Source of the DNA: CAVSKL01 sp963728475 [NCBI: Candidatus Eiseniibacteriota bacterium]
GTDB lineage: Bacteria; Eisenbacteria; RBG-16-71-46; JABDJR01
Direction of reading: 5' to 3'
Length of the DNA stretch: 64,000 nucleotides
NCBI GenBank assembly: GCA_963728475.1
Contig: CAVSKL010000001.1
Location: forward strand, 1,860,001 to 1,924,000
Below the pieces are notes generated by a model, which saw nothing but the letters and a program-made list of their open reading frames with translations, was not told the origin of the DNA and did not search any database. Positions 1 through 64,000 of this stretch are shown piece after piece (position 1 is the first letter of the stretch; each line of letters opens with the position of its first letter). Made by a program: the position numbers and the translations under genes.

Positions 1-830
1 GGCTCAACCCCTCGCGCCTGCGCACCGACCTCGAGCTTCGACCGTTGTTCTCGTTCGAGCTGGGGATCGCCGACGATCCCTTCCAGTACTCCCTTTACGC
101 CGCCCCGGAAGCGGTGATGAGCCCGGCCACCGGGTTCCTGGCCACCGTACAAGGCCAGATCAAGATCAACGACGACCTCGACCCGTTCGCCCGCGAGCTC
201 TCCCCCGGCCGGAATACCCTCTCCTGGGGCGGGAGGGTGCCCGGGGACTGGCTCGCCGCCGCCAGCGCCGGCTATTTCTCCGATGACCGCTACGGGGCGG
301 CGGTGGAGACGGGGCGGCTGTTCGGGGACGGTGCGGTGGAGTTCCGGGTAGGAGGGGATTACTCCGGGTATCTCCAGTTCTCCCGCGGCATCACCCTCTA
401 TTCGGGGCTCAACGCCTGGTCGGGGTTCGCCGCCGCCACCTACCGGACCCCGGGGATCGACTTCGAGGCCACCGTGACCGGCGCGCGCTTCCTGGAGGGG
501 AAGGCGGGGGGGCGGGTGGACGTGGCCCGGCGGTTCGGCGAGACCACCGTCGGGTTCTTCGCGATCAAGACCAGCGTGCGTTCGGTGGCGGGGGTGACGC
601 TGGCGGTTCCGCTCCCGCTGGCGAAGGACCCGAGGCCGGCGCGGGTGCGGGTGGCCACGGTGGACTATTTCCCGTTCAGCTACCGGGAGTCCGCGCTCAG
701 GATCGGGCTCCGCGTGCCCCTCTTCGACAACCTGGACCGGCTGCGCAAGGGCCTCTATCCCACCTTCATCCGGAACAACCTCGCGGATCTGCGCGCGGCG
801 CTCGACGACGTGCGGGGGAGCGAACGATGA
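1..830 (+). CDS. YjbH-type outer-membrane exopolysaccharide protein, 5' end outside window
   Basis: The reading frame is open from base 3, before any start codon, so this is the C-terminal part of a longer gene. The visible 276 residues are rich in alternating aromatic and small residues typical of outer-membrane beta-strands. The run from 'GGRVDVARRFG' through 'GFFAIKTS' to 'VPLPL' resembles the C-terminal YjbH domain (DUF940). YjbH proteins are outer-membrane proteins tied to exopolysaccharide production; their molecular role is not well defined. The stop overlaps the start of the next YjbH-like gene as ATGA, so the two are translationally coupled. Family assignment is from memory of the pattern and is moderately sure. 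Confidence 0.6.
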   Translation, partial: LNPSRLRTDLELRPLFSFELGIADDPFQYSLYAAPEAVMSPATGFLATVQGQIKINDDLDPFARELSPGRNTLSWGGRVPGDWLAAASAGYFSDDRYGAAVETGRLFGDGAVEFRVGGDYSGYLQFSRGITLYSGLNAWSGFAAATYRTPGIDFEATVTGARFLEGKAGGRVDVARRFGETTVGFFAIKTSVRSVAGVTLAVPLPLAKDPRPARVRVATVDYFPFSYRESALRIGLRVPLFDNLDRLRKGLYPTFIRNNLADLRAALDDVRGSER

Positions 831-1552
831 GAACCGCGGTCCCGGCGCTCGCGCTCCTCGCGATCCTTCTCCGCGCCCCGGATGTCCGTGCCGCCGGAGC
901 CGGGGAATACGACGCGGGTCCGATGTCCGGCGGCATGAGCGGGCTCGTCAACGTCCCCACCGCCGAGGTGCTTCCCGACGCGCACTTCCGCGTGGGTTAC
1001 TTCCGGTTCCCCCGCAAGTGGGCCTACGAGGCGCGGGGGTACGACGAAAACGACGTCTACTTCCTCAGCATCGGCTTCCTTCCGCGGACCGAGGTCTCGA
1101 TCCGGGCCACCGTCTTCCCGCACGGGCGCCTGATCCCCGACGCTCCCGCCGCCACCGTGGACCGGATGGCCAGCGCCAGATTTCTGGCCCGGCACGAGGG
1201 GAGATGGCCCGCGCTCGCCTTCGGAGTGGACGACCTGAAGGGAACGCGACGATTCCATTCCCTGTATGTGGTTGGAACCAAGACGCTTACCTTGATCCCC
1301 GGGAGCGCCGGTGTAAAATTTTCCGGCGGCTATGGGTCGGAAGTCCTGCACGCTCACCGGCACATTCTTCATGGTGGATTCGGGGGGGCGGAATTCGTAA
1401 TTTCCGACTGGGCGGCGACTTCTCTTGAATACGACTCCGAAAAATGGAACACTGGTGTCCGGCTGGCGATCCGGCACCGCTTGGAAGTGCGCGCGGCGCT
1501 TCTGAACCTCGAGACCCTGGCCGGCGGCGTGAGCTGGCGGCAGGCGTTTTGA
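827..1552 (+). CDS. YjbH-like N-terminal-type exopolysaccharide protein
   Basis: A 241-residue protein with a cleavable signal peptide (about residues 1-22, ending in ADVRAAG-type sequence). Right after it comes 'SGLVNVPTAEVLPDAHFRVGY', cut here to its sense: G-LVN-PTAE-LPD followed by a GY strand, which matches the start of YjbH barrels (GL-dTPTAe-). It therefore looks like a second, shorter YjbH-family barrel acting at the outer membrane with the upstream gene, whose stop it overlaps by ATGA. Codon use shifts to lower GC in the last third (about 1300-1450), unlike its neighbours. Followed by 170 nt without a gene. Confidence 0.6.
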   Translation: MRTAVPALALLAILLRAPDVRAAGAGEYDAGPMSGGMSGLVNVPTAEVLPDAHFRVGYFRFPRKWAYEARGYDENDVYFLSIGFLPRTEVSIRATVFPHGRLIPDAPAATVDRMASARFLARHEGRWPALAFGVDDLKGTRRFHSLYVVGTKTLTLIPGSAGVKFSGGYGSEVLHAHRHILHGGFGGAEFVISDWAATSLEYDSEKWNTGVRLAIRHRLEVRAALLNLETLAGGVSWRQAF

Positions 1553-1725
1553 CGGGGCTGAATTTCCCGCGCACGACTTGGAAAGCAATCGCCGGCATGG
1601 ATGGTCCCGCCCCAATCGGGATTTGCCCTCTCGCAACCACCGGAACCGGGCGGCCATCCGATTTGGGGCGTATCCCCGTCCGTTAGGTAACTGCAATGCC
1701 AACATACTCAGGGGGGACCCGGGTC

Positions 1726-2103
1726 ATGATTTCGAAGCATCGGTTCCACAGATCCCATCTCTTCGTCGTACTGGTCGCGTCCCTGGCGTTCTTCGCGCTC
1801 GCCGCCTCGGATCCGCAGTGCGCCAAGGTGTCCGACCGCGTGACCGCTCCCGACGCCTCCCTCGATCAGCAGGGCAAGGGCGGGGTCGCCGACTGCGTGC
1901 AGTCCTGCGTGTCCTTCGCCAAGACCGCCCGCGCCGACGAGCAGGATCTCCACAAGGCCAACGTCGCGGCTTGCGGCGACGATGCCCAGTGCCTGGCCCA
2001 GGAAGAGGCCCGTCACGAGGCGGCGATGGAGCAGATCGCGATGGACGAGCGCGACTGCAAGGCGCCTTGCCACAATCAGGGCACGGGCACCGGCGGCCAG
2101 TAG
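1726..2103 (+). CDS. small secreted Cys-rich protein of unknown function
   Basis: 125 residues from ATG 1726; an upstream ATG at 1696 is possible but would put ten polar residues ahead of the signal peptide. Residues 1-30 are a Sec signal (HRSHLF, then a hydrophobic VVLVASLAFFALA core). The mature part is helical and charged, with seven Cys arranged as one near the N terminus, then CX3C (DCVQSC), CX5C (ACGDDAQC) and CX3C (DCKAPC), a pattern suited to a disulfide-braced helical hairpin or metal site. The tail is Gly/Thr-rich. I do not recognise the family. It lies between the YjbH pair and a radical SAM gene. Confidence 0.6.
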   Translation: MISKHRFHRSHLFVVLVASLAFFALAASDPQCAKVSDRVTAPDASLDQQGKGGVADCVQSCVSFAKTARADEQDLHKANVAACGDDAQCLAQEEARHEAAMEQIAMDERDCKAPCHNQGTGTGGQ

Positions 2104-2183
2104 TTCCCGGGTTCCGCCCCGGGGGGGGCGCCGGACGCGGTAGTACGGCTCAATCCGCGCTTCGTCGGTGCCGATATTCGTGA

Positions 2184-2189
2184 TAGAAT
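2184..2189 (+). promoter_or_regulatory. candidate -10 box for the radical SAM gene
   Basis: TAGAAT lies 38 nt before ATG 2228. A weak -35 (TTCGTC, 2161-2166) sits 17 nt upstream. A transcript starting near 2196 would exclude the longer start at 2168 and supports ATG 2228, which has GAAAGG just before it. Confidence 0.35.
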
Positions 2190-2227
2190 GGATCGGCATT
2201 GACGCGTACGCTTGTCCGAAAGGCACC

Positions 2228-3457
2228 ATGAGCCGCACGATCCAGCCGAACGCCACGGCCGCTGCCTCCGGGGCAGAGGCGGGACACGGCGCACCGAGTG
2301 CGCCGCGAACGCTCCCGGCACGTCCGGTCGCACCGGGAACCGGTTCCCGCCCCCCGGCGGCGATACCTCATCCCGACGTGGAGCTTCCCGATCGCGAGGA
2401 TTCCTCGCGATCGCTGTTCCCGCACTCCACCGCCCACCGGCGCATGGTCCCCGAGGACCTGCTCCTGGTGCTCACCTACCGGTGCAATTCCCGCTGCGTC
2501 ATGTGCGGAATCTGGGAGGCGGACCAGTCGGGGAAGGGCGAACTCACTCCCGAGGAGTACGCCCGGGTGGTTCCCGCTTCGCTCCTCAACGTGAACCTCA
2601 CCGGGGGCGAGGTGTTCCTGCGTAACGACCTCCCGGAGGTGGTGGCGGCGGTTCGTTCCGCCGCCCCCCGGGCCAAGATCGTCATATCCACCAACGGGCT
2701 CCAGCCGCGGCGTACCCGGAAGATGCTTCCGGCCATTCTCGCCGCCGACCCCGGCATCGGGTTCGCGATCTCGATCGACGGCGACGAGGAGGTTCACGAC
2801 GGGGTGCGCGGCATCCCCGGCGGGTGGAAGAAGGCCTACGAGACGGTCAAGCTCCTCCAGGAGGAGGGGGTGACCAACCTTCGCATCGCCTTTACCGCCA
2901 CCGTGAACCGGGTGGCCGACAACACCTCGCACCTGGGACGGATCTACGATCTCGCCCGCGAGACCGGGGTGGAGTTCACCTGCGCGGTCGCCCACAACTC
3001 CGACCACTACTTCAAGACCGCGGCCAACAAGGGGGTGAACGTCCCCGAGCTGGCGCGGCAGCTCGACTACGTGGCCGCCCGCGAGCTGCGGAGCCGCAAG
3101 GTGAAGAGCTGGTTGCGGGCCTACTTCCACAAGGGCCTGGTCGAGCACGTCCGGGCCAACGTCCGGCCCACCCCCTGCGAGGCCGCCCACACCAGTCTCA
3201 TGATCGACCCGGTGGGGGACGTCTACCCCTGCAACATCCTCAACCTCCCGGTGGGAAACGTGCGCGAGACCGCGTTCCAGGAGATCTGGACCTCCCGCCG
3301 CATGGAAGAGGTCCGGGGGGTGGTGCGCCGGTGCAACCAGCCCTGCTGGATGGTCTGCACCGCCCGGGCCAGCATGCGCCGGGACAAGCGCCAGGTGCTC
3401 TCCTGGGTGGCCGGAAACAAGATCAAGGCCCACCTCGGCCGGCCCATCATCCGCTGA
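2228..3457 (+). CDS. radical SAM/SPASM domain protein
   Basis: 409 residues from ATG 2228 (Shine-Dalgarno GAAAGG). A Pro/Ala-rich tail of about 65 residues precedes the core. The radical SAM cluster motif is CNSRCVMC (CX3CX2C), followed by the 'LTGGEVFLR' and 'ISIDG' strands of the partial TIM barrel. The C-terminal third has the SPASM-type cysteines (PTPC, YPCN, NQPCWMVC) that bind extra [4Fe-4S] clusters. Such enzymes cleave S-adenosylmethionine to start radical chemistry, often on peptides or small metabolites. Its substrate here is unknown: it stands within a polysaccharide locus and just downstream of a small Cys-rich protein, and either could be relevant. Confidence 0.85.
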   Translation: MSRTIQPNATAAASGAEAGHGAPSAPRTLPARPVAPGTGSRPPAAIPHPDVELPDREDSSRSLFPHSTAHRRMVPEDLLLVLTYRCNSRCVMCGIWEADQSGKGELTPEEYARVVPASLLNVNLTGGEVFLRNDLPEVVAAVRSAAPRAKIVISTNGLQPRRTRKMLPAILAADPGIGFAISIDGDEEVHDGVRGIPGGWKKAYETVKLLQEEGVTNLRIAFTATVNRVADNTSHLGRIYDLARETGVEFTCAVAHNSDHYFKTAANKGVNVPELARQLDYVAARELRSRKVKSWLRAYFHKGLVEHVRANVRPTPCEAAHTSLMIDPVGDVYPCNILNLPVGNVRETAFQEIWTSRRMEEVRGVVRRCNQPCWMVCTARASMRRDKRQVLSWVAGNKIKAHLGRPIIR

Positions 3458-3599
3458 TCCCCGCGGGGGGGGGGTGAAAACCCTCAAACCGCTCCCACCG
3501 CGCTCTTTTCGTCAAAGCTCGACCGCCCCGCCGACGATACTCCAGACAGCAGGACTCCGAGGGTCCGGCCCCAATCGTCAGCGGAAAGGTCGCACCGGC

Positions 3600-4361
3600 G
3601 TGCACGTAGAAGCCTTGATCCTGGCCGAAGGCGGCAGCAACCGACTTCGACCGCTCACCGACCACCTTCCGGCCTGCCTGGTCCCGGTCGGGGGCACCCC
3701 GATCCTCGACCACGAGATCCAGACCCTGCGCGGAGTGGGCGTGGATCACGTCACGGTGGTGGGCGGCTACCGCGCCGCCCAGGTCGAGCAGGCCTGCCGG
3801 TTCTATGACGTGGTCCGGTTCCGCATGAACCCGTCCTTTTCCCGTGAGAATCCGCGGCTGGCCGCGATGCGCGCCGCCGGTCCCCTGGCTGGAGGACCGC
3901 TCCTGCTCCTGCGGGGGGAACTCATCTTCGACGGTGCCCTGCTCTCCGAGCTGTTGCGCTCCGGGTCGCCGAACGTGGCGGTGACCGACCAGGCGGGAGA
4001 GCCGGTGGGGCTCTGGAAGCTCTCCCCCCGGGCGGCGGAGGCCCTGTTCGCCGCCTCCCTGGAGGACCAGGACGGCGTGGCCCTGGATGAGGCCCTCCGC
4101 GGCGTGCTGGAAGGGCTCGGAGTCGAACCCCTGGAGCCGACCCGCCCCTGGGCCTCGGTCCGCAGCATGGAAGACCTGGCCCGGGCACTGCACGCTCACC
4201 GGCTGGCCTCCGAGGCCCACGTGGCCCGGCACCAGGAGCGGCTTCTGGCCGCCGGCCGGAGCGTCCCCCGGGTGCCGGCGGCGATGCTCAAGACCCCGCC
4301 TCCCAAGAGTCCGCCCCCCCCGCCCTGGGTCGCTTCCAGTCTCAAGGCCGCCCATCCCTGA
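3600..4361 (+). CDS. nucleotidyltransferase-like (sugar-phosphate type) protein with degenerate signature
   Basis: 253 residues from GTG 3600, chosen because the family begins right there (VEALILAEGGSNRLRPLT) and GGAAAGG lies upstream; a longer reading from 3474 adds unconserved residues. The N-terminal Rossmann part resembles sugar-1-phosphate nucleotidyltransferases (L-A-G-G-G-T-R-L-x-P-L-T ... P-K ... P-V ... P-I-L). The first Gly is replaced (AEGGSNRL) and the conserved Lys of the PK motif is missing (LPACLVPVG). It may transfer a nucleotidyl group to an alcohol phosphate, or may be a non-catalytic relative. The C terminus is Pro-rich. It precedes the initiating transferase by 200 nt. Confidence 0.6.
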   Translation: MHVEALILAEGGSNRLRPLTDHLPACLVPVGGTPILDHEIQTLRGVGVDHVTVVGGYRAAQVEQACRFYDVVRFRMNPSFSRENPRLAAMRAAGPLAGGPLLLLRGELIFDGALLSELLRSGSPNVAVTDQAGEPVGLWKLSPRAAEALFAASLEDQDGVALDEALRGVLEGLGVEPLEPTRPWASVRSMEDLARALHAHRLASEAHVARHQERLLAAGRSVPRVPAAMLKTPPPKSPPPPPWVASSLKAAHP

Positions 4362-4428
4362 TCGACTCAGGCAACGCCCTAGGAGCCTCCCCGAATTCCC
4401 GCAAGTCACTGGAAGTATAGGTTGTTGT

Positions 4429-4440
4429 GGGGATTTCCCC
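4429..4440. promoter_or_regulatory. short palindrome in the leader of the glycan locus
   Basis: GGGGA-TT-TCCCC lies in the 202-nt gap before the initiating transferase, in the only AT-richer patch there (TATAGG at 4416, GATACG at 4443). It could mark a promoter or operator, but no well-spaced -35/-10 pair is visible. Confidence 0.25.
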
Positions 4441-4563
4441 ATGATACGCTCGTGAGCACTCGGCCTGATCGGACGGACCGCGGGGGGGGCTCGCAGGCCC
4501 GAGTTTCACCCTCCCCAAGTCGGCGGTCCGGCCGGAGTTCCCGGAACAAGGTGCCGACCCGAG

Positions 4564-6096
4564 ATGAGCTTGTGGACGTCCGGCCCATATGCCGGTGGGA
4601 GCAGCGTGTCCGAGAGCGACCCGTCGCTCTCCGGGATCCCGGCTCTCAGAACCCTCCCCGCCCGCCCCATCGCGGTGGGCCTCATCGCTACCGACGTGGT
4701 GGCCATCGTGGCCGCGTTCTGGGCCGCCCATCTGGCGCGGGACGCCGGTCTGGCCGTCTCCACCGCGGGCCGGGTCACCGCCACCGCCCTGGTGGCGGCG
4801 CTGCTCTGCGTGCCCCTTTTCGGCGCCTGCGGCCTCCACGAGCCGGCCAACGTGGTGCGCGGCTGGCGCCAGACCGGGCGCCTGTTGCGCGGCTGGGTGC
4901 TGCTCCTCGGCGTGGTCATCCTGGGCATCTTCATCCTCAAGGCGGGAGCGCCGCTCCGCTCGCGGCTCGCCCTCATCTACTTCTTCGCTTTCGGCCTGGC
5001 CGGCACCGAACTCTTCCGCCTGGGGCTCTGGCGCCCCTGGCTCCGCGCGCGCTACGGGCGTGAGCTCCGCGGCGCGCGGGTGATCGTCGGTTCGGGGCGG
5101 CTCGCCCGCCGGGCCGCCGCCGCCGGGGGCTACAAGGAGGGGACGGAGCCGGCGCTGGTGGGCTTCGTGGACGATCCCGAGGCCTGGTCCCGCCGCTCCC
5201 GCCACGCCGGCCCCCTCGCCGCGCCTTTCCTGGGCGGCCTGGAGATGGTTCCACGGCTGGCGCGGGAGCGGCGCATCTCCGAGGTCCTGGTGGCGCGGGA
5301 GGACCTTTCCCGGGGGCGGCTGGTGGAGCTGGCCCATCGCTGGCTGGACGAAGGGGTCCGGGTGAACCTGGTCTCCAGCGCCTTCGAGGTGATGGTCGCG
5401 CGCGCCTCGGGGAACCTCCTGGGCGGCGTTCCCCTGGCCGAGCTCCAGCGCTCCCCCCAGCGGGGATGGGGCCTCAAGATCAAGCGCTTGATCGACGTGG
5501 CCGCGGTCCTGGCCGGCGGGCTCCTCCTCCTCCCGGTGTTCGCGGCGGTGGCGGCCGGGGTGAAGCTCTCCAGCCCGGGGCCGGTCCTCTACCGGCAGGT
5601 GCGCGTGGGGCTCCACGGCCGGCGCTTCGTGCTCTACAAGTTCCGGAGCATGGTGGTGGGCAACGACGACGGGGCCCACCGCGAGTACGTCCAGGCGCTC
5701 ATGCACGACGGCACCGCCGCCGGCCAGCACAACGGCCGCAAGGTGTACAAGCTGGTCGACGATCCCCGGATTACCCCTTGGGGGGCGTTCCTGCGACGCG
5801 CTAGTCTGGATGAGTTGCCGCAGCTCTGGAACGTGCTCAAGGGGGATATGAGCCTGGTCGGGCCCCGGCCCTGCCTCCCCTACGAGTGGGAGATGTACGA
5901 GGACTGGCAGCGGCACCGGATGGGGGTGCTGCCCGGGATCACCGGGCTCTGGCAAGTCACCGGCCGCAGCGAAGTTTCGTTCGAGGAGATGGTCCTCCTC
6001 GATCTCAACTACATCGCCAACTGGTCCCTGGGACTGGATCTGGCGCTTCTGACCCGGACGATTCCCGTGGTTCTGTCGGGGGCGGGGGGACACTGA
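4564..6096 (+). CDS. polyprenyl-phosphate sugar-1-phosphate transferase (WbaP/WcaJ type)
   Basis: 510 residues. It starts glycan assembly by moving a sugar-1-phosphate from a UDP-sugar onto undecaprenyl phosphate at the inner membrane. About four hydrophobic segments fill residues 35-150, followed by a CoA-binding-like Rossmann region (residues 165-290, 'ARVIVGSGRLARR'). A further membrane segment (about 310-335) leads into the catalytic bacterial sugar transferase domain: KRLIDV, 'SPGPVLYRQVRVG', 'FRSM', 'RRASLDELPQLWNVLKGDMS' and 'VGPRPCLPYE', then 'PGITGLWQVTGRS'. These are the family's signatures. The full-length architecture is complete. The next gene starts 44 nt downstream. Confidence 0.93.
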   Translation: MSLWTSGPYAGGSSVSESDPSLSGIPALRTLPARPIAVGLIATDVVAIVAAFWAAHLARDAGLAVSTAGRVTATALVAALLCVPLFGACGLHEPANVVRGWRQTGRLLRGWVLLLGVVILGIFILKAGAPLRSRLALIYFFAFGLAGTELFRLGLWRPWLRARYGRELRGARVIVGSGRLARRAAAAGGYKEGTEPALVGFVDDPEAWSRRSRHAGPLAAPFLGGLEMVPRLARERRISEVLVAREDLSRGRLVELAHRWLDEGVRVNLVSSAFEVMVARASGNLLGGVPLAELQRSPQRGWGLKIKRLIDVAAVLAGGLLLLPVFAAVAAGVKLSSPGPVLYRQVRVGLHGRRFVLYKFRSMVVGNDDGAHREYVQALMHDGTAAGQHNGRKVYKLVDDPRITPWGAFLRRASLDELPQLWNVLKGDMSLVGPRPCLPYEWEMYEDWQRHRMGVLPGITGLWQVTGRSEVSFEEMVLLDLNYIANWSLGLDLALLTRTIPVVLSGAGGH

Positions 6097-6140
6097 GCGA
6101 ACCCGTTCGCAAACCAGCAGCGGGGGAGGAGGCCAAGCGG

Positions 6141-7187
6141 ATGCATACCGTGGGCGTCATCGGTTGTGGTTATTGGGGACCGAACCTGGTCCGGAATCTG
6201 GTGGAGAACCGGCGCTGCAAGGGGGTCGTGGCCTGCGACCTGGAGCGGACCCGGCTGGACTATATCAAGCAGCGTTACCCCCTGGCGGGGGCGACCAGCG
6301 ATTTCCAGTACGTGCTCGACGACAAGGACGTGGACGCGGTGATGATCGCCACCCCGCTCTCCGCCCACTTTCCCCTGGCCCGGCGGGCACTGGAAGCCGG
6401 CAAGCACGTCTTCGTGGAGAAGCCGTTCGCGCACACCGCCGCCCAGGCGCGGGAGCTCATCGATCTGGCCGAGACCAACGGGCTGGTGCTCATGGTCGGC
6501 CACACCTTCGAGTACTCGCCGGCGGTCCAGAAGATCCGCGAGGTGATCAAGGCCGGGGAGCTGGGGAACATCTACTACATATCTTCCAGCCGGGTGAACC
6601 TCGGGCTTCACCAGAAGGACGTCTCGGTGGTGTGGGACCTTGCTCCCCACGACCTCTCCATGATCTTCGCCTGGCTGGACGAACCGCCCATCCAGGTGAG
6701 CGCGGTGGGCCGCGATTACGTGCAGCCGGGCCTTCCCGACGTGGCCTTCATCGACCTGGTGTTTGGGTCGGGGGTGATCGCGCACGTGCAGGTGTCGTGG
6801 CTGTCGCCGTCCAAGCTCCGCAACACCACCATCGTGGGGTCGCGGAAGATGCTGGTCTACGACGACACCGAGCACCTGGAGAAGGTCAAGATCTTCGACA
6901 AGGGGGTCAACTACCGCGACCCGGAGACGTTCGGGGAATACCAGCTGTCGTACCGGGCGGGCGACATCGTCTCGCCCAAGCTGGACTCCTACGAGCCGCT
7001 CCAGGCCGAGGCGGAGGACTTCCTGGGTTCCATCGCCGAGGGGCGCCGCCCCCGGGCGGACGGCCAGTCCGGGCTGCGGGTGGTCCAGGTGCTCGAGGCC
7101 GCGGAACGGTCGCTGATGAGCGGGGGCCGTCCCGAGACCCTGACCTGGGACGAGTCGTTCCCCCGTCCTCGACGCGTCCCGGTCTGA
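6141..7187 (+). CDS. Gfo/Idh/MocA-family sugar oxidoreductase
   Basis: 348 residues from ATG 6141, preceded by a strong GGGGGAGGAGG. NAD(P)-binding Rossmann fold at the N terminus (VGVIGCGYWGPNLVRN). The 'VFVEKPFA' segment carries the conserved EKP lysine, and the C-terminal alpha/beta domain begins 'VGHTFEYSPAVQKIRE'. Such enzymes oxidise or reduce nucleotide sugars. Next to an acetyltransferase of the WbpD type, a role like WbpB/WlbA (C3 oxidation of UDP-GlcNAcA) is attractive, but the expected aminotransferase is absent from the window, so the exact substrate is an inference. Confidence 0.88.
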   Translation: MHTVGVIGCGYWGPNLVRNLVENRRCKGVVACDLERTRLDYIKQRYPLAGATSDFQYVLDDKDVDAVMIATPLSAHFPLARRALEAGKHVFVEKPFAHTAAQARELIDLAETNGLVLMVGHTFEYSPAVQKIREVIKAGELGNIYYISSSRVNLGLHQKDVSVVWDLAPHDLSMIFAWLDEPPIQVSAVGRDYVQPGLPDVAFIDLVFGSGVIAHVQVSWLSPSKLRNTTIVGSRKMLVYDDTEHLEKVKIFDKGVNYRDPETFGEYQLSYRAGDIVSPKLDSYEPLQAEAEDFLGSIAEGRRPRADGQSGLRVVQVLEAAERSLMSGGRPETLTWDESFPRPRRVPV

Positions 7188-7197
7188 CCGCGCCGGT

Positions 7198-7860
7198 ATG
7201 GAAGCCATCATCCATCCCAACGTGACGCTGGGGGAGGGCACGGTCGTGCACGCCCCCGCGATCCTTGGATTCCCCCCCCGAGGCCGCGCCGTGGGCGAGC
7301 TGCCCCTGGCCGTCGGCCCCGCCGGGGTCATCCGTCCCTTCACCACCATCTACGCGGGCACGGTGATCGGCGCCCGCTTCAACTCGGGGCAGGGCGCGTC
7401 CATCCGCGAGGAGAACGTGATCGGGGACGATTGCTCGGTCGGGACCCACGCGGTTCTCGAGTACGGCAACCGCATCGGGAACGGCAGCCGCGTCCACAGC
7501 GGCTGCTTCCTGGAGGCGGTCACGGTGGGCGAGCACGTCTTCCTGGGCCCCAACGTGGTGTTCACCGACGACCCCCATCCTCCCTGCCCCCGGTACCGGG
7601 AGTGCAAGGGGGGGGTGATCGTGGAGGATTACGCCAAGATCGGCGCCAACTCCACCGTCCTTCCCGGGGTGCGCATCGGCCGGGGAAGCCTGGTGGGCGC
7701 GGGCTCGGTGGTCACCGAGGACGTGCCCCCGGGTATGGTGGCGGCGGGCTCGCCGGCTCGCGTGATCAAGCGGGTGGACGAGCTCACCTGCTGGCCCGGA
7801 TTCTTCGAACATCCCTACTCATGGGAGTCCCCGCGCACGGCCGGCCGCTCCGGGCGGTAG
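7198..7860 (+). CDS. left-handed beta-helix acyltransferase (WbpD/WlbB-like N-acetyltransferase)
   Basis: 220 residues built of hexapeptide repeats ([LIV]-G-x4): VTLGEG, NVIGDD, NRIGNG, AKIGAN, VRIGRG, SLVGAG, ending in the typical 'VTEDVPPGMVAAGSPARVIK' cap. A loop with 'NVVFTDDPHPPCPRY' is like UDP-sugar N-acetyltransferases. It probably acetylates an amino sugar nucleotide made with the upstream dehydrogenase (10-nt gap). An extra insertion near residues 25-45 breaks the first repeats. There is no obvious Shine-Dalgarno before ATG 7198. Confidence 0.85.
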   Translation: MEAIIHPNVTLGEGTVVHAPAILGFPPRGRAVGELPLAVGPAGVIRPFTTIYAGTVIGARFNSGQGASIREENVIGDDCSVGTHAVLEYGNRIGNGSRVHSGCFLEAVTVGEHVFLGPNVVFTDDPHPPCPRYRECKGGVIVEDYAKIGANSTVLPGVRIGRGSLVGAGSVVTEDVPPGMVAAGSPARVIKRVDELTCWPGFFEHPYSWESPRTAGRSGR

Positions 7861-7921
7861 AATAGGGCGGGAGGACCGTCCGGCCCCCCGGCAGCAGGAC
7901 GCGCAGGGAAAGGAATCCGGA

Positions 7922-9115
7922 GTGCAGTACACGCCGCGCCGCGAGCTCGAGAGCCGCCTCGTGAAGTTCCAGGCCAAGCTCCGCCATGCCGAGCTGGAAG
8001 GGGCGTTCCTCCTCCAGAAGGCCGACCTCTTCTACCTCGCGGGGACGGTGCAGAGCGGCGTTCTCTACGTGCCGGCGGATGGGGAGCCGATCTTCGCGGT
8101 GAAGCGGTCGGTGCACCGCGCCCGCACCGAGAGCGCCTGGACCGAGATCCTTCCCATGCAGGGTTTTCACGAGCTGCCGGCGCTTCTGGCCGGGCGAGGG
8201 GCGGGCTCCTTCCGGCGGCTGGGGATGGAGCTGGACGTGGTGCCGGCGGGAATCTTCCTCCGGTTCGCCTCGCTCTTCGAGGAGGCGCGCTTCGAGGACG
8301 TGAGCCCCATTCTCCGCCAGGTGCGGATGGTGAAGAGCGCCTACGAGATCGAGAAGATCGAGCGGGCGGCCGAGGCGCTCCGGATCGTGTTCGCCGAGAT
8401 CCCCGAGATGATGAAGGACGGTTGCGAGCGTGAGATCGATCTCGCCGCCCGTATCGAGTTCGCGCTCCGCCGGCGGCGCCACCAGGGGCTGGTGCGGGTC
8501 CGCCGGTTCGGGGCCGAGATGTTCTTCGGCGCGGTGAGCGCGGGAGCCACCGCCTCCTATCCCACCGACTTCGCCGGCCCCGACGGCGTGGAGGGGCTCT
8601 ACCCCGCGGTTCCCCAGAGCGGCGGGGACCGGCTGCTCCGGCGCGGGGAACCGATCATGATCGACCTCTGCGGGGGCTACGACGGTTACCTCGCCGACAA
8701 GACCCGCATCTTCGTGGCCGGGGGGCTCCGGGACGAGGAGATGGTCCGCGCCCATCACGTGGCGCTCCAGATCCAGGCCGAGGTCCAGACCCGGCTCCGG
8801 CCGGGGGCCCAGGCCGGCAAGATCTACCAGGCGGTGGAGGGGATCGTGCAGGAGACCCCGTTCGCGGTCAACTTCATGGGCTACGGCGACAACCGATCGC
8901 GTTTCGTGGGGCACGGGGTGGGGCTGGAACTGGACGAGCTGCCCGTGCTCGCCGCCGGCGACGAGACCCTCCTCAAGGAGGGGATGGTGCTGGCGGTGGA
9001 ACCCAAGTTCTTCTTCGGCGACCGGGGGGGGGTGGGAATCGAGAACACCTGGGTGGTGACCCAGGACGGCTGCCGGAACCTCACCGCCGACGACGACGCG
9101 ATGGTAACGGTCTAG
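7922..9115 (+). CDS. M24-family metallopeptidase (Xaa-Pro aminopeptidase-like)
   Basis: 397 residues from GTG 7922 with AAAGGAA upstream. A creatinase/prolidase-type N-terminal domain (about 1-150) is followed by the pita-bread M24 fold. All five metal ligands are visible: the two Asp in 'MIDLCGGYDGYLADKTR' (about 248 and 259), His in 'FVGHGVGLE' (about 330), Glu in 'GMVLAVEPK' and Glu in 'GIENTWVV'. It should be an active dinuclear-metal aminopeptidase or prolidase, probably cytoplasmic because no signal peptide is seen. It is a metabolic outsider inside the polysaccharide locus. Confidence 0.85.
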   Translation: MQYTPRRELESRLVKFQAKLRHAELEGAFLLQKADLFYLAGTVQSGVLYVPADGEPIFAVKRSVHRARTESAWTEILPMQGFHELPALLAGRGAGSFRRLGMELDVVPAGIFLRFASLFEEARFEDVSPILRQVRMVKSAYEIEKIERAAEALRIVFAEIPEMMKDGCEREIDLAARIEFALRRRRHQGLVRVRRFGAEMFFGAVSAGATASYPTDFAGPDGVEGLYPAVPQSGGDRLLRRGEPIMIDLCGGYDGYLADKTRIFVAGGLRDEEMVRAHHVALQIQAEVQTRLRPGAQAGKIYQAVEGIVQETPFAVNFMGYGDNRSRFVGHGVGLELDELPVLAAGDETLLKEGMVLAVEPKFFFGDRGGVGIENTWVVTQDGCRNLTADDDAMVTV

Positions 9116-9127
9116 CCGGCCCCGCCC

Positions 9128-9889
9128 CTAGCCCAGGCTCCGCTCCGCCCACTCCCGGGTCCGTGCCGCCACCCCGTTCCAATCCACCATGGGCGCCAGG
9201 TGCTCGCGCTCCAGGTGGGTGGCCAGCGCGGGAAGCGGGGTCACCAGCAGCCGCCGCGTCCGCCCCGCCCGGAGCAGGCGCCGGCCCCCCAGTCCCTGGA
9301 GCCGCCGCCAGAGCCCTCGGTCGTCGGGGATCTCCGCCCGGGCCGCCCGCCGATGGAGCGGGGCGTCCTCGGACAGGGCCGCCGGCCGCACCGCGAAGCT
9401 CAAGCACGTGCTCTCGGCCGAACGCCAGTGGCGGTCGCCGGCGGCGTACACCCGCGCCCGGCCGCGGTCGGCGTCGTCGGTGCGGCGGTAACGGTCGGGA
9501 TGGTCGTAGAGCGAGAGGTAGTCGGCCTCGGGGAGGGACGCCGCCGCCCCGAGGAGGCCGGAGAACGCCTCCGGAAGGAAGAGATAGTCGTCCTCGGAGA
9601 GATAGGCCAGGTCGTCCTCCCCCCGCGCGCGGTCCAGGGCCAGATCCACCGCCCGCCGGTAGGAGCCTCCGTTTCCCAGCCCGGTTTCCGCGACCACCTC
9701 TCCCGCCGCCGCCATCCACCGGACCCGCGCCTCGGGGAGGGGGCCGTCGTTCAGGAAGACCGGGGCCACCGGGGCGCCGGCCTCGCGCACCGCCCGCAGG
9801 AACGATGCCAGGCAGAGGTCCTTGTCGAAGAAGTCGGGGCGGTTCTTGCGGTTGGCGCCCCCCGAGGAGCGGTAGACGACGTGCAGCAT
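9128..9889 (-). CDS. putative glycosyltransferase (GT-A-like) of unassigned family
   Basis: 253 residues from ATG 9889 (minus strand). It opens 'MLHVVYRSSGGANRKNRPDFF' in style and contains 'LAYLSEDDYLFLP', an EDD motif placed like the metal/nucleotide-sugar-binding DxD of GT-A glycosyltransferases, after a Gly-Ser-Tyr helix (GNGGSYRRAVDLAL). I do not recognise a named family. TATCCT ends 7 nt before the ATG and there is no Shine-Dalgarno, suggesting a leaderless mRNA. It is convergent with the peptidase gene, whose stop is 12 nt away, and divergent from the next glycosyltransferase. Confidence 0.65.
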   Translation of the reverse strand: MLHVVYRSSGGANRKNRPDFFDKDLCLASFLRAVREAGAPVAPVFLNDGPLPEARVRWMAAAGEVVAETGLGNGGSYRRAVDLALDRARGEDDLAYLSEDDYLFLPEAFSGLLGAAASLPEADYLSLYDHPDRYRRTDDADRGRARVYAAGDRHWRSAESTCLSFAVRPAALSEDAPLHRRAARAEIPDDRGLWRRLQGLGGRRLLRAGRTRRLLVTPLPALATHLEREHLAPMVDWNGVAARTREWAERSLG

Positions 9890-9934
9890 CCGGCCGAGGA
9901 TACACGCGGCCCGCCCCCCGGGCCAGCGGGCGCG

Positions 9935-9964
9935 TTGTGGCCGCGTTTCGGGCTCTGCTAGACT
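9935..9964 (+). promoter_or_regulatory. promoter for the glycosyltransferase at 9974 (leaderless type)
   Basis: TTGTGG (9935-9940), an 18-nt spacer and TAGACT (9959-9964). The -10 box ends 9 nt before ATG 9974 and no Shine-Dalgarno intervenes, so the transcript probably begins at or within a base or two of the start codon. The 84-nt gap also serves the divergent minus-strand gene. Confidence 0.45.
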
Positions 9965-9973
9965 CTTGCGGCC

Positions 9974-10879
9974 ATGTCCCAGCCCAGCGCGCCCCCGCCT
10001 CCGGCGGAGGCTCTCCTCCGCCTCGTCCTGGTCACCATGGTGCGTGACGAGGAGGCGTTCCTCCCCCGCACCCTGGCCTCGGTGACCGCCCAGACCCGGC
10101 TTCCCGCCGCCTGGATCGTGATCGACGACGGCTCCCGCGACCGCACCCCCGAGCTTCTGGCCGCCGCCGCCTTGCGCCACCCCTGGATCGAGGTGGTCAC
10201 GTTTGCCGGGCGGCCCCGCCGGAACGCGGGGGAGGCCGCCGCCCGCGGCTTCAACTCGGTGCTCCCGCGGGTCTGGGAGCTGGAGCCGGACGCGGTGGCC
10301 ATGCTGGACGGCGACACCGAGTTCGAACCGGACTTCTACGCCCGGCTCCTGGGGGCGATGGAGGCGGACCCCGCGCTGGGGGTGGTGGGGGCCCAGGCCC
10401 TGGAGCCCCATTCCGGCGGCACCTGGGGGCGGGTGCGGATCCCGTCCTATCACGTGCACGGCGCGGTCAAGGTCTACCGGCGGGAGTGCCTGCGGGAGCT
10501 GGGGGGATTGAGCCCGGGGATCGCCTGGGACACCGTGGACATCGTGCGGGCGCGGCTGGCGGGATGGACCACCCGCACCCTCCCCGACGTGAGCTTCCGC
10601 CACCTCCGGGTCACCGGGACCGCCGGCGGTCTCCGCCGGGCGCCCTGGATCAAGGGACGGGCAGCCTACCTCGCCGGCTACCATCCGCTCTTCGCCGGAC
10701 TCCGGGCGGTCCGGAACATGCTCCGCCCTCCCTACGTGCGGGGCGGCTGGTATTTCCTGTCGGGATTCCTCTCCGGCTACCGGGAGCGCGCCGAGCGCGC
10801 CCTCACCCCCGGGGAGATCCGCGCCTTCCGCCGCGAGCAGATGAAGGCGCTGACCGGAAGACCCTCCTGGTGGCGATGA
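9974..10879 (+). CDS. family 2 glycosyltransferase
   Basis: 301 residues with the GT2 fold: 'LVLVTMVRDEEAFLPRTLAS', 'WIVIDDGSRDRTPE' (first Asp pair) and 'AMLDGDTEFEPDF' (DGD, the DxD motif). An acceptor-side region 'GGLSPGIAWDTVDIVRARLAG' follows, with a hydrophobic amphipathic stretch near the C terminus (GGWYFLSGFLSGY) that may touch the membrane. It adds a sugar to the lipid-linked repeat unit on the cytoplasmic side; donor and linkage cannot be read from the sequence. Its stop overlaps the next start (ATGA). Confidence 0.85.
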   Translation: MSQPSAPPPPAEALLRLVLVTMVRDEEAFLPRTLASVTAQTRLPAAWIVIDDGSRDRTPELLAAAALRHPWIEVVTFAGRPRRNAGEAAARGFNSVLPRVWELEPDAVAMLDGDTEFEPDFYARLLGAMEADPALGVVGAQALEPHSGGTWGRVRIPSYHVHGAVKVYRRECLRELGGLSPGIAWDTVDIVRARLAGWTTRTLPDVSFRHLRVTGTAGGLRRAPWIKGRAAYLAGYHPLFAGLRAVRNMLRPPYVRGGWYFLSGFLSGYRERAERALTPGEIRAFRREQMKALTGRPSWWR

Positions 10880-12087
10880 CCTCCGGCCCGCCGCCCGCCG
10901 CGCTCCACCTGGTCTACAGCCACTACGCGAGCGACCCGCGCACCCGGCGCCAGGCCGAGGCGCTCCGGGACGCGGGATGGGCGGTGACCGTGCTCTGCCT
11001 GGCCCGGCCCGGCGACCCCCCCGAGAGCGCGCTCGACGGGGTGCGGGTCCTCGCGGTGGCGGTGCCGCGCTACCGGGGACGCTCGCTGGCGCGCTACCTG
11101 GTCTCCTACCGCCGGTTCCTGTCGAGGGCGCTGGCCCTCATTGTCCGGCGGCCCCGCCGCTACCGTTTCGTGCACGTGCACAGCCTTCCCGACTTCGCGG
11201 TCCACGTCGCCCACCCCGCCCGCTGGCGGGGGGCGGGAGTGCTGCTCGACGTCCACGACCTGGTCCCGGAACTCTTCACCGAGCGCTTCGGCGAGCGCCG
11301 CCGGCTGCTGCGGCGGGTGGCGGAGTGGGCGGAGCGGGTGAACTGCGCCGCCGCCGACCACGTGCTCACCGCCAACGAGCAGTTCCGGGAGCGGCTGGTG
11401 GCCCGGGGGGTTCCCGCGGGCAAGGTCTCCATCAACCTGAACCTTCCCGACGAACGCATCTTCTGGCGCGAGGACCCGCCGCCGGCCCCGGACCGCCCGG
11501 TGCTCGCTTACCACGGGACGCTGGTGCCCCGGTACGGGCCGGACCTGCTGCTCGAGTCCGCCGCGCTCCTCCTTCCCCGATTCCCCGACCTCACGGTGCG
11601 GCTGATCGGGGACGGGGATCAGAAGGAGGCGCTCCTGGCCCGGGCCGCCCGGCCGGACCTGGCGGGCCGGGTCTACGTGAGCCCGGAGCGGGTGGCGGTC
11701 CACGACATCCCCGCCGCCCTGGGTCCGGTCTCGGTGGGGATGGCGGCCAACCGGGCCGAGGGGTTCACCCGGCTGGTGCTCCCCACCAAGCTCCTGGAGT
11801 ATCTGGCCCTGGGGATCCCGGCGGTGGCGACCCGGACCGAGACCCTGGACCACTACTTCCGGCCCGGGGAGCTGGCCCTGGCCGGGCGGGCCGACCCGGC
11901 GGAACTGGCCCGGGCGGCGGGAGCGCTCCTGGAGAATCCGGCCCGGGCCCGGGAGCAGCTCGAGAGGGGGCGCGAGTTCTTCCGCCGCCACTCCTGGGCC
12001 CAGGAGCGCGAGGCGTACGTGGCCCTGGCCGCCCGGCTGGCCGGCGCCTCCCCGTTTACCCTTGATTCTCCGGGCCGGTCTGGTTAG
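10876..12087 (+). CDS. family 4 (GT-B) glycosyltransferase
   Basis: 403 residues from ATG 10876, which overlaps the previous stop by 4 nt. N-terminal domain: 'HLVYSHYASDPRTRRQAEAL' and 'FVHVHSLPDF', then 'VLLDVHDLVPELF'. The C-terminal donor domain has 'LAYHGTLVPRYGPDLLLES', 'LIGDGDQKEAL' and the E-x7-E-like segment around 'RAEGFTRLVLPTKLLEYLALGIP'. That is the layout of GT4 enzymes, which use nucleotide sugars in the cytoplasm. It belongs to the same repeat-unit assembly set as its neighbours. Confidence 0.88.
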   Translation: MTSGPPPAALHLVYSHYASDPRTRRQAEALRDAGWAVTVLCLARPGDPPESALDGVRVLAVAVPRYRGRSLARYLVSYRRFLSRALALIVRRPRRYRFVHVHSLPDFAVHVAHPARWRGAGVLLDVHDLVPELFTERFGERRRLLRRVAEWAERVNCAAADHVLTANEQFRERLVARGVPAGKVSINLNLPDERIFWREDPPPAPDRPVLAYHGTLVPRYGPDLLLESAALLLPRFPDLTVRLIGDGDQKEALLARAARPDLAGRVYVSPERVAVHDIPAALGPVSVGMAANRAEGFTRLVLPTKLLEYLALGIPAVATRTETLDHYFRPGELALAGRADPAELARAAGALLENPARAREQLERGREFFRRHSWAQEREAYVALAARLAGASPFTLDSPGRSG

Positions 12088-12090
12088 CTT
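12062..12090 (+). promoter_or_regulatory. possible promoter before the SLBB export gene
   Basis: TTGATT (12062-12067), 17 nt, TAGCTT (12085-12090). It overlaps the 3' end of the preceding glycosyltransferase gene and would give a leader of roughly 55 nt. Match to the -10 consensus is weak. Confidence 0.3.
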
Positions 12091-12150
12091 GTGTGGCTGT
12101 CTCCCGCGTCCGTTCGAGGGGACATAAATCAGGAGCGGTAAACCACTTCC

Positions 12151-14256
12151 ATGACCACCAGCAGCATCTCGCGGACGCTCGGCGCGGGTCTCGCGGTGAT
12201 CCTCCTCGCCCTGGCCCCGGCCGGGGCGGGGGCTCAGGTATTCTCCGATACCCAGAGTTCCGGCGGGGAGAAGACCGCGACCACGGACCAAACCCAGACC
12301 CTGACCCTGCCCGAGGTCAGGATCCTGATGCTGTCCAGGGACATACCCGCCGAGACCATCGACAAGGTCCTCTCGGCGTTTCCCGAGGACCGGGTCTTCA
12401 CCCCGGACGAGGCCCAGATCCTTCTCGACAGCACCGAAGCCCTGGTCCCGGGGAAGCGGGCGGCGGCCCGGCCTCCGGTCGCGCCGCCGGGGACGGCGCC
12501 GGCCCGGACCGCTCCCGGGACCGAGGTGCGCACGCCCGAGGTTCCGATCAGCGAGAGCTACCTTCCCCCCGGCAAGGTCCCGATCTTCGGACAGTCGATC
12601 TTCCGCGGGTCCCCCGAAGGCTACCAGCCCGCCGAGGACATCGCGGTGGGCCCCGACTACGTCCTGGGCGCGGGAGACGAGCTTTCGGTGGTGTTGTGGG
12701 GCTCGGTGCAGAAACACTGGACGCCGGTGGTGGCCCGCGACGGCACGGTGGCGTTTCCCGAGGTGGGGCCGGTCTCCGCCGCCGGATTGTCCCTGGGCGA
12801 GTTCCGCGAGACCCTGCGCTCGCGGCTCGCCGGGACCTACTCCGGTTTCAACCTGAGCGTGACCCTCAAGACGTTGCGCAGCATTCAGGTCTCGGTGCTG
12901 GGGGACGTGCGCCGGCCGGGCACCTACACCCTGAGCCCGCTCTCCACCTCCTTCAACGCCCTCTACTACGCGGGCGGCCCGCTCGACACCGGGAGCCTCC
13001 GGCGGGTGCGGGTGTTCCGCGGCGACAGCCTCATCGCGGAGGTCGATCTCTACGGTCTTCTGCTCGAGGGGGACGGGAGCAGCGACGTACGACTCGGCAC
13101 CGATTACCGGGTGTTCGTCCCCCCGGTCTACGGACTGGCCGCCGTCCGTGGAGACGTCCGCCGGCCCGCCCGCTACGAGGTGAAGCCGGGGGACACCGTG
13201 GCCGACCTCGTGCATGAGGCGGGGGGCCTCACCGCCACCTCCTACGCGCCGCGCGCCGTGCTCGACCGGGTGAAGGGGGACGGCGGACGGGTGAGCCGCG
13301 ACGTGGACCTGGCCGGGCAGGCCGACACCCTCGAGGTTCACGACGGGGACGCCCTCACCGTCTACCCGATCTACCACGTGGACCCCCACCGCTACGTCTA
13401 CGTGAGCGGAGAGGTGCAGGCGCCGGGCAAGTACGAGCTCTACCCGGGCATGACGGTTTCCGACCTGGTGTTCCGGGCCGGCAACACCCTGGAGAGCACC
13501 TTCCTCGACCGGGCCGAACTTTCGCGGCTCTCCCCGGAAGAGGGGGACTCGGTGGCGTTCTCGGTGTTCTTCAACCTCGCGGACGCGCTCGACCGGCCGC
13601 ACGGTCCCGCCGACCTCCTGCTCAAGCCCGAGGACCGGGTGTACGTCCGGCAGAAGCCGGGGTGGACCCCGCAGGCCACGGTGGATGTGATGGGCCAGGT
13701 GCGCTTCCCCGGCACCTACACCCTCACCCGCCGCGAGCAGAAGCTGGCCACGCTTCTCGACCGGGCCGGCGGGTTCACTCCGGAGGCGTTTCCCCAGGCG
13801 GCGGTGCTCTACCGCCCCGGCGAGGGGCGCATCATCGCCGACTTCGAACGGGCGCTGGACCGGCCCGAGGGGGCGGAGAACGTGGTGCTGGCCGACGGGG
13901 ACTCGGTGTTCGTGCCCCGATACAACGAGACCATCCAGGTCACCGGCGCGGTCAGCCGCCCCGGCGCCCTCGCCTACCAGCCGGGCAAGACCGTGGATTA
14001 CTACCTCCGGCGGACCGGCGGGCTCCAGGAGAACGCGGACGAGGGGCGCATCCACATCGTGCGGGTGGACGGGGTGGTGCAGAAGGCGCGGCGCCGGCTG
14101 TGGTTCGACCCCACCGTGCCCCCGGGGGCGGTGATCGACGTGGAGGCCAAGCCTCCCGGCAAGGGGGTGGACTGGCTGGGAGCCATCCGCGACGCCACCA
14201 CCATCGTGAGCGGCCTGGCCACCACCATCTTCATCGTCACCCAGCTCAAGAAATGA
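12151..14256 (+). CDS. SLBB-domain polysaccharide export protein (Wza/Wzx-Wzy pathway channel)
   Basis: 701 residues. Signal peptide at 1-29 (ending AGAGAQ; no lipobox Cys, unlike Wza). A Thr/Pro-rich linker follows. The polysaccharide biosynthesis/export domain lies near residues 165-250 ('YVLGAGDELSVVLWGS', 'DGTVAFPEVGPVSAAGLSL'). It is followed by five or so SLBB beta-grasp repeats, each seen as 'V-x-V-x-G-x-V-x-x-P-G-x-Y-x-L' (for example 'VSVLGDVRRPGTYTL', 'VYVSGEVQAPGKYEL', 'VDVMGQVRFPGTYTL', 'IQVTGAVSRPGALAY'). The last 25 residues are hydrophobic ('ATTIVSGLATTIFIVTQL') and could anchor it. It should form the periplasmic/outer-membrane export conduit together with the Wzz protein, whose ATG overlaps its stop. 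Confidence 0.92.
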   Translation: MTTSSISRTLGAGLAVILLALAPAGAGAQVFSDTQSSGGEKTATTDQTQTLTLPEVRILMLSRDIPAETIDKVLSAFPEDRVFTPDEAQILLDSTEALVPGKRAAARPPVAPPGTAPARTAPGTEVRTPEVPISESYLPPGKVPIFGQSIFRGSPEGYQPAEDIAVGPDYVLGAGDELSVVLWGSVQKHWTPVVARDGTVAFPEVGPVSAAGLSLGEFRETLRSRLAGTYSGFNLSVTLKTLRSIQVSVLGDVRRPGTYTLSPLSTSFNALYYAGGPLDTGSLRRVRVFRGDSLIAEVDLYGLLLEGDGSSDVRLGTDYRVFVPPVYGLAAVRGDVRRPARYEVKPGDTVADLVHEAGGLTATSYAPRAVLDRVKGDGGRVSRDVDLAGQADTLEVHDGDALTVYPIYHVDPHRYVYVSGEVQAPGKYELYPGMTVSDLVFRAGNTLESTFLDRAELSRLSPEEGDSVAFSVFFNLADALDRPHGPADLLLKPEDRVYVRQKPGWTPQATVDVMGQVRFPGTYTLTRREQKLATLLDRAGGFTPEAFPQAAVLYRPGEGRIIADFERALDRPEGAENVVLADGDSVFVPRYNETIQVTGAVSRPGALAYQPGKTVDYYLRRTGGLQENADEGRIHIVRVDGVVQKARRRLWFDPTVPPGAVIDVEAKPPGKGVDWLGAIRDATTIVSGLATTIFIVTQLKK

Positions 14257-15455
14257 CCCCGGAACCCAGCGCCGGCACCACCGTCGCCGATTACGTGGCC
14301 ATGCTCCGGCGCTGGCGCCGGACCGCGGTGGCGGCGGTGGGAGCGGTGCTGCTGGCCACCCTGGTGTTCACCCTCACCGCCGACCGGGTCTACACCGCCC
14401 GCGCCACCCTGCTTCCGGAAGCGGCAGGATCCGACGCCGCCGGCCTCTCCAGCCTGCTCGCGGACAAGATCGGCTTCTTCCCCGGCATGATGAGCGGCGC
14501 CGCCGCCCCCGGGGACATCGCGGTGTCGCTGCTCCAGAGCCGGTCCCTGGCCGGGGAGGTGGTGGATTCCCTGGGCCTGGTGAGAGCGTGGAAGATCGAC
14601 GAGGGATCGCCCTCCGCCTCGCGCCTGGTCGCGGTGGACAAGCTCCAGCGCGCCACCCGCGTGGTTCAGGACGAGCGGACCATGGTCAAGCTCACGGTCC
14701 AGGACACCGATCCCGCCCGCGCCGCCGCCATCGCCAACGGGTACCTGGACGCCCTCGACCGGGCCAACAACGAGTTCTCGACCGGCTCCGCCGCCCACAC
14801 CCGGGCATTCGTGGAGGGGCGGCTGAAGGAGACCCGGCAGGAACTCGCCGCCGCCCAGGATTCCCTCGAGGCGTTCCAGCGGCGCTACGGGGCGCTGGCC
14901 ATGGATGAGCAGACCAAGACCACGGTGGAGGTGGTGGCCAAGCTCCAGGGCGAGATCGAGGGGCTCAAGGCCAAGCGCGACGCGCTCAAGTTCACGATGA
15001 GCGAAAGCTCGTCGGAGGTGGGAACCTTGAGCGCCCAGATCGACGCGCTCCAGACCCGCGTCCGGAGCCTGGTGTCGGACGGCACCGGCACCGACCAGGG
15101 TGGGGTACTGCTGTCGCTGGGCTCGGTTCCGGCCATGGCCGCGAAGTACGCCCGCCTTTACCTGGCGGTGCAGACCCAGTCCACGGTGTACGGCATGCTG
15201 GCCTCCCAGTACGAGCAGGCCAAGATCGAGGAGGCCCGGAACACCCCGTCGGTGCGGGTGCTGGACCGCGCGGCGCCTCCCCTCTATCCCACCCGCCCCC
15301 ACCGGAAGCTCAACATGGTGGTGGGGCTGGCGCTCGGATGCTGCCTGGCGCTCCTCCTGGTGGTGACGCTGGACCGTTTGGCGCCGGCGGGGGAGAGCGA
15401 GGGAGACCGGTGGCGGCGGCTCATCCGGCGGTCGCCGTTCCCGCGAGCCGCCTAG
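14253..15455 (+). CDS. Wzz-type chain-length/co-polymerase protein without a kinase domain
   Basis: 400 residues from ATG 14253 (ATGA overlap with the export gene). Two transmembrane segments frame the protein (about 27-46 and 352-372). The first follows 'DYVAMLRRWRR', the usual Wzz start, and the second follows the Pro-rich 'APPLYPTRPHRKLN' motif. The periplasmic part has long coiled-coil helices ('RLKETRQELAAAQDSLEAFQ', 'LQGEIEGLKAKRDAL'). There is no Walker A or tyrosine-rich tail, so the BY-kinase half found in Wzc is absent. It should set polymer length together with the polymerase downstream. Its last four bases are shared, as CTAG, with the stop of the convergent gene. Confidence 0.9.
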   Translation: MTPEPSAGTTVADYVAMLRRWRRTAVAAVGAVLLATLVFTLTADRVYTARATLLPEAAGSDAAGLSSLLADKIGFFPGMMSGAAAPGDIAVSLLQSRSLAGEVVDSLGLVRAWKIDEGSPSASRLVAVDKLQRATRVVQDERTMVKLTVQDTDPARAAAIANGYLDALDRANNEFSTGSAAHTRAFVEGRLKETRQELAAAQDSLEAFQRRYGALAMDEQTKTTVEVVAKLQGEIEGLKAKRDALKFTMSESSSEVGTLSAQIDALQTRVRSLVSDGTGTDQGGVLLSLGSVPAMAAKYARLYLAVQTQSTVYGMLASQYEQAKIEEARNTPSVRVLDRAAPPLYPTRPHRKLNMVVGLALGCCLALLLVVTLDRLAPAGESEGDRWRRLIRRSPFPRAA

Positions 15456-16408
15456 GCGTGCGGCGCGGACCCGGGACGCAGGGCGCCCAGCTCCTCCCCG
15501 ATCAGCCCGGTCCAGGCCCGGCCGAAGCGTTCGAGGGTGAACCCGCGGGCGAACTCCCGCCCGCGCGCGCCCAGTTCCTCCCGGCGCGACAGAGCCTCGG
15601 AGACCGCCGCGGGGAGCGCGGAGGGATCCTCCACCGCCAGCTGCCCCGCTCCCGCCAGCAGCTCGCCCAACCCGCCCACCGGCCGCCCCACCACCGGGGT
15701 GCCGGAGAGGAGCGCCTCGTGGGCGGTGCGGTTCCATCCCTCCAGGAAGCGCGACATGGCCAGCACCGCGTCGGCGGCGGCGAGGAGCCGGCGGTAGTCG
15801 TCTCCGGAGAGTTCCAGGTTGGGGGCCGGGAGCGCCGCCTCGCGCCGCCCGCTGGTCACCAGCTGCCATCCGAGGCCCCGGAGCGCGGCCTCGGCCTCGA
15901 TCACCCCCTTGGCCGCCTGGCAGTTTCCCAGGTAGACGAGCGGCCGGTCGTCGAACCCGTGGGCGCGGCGGAAGCGGATGCGCTCCTCGGGGGTGATGCC
16001 GTAGTCGTCCACCGGGAAGCCGTTGGGGATCACCGTGACCGGGACCTCCGGCGCGAGCGGGGCCAGGGCGCATCGCCAGTATTCGGCCACTACCACCAGC
16101 CGGTCGGCCCGGGGGATCGCGCGGGCGAACAGCCGTTCCAGGCGGGCACTCACCCCGCGGTGGGGGACCTCGGAATGGTCCACGTGATGGATCAGGACCA
16201 CCTGCCGGCCGCGCGGACGGCGGATCCCCAGGGCGAGGGCGGGGAGAAATCCCCGCACCGTGACCGCCCAGCCCGGATCGGGGACTGCGGCCAGGATCTG
16301 CCGGAAGCGCCGGCCGGGGAGGGCGAGGAGCCGGCGGGGGTAGACGTTTCGCACCCGGAGCGGATACGCGGCGGCGAGAGCGCGCTCGAGGTCGGTCTCG
16401 TAGGCCAT
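15452..16408 (-). CDS. GT-B glycosyltransferase (group 1)
   Basis: 318 residues from ATG 16408 on the minus strand. N-terminal part: 'VVLIHHVDHSEVPHRG', 'RADRLVVVAEYWR', 'VTVIPNGFPVDDYG'. C-terminal donor domain: 'PLVYLGNCQAAKGVIEAEAAL' and 'RFLEGWNRTAHEALLSGTPVVG', with the E-x7-E type Glu pair of GT4 enzymes (EGWNRTAHE). It is one of two glycosyltransferases reversed against the rest of the locus. Its stop codon TAG and that of the convergent Wzz gene are the two strands of one CTAG. Confidence 0.85.
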   Translation of the reverse strand: MAYETDLERALAAAYPLRVRNVYPRRLLALPGRRFRQILAAVPDPGWAVTVRGFLPALALGIRRPRGRQVVLIHHVDHSEVPHRGVSARLERLFARAIPRADRLVVVAEYWRCALAPLAPEVPVTVIPNGFPVDDYGITPEERIRFRRAHGFDDRPLVYLGNCQAAKGVIEAEAALRGLGWQLVTSGRREAALPAPNLELSGDDYRRLLAAADAVLAMSRFLEGWNRTAHEALLSGTPVVGRPVGGLGELLAGAGQLAVEDPSALPAAVSEALSRREELGARGREFARGFTLERFGRAWTGLIGEELGALRPGSAPHA

Positions 16409-16498
16409 GCCCCCGCCGATACCGCGCCAGGTATGGTAGAGGCCGATCGGTGGGGAGGCGGACGGTGACGGCAACGGCGTTCCAGCGGAAGGGGTTGG

Positions 16499-17944
16499 AT
16501 GGAGCCCGGCGCGCGCGAGTCTAGCACCGGGCCCGATGCCCGGCAACGCGAGGCCCTCAGGGGCCGGCTCCTGGCCGGCTCCGCGGGCTACGTGTCCTGG
16601 AAGACCGCCACCGGGGCGCTCGGCATGCTGGCCGGGCTTCTCCTCTACCGGGTGCTGGGCCCCGACCAGGCGGGCCGGTTGCAGCTGGTGCTGGCCCTGG
16701 GGATGACCGCGGGCTCGATCGTGGGGCTCGGCTTCTACGAGACCCTTGCCCGGTTCGTTCCGGGGCGGAGCGAGAGCGAGGGCCGGGGGCTCTTCCGGCG
16801 CGCCCTCACCCTGAACGCGTGGGCGGCGGCGGGTGGGGTCGCGGTGTTCGCGGGCCTCTGGATGCTCCGGGCCGGCCTCCCCGAGGAACTCCGGCGGGCG
16901 GGCGCCCTGTTCGTGATCTACGCCGGGGCCTACGCCTTCTACAACACCGCCCTGGGCATGCTGCGCGGCCAGGGGCGCTTCTCCCTCATCCCCCGGCTCG
17001 ACCTGGGGACCAATTTCGGGGGGCGGGTGGCCGCCCTGGGGCTGGTGGCGATCGTGCCCGGCTTTCTCTCCGCCTTCGCGGCGCAGGTGGCCGCCCAGGT
17101 GATCTTCCTCGCGGTGGCCCTGGCCCTGGTGCGCCCCGCCCTCACCGCGGGCGCGGTCCATTTCCGCCGGGAGGAGACGCGCTTCGGCGCCCTGATCCTG
17201 GTGGGGATCGTGCTCCAGCTGCTCCTGAGCACGGTGGACCTCTACGTGCTCCGCTTCCTGCTCGGACCCCAGGAGGTGGGGATCTTCGCCGCCGGCTCCC
17301 GCATTCCCCTCATGGCCGAGCAACTGGTGCTGGCGCCGATCGGGGTGCCGCTCCTCTACTACTTCAGCCATCCCGAGACCTCGATCATGCGGGAGGGGGT
17401 GGTGCGGCGGGGGACGCGGCTGGCCGGGGTGCTCCTGGGGCTGGCGGCGCTGGTCCTGGTGGTGCTGGCGCGCCCCATGATCCTCGTTCTCCTCGGCGGC
17501 GCCTATCACGGGAGCATCGCGGTGGCCAAGGCCTACGCCTTCCACCCGGTGGGGATCGGGCTCCTCCTCTTCTCGCTCCCCCTCTATGGCAGCGTGAACC
17601 ACCCCGAGTACGGCATCGCCCAGGGCGCGGTCACCTTCGTGCTCAACCTGGGCCTGGACCTCCTCCTGGTGCCGCGCTTCGGTCCGGTGGGGGCGGCGGT
17701 GGCGGGGGTGATCGCGGTCGCGGTCACCGCGCTGGGGGCCTCGGTGTTCCTGCACGCGCGCTTCCGGGTGGACGTGCGGTGGCCGGTGGCCGGAATCCTC
17801 CTCCTGTACACTCTCGGCCTGGCGCTCTCGCTCCGGGTGCATCCGCTCCTGGGGCCCCTGGTCTACCTGGCGCTGGCATGGCCGCTCCGGCTCTTCCAGC
17901 GCGGCGACCTCGAGCTCTTGCGCCGCCGGAGGGGAACGGCATGA
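16499..17944 (+). CDS. Wzx-type polysaccharide flippase (MOP superfamily)
   Basis: 481 residues with about 12-14 hydrophobic segments. It opens with the family-like 'AGSAGYVSWKTATGALGMLAGLLLYRVLGPDQAGRLQLV', abbreviated here to its sense: a first helix followed by a 'LGPxxxG' loop. The middle has the matching 'DLYVLRFLLGPQEVGIFAAGSR' repeat, typical of the two pseudo-symmetric halves. It should flip the lipid-linked repeat unit to the periplasmic face. AAGGGG lies 5 nt before the ATG. The stop overlaps the next start (ATGA). Confidence 0.9.
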   Translation: MEPGARESSTGPDARQREALRGRLLAGSAGYVSWKTATGALGMLAGLLLYRVLGPDQAGRLQLVLALGMTAGSIVGLGFYETLARFVPGRSESEGRGLFRRALTLNAWAAAGGVAVFAGLWMLRAGLPEELRRAGALFVIYAGAYAFYNTALGMLRGQGRFSLIPRLDLGTNFGGRVAALGLVAIVPGFLSAFAAQVAAQVIFLAVALALVRPALTAGAVHFRREETRFGALILVGIVLQLLLSTVDLYVLRFLLGPQEVGIFAAGSRIPLMAEQLVLAPIGVPLLYYFSHPETSIMREGVVRRGTRLAGVLLGLAALVLVVLARPMILVLLGGAYHGSIAVAKAYAFHPVGIGLLLFSLPLYGSVNHPEYGIAQGAVTFVLNLGLDLLLVPRFGPVGAAVAGVIAVAVTALGASVFLHARFRVDVRWPVAGILLLYTLGLALSLRVHPLLGPLVYLALAWPLRLFQRGDLELLRRRRGTA

Positions 17945-18867
17945 CCGGGGTCGACACGGTGGTGGTCTCCTACAACACCCGCTCCCTGACCGAGGCCTGC
18001 CTGGACTCCCTGGCCCGATGGACTCCGGGGGTTCCGGTCACGGTGGTGGACAACGCCTCCAGCGACGGCACCCCCGGCGCGATCCGGAGCCGGTTCCCGG
18101 GGGTGCGGCTCCTGGCCGAGGAGGCCAACCGGGGTTTCGCGGCGGCGGTGAACCGCGGGGTGGCCGCGACCACCGCCCCGCGGGTGTTCGTGCTGAACGC
18201 GGACACCGAACTCCGCGCCGATCCGCTTCCCCTCCTGGCCGCCGCCCTGGACGGGGCGCCGCGACGGGCGGCCGCCGCCCCCGCGCTGGCCTATCCCGAC
18301 GGGCGCCCCCAGGATAGCCGCGAACCCTTCCCCACCGTGGGCGCCACCCTGGCCGGGTTCGTGGGGGGCGGGCGCCGCCGCCCGGCGGCCGCCGGGGACG
18401 AGATCGCCGCCGGCACGCCGCGCCCCGCCTGGTACCCGATGGGGGCGGCGGTCCTCTTCCGGCGCGAGGCCCTGGAGGCGGTGGGGCCGCTCGACGAGGC
18501 GTACTTCTTCTACCTGGAGGAGGTGGACTGGTTTCGCCGCGCCGCCGCCGCGGGTTGGGGCTGGGTGCGGGTCCCCGAGGCCACGGTGATCCACCACCTG
18601 GGGGCGAGCCTGCGCGCCGCCGATCCCGCGCTGGAGGCCCGGGTCAAGCGCAACTGGTACCGGTCGCGCCTCCGGTATTCCATCCGCCACGAGGGGGGCG
18701 GCTCCGGCCTTCTCCTCCGGACGGGCTCGGTTCCGTTCTTGGCCGCCAACGCGCTCCGCCACGGACTCCGGGCGGCGGTGCGGCGATCCGAGGCCGACCG
18801 CCTTCGCGCCCGCACCGCCCGCCAGATCCTCGGCGACTACCTTTTCACCCGGGTGGAGCGATGCTGA
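17941..18867 (+). CDS. family 2 glycosyltransferase (rhamnosyltransferase-like)
   Basis: 308 residues from ATG 17941, overlapping the flippase stop by 4 nt. GT2 motifs: 'VVVSYNTRSLTEACLDSLAR', 'VTVVDNASSDGTPGAI', 'EEANRGFAAAVNRG' and 'VFVLNADTELRAD' (the NAD in the DxD position). The acceptor helix is 'GPLDEAYFFYLEEVDWFRRA', a WbbL/RfbF-like pattern seen in rhamnosyltransferases and related enzymes. Donor sugar is not readable. It overlaps the polymerase gene by 7 nt. Confidence 0.88.
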   Translation: MTGVDTVVVSYNTRSLTEACLDSLARWTPGVPVTVVDNASSDGTPGAIRSRFPGVRLLAEEANRGFAAAVNRGVAATTAPRVFVLNADTELRADPLPLLAAALDGAPRRAAAAPALAYPDGRPQDSREPFPTVGATLAGFVGGGRRRPAAAGDEIAAGTPRPAWYPMGAAVLFRREALEAVGPLDEAYFFYLEEVDWFRRAAAAGWGWVRVPEATVIHHLGASLRAADPALEARVKRNWYRSRLRYSIRHEGGGSGLLLRTGSVPFLAANALRHGLRAAVRRSEADRLRARTARQILGDYLFTRVERC

Positions 18868-20312
18868 GCGCCCGCGCGCCGATCGTCCGCTGGTGGGTTC
18901 CCGCCGCCTGGGGGGCGCTGGCCCTGGCCGGAGCCGGCGGGGCGGCGGCGATCGGGAAAGGGGTCCTGGTGTTCGGGCCGGTGCTCCTGGCCCTCCCGGT
19001 GCTGGCGCTCGTGGGCCTGATCGCGCTCACCCGCCCGGTGTTCGCGGTCTACGCGCTCGCCTTCACCTCGCCCCTCACCTCGGGCATGGCCCGGGGCCTG
19101 GTCGTACCCTTCTTCCGCCCCAACGAGCTGGTGCTGTTCGCGCTGATCGGGGTGGCGCTGGTCACCTTCCTCGCCCGCAAGCGCCCCTACCGCTTCCTGT
19201 GGGCGGACGGGATCCTCCTCCTCTTCCTCTTCTTCCGGGTCGCGCTGCCCACCATGGTGTTCCTGTTCCGAGGGGAACCCTGGGGGTCGTTCGCGGCCAA
19301 GACCCTGTTCGGCCCGGTTCAGTACTACGTCATCTACCGGATCGCGGTGGAGGGTGTGGAGGAACCGGGCCAGGTCCGGCAGGTGCTCTTCCTCATGCTC
19401 GCGGCCTCGGGCATCGTCTCCGCGGTGGGGGTGCTCCAGGCGCTCCAGGTCCCCGGCATCAACGCGTTCCTCGAAACCTGGTACCCGTCCGACAAGAAGA
19501 TGTTCACCTTCCTCTTCGCGCGGCGGGTGACCAGCTTGTGGGCGGGGGACTGGAACGGGGCGGGAGTGTACCTGGCCATGTGCACGGTGCTGGGACTGGG
19601 GACCTTCCACCTCTTCCGGCGGCGCTGGCGGAAGTTCACGGTGGTGGCGATCTCGGTCCTGGACCTGGTGGTGGTGTTCCTCACCGCCTCCTTCACCGGC
19701 ATCATCTGCGTCTTTCTCGGCCTCTCGGTCCTCCTGGCCCGGAGCCCGCAGGCCAAGCGCCTGGTGAAGCCGCTGCTGGCCGCCTCGCCGCTGGTGGGAG
19801 CGGTGCTGGCGGGCGCGTTCTGGAAGATCATCGCCGACCGCTTCCAGGTCCAGTTCGGCGAGGTCGCCACCACCTGGGTCCCCCTCACCTTCCGGGTGCG
19901 GGTGCGGATGTGGCGCGAGATCATGTGGCCCTGGGTGCAGCGCTTCTGGGTGTGGGGGCTCGGCCCCTACCGATGGGGGTGGCCGGTGGAGGAGAGCTAT
20001 TATATGTTTCTGATCCTCAAGGGGGGCATTCTCGCCGTCGGCTCCTTCTTCCTCTTCATCGGCTACACGCTGGTCCGGCTGGCGCGGTACTTCCGCTTCA
20101 CCCATCGCTGGCAGGGGGCGGTGGCGCTGGTACTGTGGATCCAGCTCGTGCAGGTCTCGATCGCCTGCATCACCGGGAGCCACTTCGAGGCCAACGGCGT
20201 TTCGGAGATCCTGTGGCTTCTTCTGGGGATGCTCATGGCCGCGGAGCTTCGGGGCCGGGGGCTGGCCTGGCTGGAGGCGGGAACGCCGGCGCGGAGCGGG
20301 CGATCGCGCTGA
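18861..20312 (+). CDS. O-antigen ligase/polymerase-like (Wzy-type) membrane protein
   Basis: 483 residues from ATG 18861, chosen because it overlaps the preceding gene by 7 nt and begins a membrane protein. About 11-12 hydrophobic segments are seen, with a larger periplasmic loop between about residues 310 and 380 ('VWGLGPYRWGWPVEESYYMF'). That loop matches the Wzy/WaaL layout: 'GxGxxxxx...xxHNxxL', here with 'EESYYMFL' instead of HN. It probably polymerises repeat units or ligates the finished chain in the periplasm. Family identity rests on topology and context rather than on strong motifs. Confidence 0.75.
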   Translation: MLSARAPIVRWWVPAAWGALALAGAGGAAAIGKGVLVFGPVLLALPVLALVGLIALTRPVFAVYALAFTSPLTSGMARGLVVPFFRPNELVLFALIGVALVTFLARKRPYRFLWADGILLLFLFFRVALPTMVFLFRGEPWGSFAAKTLFGPVQYYVIYRIAVEGVEEPGQVRQVLFLMLAASGIVSAVGVLQALQVPGINAFLETWYPSDKKMFTFLFARRVTSLWAGDWNGAGVYLAMCTVLGLGTFHLFRRRWRKFTVVAISVLDLVVVFLTASFTGIICVFLGLSVLLARSPQAKRLVKPLLAASPLVGAVLAGAFWKIIADRFQVQFGEVATTWVPLTFRVRVRMWREIMWPWVQRFWVWGLGPYRWGWPVEESYYMFLILKGGILAVGSFFLFIGYTLVRLARYFRFTHRWQGAVALVLWIQLVQVSIACITGSHFEANGVSEILWLLLGMLMAAELRGRGLAWLEAGTPARSGRSR

Positions 20313-20406
20313 TCGCCGGAACCGCGGCCTGGCCCGGTTCGCGCGGGAGCGACGGAGCAAAGGGGGCGCCCTGATTCGGCATCGCAGCTTCGCATCCAGA
20401 CCGGCG

Positions 20407-21978
20407 GTGGTCGCGGCGGGATTCCTGTCCCTGGCGGTGGCGCTCGCCCTGGGCCCGGTATCCGTCCGCGCCGCCGACATCGCGGTGGGGGTGCGGGCGG
20501 GGGACCCCACCTACCGCGAGCTCCGCCTGGCCGCGGATCTGGGGCTCCTGGACGGGCCCCTTACCGCCCGCCGGCCCCTTTCCCGGGCGGACGTGTTCCG
20601 GCTGCTTCGCCCCGGCGCGGAGCGGCTGGCCTCGGGGCGGCCCCTCCCCGGGCCGGGGACGGTTCCCTCCGTCCGCTACCGCATGGATCGACTGCGCTGG
20701 GAGATCTGCCCCTGGGACGAGTTCTGGGCCCGGGGCGAGTACCCGGTGAGCCTCTGGGGCTGGCTGGTAAAGTCGGCGGTCCTGGAGGGAAGCGACATCC
20801 GGCGCGGGAGCTCGGCCCCGCACGACCTGGACCAAGGCACCGACCGGACCGAGGGCGTGGCGGGGACGCTGGAGAGCCGCTTCTTCGTGGAGGCGGAGGG
20901 GTTCGCGATCGACTACGACGCCCGCATCCGCTCCGACCGCTTCGGGACCACCTGGCGGCCGCTCACCTTCACCCTGCGGAGCGGCTGGCGAAACCTGCGG
21001 GTGGTGGCGGGGCGGGAGCCCTTGAGCTGGGGACCCGGGGTGCACGGGAACCTCCTTCTCACCACCAACGCCGAGCCGTTGAACCAGCTGCGGCTCGAGT
21101 CCGACTCCCCCTTCGCGCTTCCGGGCCCATTCCGGGACCTGGGCCGCTTCACCGTGACCTGGTTCGCCGCGCACCTGGACGATCCGCACCGCCACGACGC
21201 CCCCAGTCCCTGGTTGACCGGAAGCCGGGCGACTTGGTCCCCCGCCCGCTGGTTCGACCTCGGGATCAGCCGCACCGTGCTCCTGGGCGGGCACGGGCAC
21301 GGCTTCATCGTCACCCCGGGGTCGCTCTTCGACGTGCTCACCGGCACCAACGAGAACCGCCGCGGCGGGGACCGCCGGAACGACACCGACCAGCTGGGGA
21401 GCGTGGACTGGAACCTCTATCTGTGGCCGGCGCTCCGCCCCCTGCCGCTTCTCGACGGCGGGCGCCTCTACGGCGAGTACGGGGGGGAGGACAGCCCCCA
21501 GAGCGGGCCGCTCCCCTCGACTCCCGGCCACACCTATGGGATCGAGCTGGTGGCGCGGGGGGTGCTGGTGCGGGCCGAGGCCTCCAACGCCATCGACGAC
21601 TCCAACCTCTGGTACTGGCATTACCTCTACACCGACGGCTACACCCTGCGGGGACGGGTGATCGGGCACCCCATGGGCGGGGACAGCCGGGCCCAGTCCT
21701 ACGACCTGGAGGTTCCGGTGGGGGAGTGGGGGCTGGTGACCGCGGGTATGGAGCGGCAGGAGCACGGCTTCCGGGCCCGCCCCGGAATCCCCCCCATCGA
21801 TGCCGTGCAACCGGTGCCCCACGGGGTTCAGGACACCTTCAGCCTGGCCCTGGAAAAGTATCTGGGGCCTTTCCCGGGAGCGATCCGGGTCGAGGGGCGG
21901 GCGCTCCGGGAATGGGGCGACCCCGGCCGGCTGGGACCGCTCGAGAACTGGGGGGTGACGGTGGAGTGGCGCCGGTGA
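20407..21978 (+). CDS. Wzi-like capsule assembly outer-membrane protein
   Basis: 523 residues from GTG 20407; a CTG at 20371, in frame and following AAAGGGGG, would add 12 residues with the Arg/His-rich start a signal peptide normally has and may be the real start. Signal peptide, then 'RELRLAADLGLLDGPLT...RRPLSRADVFRLLRP', an S-layer-like helical hairpin. After it comes a long run of beta-strands containing 'VVAGREPLSWGPGVHGNLLLT' and 'ISRTVLLGG', as in the capsule assembly Wzi family. It should lie in the outer membrane and bind the exported polymer. Confidence 0.78.
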   Translation: MVAAGFLSLAVALALGPVSVRAADIAVGVRAGDPTYRELRLAADLGLLDGPLTARRPLSRADVFRLLRPGAERLASGRPLPGPGTVPSVRYRMDRLRWEICPWDEFWARGEYPVSLWGWLVKSAVLEGSDIRRGSSAPHDLDQGTDRTEGVAGTLESRFFVEAEGFAIDYDARIRSDRFGTTWRPLTFTLRSGWRNLRVVAGREPLSWGPGVHGNLLLTTNAEPLNQLRLESDSPFALPGPFRDLGRFTVTWFAAHLDDPHRHDAPSPWLTGSRATWSPARWFDLGISRTVLLGGHGHGFIVTPGSLFDVLTGTNENRRGGDRRNDTDQLGSVDWNLYLWPALRPLPLLDGGRLYGEYGGEDSPQSGPLPSTPGHTYGIELVARGVLVRAEASNAIDDSNLWYWHYLYTDGYTLRGRVIGHPMGGDSRAQSYDLEVPVGEWGLVTAGMERQEHGFRARPGIPPIDAVQPVPHGVQDTFSLALEKYLGPFPGAIRVEGRALREWGDPGRLGPLENWGVTVEWRR

Positions 21979-22145
21979 AGGAGTGCCCCAACTGCGCCAC
22001 CGGCATTGCCGAGGGGGCCTCGGTCTGTCCCATCTGCGGTTACGAGTTTCCGGGGCGGCCCGCCCTCCCCTGGAAACCGGTGGCGGCGGCGCTGCTGGTG
22101 ATTCTCCTCATCCCCCTCTTCTGGCTGCTCTCCCGGCTCCGCTGA
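21975..22145 (+). CDS. zinc-ribbon membrane microprotein
   Basis: 56 residues from GTG 21975, overlapping the Wzi-like stop as GTGA. Residues 4-24 form a CPNC-x14-CPIC zinc ribbon with the usual 'GxxVCPICGYEF' ending. After a short Pro-rich linker comes one transmembrane helix (about 33-51, 'PVAAALLVILLIPLFWLL'), finishing with 'SRLR'. The topology suggests a cytoplasmic zinc ribbon and a C-terminal anchor. Function unknown. Tight overlap with the capsule barrel gene implies co-translation. Confidence 0.7.
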   Translation: MKECPNCATGIAEGASVCPICGYEFPGRPALPWKPVAAALLVILLIPLFWLLSRLR

Positions 22146-22225
22146 TCCCCGGCTGCACCGGATCGTTGCGCCCCGGGCCGCCATCCGTCCGTCTCCGTTC
22201 GATTTCGTGGATTTTCTCTATGTGG

Positions 22226-22254
22226 TTGTCTCGCCCATGCAACAAGTTGTTAAT
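22226..22254 (+). promoter_or_regulatory. candidate sigma-70-type promoter of the sigma-54 activator gene
   Basis: TTGTCT (22226-22231), 17 nt, GTTAAT (22249-22254), in a distinctly AT-rich patch of the 207-nt gap. A perfect palindrome AACAA-G-TTGTT (22241-22251) covers the spacer end and -10 box and may be an operator. Confidence 0.4.
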
Positions 22255-22352
22255 TCATGGCGAACCCTTGAGGCCGGGGGCGCCCGGCCCTCTCTTCCGG
22301 CACGTCAGTGGCGAGGCGGGCGGGAGCCGGGGCGCCCGCGGACGGGAAACCG

Positions 22353-24077
22353 ATGTCCATCATGCCCCGAAATTCCGGTTCCGAGGCCGGGAAGGTCGAC
22401 CTGGACCTTCTGCTCCAGACCATCAACGAAGCCCTGTTCACCGTCGACCCGCTCTGCCGGATCACCGCCTTCAACCGGGCGGCGGAGGAGCTCACCGGGT
22501 ACCGGGCCGAGGAGGTGCTGGGGCGGCCCTGTGCCGAGGTCTTCCGGTCCGACGCCTGCCAGGTCGACTGCGCGGTGAAGAACTCCCTGCGCAGCGGGAG
22601 CCGCATTTCCCTGCGCAAGGTGATGATGCGCCATCGCGACGGCCGGGTGATCCCGATCTCGGTGTCCTCCTCGCCGATCCTGAACGGGGAGGGGGAGCTT
22701 CTGGGCGCGGTGGAGACCATCCGCTCCATGACCGAGGTGGAGCGGCTGAACGAGAGCCTGGCCCGCGAGACCGCCCAGCGCGAGGCCATCCTCTCCAGCC
22801 TCGCCGAGGGGGTGGTGACCATCGACAAGGACTGGAAGGTCACCTCGCTCAACGCCGCCGCCGAGCGGCTGCTGGGGATCCGCACCGGGGACGCCTCCGG
22901 CCTCTACTGCGGGCAGGTCCTGCGCGCCGACCGCTGCCGGGACGGCTGTCCGGTCGCCCGCACCCTGGAGGAGAGCGACCCCGCCCGCGACGAGCCGGTG
23001 CACCTCACCCGGGCCGACGGGCGGCAGGTGGAGGTCTCGATGAACGTCGCGGTCCTCCGGGCTCCTGACGGAGACGCCATGGGCGGTGTCCTCTCCTTCC
23101 GCGAGCTGACCGAGGTGGACCGGTTGCGGGCGGAGCTGGCCGGCGATCACCACTTTCACGGCCTCATCGGCAAGTCGCCGGCCATGCGGACGGTATTCCG
23201 GATGGTGGAGGAGGTGGCGGGGAGCCTGTCCACCGTGCTCATCACCGGCGAGTCGGGGACCGGGAAGGAGATGGTCGCCAACGCCCTCCAGGAGCTGGGT
23301 CCCCGGCGCGGCGCGCCCTTCGTGAAGGTCAACTGCTCGGTGTTCTCGGACGGGGTGCTGGAGAGCGAACTCTTCGGCCACGTCCGCGGCGCGTTCACCG
23401 ACGCCGCCGCCGACCGCCGGGGCCGCTTCGAGCTGGCCCACACCGGAACCCTGTTCCTGGACGAGATCGGCGACCTCAGCCACCGGGTCCAGGTCAAGCT
23501 CCTGCGCGTCCTCCAGGACCGCCGGTTCGAGCGGGTGGGGGGCGAGGAATCGTTCCCGGTGGACGTGCGGGTGCTCGCCGCCACCCACCGAGACCTCGGA
23601 GCGATGGTGCAGGACGGCCGGTTCCGCGAGGACCTCTTCTACCGGCTGAACGTGATCCCGATCCCGGTTCCCCCGCTCCGCGACCGGCGCGAGGACATCC
23701 CGCTTTTGGTCGAGCACTTCCTGCGCAAGTACCAGCTGGTGACCGGGAAGCCGGTGGACCGGATCCACGACCGGGCCCTGGACGTGCTGGTGGACCACCC
23801 CTGGCCCGGGAACGTGCGCCAGCTGGAGAACGCGGTGGAGTACGCCTTCGCCCGCGCCCGCGGCGACATGCTCACCCTCGATCTCCTCCCCCCCGAGGTG
23901 CGCGCCCCCGGGATCGCCCCCGCCTCGATCGCGGCGGAGGAGGGGGAGGCCGCCCGGATTCTCCACGTGCTCGAGCGCCACCACTGGCATCACGGGCGCG
24001 CCGCCGAGGACCTGGGCATCTCCCGCACCACCCTCTGGCGCCGGATGCGGCGGCTGGGAATCGCCGACCGCTCCTGA
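22353..24077 (+). CDS. sigma-54-dependent activator with two Cys-containing PAS domains
   Basis: 574 residues from ATG 22353; GTG 22308 would add 15 residues. PAS1 (about 14-125) carries Cys at 'GRPCAEVFRSDACQVDC'. PAS2 (about 145-255) carries 'YCGQVLRADRCRDGCP'. Two such Cys clusters suggest a redox, metal or haem input, though this is inference. The AAA+ domain (about 275-505) has Walker A 'GESGTGKE', 'GAFTDA' in place of GAFTGA (the sigma-54 contact loop), and Walker B 'GTLFLDEIGDL'. The C terminus has a Fis-type helix-turn-helix ('AAEDLGISRTTLWRRMRRLGI'). No receiver domain. It lies just upstream of a sigma-54 promoter and two candidate binding sites, so it probably controls the cytochrome operon. 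Confidence 0.93.
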   Translation: MSIMPRNSGSEAGKVDLDLLLQTINEALFTVDPLCRITAFNRAAEELTGYRAEEVLGRPCAEVFRSDACQVDCAVKNSLRSGSRISLRKVMMRHRDGRVIPISVSSSPILNGEGELLGAVETIRSMTEVERLNESLARETAQREAILSSLAEGVVTIDKDWKVTSLNAAAERLLGIRTGDASGLYCGQVLRADRCRDGCPVARTLEESDPARDEPVHLTRADGRQVEVSMNVAVLRAPDGDAMGGVLSFRELTEVDRLRAELAGDHHFHGLIGKSPAMRTVFRMVEEVAGSLSTVLITGESGTGKEMVANALQELGPRRGAPFVKVNCSVFSDGVLESELFGHVRGAFTDAAADRRGRFELAHTGTLFLDEIGDLSHRVQVKLLRVLQDRRFERVGGEESFPVDVRVLAATHRDLGAMVQDGRFREDLFYRLNVIPIPVPPLRDRREDIPLLVEHFLRKYQLVTGKPVDRIHDRALDVLVDHPWPGNVRQLENAVEYAFARARGDMLTLDLLPPEVRAPGIAPASIAAEEGEAARILHVLERHHWHHGRAAEDLGISRTTLWRRMRRLGIADRS

Positions 24078-24092
24078 CCCGTTGCGCCCGCT

Positions 24093-24117
24093 GTTTCATC
24101 TGAAACGTCCGGTTCCA
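24093..24117. promoter_or_regulatory. upstream activator site 1 (candidate)
   Basis: GTTTCA-TC-TGAAAC (24093-24106) is a perfect 14-nt palindrome. Its right arm begins TGAAACGTCCGGTTCCA (24101-24117), which is nearly repeated in site 2. It sits about 200 nt before the expected sigma-54 transcription start, a usual distance for enhancer-binding proteins. Confidence 0.5.
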
Positions 24118-24198
24118 TCTCCAGGCCGCTGACCGCGGTCGCGCCGCCGAGCCCGTCCGGCGGCGCCGGTTCCCCTTCCGAGGCCTCGGAGCCGGCTG

Positions 24199-24223
24199 CC
24201 GGTGAAACGGTCGGTTTCGCCGG
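24199..24223. promoter_or_regulatory. upstream activator site 2 (candidate)
   Basis: CCGGTGAAAC-GGTCG-GTTTCGCCGG is an inverted repeat with 10-nt arms and one mismatch. Its core TGAAACGGTCGGTTTC matches site 1 at 13 of 16 positions (TGAAACGnnCGGTTnC). It lies about 100 nt before the expected transcription start. Confidence 0.55.
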
Positions 24224-24282
24224 CCCCCTCCGCCGGATTCTCGCCTACCCCATAACCGGTTGCCGGGAAGCAAGTTGGATCC

Positions 24283-24298
24283 GGGCACGCTCCATGCT
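24283..24298 (+). promoter_or_regulatory. sigma-54 (-24/-12) promoter of the cytochrome operon
   Basis: GGGCACG-CTCC-ATGCT compares with the consensus TGGCACG-N4-TTGCA/T. The invariant GG (24284-24285) and GC (24296-24297) are exactly 10 nt apart. Transcription would start near 24309, which is downstream of the far GTG/ATG-type starts and supports ATG 24347 for the first gene. Confidence 0.7.
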
Positions 24299-24346
24299 CT
24301 TTATACCTCCGGTGATCCCTGCGGGAAGGGTGAAGGAGTTCGTGCG

Positions 24347-24790
24347 ATGCCGGAGATGTTGGCCAATCGCTACTTCCGATCCGGTCGCTTCGGGGAGGCG
24401 GCGATGATCTACGAAGGGGTGCTGCGCAGGTACCCCGGCCACCTCCCGGCCCGCAAGAAACTCGTGGTGTCGTACGTGGCGCTCGGCCGGCTCCGCGAGG
24501 CGCTGGAGCTGGCCCTGGGGCTCCTCGACGAGGGGCTCGAGGTGCTGGCGGTGTCCGACCCCGAGACCGAGGGTTTCCCGTGTGGGGACGTGCAGAGCGT
24601 GCTCCGGGGGACCGAGCCGATGCTCCCCCCCGGGGTTCGCCATACCAGCCTGGCGCTCCTCCAGCTCTTCTGCCGGCCGGAGGAAGCGCTCCGGGAGCTG
24701 GATCTCGCGGTCAACGCGGAACCGGTGATTCCGGACGCTCCCAGGCTGCGATCGGCGCTCAAACGTCATCTGGAGGCTCGACATGTCTAG
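24347..24790 (+). CDS. TPR-like small protein, first gene of the cytochrome operon
   Basis: 147 residues from ATG 24347, with GAAGGAG 8 nt upstream and the predicted sigma-54 transcript starting 38 nt before it. It has two to three tetratricopeptide-type helical hairpins: 'ANRYFRSGRFGEAAMIYEGVL', 'LVVSYVALGRLREALELALGL' and a C-terminal 'LFCRPEEALRELDLAV'. No signal peptide, so it is cytoplasmic. A 'GFPCGD' loop and an 'LFC' carry its only cysteines. TPR proteins mediate protein contacts; a role in maturing or regulating the cytochrome is inference. It overlaps the cytochrome start by 8 nt. Confidence 0.75.
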   Translation: MPEMLANRYFRSGRFGEAAMIYEGVLRRYPGHLPARKKLVVSYVALGRLREALELALGLLDEGLEVLAVSDPETEGFPCGDVQSVLRGTEPMLPPGVRHTSLALLQLFCRPEEALRELDLAVNAEPVIPDAPRLRSALKRHLEARHV

Positions 24791-26126
24791 GTTTCGATTG
24801 ATCTGGCTGGCGGCGGCGGCGGCGATCCTGGTCGTCCTCGCGGCCGCCGGGTGCGGCGGTTCCGGCGGGAACGATCCCGGAAAGCCGGTCGCCCTGAGCG
24901 GGACCTGCACCGGCTGCCATACCGACGCCGAAATGCTCCAGGCCACCGCGCTTCCCGACCCGCCGCCCGCCGAGGGCGACGCGGGCGAGGGGTGAGGCGG
25001 GTCGGTCCCTCCGTTGGAGGGCTGGCAAAAGGTCCTGATCGCGGGAACGGGGGCCGACGCGTTCTTCGCCTCGGACCACGGCAAGGCCGACTGCACCGAC
25101 TGCCACCGGGGCAAGAACGGGAATCTGACCAAGGACGAGGCTCACCTGGGCCTGGTGGCGAGGCCGAGCGCCGAGCCCCAGCAGTACTGCGCCGGGTGTC
25201 ATCCCATCGACGTTCAGCGGCACCTGGGGGGGCTCCACGCCAACCTGTGGGGGGAGAAGAACGTGGTGGCGGCGCGCCACGGGGTCGCCGACTTCTCGCT
25301 CCTTCCCGCGTCGGTACTGGCCGGCTACGAGGCCAACTGCAACAGCTGCCACACCTCCTGCGGCGACTGCCACGTGGGGCGGCCGGCATCGGTGGGCGGA
25401 GGGCTGGTGGCGGGCCACCGCTTCGGCGCTCCCGACATGACCGAGAACTGCACCGCCTGCCACGGGAGCCGGGTCGGGGCCGAGTATCTGGGCCAGAACG
25501 CCGGGTATCCCGCGGACGTCCATTACCTTCCGGGGGGCATGCGCTGCGATTCCTGCCACGACCGGATGGAGATGCACGGCGCCGGCGGGGTCCCCAAGGA
25601 ACGGCTGTCGTCGTGGTATCAGACCACCTGCGGGGATTGCCACGGGGGCGAGGCCGCGGCCAACCCCTACCACGTCCGGCACTGGGGGGACCTCTCCTGT
25701 GAGACGTGCCACAGCCTGGACTACAAGTCCTGCAACTCGTGCCACGCCGGGACCGGCCTCGCCGAACCCTCGTACATGAGCTTCAAGATCGGGCGGAACC
25801 CGGCCCCGGACCGGCGGCCCTACCGGTTCGTGACCCTGCGCCACATTCCCATTGCCCCCGACACCTATGCCGCGTGGGGAACGGGGACCCTGGCGAACTT
25901 CGGCGTCGCGCCGACCTGGAGGTACGCGGCGCCTCACAACATCCAGCGGTGGACGGACCGCACCCGCGTCCCCGAGGGGGGAACCTGCTTCACCGCCTGT
26001 CACGAGAGCCCCGACGGGCCGGAGGGGATCTTCCTCCGGCAGTCGGACCTGGATTCCATGAGCCCGGCGGAGGCCGAGGCGAATCGCGACCTGATCGTTC
26101 CGAACGGGTCGCCGGTCAACTGGTAA
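24783..26126 (+). CDS. multihaem c-type cytochrome lipoprotein with probable selenocysteine at an in-frame TGA (codon 71)
   Basis: 447 codons in one frame, interrupted only by TGA at 24993-24995. Residues 1-25 are a lipoprotein signal (hydrophobic core, 'LAAAGC' lipobox). Haem sites in order: CTGCH before the TGA; then CTDCH, CAGCH, CNSCH, CGDCH, CTACH, CDSCH, CGDCH, CETCH, CNSCH and a last CFTACH (CX3CH), giving eleven. The TGA context is GEG-U-GG. Reading through is favoured because the long second part has ten haem sites yet no signal peptide or Shine-Dalgarno of its own, and a SECIS-like hairpin follows the TGA. It would be an outer-surface or periplasmic electron carrier or reductase. 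The alternative is a nonsense mutation or sequencing error. Confidence 0.75.
24993..25026 (+). promoter_or_regulatory. UGA codon plus SECIS-like hairpin
   Basis: TGA (24993-24995) is followed by GTCGG (25001-25005), a lone T (25006), CCCTCC (25007-25012), loop GTT, GGAGGG (25016-25021) and CTGGC (25022-25026). That is an 11-bp stem (two G-U pairs) with one bulged U and GU in the loop. Counting the U of UGA as 1, the bulge is base 14 and the loop GU is 21-22; in E. coli fdhF the SelB contacts are U17, G23 and U24. Confidence 0.65.
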
Positions 26127-26139
26127 GGAGGAACAACCG

Positions 26140-27150
26140 ATGAGACGGTTCCTGGCACTGTGGATCGTTCTGGCGGTGGCCCTGTCCGCCGCTCCGGCCC
26201 TGGTGGGCTGCGGCGGCAGCGACAACGGCACCAACCCCGGCGTCAGCGAGTATTCGCTCGTGGCCGCGGTGGGGGACGCCTACTTCGGCACCTACACCAC
26301 CGCCAGCGGGGCGACCCTGACCCCGGCCGCGGACGCGGTCTATGCCAACCTGGTGGACGGCAACACCGCCAACGACTACACCATCCTCGACTGGCGGAGC
26401 GCCGCCGAATTCGCCAAGGGGCACATCGCCGGCGCCCGGAACGTGGCCCTGGCCGACTTCGGCACGGTCATGGACGGGCTCCCCGCCGGGCACGCGGTGC
26501 TCAACGTGTGCTACACCGGGCAGACCGCGGGCTACGTGACCTCGATCATGAACATGCTGGGCACCGAGGCCCAGAGCCTGCGCTACGGGATGTGCGGCTG
26601 GACCACCGACGCCAACATCACCGGCTCCCGCTGGGAGAACGGGATGAGCAACAACTACGCGGACTGGCTCTCCACCACCGCCACCGTCTCCACCCAGACC
26701 TACTCGCCGCCCACGCTCGCCACCGGAGAGAAGACGGGGAAGGCCGTCCTGCGTGCCCGCGCCGACGCCGGCGCCGCCGCCGGGTGGAAGACGATCAGCG
26801 CCTCGACACTCTACGCCGACTTCACCGCCGGCCACGCCGGGGACTACTTCGTGATCTGCTACCAGGCCGACGCCAACTACAACGGCGGCCACGTCCCCGG
26901 CGCGGTGCACTTCGTGCCCAAGCAGGACCTGGCCTCGGCCAAGCTCCTCAACACCATCCCCACCGACAAGAAGGTGGTGGTGTACTGCTACACCGGGCAG
27001 AGCTCCGCCCAGGTGGTGGCGTACCTGAACATGCTCGGCTACAACGCGTACTCGCTGACCTACGGGGTGAACTCGCTTTGCTCCGAGAACGCCACCGTGT
27101 GCAACGTGAAGTTCACGCCGCCCACCAACAGCTATCCGGTGGTGCAGTAG
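26140..27150 (+). CDS. tandem-rhodanese lipoprotein
   Basis: 336 residues, 13 nt after the cytochrome with AAGGAGG before the ATG. Lipoprotein signal ending 'ALVGCGGSDN'. Two rhodanese-like domains: the first (about 65-165) has 'ILDWRSAAEFAKGHIAGARN' and active loop 'CYTGQT'; the second (about 215-325) has 'NGGHVPGAVHF' and 'CYTGQS'. Each loop holds a potential sulfur- or selenium-carrying Cys. Catalytic Cys in both domains is less common than one active plus one inactive domain. In the periplasm or on the outer membrane it could bind sulfane sulfur or selenium species used or made by the cytochrome; this is inference from the operon. Confidence 0.9.
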   Translation: MRRFLALWIVLAVALSAAPALVGCGGSDNGTNPGVSEYSLVAAVGDAYFGTYTTASGATLTPAADAVYANLVDGNTANDYTILDWRSAAEFAKGHIAGARNVALADFGTVMDGLPAGHAVLNVCYTGQTAGYVTSIMNMLGTEAQSLRYGMCGWTTDANITGSRWENGMSNNYADWLSTTATVSTQTYSPPTLATGEKTGKAVLRARADAGAAAGWKTISASTLYADFTAGHAGDYFVICYQADANYNGGHVPGAVHFVPKQDLASAKLLNTIPTDKKVVVYCYTGQSSAQVVAYLNMLGYNAYSLTYGVNSLCSENATVCNVKFTPPTNSYPVVQ

Positions 27151-27246
27151 CGGACTCGGACGCGGCGGCAAACGCCGTCCGTCCCCAGAGGACGGGCGGC
27201 GGGCCGGAAGCCGCCGCCGCGCCCGGCCGGCACCAGCCGGGGGAGG

Positions 27247-27277
27247 GGGCCCGCGAATGTCGGGCCCTTCTCCTTTT
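27247..27277 (+). terminator. rho-independent terminator of the cytochrome operon
   Basis: GGGCCCG, a 7-nt loop and CGGGCCC (27247-27267), then TTCTCCTTTT. It ends the sigma-54 operon about 100 nt after the rhodanese stop. The 211-nt gap also contains other GC-rich inverted repeats between 27165 and 27240. Confidence 0.75.
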
Positions 27278-27361
27278 CCGGGGAGTTTCGGGGGGGCGGG
27301 CGCGGAGGGGCCGATCTTCCCTTCCGGGGAGGGAAGGCCCGGAGGGAGGGCGCGGAAAGGG

Positions 27362-27958
27362 CTAGGAGGGCTGCCGCAAGGCCCCGAGGACGGCCTGGCG
27401 GCCCTTGAGGAAGCCCCTGATGTTGATCTCCAGCGCCTTGGTCGGGACCCGCTTCTCGATGCCGCTGGTGAGGACGTCCTCATCCAGGTCCAGCTCCACC
27501 GAGAGCGCCCCCAGCATGACCACGTTGACGATCTTGACGTTCCCCAGCTCCTCGGCGATCCGGTGGGCGGGGACCATCACCACCCGGCCCGCGCGGCGGC
27601 GGAGCAGCGGCTCCACCTCCTGGGGGTAGGGCGCCTTGCCCCAGATGAGCATGGAGGGGTCGATCCGCTGGTCGTTGACCAGCGCGACGCCCCCCGGCTT
27701 CAGGTACTCCAGGTGGCGCACCGCCTCCAGGCGTTCGAGGGCGAAGAGCACGTCGGCGGCGCCGAGCCGGATGAGGGGGGAGAAGATCCCGGCGCCGTAG
27801 CGGATCTGGCAGGTGACGCTCCCGCCCCGCTGCGACATGCCGTGGACCTCGCTCTTGCGGACCGAGCGGCCCGATAGGAGCGCGGCCTCGGCCACCACCT
27901 CGCCCGCCAGCAGGATCCCCTGCCCCCCCACTCCGGCCATGAAGATGCTGGTGTTCAT
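27362..27958 (-). CDS. iorB: indolepyruvate ferredoxin oxidoreductase, beta subunit
   Basis: 198 residues from ATG 27958. It has the gamma-type domain of 2-oxoacid:ferredoxin oxidoreductases: 'IFMAGVGGQGILLAGEVVAEAA' and 'SEVHGMSQRGGSVTCQIRYG', with the latter motif typical of IorB. With the alpha subunit it oxidatively decarboxylates aryl pyruvates made from aromatic amino acids, giving aryl-acetyl-CoA and low-potential electrons, in the cytoplasm. Its ATG overlaps the stop of the alpha gene by 4 nt, so the subunits are co-translated. Confidence 0.92.
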   Translation of the reverse strand: MNTSIFMAGVGGQGILLAGEVVAEAALLSGRSVRKSEVHGMSQRGGSVTCQIRYGAGIFSPLIRLGAADVLFALERLEAVRHLEYLKPGGVALVNDQRIDPSMLIWGKAPYPQEVEPLLRRRAGRVVMVPAHRIAEELGNVKIVNVVMLGALSVELDLDEDVLTSGIEKRVPTKALEINIRGFLKGRQAVLGALRQPS

Positions 27959-30912
27959 CGGCTCTTCCCCTCGAGATAGGCCCGGATGGCGCCGGCGGCC
28001 TTCCGTCCGGAGCGGACGGCGTGGGCCACGGTGCCGAAGCCGGTGGCGAGGTCGCCGCCGGCGAATACCCCGGCGAGGCCGGTTTCGGTGGAGAAGTCGG
28101 TGACCACCTTGCGCCCGTCGTTGCGCAGCGACTCGGGAAGGTCGCTGAAGCCGGCCCGTTCGCCCACCGCCGCCACCACCTGGTCGAACTCCTCGACGGT
28201 CTCGGAGCCGGGGACCGGCACCGGGCGCCGGCGGCCGCTGGCGTCCGGGGCGCCGGGCTGCATGCGGGTGAAGGTGACCTGGAGCCGGCCCCCACGCAGG
28301 ACGATGGCCACCGGAGCGGTGTGCGGCACCACCGGGATGCCCTCGGCCACCAGGTCGGCCACGTCCTCGGGGATGGCGGGCATGTCGGCCACGCTCCGCC
28401 GGTAGGCCACGGTGGGGGCGGCGCCCCGGCGCTTCACCGAACGGGCCACGTCCACCGCGGTATTGCCTCCTCCCACCACCAGCACGTGCTTGCCGATCTC
28501 GGTCTTCACCCCCAGGTTCAGATCCCGCAGGAGTTCCACCCCGTGGACCACTCCGGGCAGGTCCTCCCCGGGGATACCCAGGGGGGCGGTCTCGGAGAAG
28601 CCGGTGGCGAGGAAGATCGCGTCGTGGTCGCGGTCGAGAGCGTCGAAGCCGATCTCGCGGCCCACCCTGGCCTCGGTCCGGAACTCGATCCCCGCGGCCC
28701 GCATCCGGTCCAGCGTCCGGTCGAGGACCTCGCGGGGCAGCCGGAAGTCGGGGATGCCCGCCCGGAGCATGCCCCCGATCTCGGGAAGCTGCTCGAACAC
28801 GGTCACCCGGTATCCCTCCCGGGCCAGGTACCAGGCCGCGGTGAGGCCGCCGGGGCCGCTCCCCACCACCGCCACGCGCTCCTCGCGAGGCTCCGCCGGC
28901 GCGGGGACGGCGGCGTGCTCCAGGCCCCAATCCCCCAGGAACCGTTCCACCGAGCGGATGGAGACCCGGCCCGGCTTTCCGTTGCCGAACTTCGCGCCGA
29001 GGGCGGCGAACCGGGCGTCCACCACCCCTCCCAGGCCGTAGCCGAGGGCGTTGACCTCGGTCTCGCAGGGGTGGGGGCAGACGCGGCCGGTCACCGAGGG
29101 GAAGGGGTTGGTCTTGAGCAGCAGCTCGTAGGCCTCGGCGTAACGCTTCTCCAGCGCCAGCTCCAGGAACCCGGGCACGTCGTTGGCCGCGGGGCAGTCG
29201 TAGCACACCTGCTGGCACATGCTGCAGCCGTTACAGACCTCGGGGTCGATCGCCGGCACGTCGTCGGCGAAGCCCACCGCCGGGCAACCGATGGAAAGGC
29301 ACGCCTCGCAGTGGACGCAGACGGCGGCGTCCACCTCCACCGGGGGGGCGAACACCGTCTTCTCGTTCAGCACGCACCCGTTCTGGACCACGATCACCGA
29401 CGTTTCGTCCGCCTCCAGTTCTTCGCGGACCGCCTTCTCCAGCCCGAGAAGATCGTAGGCGTCGGCGGTGCGGACCCGGCGCACCCCCACCGCCCGGGCC
29501 AGGCCGGGGATGTCGAGCCGGGGCGCGTCCTCGCCGCTCAGGCGCTTGCCGGTGGCGGGATGGGGCTGGTGCCCGGTCATGGCGGTGGTGCGGTTGTCGA
29601 GGACCAGCAGGGTCTGGGCGCCGCCGTTATAGACCGCGTCCACCAGCCCGGTGATGCCGGAGTGGACGAAGGTGGAGTCTCCGATCACCCCCACCACCCG
29701 CCGCCGGTCGGCCTCGGGGAGCGCCCGGGCCAGCCCCGAGGCCATGCCCACGCTCGCCCCCATGCAGAGGCAGGAATCCATGGCGTTGAGCGGGCTCAGC
29801 GCCCCCAGGGTGTAGCAGCCGATGTCGCCGGCCACGATCAGGTCCAGCCGCCGGAGCACGGTGAACACCCCGCGATGGCCGCAGCCGGGGCAGAGCACCG
29901 GCGGCCGGGGGGGGAGCTGCACGTCGATCACCGGCGCCCGGGGGGGGGCGTCCCCGCCCAGGGCCATGGCGGCCACCAGGTCCGGATCGAGTTCGCCGGT
30001 GTCGGGGCGGAGTTCCCGCCCGGTCACCTCGATGCCCATGGCCCGGAGCTGCTCTTCCAGGAACGGGTCCAGCTCCTCCACCACGATCACCCGGTCCACC
30101 GAGGCCGCGAACTCGCGGATCAGGCTCTCGGGGAGGGGATTGGTGAGGCCGAGCTTCAGGTGCGAGGCCTCGGGAAACGCTTCCATGGCGTAGAGCCAGG
30201 CCGCGCCGCTCGATACCACCCCCAGGTCGGAGCGGCGGTGGCGCAGCACGTTCAGGCGGCGCATGGAGGAGGCGTCCACCTTGAGCCGGCGCATCCGGTC
30301 CTCCACCGCGCGATGGCGCCCGCGGGCGTTGGCGGGGAGGAGCACGTACTTGGCGGGGTTCCGGTGGAAGGTCCGCCGGGGCGGAGTCCGGGGCTCGCCC
30401 AGATCCACCTCGCCCTCGGCGTGGCAGACCCGGGTGGTGAGCCGGAGCATGACCGGGCTGTCGTAGGCCTCGGAGAGCTCGAAAGCGAGGCGGGTGAATT
30501 CCTTGGCCTCGTCGCTGGTCGAGGGCTCCAGCATGGGAATCTTGGCCGCCCGCGCCAGCCACCGGTTGTCCTGCTCGTTCTGCGAGGAGTGCATGCCGGG
30601 GTCGTCGGCGGAGACCACCACCAGGCCTCCGTTGACGCCCATGTAGGCGTGGCTGAACAGCGGGTCGGCGGCCACGTTCACTCCCACGTGCTTCATGGTC
30701 ACCAGGGCGCGGGCGCCGCCCAGGCAGGCCCCCACCGCGGACTCGTAGGCCACCTTCTCGTTGGGGGCCCAGCGCGCCTCCACCCCGGGGTAGTCGCGGA
30801 AGGATTCGAGGATCTCGGTGGACGGGGTGCCGGGGTAGCCGGCGGCGAAGGTGACGCCGCACTCGTACGCCCCCCGGGCCACCGCCTCGTTGCCGGACAA
30901 AAGCTTTTTCAT
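27955..30912 (-). CDS. iorA: indolepyruvate ferredoxin oxidoreductase alpha subunit fused to a GltD-like NAD(P)/FAD module
   Basis: 985 residues; ordinary IorA has about 600-640. Residues 1-540 are IorA: 'GYPGTPSTEILESF' at the N terminus, 'CPGCGHRG' near 342 and 'GDIGCYTLG' and 'GDSTFVHSG' for thiamine diphosphate binding. Two ferredoxin motifs follow ('CVHCEACLSIGCP', 'CNGCSMCQQVCYDCP'). From about 600 the sequence becomes a glutamate-synthase small-subunit-like flavoprotein: 'NPFPSVTGRVCPHPCE', FAD-binding 'VVGSGPGGLTAAWYLA', NAD(P)-binding 'VVGGGNTAVDVARS' and terminal 'VFAGGDLATG'. The fusion could pass electrons between the iron-sulfur clusters and NAD(P)H. It is followed by iorB with a 4-nt overlap. 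Confidence 0.92.
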   Translation of the reverse strand: MKKLLSGNEAVARGAYECGVTFAAGYPGTPSTEILESFRDYPGVEARWAPNEKVAYESAVGACLGGARALVTMKHVGVNVAADPLFSHAYMGVNGGLVVVSADDPGMHSSQNEQDNRWLARAAKIPMLEPSTSDEAKEFTRLAFELSEAYDSPVMLRLTTRVCHAEGEVDLGEPRTPPRRTFHRNPAKYVLLPANARGRHRAVEDRMRRLKVDASSMRRLNVLRHRRSDLGVVSSGAAWLYAMEAFPEASHLKLGLTNPLPESLIREFAASVDRVIVVEELDPFLEEQLRAMGIEVTGRELRPDTGELDPDLVAAMALGGDAPPRAPVIDVQLPPRPPVLCPGCGHRGVFTVLRRLDLIVAGDIGCYTLGALSPLNAMDSCLCMGASVGMASGLARALPEADRRRVVGVIGDSTFVHSGITGLVDAVYNGGAQTLLVLDNRTTAMTGHQPHPATGKRLSGEDAPRLDIPGLARAVGVRRVRTADAYDLLGLEKAVREELEADETSVIVVQNGCVLNEKTVFAPPVEVDAAVCVHCEACLSIGCPAVGFADDVPAIDPEVCNGCSMCQQVCYDCPAANDVPGFLELALEKRYAEAYELLLKTNPFPSVTGRVCPHPCETEVNALGYGLGGVVDARFAALGAKFGNGKPGRVSIRSVERFLGDWGLEHAAVPAPAEPREERVAVVGSGPGGLTAAWYLAREGYRVTVFEQLPEIGGMLRAGIPDFRLPREVLDRTLDRMRAAGIEFRTEARVGREIGFDALDRDHDAIFLATGFSETAPLGIPGEDLPGVVHGVELLRDLNLGVKTEIGKHVLVVGGGNTAVDVARSVKRRGAAPTVAYRRSVADMPAIPEDVADLVAEGIPVVPHTAPVAIVLRGGRLQVTFTRMQPGAPDASGRRRPVPVPGSETVEEFDQVVAAVGERAGFSDLPESLRNDGRKVVTDFSTETGLAGVFAGGDLATGFGTVAHAVRSGRKAAGAIRAYLEGKSR

Positions 30913-31299
30913 GGAACCTCGACGTGGTTCGGGAGCCGGGCCGGGGAAACGTCCGCCGCCACCATCCTAGTGGTTGGATGGTGGGGAAAGGTCCACGATA
31001 AGCGGGATAAACGCTATTCAAATGGTGAATGAAAACGAAGGGGAGAACGCGAAACGGCCGGTTCCCGGCCTCCCGGCGCCGTTTGCGGGGGGCCGCCCCG
31101 GCGCCGCCGGCCCTTTCCGGCCACCGGTAACATGGAATTGCAAAGACACCGGTGAGCAAAAAGCCTATAGTCGGTCGTACGCTGAGTTGCGTCCCAGGGG
31201 GGACGTGGGGGATCCTGAGGGATGCTTCCGCCGGAAGCGCGGAAACGCCGGGTCGAGCAAGGCGTTCCGTCCACGGGTTGGAAGAAGGGAGTAGAGACC
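30913..31299. promoter_or_regulatory. 387-nt divergent promoter region, iorA / citrate synthase
   Basis: No gene seen. For iorA (minus strand), TTTGAA and TATCGT spaced about 16 nt lie between 31022 and 30994. For citrate synthase (plus strand), TTGCAA (31138-31143) and TATAGT (31166-31171) are visible but 22 nt apart, too far for a standard promoter. A low-GC patch at 30990-31040 is the clearest regulatory-looking segment. AAGGGAG precedes ATG 31300. Confidence 0.35.
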
Positions 31300-32604
31300 A
31301 TGGCCAAGTTGAAGGATGCACTCTTGCAGCGGATCGAGGCGGAGCGTCCGCGCATCGCCCGGTTGTTGAAGGACCACTCCGAAGTCAAGTTGGGTGAGGT
31401 GACGGTCGGCCAGGCGATCGGAGGGGCGCGGGGAGTGCGGTGCCTGGTGACCGACATCTCCTACCTGGACCCCATGGAAGGGATCCGGTTCCGCGGCAAG
31501 ACCATCCCCGAGACCTTCGCCGCCCTCCCCAAGGTTCCGGAACGCGACTACGCCTACGTGGAGGGGTTCTGGTACTTCCTCCTCACCGGCCGCATCCCCA
31601 CCATGGAAGAAACCCAGGAAGTGGTGGCGGAGTTCAAGCGCCGGGCCGAGGTGCCTCGGTACGTGTACGACGTGCTCCGGGCGATGCCGCGGGACACCCA
31701 TCCCATGACCATGTTCTCGGCGGCCATCCTTTCCATGCAGCGTGAATCCCGGTTCATCCGCGAGTACCACAAGGGGATGAACAAGATGGACTACTGGGAT
31801 CCGATGTACGAGGACTGCTCGGACCTCATGGCCCGGCTCCCCCGCATCGCCGCCACCATCTACCGGATGAAGTACAAGGGCGACACCCACATCGCCCCCG
31901 ACCAGGACCTGGACATGGGCGGGAACTTCGCCCACATGATGGGGATCGGCCGTCCCTACGACGACGTGGCCCGCATGTACTTCATCCTCCACTCCGACCA
32001 CGAGTCGGGGAACGTCTCCGCCCACGCCACCCACCTGGTGGCCTCCGCTCTCTCCGACGCGTACTACTCGCTGTCGGCGGGGATGAACGGGCTGGCCGGA
32101 CCGCTCCACGGCCTGGCCAACGAGGAGGTGCTGCGCTGGACGCAGAACCTGATGGAGAAGCTGGGCGGGAAGCTCCCGACCGAGCAGCAGCTCAAGGACG
32201 CGCTGTGGGAGACCCTGAACGGCGGCCAGGTGATCCCCGGCTACGGGCACGCGGTGCTGCGCAAGACCGATCCACGCTACATGGCCCAGCGGGAGTTCTG
32301 CCTGAAGCATCTCCCGGACTTCCCGCTGTTCAAGCTGGTGAGCATGATCTACGAGACGGCGCCGCCCATCCTCCGGGAGCAGGGCAAGGCCAAGAATCCC
32401 TGGCCCAACGTGGATGCGCAGTCGGGCGTGATCCAGTGGTACTACGGGGTGACCGAGTACGAGTTCTACACCGTGCTCTTCGGGGTGGGACGCGCGATCG
32501 GGGTGCTGGCCAACATCACCTGGGACCGCGCCCTGGGGTATCCCATCGAGAGGCCCAAGTCGCTGACCACCAAGATGCTGGAGGACGCGGCCGGGCTCAA
32601 GTAG
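31300..32604 (+). CDS. gltA: citrate synthase, eukaryotic (mitochondrial) type
   Basis: 434 residues from ATG 31300 (AAGGGAG upstream). It condenses oxaloacetate and acetyl-CoA. Catalytic residues are in place: His in 'GPLHGLANEEVL' (His274 of the pig enzyme), His in 'PGYGHAVLRKTDPRY' (His320) and Asp in 'NPWPNVDAQSG' (Asp375). 'HSDHESGNVSAH', 'SAGMNGLAGPLHGLAN' and 'YTVLFGVGRAIGVLA' are close to the animal mitochondrial enzyme rather than to the E. coli type. Bacteria with this class are known in Geobacter and some Bacteroidota. No allosteric NADH domain is present. A strong hairpin follows the gene. Confidence 0.95.
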   Translation: MAKLKDALLQRIEAERPRIARLLKDHSEVKLGEVTVGQAIGGARGVRCLVTDISYLDPMEGIRFRGKTIPETFAALPKVPERDYAYVEGFWYFLLTGRIPTMEETQEVVAEFKRRAEVPRYVYDVLRAMPRDTHPMTMFSAAILSMQRESRFIREYHKGMNKMDYWDPMYEDCSDLMARLPRIAATIYRMKYKGDTHIAPDQDLDMGGNFAHMMGIGRPYDDVARMYFILHSDHESGNVSAHATHLVASALSDAYYSLSAGMNGLAGPLHGLANEEVLRWTQNLMEKLGGKLPTEQQLKDALWETLNGGQVIPGYGHAVLRKTDPRYMAQREFCLKHLPDFPLFKLVSMIYETAPPILREQGKAKNPWPNVDAQSGVIQWYYGVTEYEFYTVLFGVGRAIGVLANITWDRALGYPIERPKSLTTKMLEDAAGLK

Positions 32605-32626
32605 CCGTCGCGTCCCCATGAGGCGA

Positions 32627-32658
32627 GGGCCCCGGCCGCCGCAGGCGGTCCGGGGCCC
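32627..32658 (+). terminator. strong hairpin after citrate synthase
   Basis: GGGCCCCGG pairs with CCGGGGCCC, and inside it CCGCC pairs with GGCGG around a GCA loop with one bulged T, a stem of 14 bp. Only 'CTTGCT' follows, so it is a weak-tail terminator. A perfect TATAAT (32664-32669) lies right after it, without a matching -35. Confidence 0.5.
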
Positions 32659-32729
32659 CTTGCTATAATCCGGAGCCTCCCGGCCCCCGAACCCGGCCGG
32701 TCCGCGACCTCCCGGAAAGGAACGACCGC

Positions 32730-35700
32730 GTGAGCCTACCCGAACCCTCCCCGGAAGACCGCCTGGCCCGCCTGCGGGAAGGAGCGTCCGAAGCGGAGGC
32801 GGCGCGGGCGGCGGAGGACCTGAACGCGCTCCTCGCCCCCGGACCCGGGGACCCCGGGGAGGCGGCGGAAGAGGCGCTGGAGTTCGTGGCCGACGGCCGG
32901 CTGGACGAGGCGGTGGCGCGGGGCCTCGGGCTGGACGCGCTGGCCGCGCTCGGCGAACGCTGGGCGGGCTCCCTGGAACGGGCGGAATCGGAGGAGGCGC
33001 GGGCGGCGCTGGCCCCGCGGGCGTGGATCTGGCTCGACGCGGTGCGCCGCCCGGCGGTGCTGAAGCGGATCGCGCAGGAGAACGCCGCCGAGCGATGGAT
33101 GGCGCTCATTCTCCGGCTGATCGACGCCTCCGGCTTCACCCTGGCCCGGCTCTTCCGGCAGCGGGTGGAGGACTACGGCCCGCGCACCCTCTTCCGGCTC
33201 ACCGCCGGCGGTCGCGAGGTGAGCCACACCTGGCTCGCGGTGTCGAGCCAGGTCGACCTCATCGCCCGCGGCCTGCTCGCCCTGGGCGAGGAGGCCGGTC
33301 CGGGCCCGGTGGCGATCCTCTCCGAAAACCGGATCGAGGCCGCCCTCACCGACCTGGCCTGCCTGACCTCGGGCATCGTGAACGTGCTGGTGCCCGCCAC
33401 CGCCACCGACGTGGACATCGCCTTCATCCTGGAGCAGACCGGAGCCTCGGTGCTGGTGGTGTCCGGCGAACGGGAGCTGGCGAAGGTGGAGCGTCACCGT
33501 TCGCGCCTCTCCCGGCTCGCGAGGGTGGTGACCTTCGATCGTCCTCCCGCCGCCTCCGGCGCCCTCTCCCTGTCCGAGGTCGCGGCGCGGGGGCGGGGGG
33601 TGGACCGGGACCGGCTGGAGCGGGCGCGGGACGCCGTCGATCTCCGGGGGGTGGCCACCCTCATGTACACCTCGGGCACCACCGGGAAGCCCAAGGGGAT
33701 CCGCTTTTCCCAGAGGAACCTGGTGGCCAAGCGGTTCGCGCGGGCGCTCGCGCTTCCCGGAATCGGCGACCAGGACGTCTTCCTGGCCTACCTCCCCCTC
33801 TACCATACCTTCGGAAGGTACCTGGAACTCTGGGCCTGCGTGTTCTGGGGGGCGGTCTACACCTTCCAGACCGATCCCTCGCTGGAATCGCTGATCGAAG
33901 GGATGGGCCGGGCCCGGCCCACCGTGTTCATCAGCGTGCCCAAGAAATGGATGGAACTCTGGGAGGAGATCGGCCGCCGCGCCGACCTGGAGGACGACCC
34001 CGACGACGTTCTGCAGGCGGCGGCCCGGGCGGTGGTGGGGGAGCGGCTCCGGTGGGGGGTCTCCGCCGCGGGGTACCTCCCCCCCGAGATCTTCCGGTTC
34101 TTCGCCGCGCGGGGAGTGGAGCTGGTGAGCGGGTTCGGCATGACCGAGGCCACCGGCGGCATCACCATGACCCCGCCCGGAGGCTACCGTGACGAGAGCC
34201 TCGGGCTGCCGCTGCCGGGGATCGAGGTGCGCCTGGAGCCCGACGGCGAGATGGTGATCCGGGGGGCCTACGTGATGCTGGGTTACCAGGGGGCGCCGGA
34301 CCGGGAGAGCTTGGACGCCGCGGGCTGGTTCCATACCGGCGATCTCATGGAGCGGGACGAGGAGGGGCACTACCGGCTCGTCGACCGCAAGAAGGAGATC
34401 TACAAGAACATCAAGGGGGAGTCGGTGGCCCCCCAGCGGGTGGAAAACCTGTTCCGGGACTTCGAGGCGGTGCGGCGGGTGTTCCTGGTCGGCGATCACA
34501 AGCCCTACAACACCGTCCTCTTCGTGCCCAACCTGGAGCACACCGAGCCGGACTTGGCCGCCATGAGCGAGCGGGAGCGCCGCGATTACTTCCGCTCGCT
34601 GGTGGTCTCGGTGAACCGCTTCCTGGCTCCCTACGAGCGCGTGGTGGACTTCGCCGTGCTCGACCGCGACTTCTCGGAGGAGCGGGACGAGCTCACCCCC
34701 AAGGGGACCTATCGCCGGAAGACGGTGGCGCGGAACTTCGCTCCGGTCATCGACACCCTCTACCGGCGGGTGCGGCTCAGGAGCGAAGGTCTCCGCGCCG
34801 AGATTCACGTTCCCAACTGGCTCTTCCAGGCCCTCGGCCTGACCGCGGGGGACGTGCGGCTCGAGGGGGGCCGCATCACCTTCGCCTCCACCGGGACCTC
34901 GCTCACCGTGGAGTCGCTCGGAACCGACGGCGAGGCGGAGGAGGTGCGGATCGGCTCCTCCCGGTACCGGGTGGAGGGGCGGGTGCTCGACCTGGGGACG
35001 CTGGCGGCCTCGCCTCCGCTGTGGCTGGGAAACGAGGAGCTGGTGCAGTTCGCGCCCCTCGAGCGGGCGCTTCGCATCCGGCGCGCCCGCCCTCCGCGGG
35101 ACGTGACCCTCCTGGGGCGGGCGGTACCCTATCACCCCACCGAGGACGAGCTGGGCGCGCTCCGCCACACCCTGGTCGAGCCCGGCCCGGACCTGGACGA
35201 CCTGGACCTGGCCGCCCGCACCCTCGCCTCGCCCGATCCCGAGCACGGGCTCCTGGCGCTCTCGGTCATGGCGCGCGCGCTCCGGAGCGAGGAGGGGATC
35301 CTGCTCGAGACCGCGCTTCTGGGGCTCCGGGGAGCGGGGGGAAACCCCTCGATCGCCATCCGGCGCCGCGCGTTCGAGATCCTGCTCCCCGCCGAGCGCG
35401 ACCATCAGACCCCGGCCACCCTGGAACGATTCCTGGCCGGCCCGGATCTCCTCCTCGACGCCCGCACCATCGTCCGCCTCTGCGACGAGGGGTTGAGCGC
35501 GCCCAAGGTCGAGGCCCTGGTGCGCCATGCGCGCGCGGCGGCCGAGGCCGCGGCCTCGGACGGGGACCCCGGCGTGCCGGGGGCGGCGTCGCTGTTGCGG
35601 CTCCTGGCCGGGTACGGGGCGGGGCATCCCGCGGCGTTCGAGCCGCTCCGGGCCGCCCTGGCCCGGACCCGGGTGTTCGCTCCCGCCTCCCGGGTGCGGG

Positions 35701-37490
35701 CGGAGGCGGAGTCGTCCCTGGCGCGGCTGACCGAGGGGTTCCGGTCGTGGCTGGGACCGGTGCGGCCGATCGCGGTGGATCCCGACGAGGGGAACGAGTA
35801 CCGGTGGGACGACGTGATCGGCTTCGAAGACGAGGTGCCCGGGCCCGACCGGGAGCGGATCCTGGCCGCGGTCTCCACCACCGGGCTCCTGCGCGAGGCG
35901 GTCTACCTCTTCTCCGGCGAGGCTCTTCTCCAGCTCTCCGACATCCCCCGGGGAGGGATCTGGGTGAGCCTGCTGGGGGCGCGGCACGGGAAGTCGGTGT
36001 ACCGGCTGAGCGTGCACACCCGGCGGCAGGGGTCGTACGATCTCGCCTTGAACCTCAACGACGGGCTGAGCCGCGAGGACGTGCTCTCGGAGATCCGCTG
36101 GCTCATGATCACCGGGGGCGATGACGGGCGGGGCCCCCTGGTGGAGAAGTTCGGCGGCTGGTGGCCGGAGTTCGACCTCTGGACCGAGGAGTTCATCGCG
36201 GGCGAGACCCTGGACCGGGTGGTGCAGCGGCTGGTGCAGCGGCGGACCGAGGACACGGTGGACCGGGTGGCGCTCCTCTGGCCCTTCTTCGTCTACAGCG
36301 CGGCGGGGGCGTTCCTGGAGTTCTGGAACCGCACCGGGCGCACCCGGGTCCTGGCCGATCCCTCGGCCGGGGACGTGATCGTCCCCACCCACGACTACCA
36401 GACCGGAACCCGCATCGTCTCCATCGCCCGCCGCCGGCCCGCGGGAGGGATCGGCGAGCTCCTGGACGAGCTGTGGAACCACCTGGCGGCGCCGGTGGAG
36501 GAGCGCCACCCGCCGCTCGCCGGGATCGCGTCCGCCGGGGACGTGCTCACCGCATTTCTGGAGACGGCGGGGGTGAAGGCGGGGGCCGCCCTTCTGGCCG
36601 GGGCCGCGGGCCGGGGGCCGGTGTCCGCGCACATCGTCCCCTACCTGGCCTCGGTGGAGGCGAACGGGTTCGTGCCCCGGCGGTTGCGCTCCGCCGTCGA
36701 CCGTTACCATCGCTGGGCCGCGCTCGCTCCCGACGCTCCCGCGCCGGCCCGCGCCCAGACCGTGCAGGAGCTGTTCGAGACCTACCGCCTTGGGGATCTC
36801 CTCCGTGAGCACCCCGACACCCGGGTGCGCTTCTTCCGCGAGACCGTCTTCCGCGATGCCCCCGCCGCCGTGGCCGGGGGGCTGGACGCGGTGATCGGGA
36901 CCCTGCGCCGGCGTTCGCTGGGGTCCGACGAGCTGGTGGACCGGCTGGCCGGGCTCCGCGTGCACCTCGAAAGCGGCTCCGACCAGGAGTACTTCCTCAC
37001 CCGGCTCACCTACCCCCATCTCCGCCCCGGCGACGAGGCGGGGTTCTTGTCCACCGAACTCGGCGGAGTGCGCCAGACCGACATCGTGGTCTCGCTCGAG
37101 GACAACACCGGCCGTCCGTACCAGGTGCGCCAGCCGGTGAATCCCAGGGAAGTGGGCCGGCTCCACCGGCTCTTCCTCGCCGCCCGGCTCGACGTGAGCT
37201 TCCGTCCCGAGCACCAGTTCCTGGTCGCGGTGAGCGAGCGGGGAAGCCTGATCGGCGGCGTGTTCTACGAGATCGACGGCGAGAGCCGCTCCGCCCATCT
37301 GGAGAAGATCGTGGTGGCCGAGCGCTACCGGAAGCTCGGGGTGGGGGAAGGGCTCATGAACGAGTTCTTCAACCGGCTCCGCGCGGCGGGGGCGGAGCAG
37401 GTCACCACCGGCTTCTTCCGGCCCAGCTACTTCTACCGGTTCGGGTTCACGGTGGGCAAGCGGCAGGCCGGCCTGGTGAAGACGTTGTAG
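32730..37490 (+). CDS. giant multidomain protein: AMP-forming ligase, helical repeats, kinase-like region, GNAT acetyltransferase
   Basis: 1586 residues from GTG 32730 (GGAAAGGA upstream). Residues about 1-120 are helical. An acyl/aryl-CoA synthetase-type domain fills about 130-700: 'YTSGTTGKPKG' (313-323), 'GFGMTEATGG' (468-477), 'HTGDL' (about 535) and 'DRKKEIYKNIKGE'. About 790-1040 is rich in HEAT-like helices. About 1085-1240 has a kinase-like look ('GKSVYRLSVHTR', 'LWTEEFIAGETLDRVV', 'LADPSAGDVIV') but no certain catalytic triad. The last 110 residues are a GNAT domain with the acetyl-CoA loop 'YRKLGVGEGLM'. Together they could activate an acid and modify a protein or amine, possibly linked to regulation; the role is unknown. 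Confidence 0.8.
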   Translation: MSLPEPSPEDRLARLREGASEAEAARAAEDLNALLAPGPGDPGEAAEEALEFVADGRLDEAVARGLGLDALAALGERWAGSLERAESEEARAALAPRAWIWLDAVRRPAVLKRIAQENAAERWMALILRLIDASGFTLARLFRQRVEDYGPRTLFRLTAGGREVSHTWLAVSSQVDLIARGLLALGEEAGPGPVAILSENRIEAALTDLACLTSGIVNVLVPATATDVDIAFILEQTGASVLVVSGERELAKVERHRSRLSRLARVVTFDRPPAASGALSLSEVAARGRGVDRDRLERARDAVDLRGVATLMYTSGTTGKPKGIRFSQRNLVAKRFARALALPGIGDQDVFLAYLPLYHTFGRYLELWACVFWGAVYTFQTDPSLESLIEGMGRARPTVFISVPKKWMELWEEIGRRADLEDDPDDVLQAAARAVVGERLRWGVSAAGYLPPEIFRFFAARGVELVSGFGMTEATGGITMTPPGGYRDESLGLPLPGIEVRLEPDGEMVIRGAYVMLGYQGAPDRESLDAAGWFHTGDLMERDEEGHYRLVDRKKEIYKNIKGESVAPQRVENLFRDFEAVRRVFLVGDHKPYNTVLFVPNLEHTEPDLAAMSERERRDYFRSLVVSVNRFLAPYERVVDFAVLDRDFSEERDELTPKGTYRRKTVARNFAPVIDTLYRRVRLRSEGLRAEIHVPNWLFQALGLTAGDVRLEGGRITFASTGTSLTVESLGTDGEAEEVRIGSSRYRVEGRVLDLGTLAASPPLWLGNEELVQFAPLERALRIRRARPPRDVTLLGRAVPYHPTEDELGALRHTLVEPGPDLDDLDLAARTLASPDPEHGLLALSVMARALRSEEGILLETALLGLRGAGGNPSIAIRRRAFEILLPAERDHQTPATLERFLAGPDLLLDARTIVRLCDEGLSAPKVEALVRHARAAAEAAASDGDPGVPGAASLLRLLAGYGAGHPAAFEPLRAALARTRVFAPASRVRAEAESSLARLTEGFRSWLGPVRPIAVDPDEGNEYRWDDVIGFEDEVPGPDRERILAAVSTTGLLREAVYLFSGEALLQLSDIPRGGIWVSLLGARHGKSVYRLSVHTRRQGSYDLALNLNDGLSREDVLSEIRWLMITGGDDGRGPLVEKFGGWWPEFDLWTEEFIAGETLDRVVQRLVQRRTEDTVDRVALLWPFFVYSAAGAFLEFWNRTGRTRVLADPSAGDVIVPTHDYQTGTRIVSIARRRPAGGIGELLDELWNHLAAPVEERHPPLAGIASAGDVLTAFLETAGVKAGAALLAGAAGRGPVSAHIVPYLASVEANGFVPRRLRSAVDRYHRWAALAPDAPAPARAQTVQELFETYRLGDLLREHPDTRVRFFRETVFRDAPAAVAGGLDAVIGTLRRRSLGSDELVDRLAGLRVHLESGSDQEYFLTRLTYPHLRPGDEAGFLSTELGGVRQTDIVVSLEDNTGRPYQVRQPVNPREVGRLHRLFLAARLDVSFRPEHQFLVAVSERGSLIGGVFYEIDGESRSAHLEKIVVAERYRKLGVGEGLMNEFFNRLRAAGAEQVTTGFFRPSYFYRFGFTVGKRQAGLVKTL

Positions 37491-37506
37491 CCGGGGGCGC
37501 GGCCCC

Positions 37507-39153
37507 CTACCAGCGCCAGGCGGCTTCCACGGTGGCGAGGGGGCGCGTCTCGTCGCGGCCGGCCACGTGCCGGGCGCCGGCCACCCGGACCGCGCCCGCC
37601 GAGACCGAGAGGCGCAGGTTGTCGCGGGGGGCGTAGCGGGCGCCCGCCTCCAGGCCGGTCCGCCGCTCTACTACCCCCCGGAAGGCGCGCCCGGAGGCCC
37701 CGGGATCGAAGGTGGCGCAATCCACCGGGTAGGGATTGTCGGTCTCCTGGCTGGCCGGACACCAGGGGCGGCCGTCGTTCCCCTCGCCCACCCGGCGGTG
37801 GAAGCCGTGGAGGGTAAAGGTCCAGTCCAGGTTCCAGTCCAGGTCCGCCCAGGCCTCGAGATCGGCGACGTCCGGTCCCAGGGGGTACCCCAGCGGCGCG
37901 CCCGCGTGATAGAAGTTCTGCCCGTAGAAGACCGAGTAGGTGTAGTCGTAGACCCGGGTGTACTCGGCCTGGAGCGTCAGCTCCCGGGAGCCGTTCACGG
38001 TGTGGAGGACGCCCGCCTGGTAGGCGAGCCGGGTCGGGCCCGGCTCCGAGGTCTTGACGTCGTCCACCGCGATCTCGCCGTAGATCGCCGTTCCCGGCCG
38101 TACCCGCCAGCTGAGGTCGGCGTCCGCGATGTAGTTGCTCCGGAAGAGGGAGTCGCGGTTGGCCCCCTCGGTTCCCCCCTGGGTGAGGAGCCGCTCCACC
38201 GCGGCGTAGGGAACGAGGTTCAGCAGGTAGAGCGGTTCGGGGGAGGTGCCGTGGTAGCGCACCCCTTCGCCCACCCCCAGCCGGAACCGGCCCAGGTTCA
38301 TCTCCACCCGGTGGAATGCGGCGTAGCGCCCCTCGGCCTGGGAGAGCCAGCCGTGGACCGCGGAGGCGGTGACGAAGCCGCCCAGGTTCACCTTGTAGCC
38401 GAACTGTCCGAACGGGGGCGCGCCTCCGCCGAGCAGGAGCCCTCCCGACCGGCCCGGTCCCCAGCGGTTCCCGTCGCGCCCCCCCCACACCTCCCAGAAC
38501 CGGGCGTGCCAGTCGAAGGTGAAACGCGGGGTGGTGAACTGGATGTCGCTCCCTCCGCCCACCGTGTTGCCGAACTCCCTGGCGTGGGCCAGGCCGGTCA
38601 CCAGGTACTCCCCGTTCAGGCTCAGGCCGGGGGCGTGCCAGTAGTTGCCCCGGAACCCCACCACGCTCCGGCGGTCGATCGACGGCGCCACGTTCTTCTC
38701 GAACGCGCCGCCCAGGGTCACCAGCCCGTTGAACTTCGCCATGGACTCCGGCGGGCCCAGGGTGATCCAGGGGCGGGTGTCCTCGAACCCCAGGTCGAGC
38801 CCCATCATCCGCCCTTCCCACGCGAACTCGCGGGCGAGCCGCTCCAACCCCACCGAATGCCGGCCCGCGCCAAGGGCCTCGGCCACCCGGGCCGCGATCA
38901 GGGAGCGGGGAAGCGGGCGCGATTCGAACGCGAGCCCGGAGACGTTTCCGAGCGCGATCTCGCGGTCGAGCACATCGTAGACCCACGAATCCACCGGCTC
39001 CGCGATGTAGGGATAGGGGACCGAGGCGTCCCCGGCGCCGGCGCCCCACCACCGGGGCTCGTGGGCGGCGCCGGCGGCGCCGGCGGGGGAGGGCACGGCC
39101 AGCGCCAGCACCAGCGCCGCCAGTCCCCATCCGAGGCCCCGCCGCGGGGTCAA
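37507..39153 (-). CDS. second Wzi-like/capsule-assembly-type outer-membrane barrel
   Basis: 548 residues from TTG 39153, which overlaps the stop of the upstream HEAT gene as TTGA. Signal peptide at about 1-27 (GWGLAALVLALAVPSPAGAA), then 'SWVYDVLDREIALGNVSGL', a helical entry, and a long series of amphipathic strands ending in aromatic residues, closing with 'VEAAWRW' as barrels do. 'YLVTGLAHAREFGNTVGGGS' and the overall pattern resemble the capsule assembly Wzi family, although less clearly than the copy at 20407. It is far from the main glycan locus and is coupled to a HEAT-repeat protein. Confidence 0.6.
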   Translation of the reverse strand: MTPRRGLGWGLAALVLALAVPSPAGAAGAAHEPRWWGAGAGDASVPYPYIAEPVDSWVYDVLDREIALGNVSGLAFESRPLPRSLIAARVAEALGAGRHSVGLERLAREFAWEGRMMGLDLGFEDTRPWITLGPPESMAKFNGLVTLGGAFEKNVAPSIDRRSVVGFRGNYWHAPGLSLNGEYLVTGLAHAREFGNTVGGGSDIQFTTPRFTFDWHARFWEVWGGRDGNRWGPGRSGGLLLGGGAPPFGQFGYKVNLGGFVTASAVHGWLSQAEGRYAAFHRVEMNLGRFRLGVGEGVRYHGTSPEPLYLLNLVPYAAVERLLTQGGTEGANRDSLFRSNYIADADLSWRVRPGTAIYGEIAVDDVKTSEPGPTRLAYQAGVLHTVNGSRELTLQAEYTRVYDYTYSVFYGQNFYHAGAPLGYPLGPDVADLEAWADLDWNLDWTFTLHGFHRRVGEGNDGRPWCPASQETDNPYPVDCATFDPGASGRAFRGVVERRTGLEAGARYAPRDNLRLSVSAGAVRVAGARHVAGRDETRPLATVEAAWRW

Positions 39154-40787
39154 GCCAGGCCCTCGGTCTGGAGCTTGGCCCGGGCCATGCGGCCGAGCTT
39201 GGTGGAGGCGCCCTTCTTCACCAGCGACCGCAGGAACTTCGCTCCCAGGAGCTTGACCGCGCCGGTCTCCTCCAGGAGGCCGAACCCCACCAGGTAGATC
39301 CCCTCGGGACCCACCGCGCGCGCCTCCTTGCGGAAGCGCGCTTCCAGGTCCAGGGCGGCGTCCTCGGCCAGGCCGCGAAAGCCCCGCACCGCCTGCTGCA
39401 CCTTGGGCGACTCCGGCGTCGCCTTCTTCCCCGCGTCCAGCAGGGTCATGAGGTGGAGCCGGAAGCGCGCCTCGGCGTCGAAGCGCTCGTCGCGGGAGAT
39501 GAGGCGGAGGTTTCGCTCCGCCTCGCCGTAGCGGCGCGCCTTCCGGGCGGCGGCGGCGCGGTCGAGGAAGGTCCGGTAGTAGACCGCGGGGTCGGCGGCG
39601 CGGAAGAGATGGAGGAGCGCCTCGCCCCGCCGGTCGGCCTTGTCCAGGGCGGCGACCGCGGCGGCGCCCAGCTTGCGCACCTCGGCGGGGGTGAGAGACG
39701 GCGCGTTGGGCTTCACCAGGTGGACCAGCTCCCACACCCGGTCCGGGTCCTTCTCGGCGAGGAGCCTCGGGAGCAACAGCGCGGGCGCCCGGCCCGAGTT
39801 CTTGAGCGCGAACACCGCGCTCCGCCGGATCTGCTCGTCGCCGCCGTCCAGGAGCTGGACCAGGATCTCCGCGCCGCGCTTCCCCGAGGTCTCGGCGAGC
39901 TTGCGCACCGCGAAGGCGCGCACCGGGGGGGTGCGGCCCCCCACCAGCCGCTCCAGGTCCTTGTCGTAGGCGGCCGGGAGCCGGGCCCGCTCCAGCACTC
40001 CCAGCGAGGGATCGACCACGTTCTCGAAGTCGGGGTCGTCCAGGTAGGGGAAGAGCCCGGCGACCACCGTGGCCGGGGGTGCCTCGCCCTGGAGCACGGC
40101 CTTGAGCGCCACCAGGGCGTGCCGGCGGGTGGAGCGCGGGAGCCCGGGGGCGGTGTGCTCGAGGAGCGCGGGCACCGCGTCGGTTCGCGCCAGCGCTCCC
40201 AGGTAGATGAGGGTGGAGTTGACGGCTCCCCGGGACTCGCGGACCGGCTTGGACCGGAGGAAGGCGAGCGCGGTGGCGGTGGCGGCCTTTCGCTCGGTGG
40301 CGGTGAGCGCCGGGGCCTCGGCGCGAAGCGCGCGGCTCACCGCCTTCACCATCTCGAAGTTCGGCTCGAAAAAGCCCTGGAGAGCCAGGCGGAGCGCCCC
40401 CGCCGTGTGCATGCGGGCCAGGATCTCGTAGAGGACGCGCTTGCCGTCGAAGCCGGCGCCGGCCAGCGCGCTCTGGACCGCGGGGAGCGCCGCCGCCCCG
40501 CAGCCGGCCACCGCCAGCGCGCCGGTGTCGCGCAGGTCGCCGTCGGCGGTGAGGAGCGGGACCAGGGCCTTGAGCGCGGCCGCGTTGCCGATCCGGCCCA
40601 GGGCCCGGGCCGAGGCCAGGGCGAGCGGAAGGTTGTCCTCGCGGCCGAGGTTGGCGGCGAGCGCGTCCACCACCGCCTTCTCCCCGGGGGCCAGCGCCCC
40701 CAGCACCATCGCGGCGGCGATGGATTCCTCCACCGACCCCGTTCCCATCAACCCCACGATGCGCTTGAGCTGGGCGTTCATGGCCAT
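39150..40787 (-). CDS. HEAT-repeat protein
   Basis: 545 residues from ATG 40787 (a second ATG two codons on). It consists mainly of HEAT-type helical pairs: 'LPLALASARALGRIGNAAALKALVPLL', 'RRHALVALKAVLQGE', 'VRAFAVRKLAETSGKRGAEILVQLL', shown in part, with the usual G-A-L-P-L spacing. The last 150 residues are TPR-like ('YGEAERNLRLISRDERF'). No signal peptide, so it is cytoplasmic. TAGACT (40800-40795) ends 7 nt before the ATG and no Shine-Dalgarno is seen, so it may be read from a leaderless transcript. Partner unknown; it is co-transcribed with the barrel gene downstream. Confidence 0.75.
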   Translation of the reverse strand: MAMNAQLKRIVGLMGTGSVEESIAAAMVLGALAPGEKAVVDALAANLGREDNLPLALASARALGRIGNAAALKALVPLLTADGDLRDTGALAVAGCGAAALPAVQSALAGAGFDGKRVLYEILARMHTAGALRLALQGFFEPNFEMVKAVSRALRAEAPALTATERKAATATALAFLRSKPVRESRGAVNSTLIYLGALARTDAVPALLEHTAPGLPRSTRRHALVALKAVLQGEAPPATVVAGLFPYLDDPDFENVVDPSLGVLERARLPAAYDKDLERLVGGRTPPVRAFAVRKLAETSGKRGAEILVQLLDGGDEQIRRSAVFALKNSGRAPALLLPRLLAEKDPDRVWELVHLVKPNAPSLTPAEVRKLGAAAVAALDKADRRGEALLHLFRAADPAVYYRTFLDRAAAARKARRYGEAERNLRLISRDERFDAEARFRLHLMTLLDAGKKATPESPKVQQAVRGFRGLAEDAALDLEARFRKEARAVGPEGIYLVGFGLLEETGAVKLLGAKFLRSLVKKGASTKLGRMARAKLQTEGLA

Positions 40788-40794
40788 GGGCGGG

Positions 40795-40800
40795 AGTCTA
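40795..40800 (-). promoter_or_regulatory. -10-like box directly before the HEAT-repeat gene
   Basis: TAGACT on the minus strand, 7 nt from the ATG at 40787. The same hexamer is found 9 nt before the gene at 9974. Between here and the stop of the YwiC-like gene the sequence has a direct repeat of GGCCGCCGGCGAACC (about 40840 and 40864). Confidence 0.4.
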
Positions 40801-40889
40801 GGTCGGCGGGCGGGGACCGGCAAGCGGGCGCGGATCTGGCCGCCGGCGAACCCCGCCGGGCGCGGCCGCCGGCGAACCAACCGGCGCGG

Positions 40890-41744
40890 TCAGATTCCGA
40901 GCAGGACCCCGGCGGCGGTGGCGAGCACGGTGAACCCGCCCCAACCCAGCTCGCGCAACCCGGTCTGCCGGGCGCTGGCGGGTTTCCGGATCGAGGAGAG
41001 GCCGTAGAACGCCCGCCCGGCCAGAACCGCCACCGCGGCCGTTCCCAGCCAGGGAGCGAGACCGGTCGCGGCCAGGGCCAGGGCCGCCGCCACCGCGGTG
41101 GCCTGGGCCGCCTCGGCGACGCCGGTGGACGGCTCCTCGCCGCGCTCCAGCCGCAACCGGGTGCGGACGTAGAAGACCGAGGGCACCGCGCGGCAAGCCA
41201 GGATCCCCCAGAGTCCCAGGGCCGCCGCCGTTCCGCCGCCTCCGGCCAGGACGATCACCGCCACCGATCCGGTCAGGGCCACCGGCGCCGCCAGCTCCGA
41301 AATCCAGCCGCGGCCGCGATTGCGCAGGTCCAGGGCCAGCGCCGCCGCCCCCACCGGGGCGGCCAGGGCCAGCGGGTAGAGGAGCCTCGGGCCGGCCAGC
41401 GCCACCGCGCCGGCCAGGCACGCCGCGCTCCCCCCCGCCAGCGCGAGCAGCGCCCGCTCCGCGGTCGCGGTCCGGGGGTAGCGCTTCCCCTTCCGCCGGT
41501 CCGCCGTCCACAGCTTGAGCGGCTGGCGGGTGAGGAACGCCGCCGCCACCGCGAGCGCGGCCAGCACTCCCGCCACCGAGAACGCGGCGAGGAGGCCGAG
41601 CGCCAGGGGCTCGGCCAGGAATCCCCACGCCCCGTGCTCGGAGGGAACGATCACCCGCCGGAGCGCCGCCGCCCCCGGCCGGGCGGCGGGGGGGGCCGGG
41701 CGCCGCCGGACCGCCTGGCGGAGATGGAGGTGGAAGACGCTCAT
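40890..41744 (-). CDS. YwiC-like integral membrane protein
   Basis: 284 residues with about seven or eight hydrophobic segments. It begins with a polar, basic tail and then 'VIVPSEHGAWGFLAEPLALGLL', which matches the conserved 'P-x-E-H-G-A-W' start of the YwiC-like family. The function is not established. B. subtilis ywiC lies in the nar/fnr nitrate-respiration region, and here the gene follows a nitric-oxide repair protein by 3 nt, which supports a nitrogen-oxide link. Loop 'LWTADRRKGKRYPRT' after the third helix is basic and likely cytoplasmic. Confidence 0.8.
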   Translation of the reverse strand: MSVFHLHLRQAVRRRPAPPAARPGAAALRRVIVPSEHGAWGFLAEPLALGLLAAFSVAGVLAALAVAAAFLTRQPLKLWTADRRKGKRYPRTATAERALLALAGGSAACLAGAVALAGPRLLYPLALAAPVGAAALALDLRNRGRGWISELAAPVALTGSVAVIVLAGGGGTAAALGLWGILACRAVPSVFYVRTRLRLERGEEPSTGVAEAAQATAVAAALALAATGLAPWLGTAAVAVLAGRAFYGLSSIRKPASARQTGLRELGWGGFTVLATAAGVLLGI

Positions 41745-41747
41745 CGC

Positions 41748-42464
41748 CTACTCCCGGCCCCCGGCCTCGAGCCGTAGCGCCGCGGGAAAGAGCACGTTGT
41801 TCTCGAGGTGGACGTGCCGGTGGGTATCCTCCTCCAGCTCGCGGAAACCGTCCAGCATGGCCCGGAAGGTGTTGCAAGCGTCGGCGGGGGGCTCGTAGTC
41901 GTGGAGCAGGGTCCGGAACCGGGCCAGGTCCGCGCCGGCATCGTCGTGCTCCAGCATCATGACGCGAACGGGGTTGGCCACGCTGCCGCAGTGGAAACCG
42001 CCGCCTTCCCCCGCTTGGAGCTGCCGGACCATGGGGAAGAGGATCATCTCCTCTTTCTCCATGTGCTGCTCCATGGCCGGAGCGAAGGCGGTGAAGATCC
42101 GCGCCGCCTCCACCGTCTCCGGATGGCGGGCGCCGTGGGCCCGGGCCACCTTGGCCGCCAGCCGGGCCAGGCGGGGGAGCGCCTCCCGGAGGTAGGCGTG
42201 ATGGGTGGCCACGACGTAGTCCGCCAGGGCCGCCGGGGTGGTGGCCTCAGCGTCCGGCCCGGGGTCGCCGGTGTGGGCGGCGTCGTAGGCCTCCAGGTCG
42301 GCCGCCACCGCCGCCGCGTCCACCCCCCGTTCCCCGCAGGCCTCGGCCAGGGACCTGGCCCCGCCGCAGCAGTAGTCGATCCCGTACTTCTCGAACACCC
42401 TGGCCCGCCCCGGCCGGTCGGCGACCAGGGATCCCACCGTGGCCTCATTCGTGTCGTTGGTCAT
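41748..42464 (-). CDS. ric: iron-sulfur cluster repair di-iron protein (RIC/YtfE/ScdA)
   Basis: 238 residues from ATG 42464 with GGAAAGGAGAG upstream. The ScdA N-terminal domain has 'VGSLVADRPGRARVFEKYGIDYCCGG' in outline, with its conserved CC pair. The hemerythrin-like domain supplies the di-iron ligands His and Glu in 'HHAYLREALPRL', 'EQHMEKEEMILFPM', 'MLEHDDAGADL' and 'THRHVHLENNVLFP'. It repairs iron-sulfur clusters damaged by nitric oxide or oxidants in the cytoplasm. It follows the nitric oxide reductase gene by 46 nt on the same strand, fitting a nitrosative-stress operon. Confidence 0.93.
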   Translation of the reverse strand: MTNDTNEATVGSLVADRPGRARVFEKYGIDYCCGGARSLAEACGERGVDAAAVAADLEAYDAAHTGDPGPDAEATTPAALADYVVATHHAYLREALPRLARLAAKVARAHGARHPETVEAARIFTAFAPAMEQHMEKEEMILFPMVRQLQAGEGGGFHCGSVANPVRVMMLEHDDAGADLARFRTLLHDYEPPADACNTFRAMLDGFRELEEDTHRHVHLENNVLFPAALRLEAGGRE

Positions 42465-42510
42465 CGTGCACTCTCCTTTCCGGCCCGTGGGCCGGCATAC
42501 CTGGTCCGGA

Positions 42511-44808
42511 TCAGCGGCGGTAGGCGCCCTGGGTGGCGGCGGCCCCGGCCGAGGCCCGCTCGGGGAACCCCGCCCAGCGGGTCCGGAGCCCCAGCACGAA
42601 CGCGACCATGGTCACGATGCCCACCGCGAAGGTGACGTCGCCGAATACCCGCATCCAGCGCAGCGTTTGCATCACCGGGGTCTGGAGGAAGTCGGCCGAG
42701 CGGGCGTACCAGAGGCCCTGGTGCATGCTCGCCCACGCCTGCATGAGCCCCACCGGCAGCAGGCTCAGCGCGACCATCAGCACCAGCCCCGCGTTGAGCG
42801 ACCAGAACGAGACCGCGAGGAGCCTGGAGTTCCACACCCGGTCCATGGAGAATCCTCTCAGGCAGAAGAGCATGAGGCCGATCCCCAGCATCCCGTAGAC
42901 CCCGAACAGCGCGGTGTGGCCGTGCACCGCGGTGGTGTTGAGCCCCTGCACGTAGTAGAGGGCCACCGGGGGGTTGATGAGGAACCCGAACAGCCCCGCT
43001 CCCACCAGGTTCCAGAACGCCACCGCCACGAAGAAGTAGATGGGCCACTTGTAGGCCTGAACCCAGGGGCGGGTCCGGGTGAGGCGGAGGTTGTCGTAGG
43101 CCTCGAACCCGACCAGCACCAGCGGCACGATCTCCAGCGCGCTGAAGGTGGCGCCCAGCGCCAGCACCGCGGTGGGGGTGCCGGTGAAATAGAGGTGGTG
43201 GAAGGTGCCCAGGATCCCCCCGAACAGGAAGATGATGGTGGAGAAGAGCACCGAGGCGGTGGCGGTGGCGGTGCGCACCAGCCCCAGCCGGGTGAACAGG
43301 AAGGCGATGACCGAGGTGGCGAAGACCTCGAAGAAGCCCTCCACCCAGAGGTGGACCACCCACCAGCGCCAGTACTCGGCCATGGCCAGGTTGGTGTGGC
43401 GGCCCCACATGAGTCCCGCCCCGTAGAAGGAGGCGATGGCCACCGCGCTCACCGTGAACATGCCGAGAAGGCTCCGGCTCTCCGACGGCCGCCGGATGGC
43501 CGGCCACAGCGCCCGCACCATGAGCCCCAGCCACAGGAAGAGGCCCACGAACAGGAAGATCTGCCAGAACCGGCCCAGGTCGACGTACTCGTACCCCTGG
43601 TGGCCGAACCAGAAGCTGGCGACGTTGCCCATGCGCTGCTCCACCGAGAACCACTCGCCGGCCATGGAGCCGGCCACGATCACCAGGAGCGCCACGAACA
43701 GGAAGTTCACCCCGAAGCGCTGGAACCTCGGCTCGTGGCCGCTCACCGCGGGGGCCACGAAGAGCCCGGTGGCCAGCCACGCGGTGGCGATCCAGAAGAT
43801 CCCGAGCTGCAGATGCCAGGTGCGGGTGACCGCGTAGGGGAGGTACTTGGCGAGCGGAATGCCGTAGAAGCTCTGGCCCTCCACCCCGTAGTGGGCGGTC
43901 ACGATCCCCATCCCGATCTGGACGAGCATGAGGAGCGCCACCACCCAGAAGTACTTGAGGGTGGCGCGCATGGACGGGGTGAGGGCGAGGTTGCCGAGGG
44001 GGTTGGTCGCGGGAGGGGCCGCCGGTGGGGCCTCGGACCGGCGCTGGGCGGCGAAGAACCAGACCAGGCCCCCGATCCCCGCCAGGAGCACCACGAAGCT
44101 CACCATGGACCAGAGGATGATGCTCCCGGTGGGGGAGTTCCCGATCAGGGGCTCGGCGGGCCAGTTGTTGGTGTAGGTGATGGTGGCGCCCGGGCGGTCG
44201 GTGCCCGCGGCCCACGCCGTCCAGAAGAAGAACGCGTTGAGCTGGGTCCGGCGGCCGGCGGTCTTGATGACGTCGCGGGGAAGCGCGTAGGCGGTCCGGA
44301 GCCCGCGCATCTCCGCCGAGGGATCGTCGCCGAAGAGGGCGTCGTAGTGGGCGGAAACCGCGCGGATGGCCTCGGCCCGGAGCGGCGACACGGTGAGGGT
44401 CCCGGTGGCCGGGTTGTAGGTGTTGGCCCGCAGCTCCGACTTCAGGCGCGCCTGGAGCGCGGCCTGGGTCTCGGGGCCCAGCTCCGCGAAGGGGGCATCG
44501 TGGTCGCGCCGGCCCCAGGCGTCCAGCAGCCAGACGGATTCCCGGTGGAGCCAGTCCGCCGACCAGTCGGGGGCCAGGTAGGCCCCGTGGCCCCAGATGC
44601 TCCCGACCTCCTGGCCGCCCATGGACTGCCAGACGTTCTGCCCGGACTGGATGTCCCGGGCGGTGAAGACGACGGTGCCGTCGGCGGTGGCCACCCGCTC
44701 CGGGATGGGGGGGGCCTGGCGGTAGATCTCGTGCCCGAACCACCCCAGGACCGCGAACGAGGCCAGGGTGACGATGGCGAAACCGATCCAAAGCTTGCGG
44801 GTGTTCAT
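42511..44808 (-). CDS. norB: quinol-dependent nitric oxide reductase (qNOR), single subunit
   Basis: 765 residues. It reduces nitric oxide to nitrous oxide with quinol electrons at the inner membrane. An N-terminal helix and periplasmic domain ('TARDIQSGQNVWQSMGGQEVGSIWGHGAYLAPDWSADWLHRE' region, about 50-100) are the fused NorC-like extension of qNOR. About 13 further helices carry the haem and Fe-B ligands in 'AYAVTRTWHLQLG', 'HLWVEGFFEVFATS' (with the NOR-type Glu), 'GTFHHLYFTG' and 'VHGHTALFGVYGMLGIGL'. It is the first gene of the norB-ric-ywiC operon and is divergent from an Rrf2 regulator, with a well-formed promoter between. Confidence 0.95.
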   Translation of the reverse strand: MNTRKLWIGFAIVTLASFAVLGWFGHEIYRQAPPIPERVATADGTVVFTARDIQSGQNVWQSMGGQEVGSIWGHGAYLAPDWSADWLHRESVWLLDAWGRRDHDAPFAELGPETQAALQARLKSELRANTYNPATGTLTVSPLRAEAIRAVSAHYDALFGDDPSAEMRGLRTAYALPRDVIKTAGRRTQLNAFFFWTAWAAGTDRPGATITYTNNWPAEPLIGNSPTGSIILWSMVSFVVLLAGIGGLVWFFAAQRRSEAPPAAPPATNPLGNLALTPSMRATLKYFWVVALLMLVQIGMGIVTAHYGVEGQSFYGIPLAKYLPYAVTRTWHLQLGIFWIATAWLATGLFVAPAVSGHEPRFQRFGVNFLFVALLVIVAGSMAGEWFSVEQRMGNVASFWFGHQGYEYVDLGRFWQIFLFVGLFLWLGLMVRALWPAIRRPSESRSLLGMFTVSAVAIASFYGAGLMWGRHTNLAMAEYWRWWVVHLWVEGFFEVFATSVIAFLFTRLGLVRTATATASVLFSTIIFLFGGILGTFHHLYFTGTPTAVLALGATFSALEIVPLVLVGFEAYDNLRLTRTRPWVQAYKWPIYFFVAVAFWNLVGAGLFGFLINPPVALYYVQGLNTTAVHGHTALFGVYGMLGIGLMLFCLRGFSMDRVWNSRLLAVSFWSLNAGLVLMVALSLLPVGLMQAWASMHQGLWYARSADFLQTPVMQTLRWMRVFGDVTFAVGIVTMVAFVLGLRTRWAGFPERASAGAAATQGAYRR

Positions 44809-44862
44809 GGTGATCTGCCTCTCCTTACCGGCCGGCAGGGCCGGGCTCCGTGGTACCCGGCA

Positions 44863-44891
44863 ATTACATCGGATTTGATTAAGGGTATCAA
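44863..44891 (-). promoter_or_regulatory. norB promoter
   Basis: Minus strand TTGATA (44891-44886), a 17-nt spacer and TGTAAT (44868-44863). It would start transcription near 44855, about 47 nt before the norB ATG at 44808. The palindrome at 44871-44896 covers the spacer and the -35 box. Confidence 0.6.
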
Positions 44892-44896
44892 GATCC
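44871..44896. promoter_or_regulatory. operator-like palindrome in the norB promoter
   Basis: GGATTTGAT-TAAGGGT-ATCAAGATCC: inverted arms with one extra base on the right. The core is TTGAT-N7-ATCAA, FNR-like half-sites but with 7 instead of 4 bases between. It could bind the neighbouring Rrf2 protein or an FNR relative. Confidence 0.5.
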
Positions 44897-44898
44897 TT

Positions 44899-44927
44899 TT
44901 GTCTTTAATAACTAACGTCCAGATAAT
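44899..44927 (+). promoter_or_regulatory. promoter of the Rrf2 regulator
   Basis: TTGTCT (44899-44904), a 17-nt spacer, GATAAT (44922-44927). It is divergent from the norB promoter, whose -35 lies 8 nt away, inside an AT-rich island of about 80 nt that stands out in this GC-rich window. Confidence 0.55.
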
Positions 44928-45022
44928 AGAATGGTTACGGCGACGATGGATGATTGCCGGGGGGAAACCGGATGTTAGTATGCGCTTGTCCCGGAACGGC
45001 CTCCCGCCGGGCGCGGAGGACA

Positions 45023-45448
45023 ATGATGATCTCTCAGACCGCCGAATACGCGCTTCGGGCCGTGGTGTTCCTGGCCGAGCACCCCGCCAACCGGTGGACG
45101 ACCCAGGCCATCGCGGAGACGACGAAGGTGCCGCCCGGCTACCTGGCCAAGGTGCTCCAGAACCTGGCGCGGGTGGGGGTGGTGGACTCCCAGCGCGGGG
45201 TGCACGGGGGGTTCTCCCTCCGCAAGGCGCCCGCGGACCTGACCGTGCTGGAGGTGGTGGAGGCGGTGGATCCCATCCCGCGCATCCTGGAGTGCCCCCT
45301 CCACCTCGAAGCTCATTCCGACCATCTCTGCCCGCTCCACAGCCGGCTCGACCAGGCGATGGAGGTGATCGAGTCCAGCTTCCGCGACTCGTCCCTGGCC
45401 GACCTCCTGGAGCGCCAGACCTTTCCCCGGCGCGGGCAGAACGACTGA
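45023..45448 (+). CDS. Rrf2-family transcriptional regulator, probably nitric-oxide responsive
   Basis: 141 residues from ATG 45023 (GCGGAGGA upstream). Winged-helix domain with the family start 'MISQTAEYALRAVVFLA', recognition region 'TTQAIAETTKVPPGYLAKVLQNLARVGVV' and wing 'SQRGVHGGFSLRK'. The dimer helix carries only two Cys, 'ILECPLHLEAHSDHLCPLH', set ten residues apart, fewer than the three of NsrR, with several His nearby that could complete a cluster. Position divergent from the qNOR operon suggests it senses nitric oxide and represses that operon. Called NsrR-like only by context. Confidence 0.88.
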   Translation: MMISQTAEYALRAVVFLAEHPANRWTTQAIAETTKVPPGYLAKVLQNLARVGVVDSQRGVHGGFSLRKAPADLTVLEVVEAVDPIPRILECPLHLEAHSDHLCPLHSRLDQAMEVIESSFRDSSLADLLERQTFPRRGQND

Positions 45449-45487
45449 ACGGGCCTTGCTCGCAACCTGCCTCAGCGAGACGCGACG

Positions 45488-45525
45488 CGGCCGCGATCCC
45501 TCGATCGCGGCCGTTTCTTCATTTT
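45488..45525 (+). terminator. rho-independent terminator after the Rrf2 gene
   Basis: CGGCCGCGATC, loop CCTC, GATCGCGGCCG (45488-45513): 11 perfect pairs, followed by TTTCTTCATTTT. It is the best-formed terminator in the window. Confidence 0.88.
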
Positions 45526-45836
45526 ATTACGGTGAAACAAGTTAGATAGATGCTGGGAGGGGCTTCCCGCCCGCCGGGACCCGGCGCGGGGATGCCCTGA
45601 GGCCTCGGGCGTGGTACGCTGAGCGCCTCATGAACCGGCAACCGAACGCGCCCGACCGTTTGCCCCCCCGGACCGCACGGTCTGCGGTACCCCGCGGGCT
45701 CTAGCCCGCCGCCTGTCTCCGACGTTATTTATCCCGATCGGTAAACGAAAGCGCCTCCGATCCCGACCCTGCCGGTGAAGTCCCGGATCCGTTTCCAGGC
45801 GCGCCGGGGGGGAGGCGGCGGACGCACGGAGAGGCC
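45526..45836. other. 311-nt gap and leader before valS
   Basis: No gene seen. It contains small inverted repeats, notably GCGGGC-TCTA-GCCCGC (45694-45709) and GACCG-CA-CGGTC (45671-45682). There is no T-box core (AGGGTGGNACCGCG) and no tRNA-like T-arm. GGAGAGG directly precedes ATG 45837. Confidence 0.4.
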
Positions 45837-48482
<2,646 letters not shown>

Positions 48483-48521
48483 ACCGGGGCGGCGACTGCC
48501 GTCCATCCTGGAGGATCGATC

Positions 48522-49898
48522 ATGAAAGCACTTCGCTCGGTAATCGTGACGGCGGCGGCGGGGGCGGTTCTGGCCGGGGCGGCCTCGGCCGCGGACGCGC
48601 CGGCGCCGTCGGTGTCGCTGACCGTCTACAACCAGAACTTCGCCCTGGTCAAGGACGTCCGGGTCCTGGACCTGAAGCAGGGGAACCAGGAGGTGCGGAT
48701 CGACGACGTGGCCGCGTCCATCGATCCCACCTCGGTCCACTTCGCCGCCCTCGACCACCCCGGGGCGGTGTCGGTGCTGGAGCAGAACTTCCAGTACGAC
48801 CTCGCCTCGGCGGACCGTCTCCTGGACCGCTACCTGAACCTGGACGTGACCGCGGTGCTCAAGGACGGCACCACCCGGGAGGGGACGCTGTTGAGCTACG
48901 ACGGTTCCAGCCTGGTGCTGTCGCCCAAGGGGGAGGGGGCGGTGCTGGTCAACCGGGCCGAGGTCCGCGACGTCCGCCTGGGGGAGATTCCCGGGGGGCT
49001 GGTGGTGAAGCCGACCCTGGTCTGGTCCCTGGCCAGCGACCGCTCCGGCTCGGAGCGCTCGGAGATCTCCTACCTCACCGACGGGGTGAACTGGCACGCC
49101 GAATACGTGGCGGTGGTGAACCAGGCCGACACCGGGCTCAAGCTCGACGGCTGGGTCTCGCTCGACAACAAGTCGGGGGCGACCTACCGGAACGCCAGGC
49201 TCAAGCTGGTGGCGGGGGACGTGCACCGGGTGCAGCCGCCGCCGCCGGTGTTCGCCCCCATGGCCAAGATGGAGAACGTGCGGTCGGCGGCCGCGCCGCA
49301 GTTCGAGGAGCACCCGTTCTTCGAGTACCACGTCTACGCCCTGGAGCGCCCGGCCACGGTGGCCGATCGCGAGACCAAGCAGCTTTCGCTCTTCCCCGGC
49401 GCCCGGGCGGGGGCGAAGAAGGTGCTCACCTACGACGGCGCCCGGAACCCCAAGGACGTCACCGTGCAGATGGAGTTCGTCAATTCCAAGGACAACGGCC
49501 TGGGGATGCCGCTCCCGGCGGGGAAGGTGCGGGTGTTCAAGGAGGATACCGACGGCGCCCTGGAGTTCGTGGGGGAGGACCAGATCGACCACACCCCCCG
49601 CGACGAGAAGGTCCGGGTCTACCTGGGAAACGCCTTCGACGTCGTGGGGGAGCGGACCCGCACCGACTTCAAGCAGATCTCCGACCGTACCCGCGAGGAA
49701 AGCGTGAAGATCCAGGTTCGCAACCACAAGCAGGACGCGGTGGAGGTGACGATCGTCGAGCACCTCTCCGGCGACTGGACGGTGACCCAGAAGAGCATGG
49801 ACTTCAACAAGAAGGACGCCGCCACCATCGAGTTCCCGGTAAAGGTTCCCGCCGGAGGCTCGGTCGAGGTGACCTACACCGCCCGCACCACCTGGTGA
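48522..49898 (+). CDS. secreted DUF4139-domain protein
   Basis: 458 residues, GGAGG ahead of the ATG, 39 nt after valS. Signal peptide at 1-23 (AGAASAAD). The mature protein is beta-rich: an N-terminal 'VSLTVYNQNFALVKDVRVLDL' strand pair, then the DUF4139 core with 'ISYLTDGVNWHAEYVAVVN', 'NARLKLVAGDVHRV', 'NSKDNGLGMPLPAGKVRVFKEDTDG' and 'EVTIVEHLSGDWTV' in turn. The domain's biochemical role is unknown; these proteins are secreted and probably periplasmic. A bidirectional terminator follows. Confidence 0.88.
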   Translation: MKALRSVIVTAAAGAVLAGAASAADAPAPSVSLTVYNQNFALVKDVRVLDLKQGNQEVRIDDVAASIDPTSVHFAALDHPGAVSVLEQNFQYDLASADRLLDRYLNLDVTAVLKDGTTREGTLLSYDGSSLVLSPKGEGAVLVNRAEVRDVRLGEIPGGLVVKPTLVWSLASDRSGSERSEISYLTDGVNWHAEYVAVVNQADTGLKLDGWVSLDNKSGATYRNARLKLVAGDVHRVQPPPPVFAPMAKMENVRSAAAPQFEEHPFFEYHVYALERPATVADRETKQLSLFPGARAGAKKVLTYDGARNPKDVTVQMEFVNSKDNGLGMPLPAGKVRVFKEDTDGALEFVGEDQIDHTPRDEKVRVYLGNAFDVVGERTRTDFKQISDRTREESVKIQVRNHKQDAVEVTIVEHLSGDWTVTQKSMDFNKKDAATIEFPVKVPAGGSVEVTYTARTTW

Positions 49899-49982
49899 GG
49901 CGCTCCCCGCCCGCGGAACCGGATCGCGGGGGGAGAGGCTCCGGCCGGCCGCGGGGAGCGGCGGGCCGCGCCGCATGAGAAA

Positions 49983-50010
49983 GGGCCGCCCCGGACGTCC
50001 GGGGCGGCCC
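49983..50010. terminator. bidirectional terminator between convergent genes
   Basis: GGGCCGCCCCGG-ACGT-CCGGGGCGGCCC, a perfect 12-bp stem. AAA lies on its left and CTTCG on its right, so it can serve both the DUF4139 gene and the convergent lipoprotein gene. Confidence 0.75.
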
Positions 50011-50037
50011 CTTCGCGTACGTCGTTCCCGCCCGAGG

Positions 50038-50625
50038 CTACCGCCCGGCCAGCTCCCGGTGGGCGAGCAGGCTCAGCACGGCGCCGGGATCCACCGAGGT
50101 GGAGGCGCAGCCGGCGTACTCCTTCTGAAAGGTCCCGGTGATGGTGGCGTGGAAGTCGCAGGGCACGGTGCCGGTGCAGTCCCCGGTGTAGGTCGGATGG
50201 AGATCCAGGACCATGGTGAACTGGCTGTCGCTCACCACGGTCAGGGTGCCGGTGTAGGCGGTGACGGTGGTACAGCCGGCCTCGTTCACGGTGTCCCGGC
50301 AGGTGAAGGTGAACTTGTTCCCGGACTGGGTGACGCTGCAACCGCCCAGGTCGCTGCCGCCGGTGAAGTCGTCGCTGCCCGGATCGCACACGGTGTCGGC
50401 GTAGGCGTCGTGCAGGTTGAGCGAGCCGCAGAGCGGGTTGCTGCCGGAGCCGCTGGCGGCGTACTGCACGTTCCAGATCCCGCTCTTCAGGTTCAGGTTG
50501 TCGAACGTGCCGGGATCGGTGACGTTGCCGCCCCCGTTGTCGTTGCTGCCGCCGCAGCCGAGAGCCAGGACGGCCACCGCGCCGGCCAGCGCCGTGGCGA
50601 GGACGAATCGGGTCGCACGGTTCAT
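50038..50625 (-). CDS. Cys-rich lipoprotein, tandem copy C
   Basis: 195 residues from ATG 50625 (AGGAGGAGG upstream; a GTG three codons earlier is possible). Lipoprotein signal ending 'VLALGCGGSND'. The mature domain is beta-rich with about ten Cys, likely disulfides: 'SGIWNVQYAASGSGSNPLCG', 'GGCSVTQSGNKFTFTCRD', 'GCTTVTAYTGTLTVV', 'CDFHATITGTF'. The order of strands and the 'W...C...tC' pattern recur in the two upstream genes, so the three are paralogues. No named family recognised; likely on the periplasmic or outer face of the membrane. Confidence 0.75.
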   Translation of the reverse strand: MNRATRFVLATALAGAVAVLALGCGGSNDNGGGNVTDPGTFDNLNLKSGIWNVQYAASGSGSNPLCGSLNLHDAYADTVCDPGSDDFTGGSDLGGCSVTQSGNKFTFTCRDTVNEAGCTTVTAYTGTLTVVSDSQFTMVLDLHPTYTGDCTGTVPCDFHATITGTFQKEYAGCASTSVDPGAVLSLLAHRELAGR

Positions 50626-50755
50626 GGGGGACACCTCCTCCTAAGGGTTGCGAGCGACGGGTGCGCCGGAACGCGCGCGATGATGCCGCGCCGCCTGCTC
50701 GATTTCAAGGGGGTCGGAAGCCCCCGTCCTCCCCGGCCCGCGGGGGCGCCGGGGT

Positions 50756-51370
50756 TTAGCGCCGGCGGAGGTTTCCCCCCGCCCACGCCTCCAGGAACCG
50801 GTCCACTCCGATCCGCTCCACCGGCTTGCCGTTGACGGTGCAGGTGTCGGCGCCGGCGGCGGAGAGCCAGTGCCCGGTGACCTCGGCGTGGGTGGTGCAA
50901 TCGGGAGCGAAGCTCCGGTAGTCGATGCCGCAGGGGTCGTCCGGCCCGGCCAGGGTCACCCAGGTGTCCACGCCCAGGGCCAGCGTGGTGTCGGTGGTGG
51001 CGCCGCGGCCCCGGAGCTCCACCGAGAGCACACAGGGCGGGGCGTTCAGGAGCTGCCCCGTGCAGTCGAAGCTCACCGAGTCCCCCTCCTGGTGGATGGT
51101 GCAGTTGAAGACCACCGGGGAATTCCCCACCAGGCTGTAGTCGCAGAGGATGGTGTCGGCCACCGCCACCGTCTCCGGGGCCACCGCCAGGCAGGAGTCG
51201 GATCCGGCCCGGGTGAAGACGGAGTTCAAGGTCCAGGTCCCGTTCCGGAGCGAGAGGGTGAACGGGGTCTGGGGCGCGGTGCCGTGGTTGCTCCCGCAGC
51301 CCGGCGCCGCCGGCCCCAGGGCGGCCGCCAGGAGGAGGGCGGTCCAGATCGTGCGCGCGTTCCGAAGCAA
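50756..51370 (-). CDS. Cys-rich lipoprotein, tandem copy B
   Basis: 204 residues from TTG 51370, chosen because GGAAGGAG stands 5 nt before it and a lipoprotein signal ([19 protein letters not shown]) follows. Mature part: '[20 protein letters not shown]', '[23 protein letters not shown]', '[16 protein letters not shown]'. Compared with copy C, the N-terminal Trp strand, paired Cys and terminal 'C-x-x-x-A-x-V/I-T-G' strand line up. Unknown function. The 130-nt gap to copy C carries only the next ribosome-binding site. Confidence 0.68.
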
Positions 51371-51408
51371 ATCGTCTCCTTCCCCGCGGCCGGGGCCGCG
51401 GGCGGTTC

Positions 51409-51924
51409 TCAGCTCCCCGCCGCGGGGCAGGGTCCGGCCGACGTCCACTGGCCGTGGAAGTCCACCGTGTAATTGCACTGCGTGCCCCCCCCCTCGGGGG
51501 TGACCGACACCGACATGACCACCGCGAACGACTTCCCGTCCTGGGCCACGGTCCCGTTCAGGACCGAGCCGTTGTAGTTGAAGTCGACGGTCCCGAACTG
51601 GATCACCCCGTGGCAGGTCCCGGTGATGGCCCGGTCGTTCACGGTGAAGCTGCAGTTGAGCCCCAGGCCCTGGGCCTGCTGATTCAGGTCGATCCCGTCG
51701 CAGAAGGGGACGTCGTTGCGGTCGACCGGCTGGATGGGGATGCACCCGGTTCCGGAGCCGGTGAAGTTCCCGATGATCTCCCAGTACCCCGCCGCCACGT
51801 CCAGCACCCCCGGATGGGTCCGGGGCGCGGTGCCGCCCGCCGGGGCCCCGCCGTCCCCGTTGCAACCGGCCAGGGCCGACAGCGCCAGGACCGCCGCCGC
51901 GAGCCGGGTTCCGGATTTCGTCAT
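51409..51924 (-). CDS. Cys-rich lipoprotein, tandem copy A
   Basis: 171 residues from ATG 51924, with GGAAAGGAA upstream. Lipoprotein signal ending '[13 protein letters not shown]'. The mature part has '[19 protein letters not shown]', '[20 protein letters not shown]' and '[20 protein letters not shown]', the same strand and Cys plan as copies B and C but with a shorter middle. It is the first of the three on the minus strand and divergent from uvrB, with 174 nt between. Role unknown. Confidence 0.72.
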
Positions 51925-52083
51925 GGCGGAATTCCTTTCCTCGGGTCCGGGCGGGGACCGGCCCCCACCGCAAACGACGTATTGTCCCGGGCGACGGCCG
52001 GTTTGTCCACTCCCGGCGCCGGGGCGGGGCCTCGGGCCGGACCGCCGGGGCCCGGACGCTGTCACCGGGGCCCCGTGGAGCCG

Positions 52084-52089
52084 TATACT
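52084..52089 (+). promoter_or_regulatory. -10-like box directly before uvrB
   Basis: TATACT, 9 nt before ATG 52099 and 3 nt before an in-frame ATG 52093. No Shine-Dalgarno lies between, so a leaderless transcript beginning at the second ATG is likely. No LexA-type box was recognised. Confidence 0.45.
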
Positions 52090-52098
52090 CGAATGCCC

Positions 52099-54105
<2,007 letters not shown>

Positions 54106-54186
54106 CGCCCCGCCGGGAAACCGGTCCCGGCCGCGCCGGCCGGCTCCGGGGCCTCGGGGGCGGCGGAAGGAAGCGGAGGGAGACGC

Positions 54187-55077
54187 ATGCGCGCGAACGC
54201 CCTGATTCCGGTCGTGGTCCTGTTGCTGCCGGCCTGGGCCTGTGCCGCCGGCGGCCGGGCCGAAGCCGCTCCCTATCCGGTGAACGAGGCCTTCGCCGCC
54301 GACACCCTGTTCGCCGACGGCAAGGCGGAGGTGGACGTCTACGACGCGACGGTCACCCGGGAGCGCGCGCCGCGGAACACCGTCGCCTACATGATCCTGG
54401 TGGCCGAGGACCTGGACCCGCAGAAGCTGGTGAAGGCCGACGACTGGCGGCGCCCGGGGCTCCTCCGGACCATGAAGTACGAACTCCAGCTCGCCACCCG
54501 GACCGGGATGATGGAGTACCACGAGGCGCTCAACCTCTGGCTTTCCTCCCCGGGGTGGGAACCGGTGAAGCTCGTCTATTCCCACCAGGACTGGTGCGGG
54601 ATCACCCAGAAGCTGATCCTGAACCACGGGGACCGGAAGACCTTCCGCTACACCAGCTACTGGGACGAGGACGGAAGCCTGGGAGACCTGCCGTCGCCCC
54701 TGACCGGCCGCACCGTGCCCGCCGACGCCCTGCCGGCCTGGCTCCGGGGACTGGACCTCCGGGACGGGCTTCGTTTCGACCTCGAGGTCCTGCCGTCTCT
54801 GGCCGGGGGCAAGGTGGGCAAGCCCGAACCGGTCGAGGGGACGGTGTCGGTGAGCGGGCCGGCCGGCGAGACCGTGCCCGCCGGCACGTTCCGCTCCTGG
54901 GAGGTGAAGGTGGAGTACGGGGGGAAGAGCGAGACCTTCCGGCTGGAGCAGGCGTTTCCCCACCGGGTGGTCTCGTGGACCGACGCCGCCGGCCAGACCT
55001 TCCGCCTGGCCAAGTCGCTCCGGGCCGCCTACTGGACGCTTTCGCAGCCCGGCGACGAGAAGGCGCTCCAACCCTGA
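54187..55077 (+). CDS. secreted protein of unknown function
   Basis: 296 residues; GGAGGGAGA precedes the ATG. Signal peptide at about 1-27 (LIPVVVLLLPAWACAAGG). The mature part has 'YMILVAEDLDPQKLVKADDW', 'VYSHQDWCGITQKLIL' and a beta-rich C terminus ('VSGPAGETVPAGTFRSWEVKVEYGG'). The combination of a 'HQDWCG' motif and a closing 'FRLAKSLRAAYW' segment resembles uncharacterised periplasmic proteins I cannot name. It sits 81 nt after uvrB and 55 nt before nadC, with no sign that it shares their functions. Confidence 0.7.
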   Translation: MRANALIPVVVLLLPAWACAAGGRAEAAPYPVNEAFAADTLFADGKAEVDVYDATVTRERAPRNTVAYMILVAEDLDPQKLVKADDWRRPGLLRTMKYELQLATRTGMMEYHEALNLWLSSPGWEPVKLVYSHQDWCGITQKLILNHGDRKTFRYTSYWDEDGSLGDLPSPLTGRTVPADALPAWLRGLDLRDGLRFDLEVLPSLAGGKVGKPEPVEGTVSVSGPAGETVPAGTFRSWEVKVEYGGKSETFRLEQAFPHRVVSWTDAAGQTFRLAKSLRAAYWTLSQPGDEKALQP

Positions 55078-55119
55078 GCCCGGCCGCCCCGGCGCGTCGC
55101 GCTCGCTGCGCGTCTCGTG

Positions 55120-55125
55120 TAGGAT
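55120..55125 (+). promoter_or_regulatory. -10-like box directly before nadC
   Basis: TAGGAT, 7 nt before ATG 55133, with no Shine-Dalgarno between: another likely leaderless start. Confidence 0.4.
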
Positions 55126-55132
55126 TCCCGGC

Positions 55133-56026
55133 ATGACGCCGTCCTTCGACCGCCTGGAACTCGTGTTGCCGCTCATCGAGGCCGCCCTCGCCGAGGACGT
55201 GGGTTCCGGCGACGTGACCACCCGCGCCACCGTGCCCGGGACCGCTCTCGCCTCCGCCGAAATCCTGGCCAAGGAGGAGGGGGTGCTGTGCGGGCTGGGG
55301 GTCGCGCGGGCGGTGTTCGAACGGATGGAGCCGCGCATCCGGTTCGAGGCCGACGCCGCCGACGGGGACGCGGTCCTTCCGGGGACGGTGGTGGCCCGGC
55401 TCCAGGGGCCCGCCCGGGGGATCCTCACCGCGGAAAGGACCGCGCTCAACTTCCTCCAGCATCTCTCGGGGATCGCCACCGCCACCCGGCGCGCGGTCCG
55501 GGCCCTGGAGGGGACCGGGGTGCGGATCCTGGACACCCGGAAGACGATTCCCGGCATGCGGCTCCTGGCCAAGTACGCGGTCCGGACCGGGGGGGGCGCT
55601 AACCACCGGCAGGGCCTCCACGACATGGTGCTGATCAAGGAGAACCACATCGCCGCCGCCGGCGGAATCACCGCCGCCGTCCGCCAGGCGCGGGAGGGAT
55701 ATCCGGACCTGGCTCTGGAGGTGGAGGTGACCAACCTCGACGAACTGGACGAGGCCCTGGAGGCGGGGCCGGACCGGGTGCTCCTCGACAACTTCGACCC
55801 GGCCGGAGTGCGCGAGGCGGCGGCGCGGGTGGCGGCGTGGGCCGGGCGCGCCGGGCGCAAGCGTCCCGAGGTCGAGATCTCGGGCCGGATCACCCCGGCC
55901 ACCGTCCGGGACTACGCGGTGGAGGGGGTGGACTTCATCTCCTCCGGGGCCCTCACCCACTCGGTGAAGGCGCTGGACCTCTCACTGGAGCTCACCCTCC
56001 TCCCGGCCCGCGCCTCCGCCCGATAG
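55133..56026 (+). CDS. nadC: nicotinate-nucleotide pyrophosphorylase (quinolinate phosphoribosyltransferase)
   Basis: 297 residues. It makes nicotinate mononucleotide from quinolinate and PRPP in de novo NAD synthesis. Family marks: 'LAEDVGSGDVTTRATVP', 'ERTALNFLQHLSGIAT', 'LDTRKTIPGMRLLAKYAV' with the substrate-binding Arg/Lys, 'GGGANHRQGLHDMVLIKENHI' in sequence and 'LEVEVTNLDEL' followed by 'LLDNF'. Complete. BirA follows after 5 nt, so the two cofactor genes are probably one transcript. Confidence 0.97.
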   Translation: MTPSFDRLELVLPLIEAALAEDVGSGDVTTRATVPGTALASAEILAKEEGVLCGLGVARAVFERMEPRIRFEADAADGDAVLPGTVVARLQGPARGILTAERTALNFLQHLSGIATATRRAVRALEGTGVRILDTRKTIPGMRLLAKYAVRTGGGANHRQGLHDMVLIKENHIAAAGGITAAVRQAREGYPDLALEVEVTNLDELDEALEAGPDRVLLDNFDPAGVREAAARVAAWAGRAGRKRPEVEISGRITPATVRDYAVEGVDFISSGALTHSVKALDLSLELTLLPARASAR

Positions 56027-56031
56027 GCTTC

Positions 56032-56829
56032 ATGGAGCTCACCGCCGCCAACCTCCAGATCTCGTTCCGCAATTCCGACTTCGTGCGGCACTTCTACTTC
56101 TACCCCTCCATCGCCTCCACCAACGACAAGGCCCGCGAGCTGGCCCTGGTGGGTGCGGAGGAGGGGACCCTGGTCGTCGCCGACACCCAGACCGCGGGCA
56201 AGGGACGGCTCGGCCGCTCCTGGTACTCGCCGCCCGGGCTCGGCCTCTACCTCTCGTTCATCTTCCGCCCCGGCGTTCCGGCGGCGGGGGCGCCGGGAGT
56301 GCTCATGGCGATGAGCCTGGGCGCGGCGGAGGCGGTGGAGGCGTCGGGCATCCAGGGCGTGGTCGGGATCAAGTGGCCCAACGACCTGGTGGTGGAGGGG
56401 CGGAAGCTCGCCGGGATCCTGATCGAGATGGGGGTCCAGGGGGGGAACCTGGAATGGTGCGTGGCCGGGGTCGGCATCAACGTGAACCACGCGGCCAAGG
56501 ATTTTCCGGTGGAGCTGCGGGAACGGGCGGTGGCGCTCCGCCAGCTCTGCCATCGCCGCCTGGACCGGCTGGGGCTGGCCCTGAACCTGGTCGCCCGCAC
56601 CGCCTACTGGTACGAGACGTTCCTCCGGGAGGGGATGGACGCGCTGGCCCCGGTCTGGCGCCGCCGCTCGGCGATCCTGGGCCGGGCGGTCCGGGTGGAG
56701 ACCGCGGGCGAGGTGGTGGTGGGCACCGCGGTGGCGCTGGAGCCGGACGGCGCGCTCCGGGTGCGCATGGAGAGCGGCAACGAGGAGGTCCTGCACGTGG
56801 GCGACGTGCACCTCGTTCAGTACCGTTGA
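56032..56829 (+). CDS. birA: biotin--[acetyl-CoA carboxylase] ligase
   Basis: 265 residues from ATG 56032. It attaches biotin to carboxylase carrier proteins through biotinyl-AMP. 'YPSIASTNDKARELA' begins the catalytic domain. The biotin/ATP loop is 'TQTAGKGRLGRSWYSP' (GRGRxxR type with Lys in place of the first Arg), and 'IKWPNDLVVEGRKLAGILIE' and 'GVGINVNH' follow. No N-terminal helix-turn-helix, so it is the monofunctional class without repressor activity. A C-terminal SH3-like domain is present. Confidence 0.95.
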   Translation: MELTAANLQISFRNSDFVRHFYFYPSIASTNDKARELALVGAEEGTLVVADTQTAGKGRLGRSWYSPPGLGLYLSFIFRPGVPAAGAPGVLMAMSLGAAEAVEASGIQGVVGIKWPNDLVVEGRKLAGILIEMGVQGGNLEWCVAGVGINVNHAAKDFPVELRERAVALRQLCHRRLDRLGLALNLVARTAYWYETFLREGMDALAPVWRRRSAILGRAVRVETAGEVVVGTAVALEPDGALRVRMESGNEEVLHVGDVHLVQYR

Positions 56830-56836
56830 CCCCGGG

Positions 56837-56856
56837 GGCCCGCGTCCGCGCGGGCC
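56837..56856 (+). repeat. GC-rich hairpin between birA and nhaA
   Basis: GGCCCGCG-TCCG-CGCGGGCC, 8 bp. No T-tail. Its right side continues as GGGGCCG, and much of it is repeated in the hairpin at 62533-62579, so it may be a weak terminator or a recurring spacer. Confidence 0.4.
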
Positions 56857-56913
56857 GGGGCCGCGGCGCCCGCCCCGCGAGGGCGGACGCGGCGGCGGAG
56901 TGAGACGCACCCT

Positions 56914-58287
56914 ATGAACCGATCCCCCCGAGAGATGGTGGAGGCGTATCTGCGCCGCCCCATCGTGGAGTTCTTCGAGACCGAGGCCTCGGGGGGGATC
57001 GTGCTGATCGCGGCGACCGCGCTGGCGCTGTTCTGGGCCAACTCCCCCTGGCGCGGGGCCTACCACCACCTCTGGCAGACCGAGGTGGGCTTCCGCGGGG
57101 GAGCCGCGGGGCTGGATCTCCCGCTCCATCGCTGGATCAACGACGGCCTGATGGCGGTGTTCTTCTTCTTCGTGGGCCTCGAGATCAAGCGCGAGGTCCT
57201 GACCGGGGAACTGGCCTCGTGGAGGCGGGCCTCGCTTCCCGCCATGGCCGCCCTGGGGGGGATGATGGTCCCCGCCGCCCTCTACGCCCTCCTCAACCGC
57301 GGCGGCCCCGGGGCCGCGGGCTGGGGCGTGGCCATGGCCACCGACATCGCCTTCGCCATCGGGATCCTGATGCTGCTGGGGAGCCGGGTCCCCCTGGCGC
57401 TGAAGGTGTTCCTCACCGCGCTGGCGGTAGTGGACGACCTGGGGGCGGTGGTGGTGATCGCGGTCTTTTACAGCACGGGGGTGGCCTGGGTCTACCTGGG
57501 GGCGGGGCTGGGGCTGGTGGCGCTCCTGTTCGTGGCCGGACGGCTGGGCATGCGCCGCCGGCTGTTCTACGCGGCGGCGGGAGCGGTGGTGTGGTGGCTG
57601 TTCCTGAAGAGCGGGGTCCACGCCACCGTGGCCGGAGTGCTGGTCGCGCTCACCGTGCCCCACCGGCCCTCGCGGCGCCGTCCGGGATTTCCGGATCGAC
57701 TCGAGGAGGTTACCGACGATAGGTGGGGGCGGGAGCGCCGCGGCGATCCCGCGACCGGTGAGGAGGACGAGGCCGCCCTCCCGGCCGGGGAGCGGCTGGC
57801 CGGCGAGGCGGGCTCCCCGCTCCGGCGCCTGGAGCACGGCCTGGCCCCCTGGGTGGCCTACGGCATCATGCCGGTGTTCGCGCTCGCCAACGCGGGAGTG
57901 GAGTTCGAGGGCGGGGCGCTGGCCCGGGCGTTGGGGGACGCGGTGCCCCGGGGCGTGCTGCTGGGGCTGGTGGTGGGGAAGCAGGCCGGCATCCTGGGCT
58001 TCTCGTGGCTGGCGGTGCGGCTGGGCTGGTCGGCGCTCCCCGACGGGGTGGGGTGGCGAAGCCTCCACGGCGCCGCCGTCCTGGGCGGGATCGGGTTCAC
58101 CATGTCGCTCTTCATCGCCGGCCTGGCCTTCGGGTCGGGCCCCCTCCTGGAGGAGGCTAAGATGGGGATTCTCACCGCTTCCTTGATATCGGCGCTCCTC
58201 GGATCGGGGCTCCTGGTCTCGGCACTGCGGCCGGGCCGCTCCGCCCCCGGCGGCGCCGCGCACCACGCTCGAGCCCGGGAGGATTGA
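56914..58287 (+). CDS. nhaA: Na+/H+ antiporter, NhaA family
   Basis: 457 residues with about 12 membrane helices. It exports Na+ in exchange for H+ at the inner membrane. The ion-binding Asp pair (Asp163-Asp164 of E. coli) is present in 'TALAVVDDLGAVVVIA', after 'VAMATDIAFAIGI'. 'MAVFFFFVGLEIKREVLTGEL' and 'GIMPVFALANAGVEF' are other family marks. A polar loop at about 260-305, charged and rich in Arg/Glu, is longer than usual in NhaA. The end is an Arg/His-rich tail. It overlaps no neighbour; dapF starts 5 nt later. Confidence 0.96.
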   Translation: MNRSPREMVEAYLRRPIVEFFETEASGGIVLIAATALALFWANSPWRGAYHHLWQTEVGFRGGAAGLDLPLHRWINDGLMAVFFFFVGLEIKREVLTGELASWRRASLPAMAALGGMMVPAALYALLNRGGPGAAGWGVAMATDIAFAIGILMLLGSRVPLALKVFLTALAVVDDLGAVVVIAVFYSTGVAWVYLGAGLGLVALLFVAGRLGMRRRLFYAAAGAVVWWLFLKSGVHATVAGVLVALTVPHRPSRRRPGFPDRLEEVTDDRWGRERRGDPATGEEDEAALPAGERLAGEAGSPLRRLEHGLAPWVAYGIMPVFALANAGVEFEGGALARALGDAVPRGVLLGLVVGKQAGILGFSWLAVRLGWSALPDGVGWRSLHGAAVLGGIGFTMSLFIAGLAFGSGPLLEEAKMGILTASLISALLGSGLLVSALRPGRSAPGGAAHHARARED

Positions 58288-58292
58288 CCGCA

Positions 58293-59156
58293 ATGCGGTT
58301 CGTGAAGATGGAAGGCTGTGGAAACGACTATGTCTTCGTGGACGGGGGACTGGACCCCGGCCAGGGCGCTCCGCCTCCCCCGGAGGAGATCCCCGGGCTG
58401 AGCCGCGAACTCTCGGACCGGCATCGCGGGGTGGGCTCGGACGGGCTCATCCTCATCCTCCCCGCGGAGGAGGGGGCGGTGCGGATGCGGATGTGGAACG
58501 CGGACGGTACCGAAGGGCGCCTCTGCCTGAACGGCCTTCGCTGCGTGGCCAAGTACGCCGCCGAGACCCTCGCGCTCCCCGACTCGTTCACGGTGGAGGC
58601 ATCCTCCGGCCCGCTCCCGGTTCGGGTGCACCGCGGGCCGGGCGGGGCGGTGGACACGGTCGAGGTCTGGGTGGGCCGGCCCGAGTACGAGCGGTCGAAG
58701 ATCCCCGCCGCGGGGATGGGGGACGAACTCTGGGGAGAGCAGTTCTACGTGGGGGGGATGGGCCTCCGAGGCTACGGCGTGAGCGTGGGCAACCCCCACC
58801 TCGTGCTCTGGATGGACGAGGAAGAAGCGATCTGGCGCGCCCCGCTGGAGGAGATCGGCGAGCCCTTCGAGGAGGACCCCCTCTTCCCCCAGGGGGTGAA
58901 CGTGCACCTGGTGGCGCGGCGGAAGACCGGCGGGATCCTCATGCGCTCGTGGGAACGCGGCTCCGGCCTCACCCTGGCCTGCGGGAGCGGGGCGGCGGCC
59001 GCCTATGCGGTGGCCCACCGGCTGGGCAAGGTGGGGGAGCGGGCGGTGGTGCAGATGCCCGGAGGCGAGGTGGAGCTGCGGACCGAGACCGACGGCCGCC
59101 TGGTCATGACCGGTCCCGCCCGCGAGGTGTTCCGGGGGGAGTGGTTCAGGCCCTGA
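58293..59156 (+). CDS. dapF: diaminopimelate epimerase (divergent substrate loop)
   Basis: 287 residues from ATG 58293 with GGGAGG 10 nt upstream (TTG 58284 adds three). It converts LL- to meso-diaminopimelate for lysine and peptidoglycan. 'MEGCGNDYVFVDGG' is the family start. The two catalytic cysteines lie in 'NADGTEGRLCLNGLRCVAKY' and 'GSGLTLACGSGAAAA'. The first is normally followed by GNG; here it is Leu-Asn-Gly, so the substrate pocket may be altered. It could also be another PLP-independent amino acid racemase of the same fold. Its 3' end overlaps the convergent cvpA-like gene by 11 nt. Confidence 0.88.
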   Translation: MRFVKMEGCGNDYVFVDGGLDPGQGAPPPPEEIPGLSRELSDRHRGVGSDGLILILPAEEGAVRMRMWNADGTEGRLCLNGLRCVAKYAAETLALPDSFTVEASSGPLPVRVHRGPGGAVDTVEVWVGRPEYERSKIPAAGMGDELWGEQFYVGGMGLRGYGVSVGNPHLVLWMDEEEAIWRAPLEEIGEPFEEDPLFPQGVNVHLVARRKTGGILMRSWERGSGLTLACGSGAAAAYAVAHRLGKVGERAVVQMPGGEVELRTETDGRLVMTGPAREVFRGEWFRP

Positions 59157-59727
59157 TCCGGGCCGGGAGAGCGGTCTCGGGCGCGGCCACGGTGATGGGG
59201 CTTCCCCCCGGCCGGTGCTCGGCGGGGAGCCGCTCCAGCCGGTCCAGCAGCACCACCCGCGGCCCTTCGGGGAGGAGCGGGGCCATCGCCCGCGCGCTCC
59301 AGCTCAGGTAGGGGAGCAGGGTGGAGCCGGCGAGGATCGGCGCCGAGGGCTCAAGGAAGAGCGTGAGCCCGAGCACCAGGACCAGCCCCATGATCGCCCC
59401 CCGCACCAGCCCGAAAAGCCCCCCCAGGAGCCGGTTGGCGAATCCGAGCTGGGCCAGCTCGATCACCTTGCTGATGAGGTGCGCGATCAGCCCCACCCCC
59501 AGCATGGTGACGGCGAAGATGAGGATGAGCGAGACCGCGTAGTCGGCGGGGGCATTGTGGATCCAGTGCTCGAGGCGGGGGGCCAGGGACGGGCTCAGGA
59601 CCAGGGCCAGCACCACCCCGGCCAGCACCCCCACCAGCGCGAAGATCTCGCGGACCAGCCCCTTCATGAGCCCCGCCACCACCGAGATCCCCACCAACAG
59701 GAGCAGGAACAAGTCGAGGACGTTCAT
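59146..59727 (-). CDS. cvpA: CvpA family membrane protein
   Basis: 193 residues from ATG 59727. Four hydrophobic segments (about 4-22, 26-46, 62-84, 100-124) with the family's 'DLFLLLLVGISVVAGLMKGLVREIFALVG' start, shortened here: a D near the N terminus, then G-x-x-x-G-L-x-R-E. The C-terminal 60 residues are polar. CvpA is an inner-membrane protein first linked to colicin V production, with roles in envelope stress in some species. It overlaps the upstream Memo-AMMECR1 gene by 4 nt and the convergent dapF by 11 nt. Confidence 0.88.
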   Translation of the reverse strand: MNVLDLFLLLLVGISVVAGLMKGLVREIFALVGVLAGVVLALVLSPSLAPRLEHWIHNAPADYAVSLILIFAVTMLGVGLIAHLISKVIELAQLGFANRLLGGLFGLVRGAIMGLVLVLGLTLFLEPSAPILAGSTLLPYLSWSARAMAPLLPEGPRVVLLDRLERLPAEHRPGGSPITVAAPETALPARIRA

Positions 59728-61172
59728 GAACCGCCGTTCATGGCGGGCTTGCCCGGGCCCGCGTGGAAGACCTGGGCCCCGAAGACTTCGATCCGGGCGC
59801 CCTTCCGCCAGGCGTCGGTGGGCAGGCCGGCCTTGATGCAGGCCTGCTCCAGGAGCGTCTCCCGGGTCCACCCGTATTCCTCCGCGACCTGGGGAAGGAG
59901 GAGGCCGCGGCGTCCGCCCAGGCTCACGATCACCCCGTGCCGGCCCGGCACCACCTCCTCCGGGCTCGCGGCCCGGCGGGGATCCTCGAGAAGGCTCACC
60001 TCCACCGACATGTCGTCCATCTCCTCGGGGGCGACCGGTTCGAAGCGGGGATCGGCGTGGGCCGCCGACCGCGCCGCCAGCGCCACCGCGCGCCACCGGG
60101 GATGCCGGGCCTCCAGGCTGCCGATGCAGCCGCGAAGCTCGGGCCCGCGGCGGAGGGTGACGAAGGCGCGGCCGGGGCGGCGCAGGTTGTCGGTGATCCG
60201 GCGGAGCTCCAGGACGGGAAGAGGCGCGTCCTCGGCGGAGCGGGCGGCCTCGTAGGCCAGGCGGAGCAGGGTGTCCGCCTCCGACGGGGTGACCGCCGCG
60301 GCGTGGGCGGAGAATTCCACCTTCTGCGGGGGCATGCCGCGGTAGAAGGCGGCGGAGAGGTATCCGACCACGCTCCCGGTGGCGCCGGCGGCGTCGCCGC
60401 TGTCCCCGTAGCGCAAGACGCGCGAGCCCTCGGCGCCGGCGATGCCGGCCCCCAGCATCACCGCCACCAGCGAGTCTCCGCCGCACGCCTCCACCCGCCC
60501 CTCCCTCAGGTCTTCCCAGAGGGAGGTCGGCGCGAAGGCGCGGACGAGCTCGGTCACCCGTCCGTCCAGTTTTCGGGCGACTTCGCGGGGATGGTAGTGA
60601 GAGAGATCGGTGGAAGCGATGAGCACCACCTTGGGGTTGTCGAGGGCCCGCGACAAGACGTTGGCCATGAGCTCCACGTTGGTGCGGGAACGGAAACCCA
60701 TGAGCACCGGCACGATCCGGACGCCGGGGAGCACCCGCTGCAGGAAGGGGAGCTGCACCTCCAGGCAGTGCTCGCGGCGGTGCGCCTCGGGGGCCGCCCG
60801 CATCCCCGAGCCCGCCTCCAGGAAGAGCGCGGCCAGTTCCTCGTCCACGTCCACGTCGCCGAGAGGGGTGCGGAAGACGCCGGCGGGGTAGATCGCGATC
60901 CCCTCGAACCCGACGTAGTGGTCGGGGCCCACCAGGACCACGGTGTGGACGTCGCGTCCCTTCAGGCACGCGAAGGCCTCGGCGGCGACCGTCCCCGAGA
61001 AGGGGTAGCCGGCGTGGGGACATGCGAGCGCTTTGAGCTCCCGGTCGGGTTCGAGCTGCGTCCGCGCCCCGGCGAGGAGGTCGTCGACCAGGCGGGAAAG
61101 CGCCTCCGGATCGCCGGGATAGAACGCGCCCGCCACCGCCGGATCACGCACCGGGCGCGAGGAACCTGTCAA
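59724..61172 (-). CDS. AmmeMemoRadiSam proteins B (Memo) and A (AMMECR1) fused
   Basis: 482 residues from TTG 61172, with GGGAGG about 9 nt upstream; a GTG seven codons later is an alternative start. Residues 1-275 are Memo: 'VRDPAVAGAFYPGDPEAL', 'CPHAGYPFSGTVAAEAF', 'VLVGPDHYVG', 'EHCLEVQLPFLQ' and 'ASTDLSHYH', which carry the His/Asp residues of this dioxygenase-like fold. Residues 295-480 are AMMECR1: 'AFVTLRRGPELRGCIGSLEA' with the conserved LRGCIG, and 'EVSLLEDPRR'. In bacteria these usually sit with a radical SAM partner of unknown reaction; none is visible nearby. Cytoplasmic. Confidence 0.93.
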   Translation of the reverse strand: MTGSSRPVRDPAVAGAFYPGDPEALSRLVDDLLAGARTQLEPDRELKALACPHAGYPFSGTVAAEAFACLKGRDVHTVVLVGPDHYVGFEGIAIYPAGVFRTPLGDVDVDEELAALFLEAGSGMRAAPEAHRREHCLEVQLPFLQRVLPGVRIVPVLMGFRSRTNVELMANVLSRALDNPKVVLIASTDLSHYHPREVARKLDGRVTELVRAFAPTSLWEDLREGRVEACGGDSLVAVMLGAGIAGAEGSRVLRYGDSGDAAGATGSVVGYLSAAFYRGMPPQKVEFSAHAAAVTPSEADTLLRLAYEAARSAEDAPLPVLELRRITDNLRRPGRAFVTLRRGPELRGCIGSLEARHPRWRAVALAARSAAHADPRFEPVAPEEMDDMSVEVSLLEDPRRAASPEEVVPGRHGVIVSLGGRRGLLLPQVAEEYGWTRETLLEQACIKAGLPTDAWRKGARIEVFGAQVFHAGPGKPAMNGGS

Positions 61173-61269
61173 AAGTGGGTGCCTCCCGTGTGGATGCCAG
61201 AAAAGACGGTATCACCGGGGACTAGACCGCACAAGCTCCTCCCGCCTCCCCTCGCGGTGTCGGCTCGCG

Positions 61270-61298
61270 TTGACACCCCTTCCCCCGAAATCTATGCT
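61270..61298 (+). promoter_or_regulatory. promoter of the amino-acid dehydrogenase gene
   Basis: TTGACA (61270-61275), exactly 17 nt, TATGCT (61293-61298): the best sigma-70-type promoter in the window. It implies a start near 61305 and a leader of about 93 nt before ATG 61398. Confidence 0.7.
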
Positions 61299-61397
61299 CA
61301 TGCCGCATTCCGTTCGTGAGCGGGGGCTCCGGCCCTCTCGCGCCCCCTTCGGTTCCGAATTCACGAACTCGAATTCCATAGACAAGGAGAGAACACC

Positions 61398-62516
61398 ATG
61401 CCCGGTGGCGTCTTCGAAAGCATGGGCCGCAAGGACCATGAGCAAGTCGTTTACTGCTCGGACAAATCCACCGGACTCAGGGCCATCATCGCCGTTCACG
61501 ACACCACCCTCGGACCCGCGCTGGGCGGTTGCCGGATGTGGACGTTCGAAAACGAGGAGGCGGCTCTCGAGGACGTGCTGCGACTCTCCCGGGGGATGAC
61601 CTACAAGGCGGCGGTGGCGGGGTTGAATCTGGGTGGGGGAAAGGCCGTCATCATCGGCGATCCCAAGAAACAGAAGACCGAGACCCTCTTCCGCGCCTTC
61701 GGGCGGTTCGTCCACAGCCTGGGAGGCCGTTACATCACCGCCGAGGACGTGGGGACCAGCGTCCACGACATGGAGTGGGTCCGGATGGAGACCCCCTACG
61801 TCACCGGCATCGGCAAAGCGCTGGGAGGGAGCGGCGATCCATCGCCGTTCACCGCCCGGGGGGTCTACATGGGCATGAAGGCCTGCGTCCGGTGGAGGAC
61901 CGGCAAGGACGACCTCTCCGGGCTCAAGGTCGCCATCCAGGGGATGGGGCACACCGGCTACTACCTGGCCGAGTACCTCCACGCCGACGGGGTGAAGCTC
62001 TACGTCACCGACATCGAGGAGGACCGGGTGCGAAGCGCGGTGGAGGCGTTCGGCGCGGAGGCGGTGGCCCCCGACGCGATCTACGACGTGGACGCCGACG
62101 TCTACGCCCCCTGCGCCCTGGGCGGGACCGTCAACGACCAGACCCTGGAGCGGATGAAGTTCAAGATCATCGCCGGGTCCTCGAACAACGTGTTGAAGGA
62201 CGAGGAGAAGCACGGCCCCATGCTGCGCAAGATGGGAGTGCTCTACGCTCCCGACTTCGCCATCAACGCGGGCGGGCTCATCAACGTGGCCAACGAGCTG
62301 GAGGGATACAACCAGGAGCGGGCCATGCGCCAGGTCGAGCGGATCGACGGGGTGATCACCGAGATCTTCGAGATGTCGAAGAAGGAGGACATCCCCACCG
62401 GACAGGCCGCCACCCGGGTGGCCGAGGAGCGCATCCGCATGATGGCCAAGGTGAAGCAGTCCTGGGTGGGGCCGCAGGAATCCATGAACCCCCGGAACCG
62501 CCACCACGCGGGCTGA
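61398..62516 (+). CDS. Glu/Leu/Phe/Val-type dehydrogenase, probably leucine dehydrogenase
   Basis: 372 residues, with AAGGAG 8 nt before the ATG. NAD-dependent oxidative deamination of a branched-chain amino acid, linking amino-acid breakdown to ammonium. 'ALGGCRMWTF' and 'RGMTYKAAVAGLNLGGGKAVI' carry the two conserved Lys of the active site. The second domain has the Rossmann loop 'VAIQGMGHTGYYLAEYL' and 'VTDIEEDRV', where Asp suggests NAD rather than NADP. 'APCALGGTVND' and 'IIAGSSNNVL' match leucine dehydrogenases. Length agrees with that group (about 365). A strong dedicated promoter suggests high expression. Confidence 0.93.
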   Translation: MPGGVFESMGRKDHEQVVYCSDKSTGLRAIIAVHDTTLGPALGGCRMWTFENEEAALEDVLRLSRGMTYKAAVAGLNLGGGKAVIIGDPKKQKTETLFRAFGRFVHSLGGRYITAEDVGTSVHDMEWVRMETPYVTGIGKALGGSGDPSPFTARGVYMGMKACVRWRTGKDDLSGLKVAIQGMGHTGYYLAEYLHADGVKLYVTDIEEDRVRSAVEAFGAEAVAPDAIYDVDADVYAPCALGGTVNDQTLERMKFKIIAGSSNNVLKDEEKHGPMLRKMGVLYAPDFAINAGGLINVANELEGYNQERAMRQVERIDGVITEIFEMSKKEDIPTGQAATRVAEERIRMMAKVKQSWVGPQESMNPRNRHHAG

Positions 62517-62532
62517 CGGGCGAGGGGCGCCG

Positions 62533-62579
62533 CCACGGCCGGGCCCGGTCCGCGCGCGCGGGCCGGGGCCGGGTCGTGG
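62533..62579. terminator. long GC hairpin between convergent genes
   Basis: CCACG at 62533-62537 pairs with CGTGG at 62575-62579, and the inner arms pair almost completely around CGCGCG. It fits a shared terminator for the dehydrogenase gene and the convergent methyltransferase gene, although it lacks a T-run. Confidence 0.5.
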
Positions 62580-62665
62580 ACGCGGCGTGCCGGCCGGGGA
62601 GGGTGCGGGCGGGAGCACCGCAGCGGGGGACCCGGGAGCGCCCCGCATCCCGCCCGAGGCCCCGT

Positions 62666-64000
62666 TCAGCGGTCGGTGAAGGCCTCGAGGATTCCGGCCG
62701 CCATCTCGAACCGGTTGAACGGGGGCATGAGGTAGGCGCCCCGGCACATGGGCCGGGTCTCGCGCAGGATGTCGATGGCCACCGCGATCCCCTCCTCCAC
62801 CCCCCGGTCGCCGGCCCGGCGCATGCGGGCGCGGACCTCCTCGGGCACGCTCATCCCCGGGATCTCGTTGTGGATGAAGTCGGCGTGGCGGGCGTTGCGC
62901 AGCGGCAGGATCCCCACGCAGAGCGGGATCGGGAGGTCGGGCACCCGTTTCAGCAGGTTCTCCAGGTCGCGGGGGTCGTAGATGGGCTGGGTGAAGATGA
63001 AGTGCGCCCCCGCCTCGATCTTCCGGTGGAGCTTGGCCACCTCCGCGTCCAGGTCCACCGCGGTGGGGTTGGCGGCCACGCAGATCCGGAACTGGGTGGA
63101 CTCGTCCAGGGACTTCCCGGTGAGATCCTCGCCCCGGTTGAGGTTGGAGATGAGCCGGGTCAGCGACACCGAGTCCAGGTCGAACACGTCCGAGGCCTGG
63201 ACGTAGCCCCCCACCTGCACCGGGTCGCCGGTGATGGCGATGACGTTCCTGATCCCCAGGGCGTAGGCGCCCATGAGTTCGGACTGGGTGCCGAGGATGT
63301 TCCGGTCGCGGCAGGAGACGTGGAGCAAGGTCTCGATGCCCGCGTCCCGTTCGATGATGTGGCAGAACGCGCTCGGGCTCATGCGCGGCCGGGCCAGCGG
63401 GCTGTCGGCCACGTTGATCGCGTCGGCGCCCTTCCCCTTGAGGTAGATCGCGCTCTCCACGTAGCGCTCCACGTTGATCCCCCGCGGGGGGTCGATCTCC
63501 ACCGAGATCGCGAACCGCCGTCCCAGCATCTCGTAGAAGCCGGGGCGGCGCGCGGAGGCCGGCGCGGCCGCGGGGGGGGAGGGCTCCCAGACCTCGATCC
63601 GATGCGCTTCGCCGGGAGGATGGGGAACGAGGCCCGTGACCGCCTCGGCCACGGCGCGCACGTGGTCGGGAGTGGTGCCGCAGCAGCCCCCCACCGCGGC
63701 CACCCCCAGCTCCACCGCCCGGCGGGCGAAGTCGGCCACGTACTCGGGGGAGGAGAGATAGATGTAGCGCCCGCCCATGAGGCTCGGCAGCCCGGCGTTG
63801 GGCATGGCCACCACCGGCACCCCCGCCGCCGGAACCAGCTTCTCCAGCACCTCGAGGATCCCCTGGGGACCCACGCTGCAGTTGGCGCCCACCGCCGCCG
63901 CTCCCTCCGCGGAGAGGATGCGGGCCACCTCCTGGGGCTTGTTGCCCACCAGGGTCTTGGCCTCCTCGTTGAAGGTCATGAGCGCGACCACCGGGACCTC
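62666..64000 (-). CDS. bifunctional homocysteine S-methyltransferase / methylenetetrahydrofolate reductase, 5' end outside window
   Basis: At least 444 residues; the frame stays open to the window edge, so the N terminus is missing. The first 125 residues are the end of a homocysteine S-methyltransferase domain, with the zinc ligands in 'GANCSVGPQG' and 'VGGCCGTTPDHVRAVA'. After a Pro/Ala linker (about 145-165) comes a full MTHFR-type domain: 'ISVEIDPPRGINVERYVE', 'LLHVSCRDRNILGTQSEL', 'VIAITGDPVQVGGY', 'AGAHFIFTQPIYD' and 'LPIPLCVGILPLRNARHADFIHNEIPG', in turn. It joins the two steps that make methionine from methylene-THF and homocysteine, as in B. subtilis YitJ. Confidence 0.93.
   Translation of the reverse strand, partial: EVPVVALMTFNEEAKTLVGNKPQEVARILSAEGAAAVGANCSVGPQGILEVLEKLVPAAGVPVVAMPNAGLPSLMGGRYIYLSSPEYVADFARRAVELGVAAVGGCCGTTPDHVRAVAEAVTGLVPHPPGEAHRIEVWEPSPPAAAPASARRPGFYEMLGRRFAISVEIDPPRGINVERYVESAIYLKGKGADAINVADSPLARPRMSPSAFCHIIERDAGIETLLHVSCRDRNILGTQSELMGAYALGIRNVIAITGDPVQVGGYVQASDVFDLDSVSLTRLISNLNRGEDLTGKSLDESTQFRICVAANPTAVDLDAEVAKLHRKIEAGAHFIFTQPIYDPRDLENLLKRVPDLPIPLCVGILPLRNARHADFIHNEIPGMSVPEEVRARMRRAGDRGVEEGIAVAIDILRETRPMCRGAYLMPPFNRFEMAAGILEAFTDR

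What the first reader, a model, noticed from the sequence alone, without database searches (positions are those of the whole stretch)
24783..26126. Eleven-haem lipoprotein cytochrome with an in-frame TGA, probably selenocysteine
One frame runs 447 codons with a single TGA at codon 71. Before the TGA are the lipoprotein signal and one CXXCH; after it are ten more haem motifs with no export signal, no good start codon and no Shine-Dalgarno. Haem attachment needs export, so the second part makes sense only if joined to the first. The codon lies in GEG-U-GG, close after haem 1, where it could be a redox or haem-ligand residue. If right, standard annotation would split this gene and lose a selenoprotein cytochrome.
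Basis: partly seen in the sequence, partly recalled or inferred. Interest (0 to 1): 0.92.

Follow-up and report, generated by a model that had tools for sequence, protein, structure and literature searches.

The report
Selenium-containing eleven-haem cytochrome beside rhodanese
The stop-like codon inside this cytochrome gene almost certainly codes for the selenium amino acid selenocysteine, because relatives in many uncultured bacteria keep it at the same place with an RNA hairpin behind it and a sulfur-transfer (rhodanese) gene next door; it looks like an unlisted selenoprotein family tied to sulfur or selenium electron chemistry.

Summary
In detail: one frame, 24783-26126, 447 codons, one TGA at codon 71 (24993-24995); lipobox and haem 1 before it, ten haem motifs after it (9 CXXCH + 1 CX3CH). 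Of 53 aligned homologues from two phylum-level groups, 43 have TGA in this column, 1 Cys, 9 other residues. A hairpin just behind the TGA is kept by compensatory changes (47 double-changed cells; score 0.504, against 0.08-0.18 when slid), and synonymous change there is about halved: a SECIS. SelB or tRNA-Sec is found in 38 of 40 genomes with the TGA form; the window's own genome is not held. A tandem-rhodanese lipoprotein gene adjoins 41 of 43 TGA copies (the other two are cut by contig ends) and 3 of 10 non-Sec copies. In one clade the pair stands in a gene row with an outer-membrane barrel, more multihaem cytochromes and a cytochrome b, like Geobacter's ext cluster, but the cytochrome does not match ExtKL. 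No NCBIfam cut-off was reached, and a 2026 table of 119 selenoprotein families lacks it. The Sec's task is inferred.

The parts
24783..26126 (+). Sec-containing eleven-haem c-type cytochrome lipoprotein, one CDS read through TGA
24772..24776 (+). GGAGG, ribosome-binding-like, 6 nt before the ATG; the start overlaps the end of the upstream TPR ORF (24260-24790)
   Evidence: sequence
24852..24854 (+). lipobox Cys24 codon
   Evidence: invariant in 47 of 47 rows of A3
24993..24995 (+). TGA codon 71, read as selenocysteine
   Evidence: TGA in this column in 43 of 53 homologues, Cys in 1
25007..25021 (+). SECIS-like hairpin: 6-bp stem CCCUCC/GGAGGG, loop GUU, 11 nt after the TGA
   Evidence: covariation; single fold (z -2.2)
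26140..27150 (+). tandem-rhodanese lipoprotein (PF00581, two stretches; CYTGQ loops), 13 nt between the cytochrome stop and its ATG, GGAGGA at 26127-26132

Best explanation
The gene is a selenoprotein: SelB, guided by the hairpin just behind the UGA, inserts selenocysteine at residue 71, and the whole 447-residue chain is exported as a lipoprotein and loaded with up to eleven haems c. Shown here: conserved frame, conserved UGA, covarying hairpin, Sec machinery in relatives, near-constant rhodanese neighbour. Inferred: the Sec sits on a flexible, often Gly-rich tether between haem 1 and the other haems and acts as a redox nucleophile that exchanges sulfane sulfur (or selenium) with the persulfides of the tandem rhodanese, electrons passing along the haems to or from the membrane (turnover of polysulfide, thiosulfate or tetrathionate, or of selenite/tellurite). 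The confidence given is for the selenoprotein reading; for the sulfur-transfer task alone I would say about 0.4.
For: TGA in the same column in 43 of 53 aligned homologues, down to 35% identity with the window protein, Cys in one. Hairpin: 86% of cells paired, 47 double-changed cells, score 0.504, each of these three reached by 0 of 500 shuffles; slid controls pair 34-52%. pS 0.30 in the 15 alignment columns after the TGA against 0.54-0.58 elsewhere. SelB in 32 of 35 and 4 of 5 TGA-bearing genomes, tRNA-Sec in 33 of 40, either in 38 of 40; the tRNA-Sec gene lies about 0.8 kb from the cytochrome in G155 and 1.7 kb in G160. Rhodanese neighbour in 41 of 43 Sec rows (L015 and L073 end at contig edges), 3 of 10 non-Sec; the rhodanese Cys is kept in 43 of 43 rows with domain 1 and 42 of 42 with domain 2. 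Gene row with a 22-strand barrel, multihaem cytochromes and a cytochrome b domain. Residues 96-447 align with octahaem cytochrome 1sp3, Z 8.1 (recalled: tetrathionate reductase); profile search of solved chains: MccA, E 5.3e-6 (recalled: sulfite reductase). Eleven motif His but ten other conserved His, so one haem may lack a His partner.
Against: No protein-level evidence of selenium. Window genome not held. Only 1 of 10 non-Sec homologues has Cys; nine have unrelated residues. SelB is also common (135 of 210) in genomes of the same phylum without a TGA copy (p 6e-4), and in the smaller phylum 4 of 5 against 33 of 42 shows no association; tRNA-Sec is also in 6 of 6 genomes that hold only non-Sec copies. 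Two of the five covariation measures do not beat shuffles clearly (38 and 109 of 500); RNAalifold returned no structure; single folds are only mildly better than shuffles (z -1.0 to -2.2 for four Sec sequences); Rfam has no match. Z 8.1 is near the usual background, from 10 chains only, and Foldseek found nothing at E 0.001. No substrate is shown; Sec and rhodanese change together in 3-4 of 5 independent switches, never opposite, which is not significant.
Confidence: 0.9

Rival explanations
1. Selenoprotein, but its task is selenite/tellurite reduction or general extracellular electron transfer, as discussed for Geobacter extHIJKLMNOPQS, not sulfane-sulfur chemistry.
For: Parallel gene content: rhodanese lipoprotein, outer-membrane barrel, Sec cytochrome, further cytochromes, cytochrome b; weak ExtM similarity in 16 of 47 members, best E 2.3e-9, and ExtN/ExtO models in 2; a MerR regulator beside it in 17 of 24 loci.
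Against: No ExtKL match; no ext-named model for the L080 barrel at E 0.001 or the two rhodaneses tested at E 10, though I did not check that NCBIfam has models for ExtH and ExtI; around the window gene and L001 no other cytochrome gene was seen beside the pair.
Confidence: 0.35
2. TGA is read by another route: stop-codon reassignment (Trp or Gly) or unprogrammed readthrough.
For: TGA is flanked by Gly codons, as if it replaced Gly.
Against: Exactly one in-frame TGA in 42 of the 43 rows (a second one in L049, at residue 3, depends on the start codon chosen); seven family rows end in TGA; covarying hairpin and Sec machinery.
Confidence: 0.03
3. Pseudogene, sequencing error, or two separate proteins.
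For: Standard annotation would split it; a TTG start exists at 25014.
Against: Same TGA in 43 copies, 42 of them from 40 other genomes; pN/pS about 0.25 on both sides; the second part has no export signal but needs export for its haems.
Confidence: 0.02

Closest known systems
ExtKL, predicted Sec multihaem cytochrome of Geobacter (NF040886; GSU2937-2936)
   Same: Multihaem c-type cytochrome split in annotation by an in-frame TGA thought to be Sec; in a cluster with a rhodanese lipoprotein, an outer-membrane barrel, more cytochromes and a cytochrome b (passages of PMC5877670 and PMC6148476).
   Different: Five haems, with the TGA after the cytochrome part; here eleven haem motifs with the TGA between the first and the second. 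No profile match.
Octahaem tetrathionate reductase family (TIGR04315; PDB 1sp3)
   Same: Possible shared fold of residues 96-447 (Z 8.1, 258 aligned, rmsd 4.4); a Sec member is listed as GenBank-annotated in Table 1 of PMC13188914.
   Different: 17.6 bits against a cut-off of 375; eleven motifs, an extra N-terminal Sec segment, lipoprotein.
ExtM of the selenite/tellurite cluster (NF040943)
   Same: Weak matches in 16 of 47 members, in the haem 2-3 region and in the middle of the protein.
   Different: At most 36 bits in the tables seen, cut-off 800; ExtM is not in the review's table of selenoproteins.

Membership tests
Bacterial selenoprotein | In-frame TGA conserved across divergent homologues | tested here: met
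   43 of 53
Bacterial selenoprotein | Cys in the same column in non-Sec homologues | tested here: inconclusive
   1 of 10 non-Sec rows Cys, 9 other residues
Bacterial selenoprotein | SECIS hairpin directly downstream, G in the apical loop (loop rule recalled) | tested here: met
   covariation in 42 of the 43 Sec rows; loop begins with an invariant G, column 21
Bacterial selenoprotein | SelB / tRNA-Sec in the same genome | tested here: inconclusive
   38 of 40 relatives' genomes have one or both; the window's own genome is not held
Bacterial selenoprotein | Selenium in the protein | not testable with these tools
   needs mass spectrometry or selenium labelling
ExtKL (NF040886) | Profile match over 250 bits | tested here: not met
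   P0001: no match at E up to 10; in 34 genomes 0 over the cut-off, and none of the 26 places listed is the Sec cytochrome
Octahaem tetrathionate reductase (TIGR04315) | Profile match over 375 bits | tested here: not met
   17.6 bits
Octahaem tetrathionate reductase (TIGR04315) | Shared fold | tested here: inconclusive
   1sp3 Z 8.1 by VIA-align among 10 chains; Foldseek no match at E 0.001
ExtM (NF040943) | Profile match over 800 bits | tested here: not met
   14.7 bits for P0001; 16 of 47 members weak matches
Rhodanese (neighbour gene) | PF00581 domain with catalytic Cys | tested here: met
   82.4 bits, two stretches; Cys in both loops

The most novel reading that the evidence does not exclude
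A selenoenzyme wired to a haem chain: the Sec on its flexible arm carries a selenenyl-sulfide (or perselenide) from the tandem rhodanese to the one haem that lacks a conserved second His, making a reductase or oxidase of sulfane sulfur or of selenium oxyanions at the outer membrane; Geobacter's ExtH/ExtKL would be a separate arrival at the same logic.
Probability: 0.25. Interest if true: 0.9.

Novelty: new variant of a known kind. Interest (0 to 1): 0.74.

Why it matters
It adds a selenoprotein family that curated models and a 2026 census lack, with the TGA form in 35 of 245 searched genomes of one phylum (that of the Neomarinimicrobiota genome G002) and 5 of 47 of another. It shows a blind spot: the deep-Sep method keeps a candidate only with a known Sec homologue or with at least two Cys homologues among the top ten hits (passage of PMC12013277), and here 1 of 53 rows has Cys. 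A Sec cytochrome tied to a tandem rhodanese, in a cytochrome family without a profile match to ExtKL, makes it testable whether selenium joins sulfur-transfer chemistry to haem wires outside the cytoplasm.

Tried and rejected
Own-genome searches and 'relatives' gave nothing because no genome is held for the window; relatives were used instead. Plasmids and viral contigs: no match. Other phyla: 0 of 295 (phylum of L004, a Nitrospirae MAG) and 0 of 398 (phylum of L005, a gammaproteobacterial MAG) at E 1e-30; these are samples, and the tool warns that an empty answer without a known positive shows little.

RNAalifold on A2 predicted no structure (run together); the 6-bp stem had been picked from the single-sequence folds and the column counts on the same sequences, so it is tested against shuffles and slides but not on fresh sequences. 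Rfam: no match. Foldseek PDB for the cytochrome: nothing at E 0.001.

Rows left out: seven partial matches and nine partial or weak ones (one of these, G076:C109, looks like a C-terminal fragment of the family) were not taken; L054 (does not reach the position), L074 and L075 (cut by contig ends) were dropped before the count of 53. L068 is Sec but out of register and is not in the hairpin count (42 of 43 used). A3 holds 47 of the 53 rows (L033, L036, L049, L053, L072, L073 left out as near-copies or for odd ends). The pN/pS test used 16 pairs of the 40 Sec rows kept, chosen by whole-gene pS 0.35-0.62. Some non-Sec flanks are short (L065, L070, L072), so 'no rhodanese' is weaker there.

Gly/Trp reassignment, pseudogene and split-gene readings were rejected for the reasons under rivals. 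Literature: among the rows listed (1 of 1; 25 of 86; 2 of 2; 5 of 5; 15 of 66; 20 of 54) I recognised no paper on this family, exact phrases, found 0 papers. Seven papers were opened, passages only (PMC13188914 also section 7, parts 1 and 2 of 3); the others were seen as listings.

Full report
Observation. The frame 24783-26126 holds 447 codons, one TGA at codon 71 and a TAA end. A GGAGG lies 6 nt before the ATG. The protein starts with a lipoprotein signal, has one CXXCH before the TGA and nine CXXCH plus one CX3CH after it. No genome is held for the window, so the question was put to relatives.

Homologues. A genome-contig scan returned 8 loci, of which three look like family members along most of their length: L001 (60%), L002 (37%) and L003 (34%). 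L001 and L003 have TGA at the aligned codon, L002 has TGC. A profile of these and the window protein found full-length members in 5 of 47 genomes of L001's phylum, each with exactly one TGA inside, and matches in 45 of 245 genomes of L002's phylum. I collected the window and 55 loci, dropped three that do not hold the position (L054, L074, L075), and aligned 53: TGA 43, Cys 1, other residues 9 (H, D, R, A, S, Y, A, A, A). The 43 TGA rows are the window and 42 copies from 40 genomes. A tree of 49 rows, built without the Sec region, needs 6 changes between Sec and non-Sec, at least 5 on starred branches; the Cys form (L026) sits among Sec forms.

RNA element. Counting the U of UGA as 1, columns 15-20 pair with 24-29 around a GUU loop. 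In 42 Sec sequences (41 distinct; L068 left out as out of register) 86.2% of cells pair, 47 cells are double-changed and the covariation score is 0.504; 0 of 500 shuffles reach any of these three, and slid versions score 0.079-0.182. Two other measures are not special: 5 pairs with double changes (38 of 500 shuffles reach it) and 11 further pair types (109 of 500). In the sequences residues change in step with the stem, e.g. VPPLE, VVPLE, AVPLV, AVPLA, LEPLA. Synonymous divergence is 0.30 in the 15 columns after the TGA against 0.54-0.58 elsewhere in 16 pairs; pN/pS is 0.22-0.29 throughout. Against this: four Sec sequences fold only mildly better than shuffles, z -1.0 to -2.2, RNAalifold gave nothing, Rfam has no match. 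In ten non-Sec rows the same columns pair poorly in the middle of the stem, e.g. 3 of 10 at columns 18/26 against 40 of 42.

Machinery. tRNA-Sec with anticodon TCA is in the genomes of L001, L002 and L003. At E 1e-60, SelB is in 32 of 35 TGA-bearing and 135 of 210 other genomes of L002's phylum (p 6e-4), and in 4 of 5 and 33 of 42 in L001's phylum (not significant). tRNA-Sec is in 33 of the 40 TGA-bearing genomes, but also in 6 of the 6 tested genomes that hold only non-Sec forms. Two of the 40, G005 and G084, show neither. In G155 the tRNA-Sec gene lies about 0.8 kb upstream of the cytochrome, in G160 about 1.7 kb (by the Rfam model only).

Neighbourhood. The next gene in the window, 26140-27150, is a lipoprotein with two rhodanese stretches. 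A homologue adjoins the Sec cytochrome in 41 of 43 Sec rows (38 downstream, 3 upstream); the other two, L015 and L073, end at contig edges on the downstream side and show none upstream. It adjoins 3 of 10 non-Sec homologues: the Cys one, whose rhodanese ORF is cut to one domain (142 aa), and two paralogues next to a Sec copy. The catalytic Cys is present in 43 of 43 rows with domain 1 and 42 of 42 with domain 2. In 24 longer loci (window, L001-L003 and 20 stretches that I chose, two of them non-Sec; the window's own genes were lost in that call's ORF picking) the rhodanese cluster occurs in 21 and a MerR-family regulator in 17; in one clade follow a barrel-like protein (8 loci), a cytochrome with 11 or 12 CXXCH (10 loci), smaller cytochromes, and a multihaem protein with a cytochrome b domain; a second clade has other multihaem genes. 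The barrel-like protein models with 22 strands and matches outer-membrane ushers and porins. That these rows are operons is inferred from gene order. In the window this is the only reading frame with two or more CXXCH.

Fold and haems. The model (mean pLDDT 80.7) has pLDDT under 50 at 25-32 and 65-70, the latter next to the Sec. Residues 96-447 align to the octahaem cytochrome 1sp3, Z 8.1, rmsd 4.4, 258 residues, among 10 chains compared; such a Z can be background, and Foldseek alone found nothing at E 0.001. A profile search of solved chains gave MccA at E 5.3e-6, a hypothetical multihaem protein at 3.4e-4 and a nitrite reductase at 0.0032. Eleven motif His and ten other His are conserved at 96% or more of 47 rows, so one haem probably lacks a His partner; which one, and whether Sec or a substrate takes the place, is unknown.

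Known relatives. ExtKL of Geobacter is a predicted Sec cytochrome in a cluster with rhodanese, porin and cytochromes; loss of the porin ExtI impairs selenite and tellurite reduction (passages). Our proteins do not match its profile, nor do they reach TIGR04315 (17.6 of 375 bits) or ExtM (best 36 bits of 800). For the 13 family cytochromes whose NCBIfam tables I saw no model reached its cut-off; over 47 members the best E was 2.3e-9. I read parts 1 and 2 of 3 of section 7 of the 2026 review PMC13188914, which hold its table of 119 families: two multihaem cytochromes are there, ExtKL and the octahaem one, plus a CXXCH-containing barrel family (GSU2204); none is described as this family. By gene content the row works like the ext cluster; by profile the cytochrome is not ExtKL.

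Mechanism. Shown: selenoprotein gene signature and rhodanese partnership. Inferred: Sec on a flexible arm trades sulfane sulfur or selenium with the rhodanese while haems carry electrons. Sulfur against selenium substrates cannot be decided here.

Noticed in passing
window 27955-30912 (-): 985-aa ORF joins POR_N/TPP domains (indolepyruvate:ferredoxin oxidoreductase alpha-like, recalled) to a Fer4_20/Pyr_redox_2 part; a possibly unusual fusion.
   Followed up: no
window 32730-37490 (+): 1586-aa ORF with an AMP-binding N-terminus, about 800 residues without a Pfam match at E 0.001, and a C-terminal GNAT acetyltransferase.
   Followed up: no
L081 7256-7349; G160:C88:7812-7903: tRNA-Sec gene lies near the Sec cytochrome in two genomes.
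   Followed up: partly
L080 8377-8829, L003 9435-9905: A MerR-family regulator stands before the Sec cytochrome in 17 of 24 loci; the two translated have a Cys-rich tail.
   Followed up: partly
L002 11593-12021: The only Cys form of the cytochrome is followed by a rhodanese ORF of one domain (142 aa), as if the system were decaying.
   Followed up: partly
L095 9199-13449 (G291); L043 and L071 (G292:C6): A Sec copy and a non-Sec paralogue stand on either side of one rhodanese gene; the G292 paralogue has 7 CXXCH.
   Followed up: no
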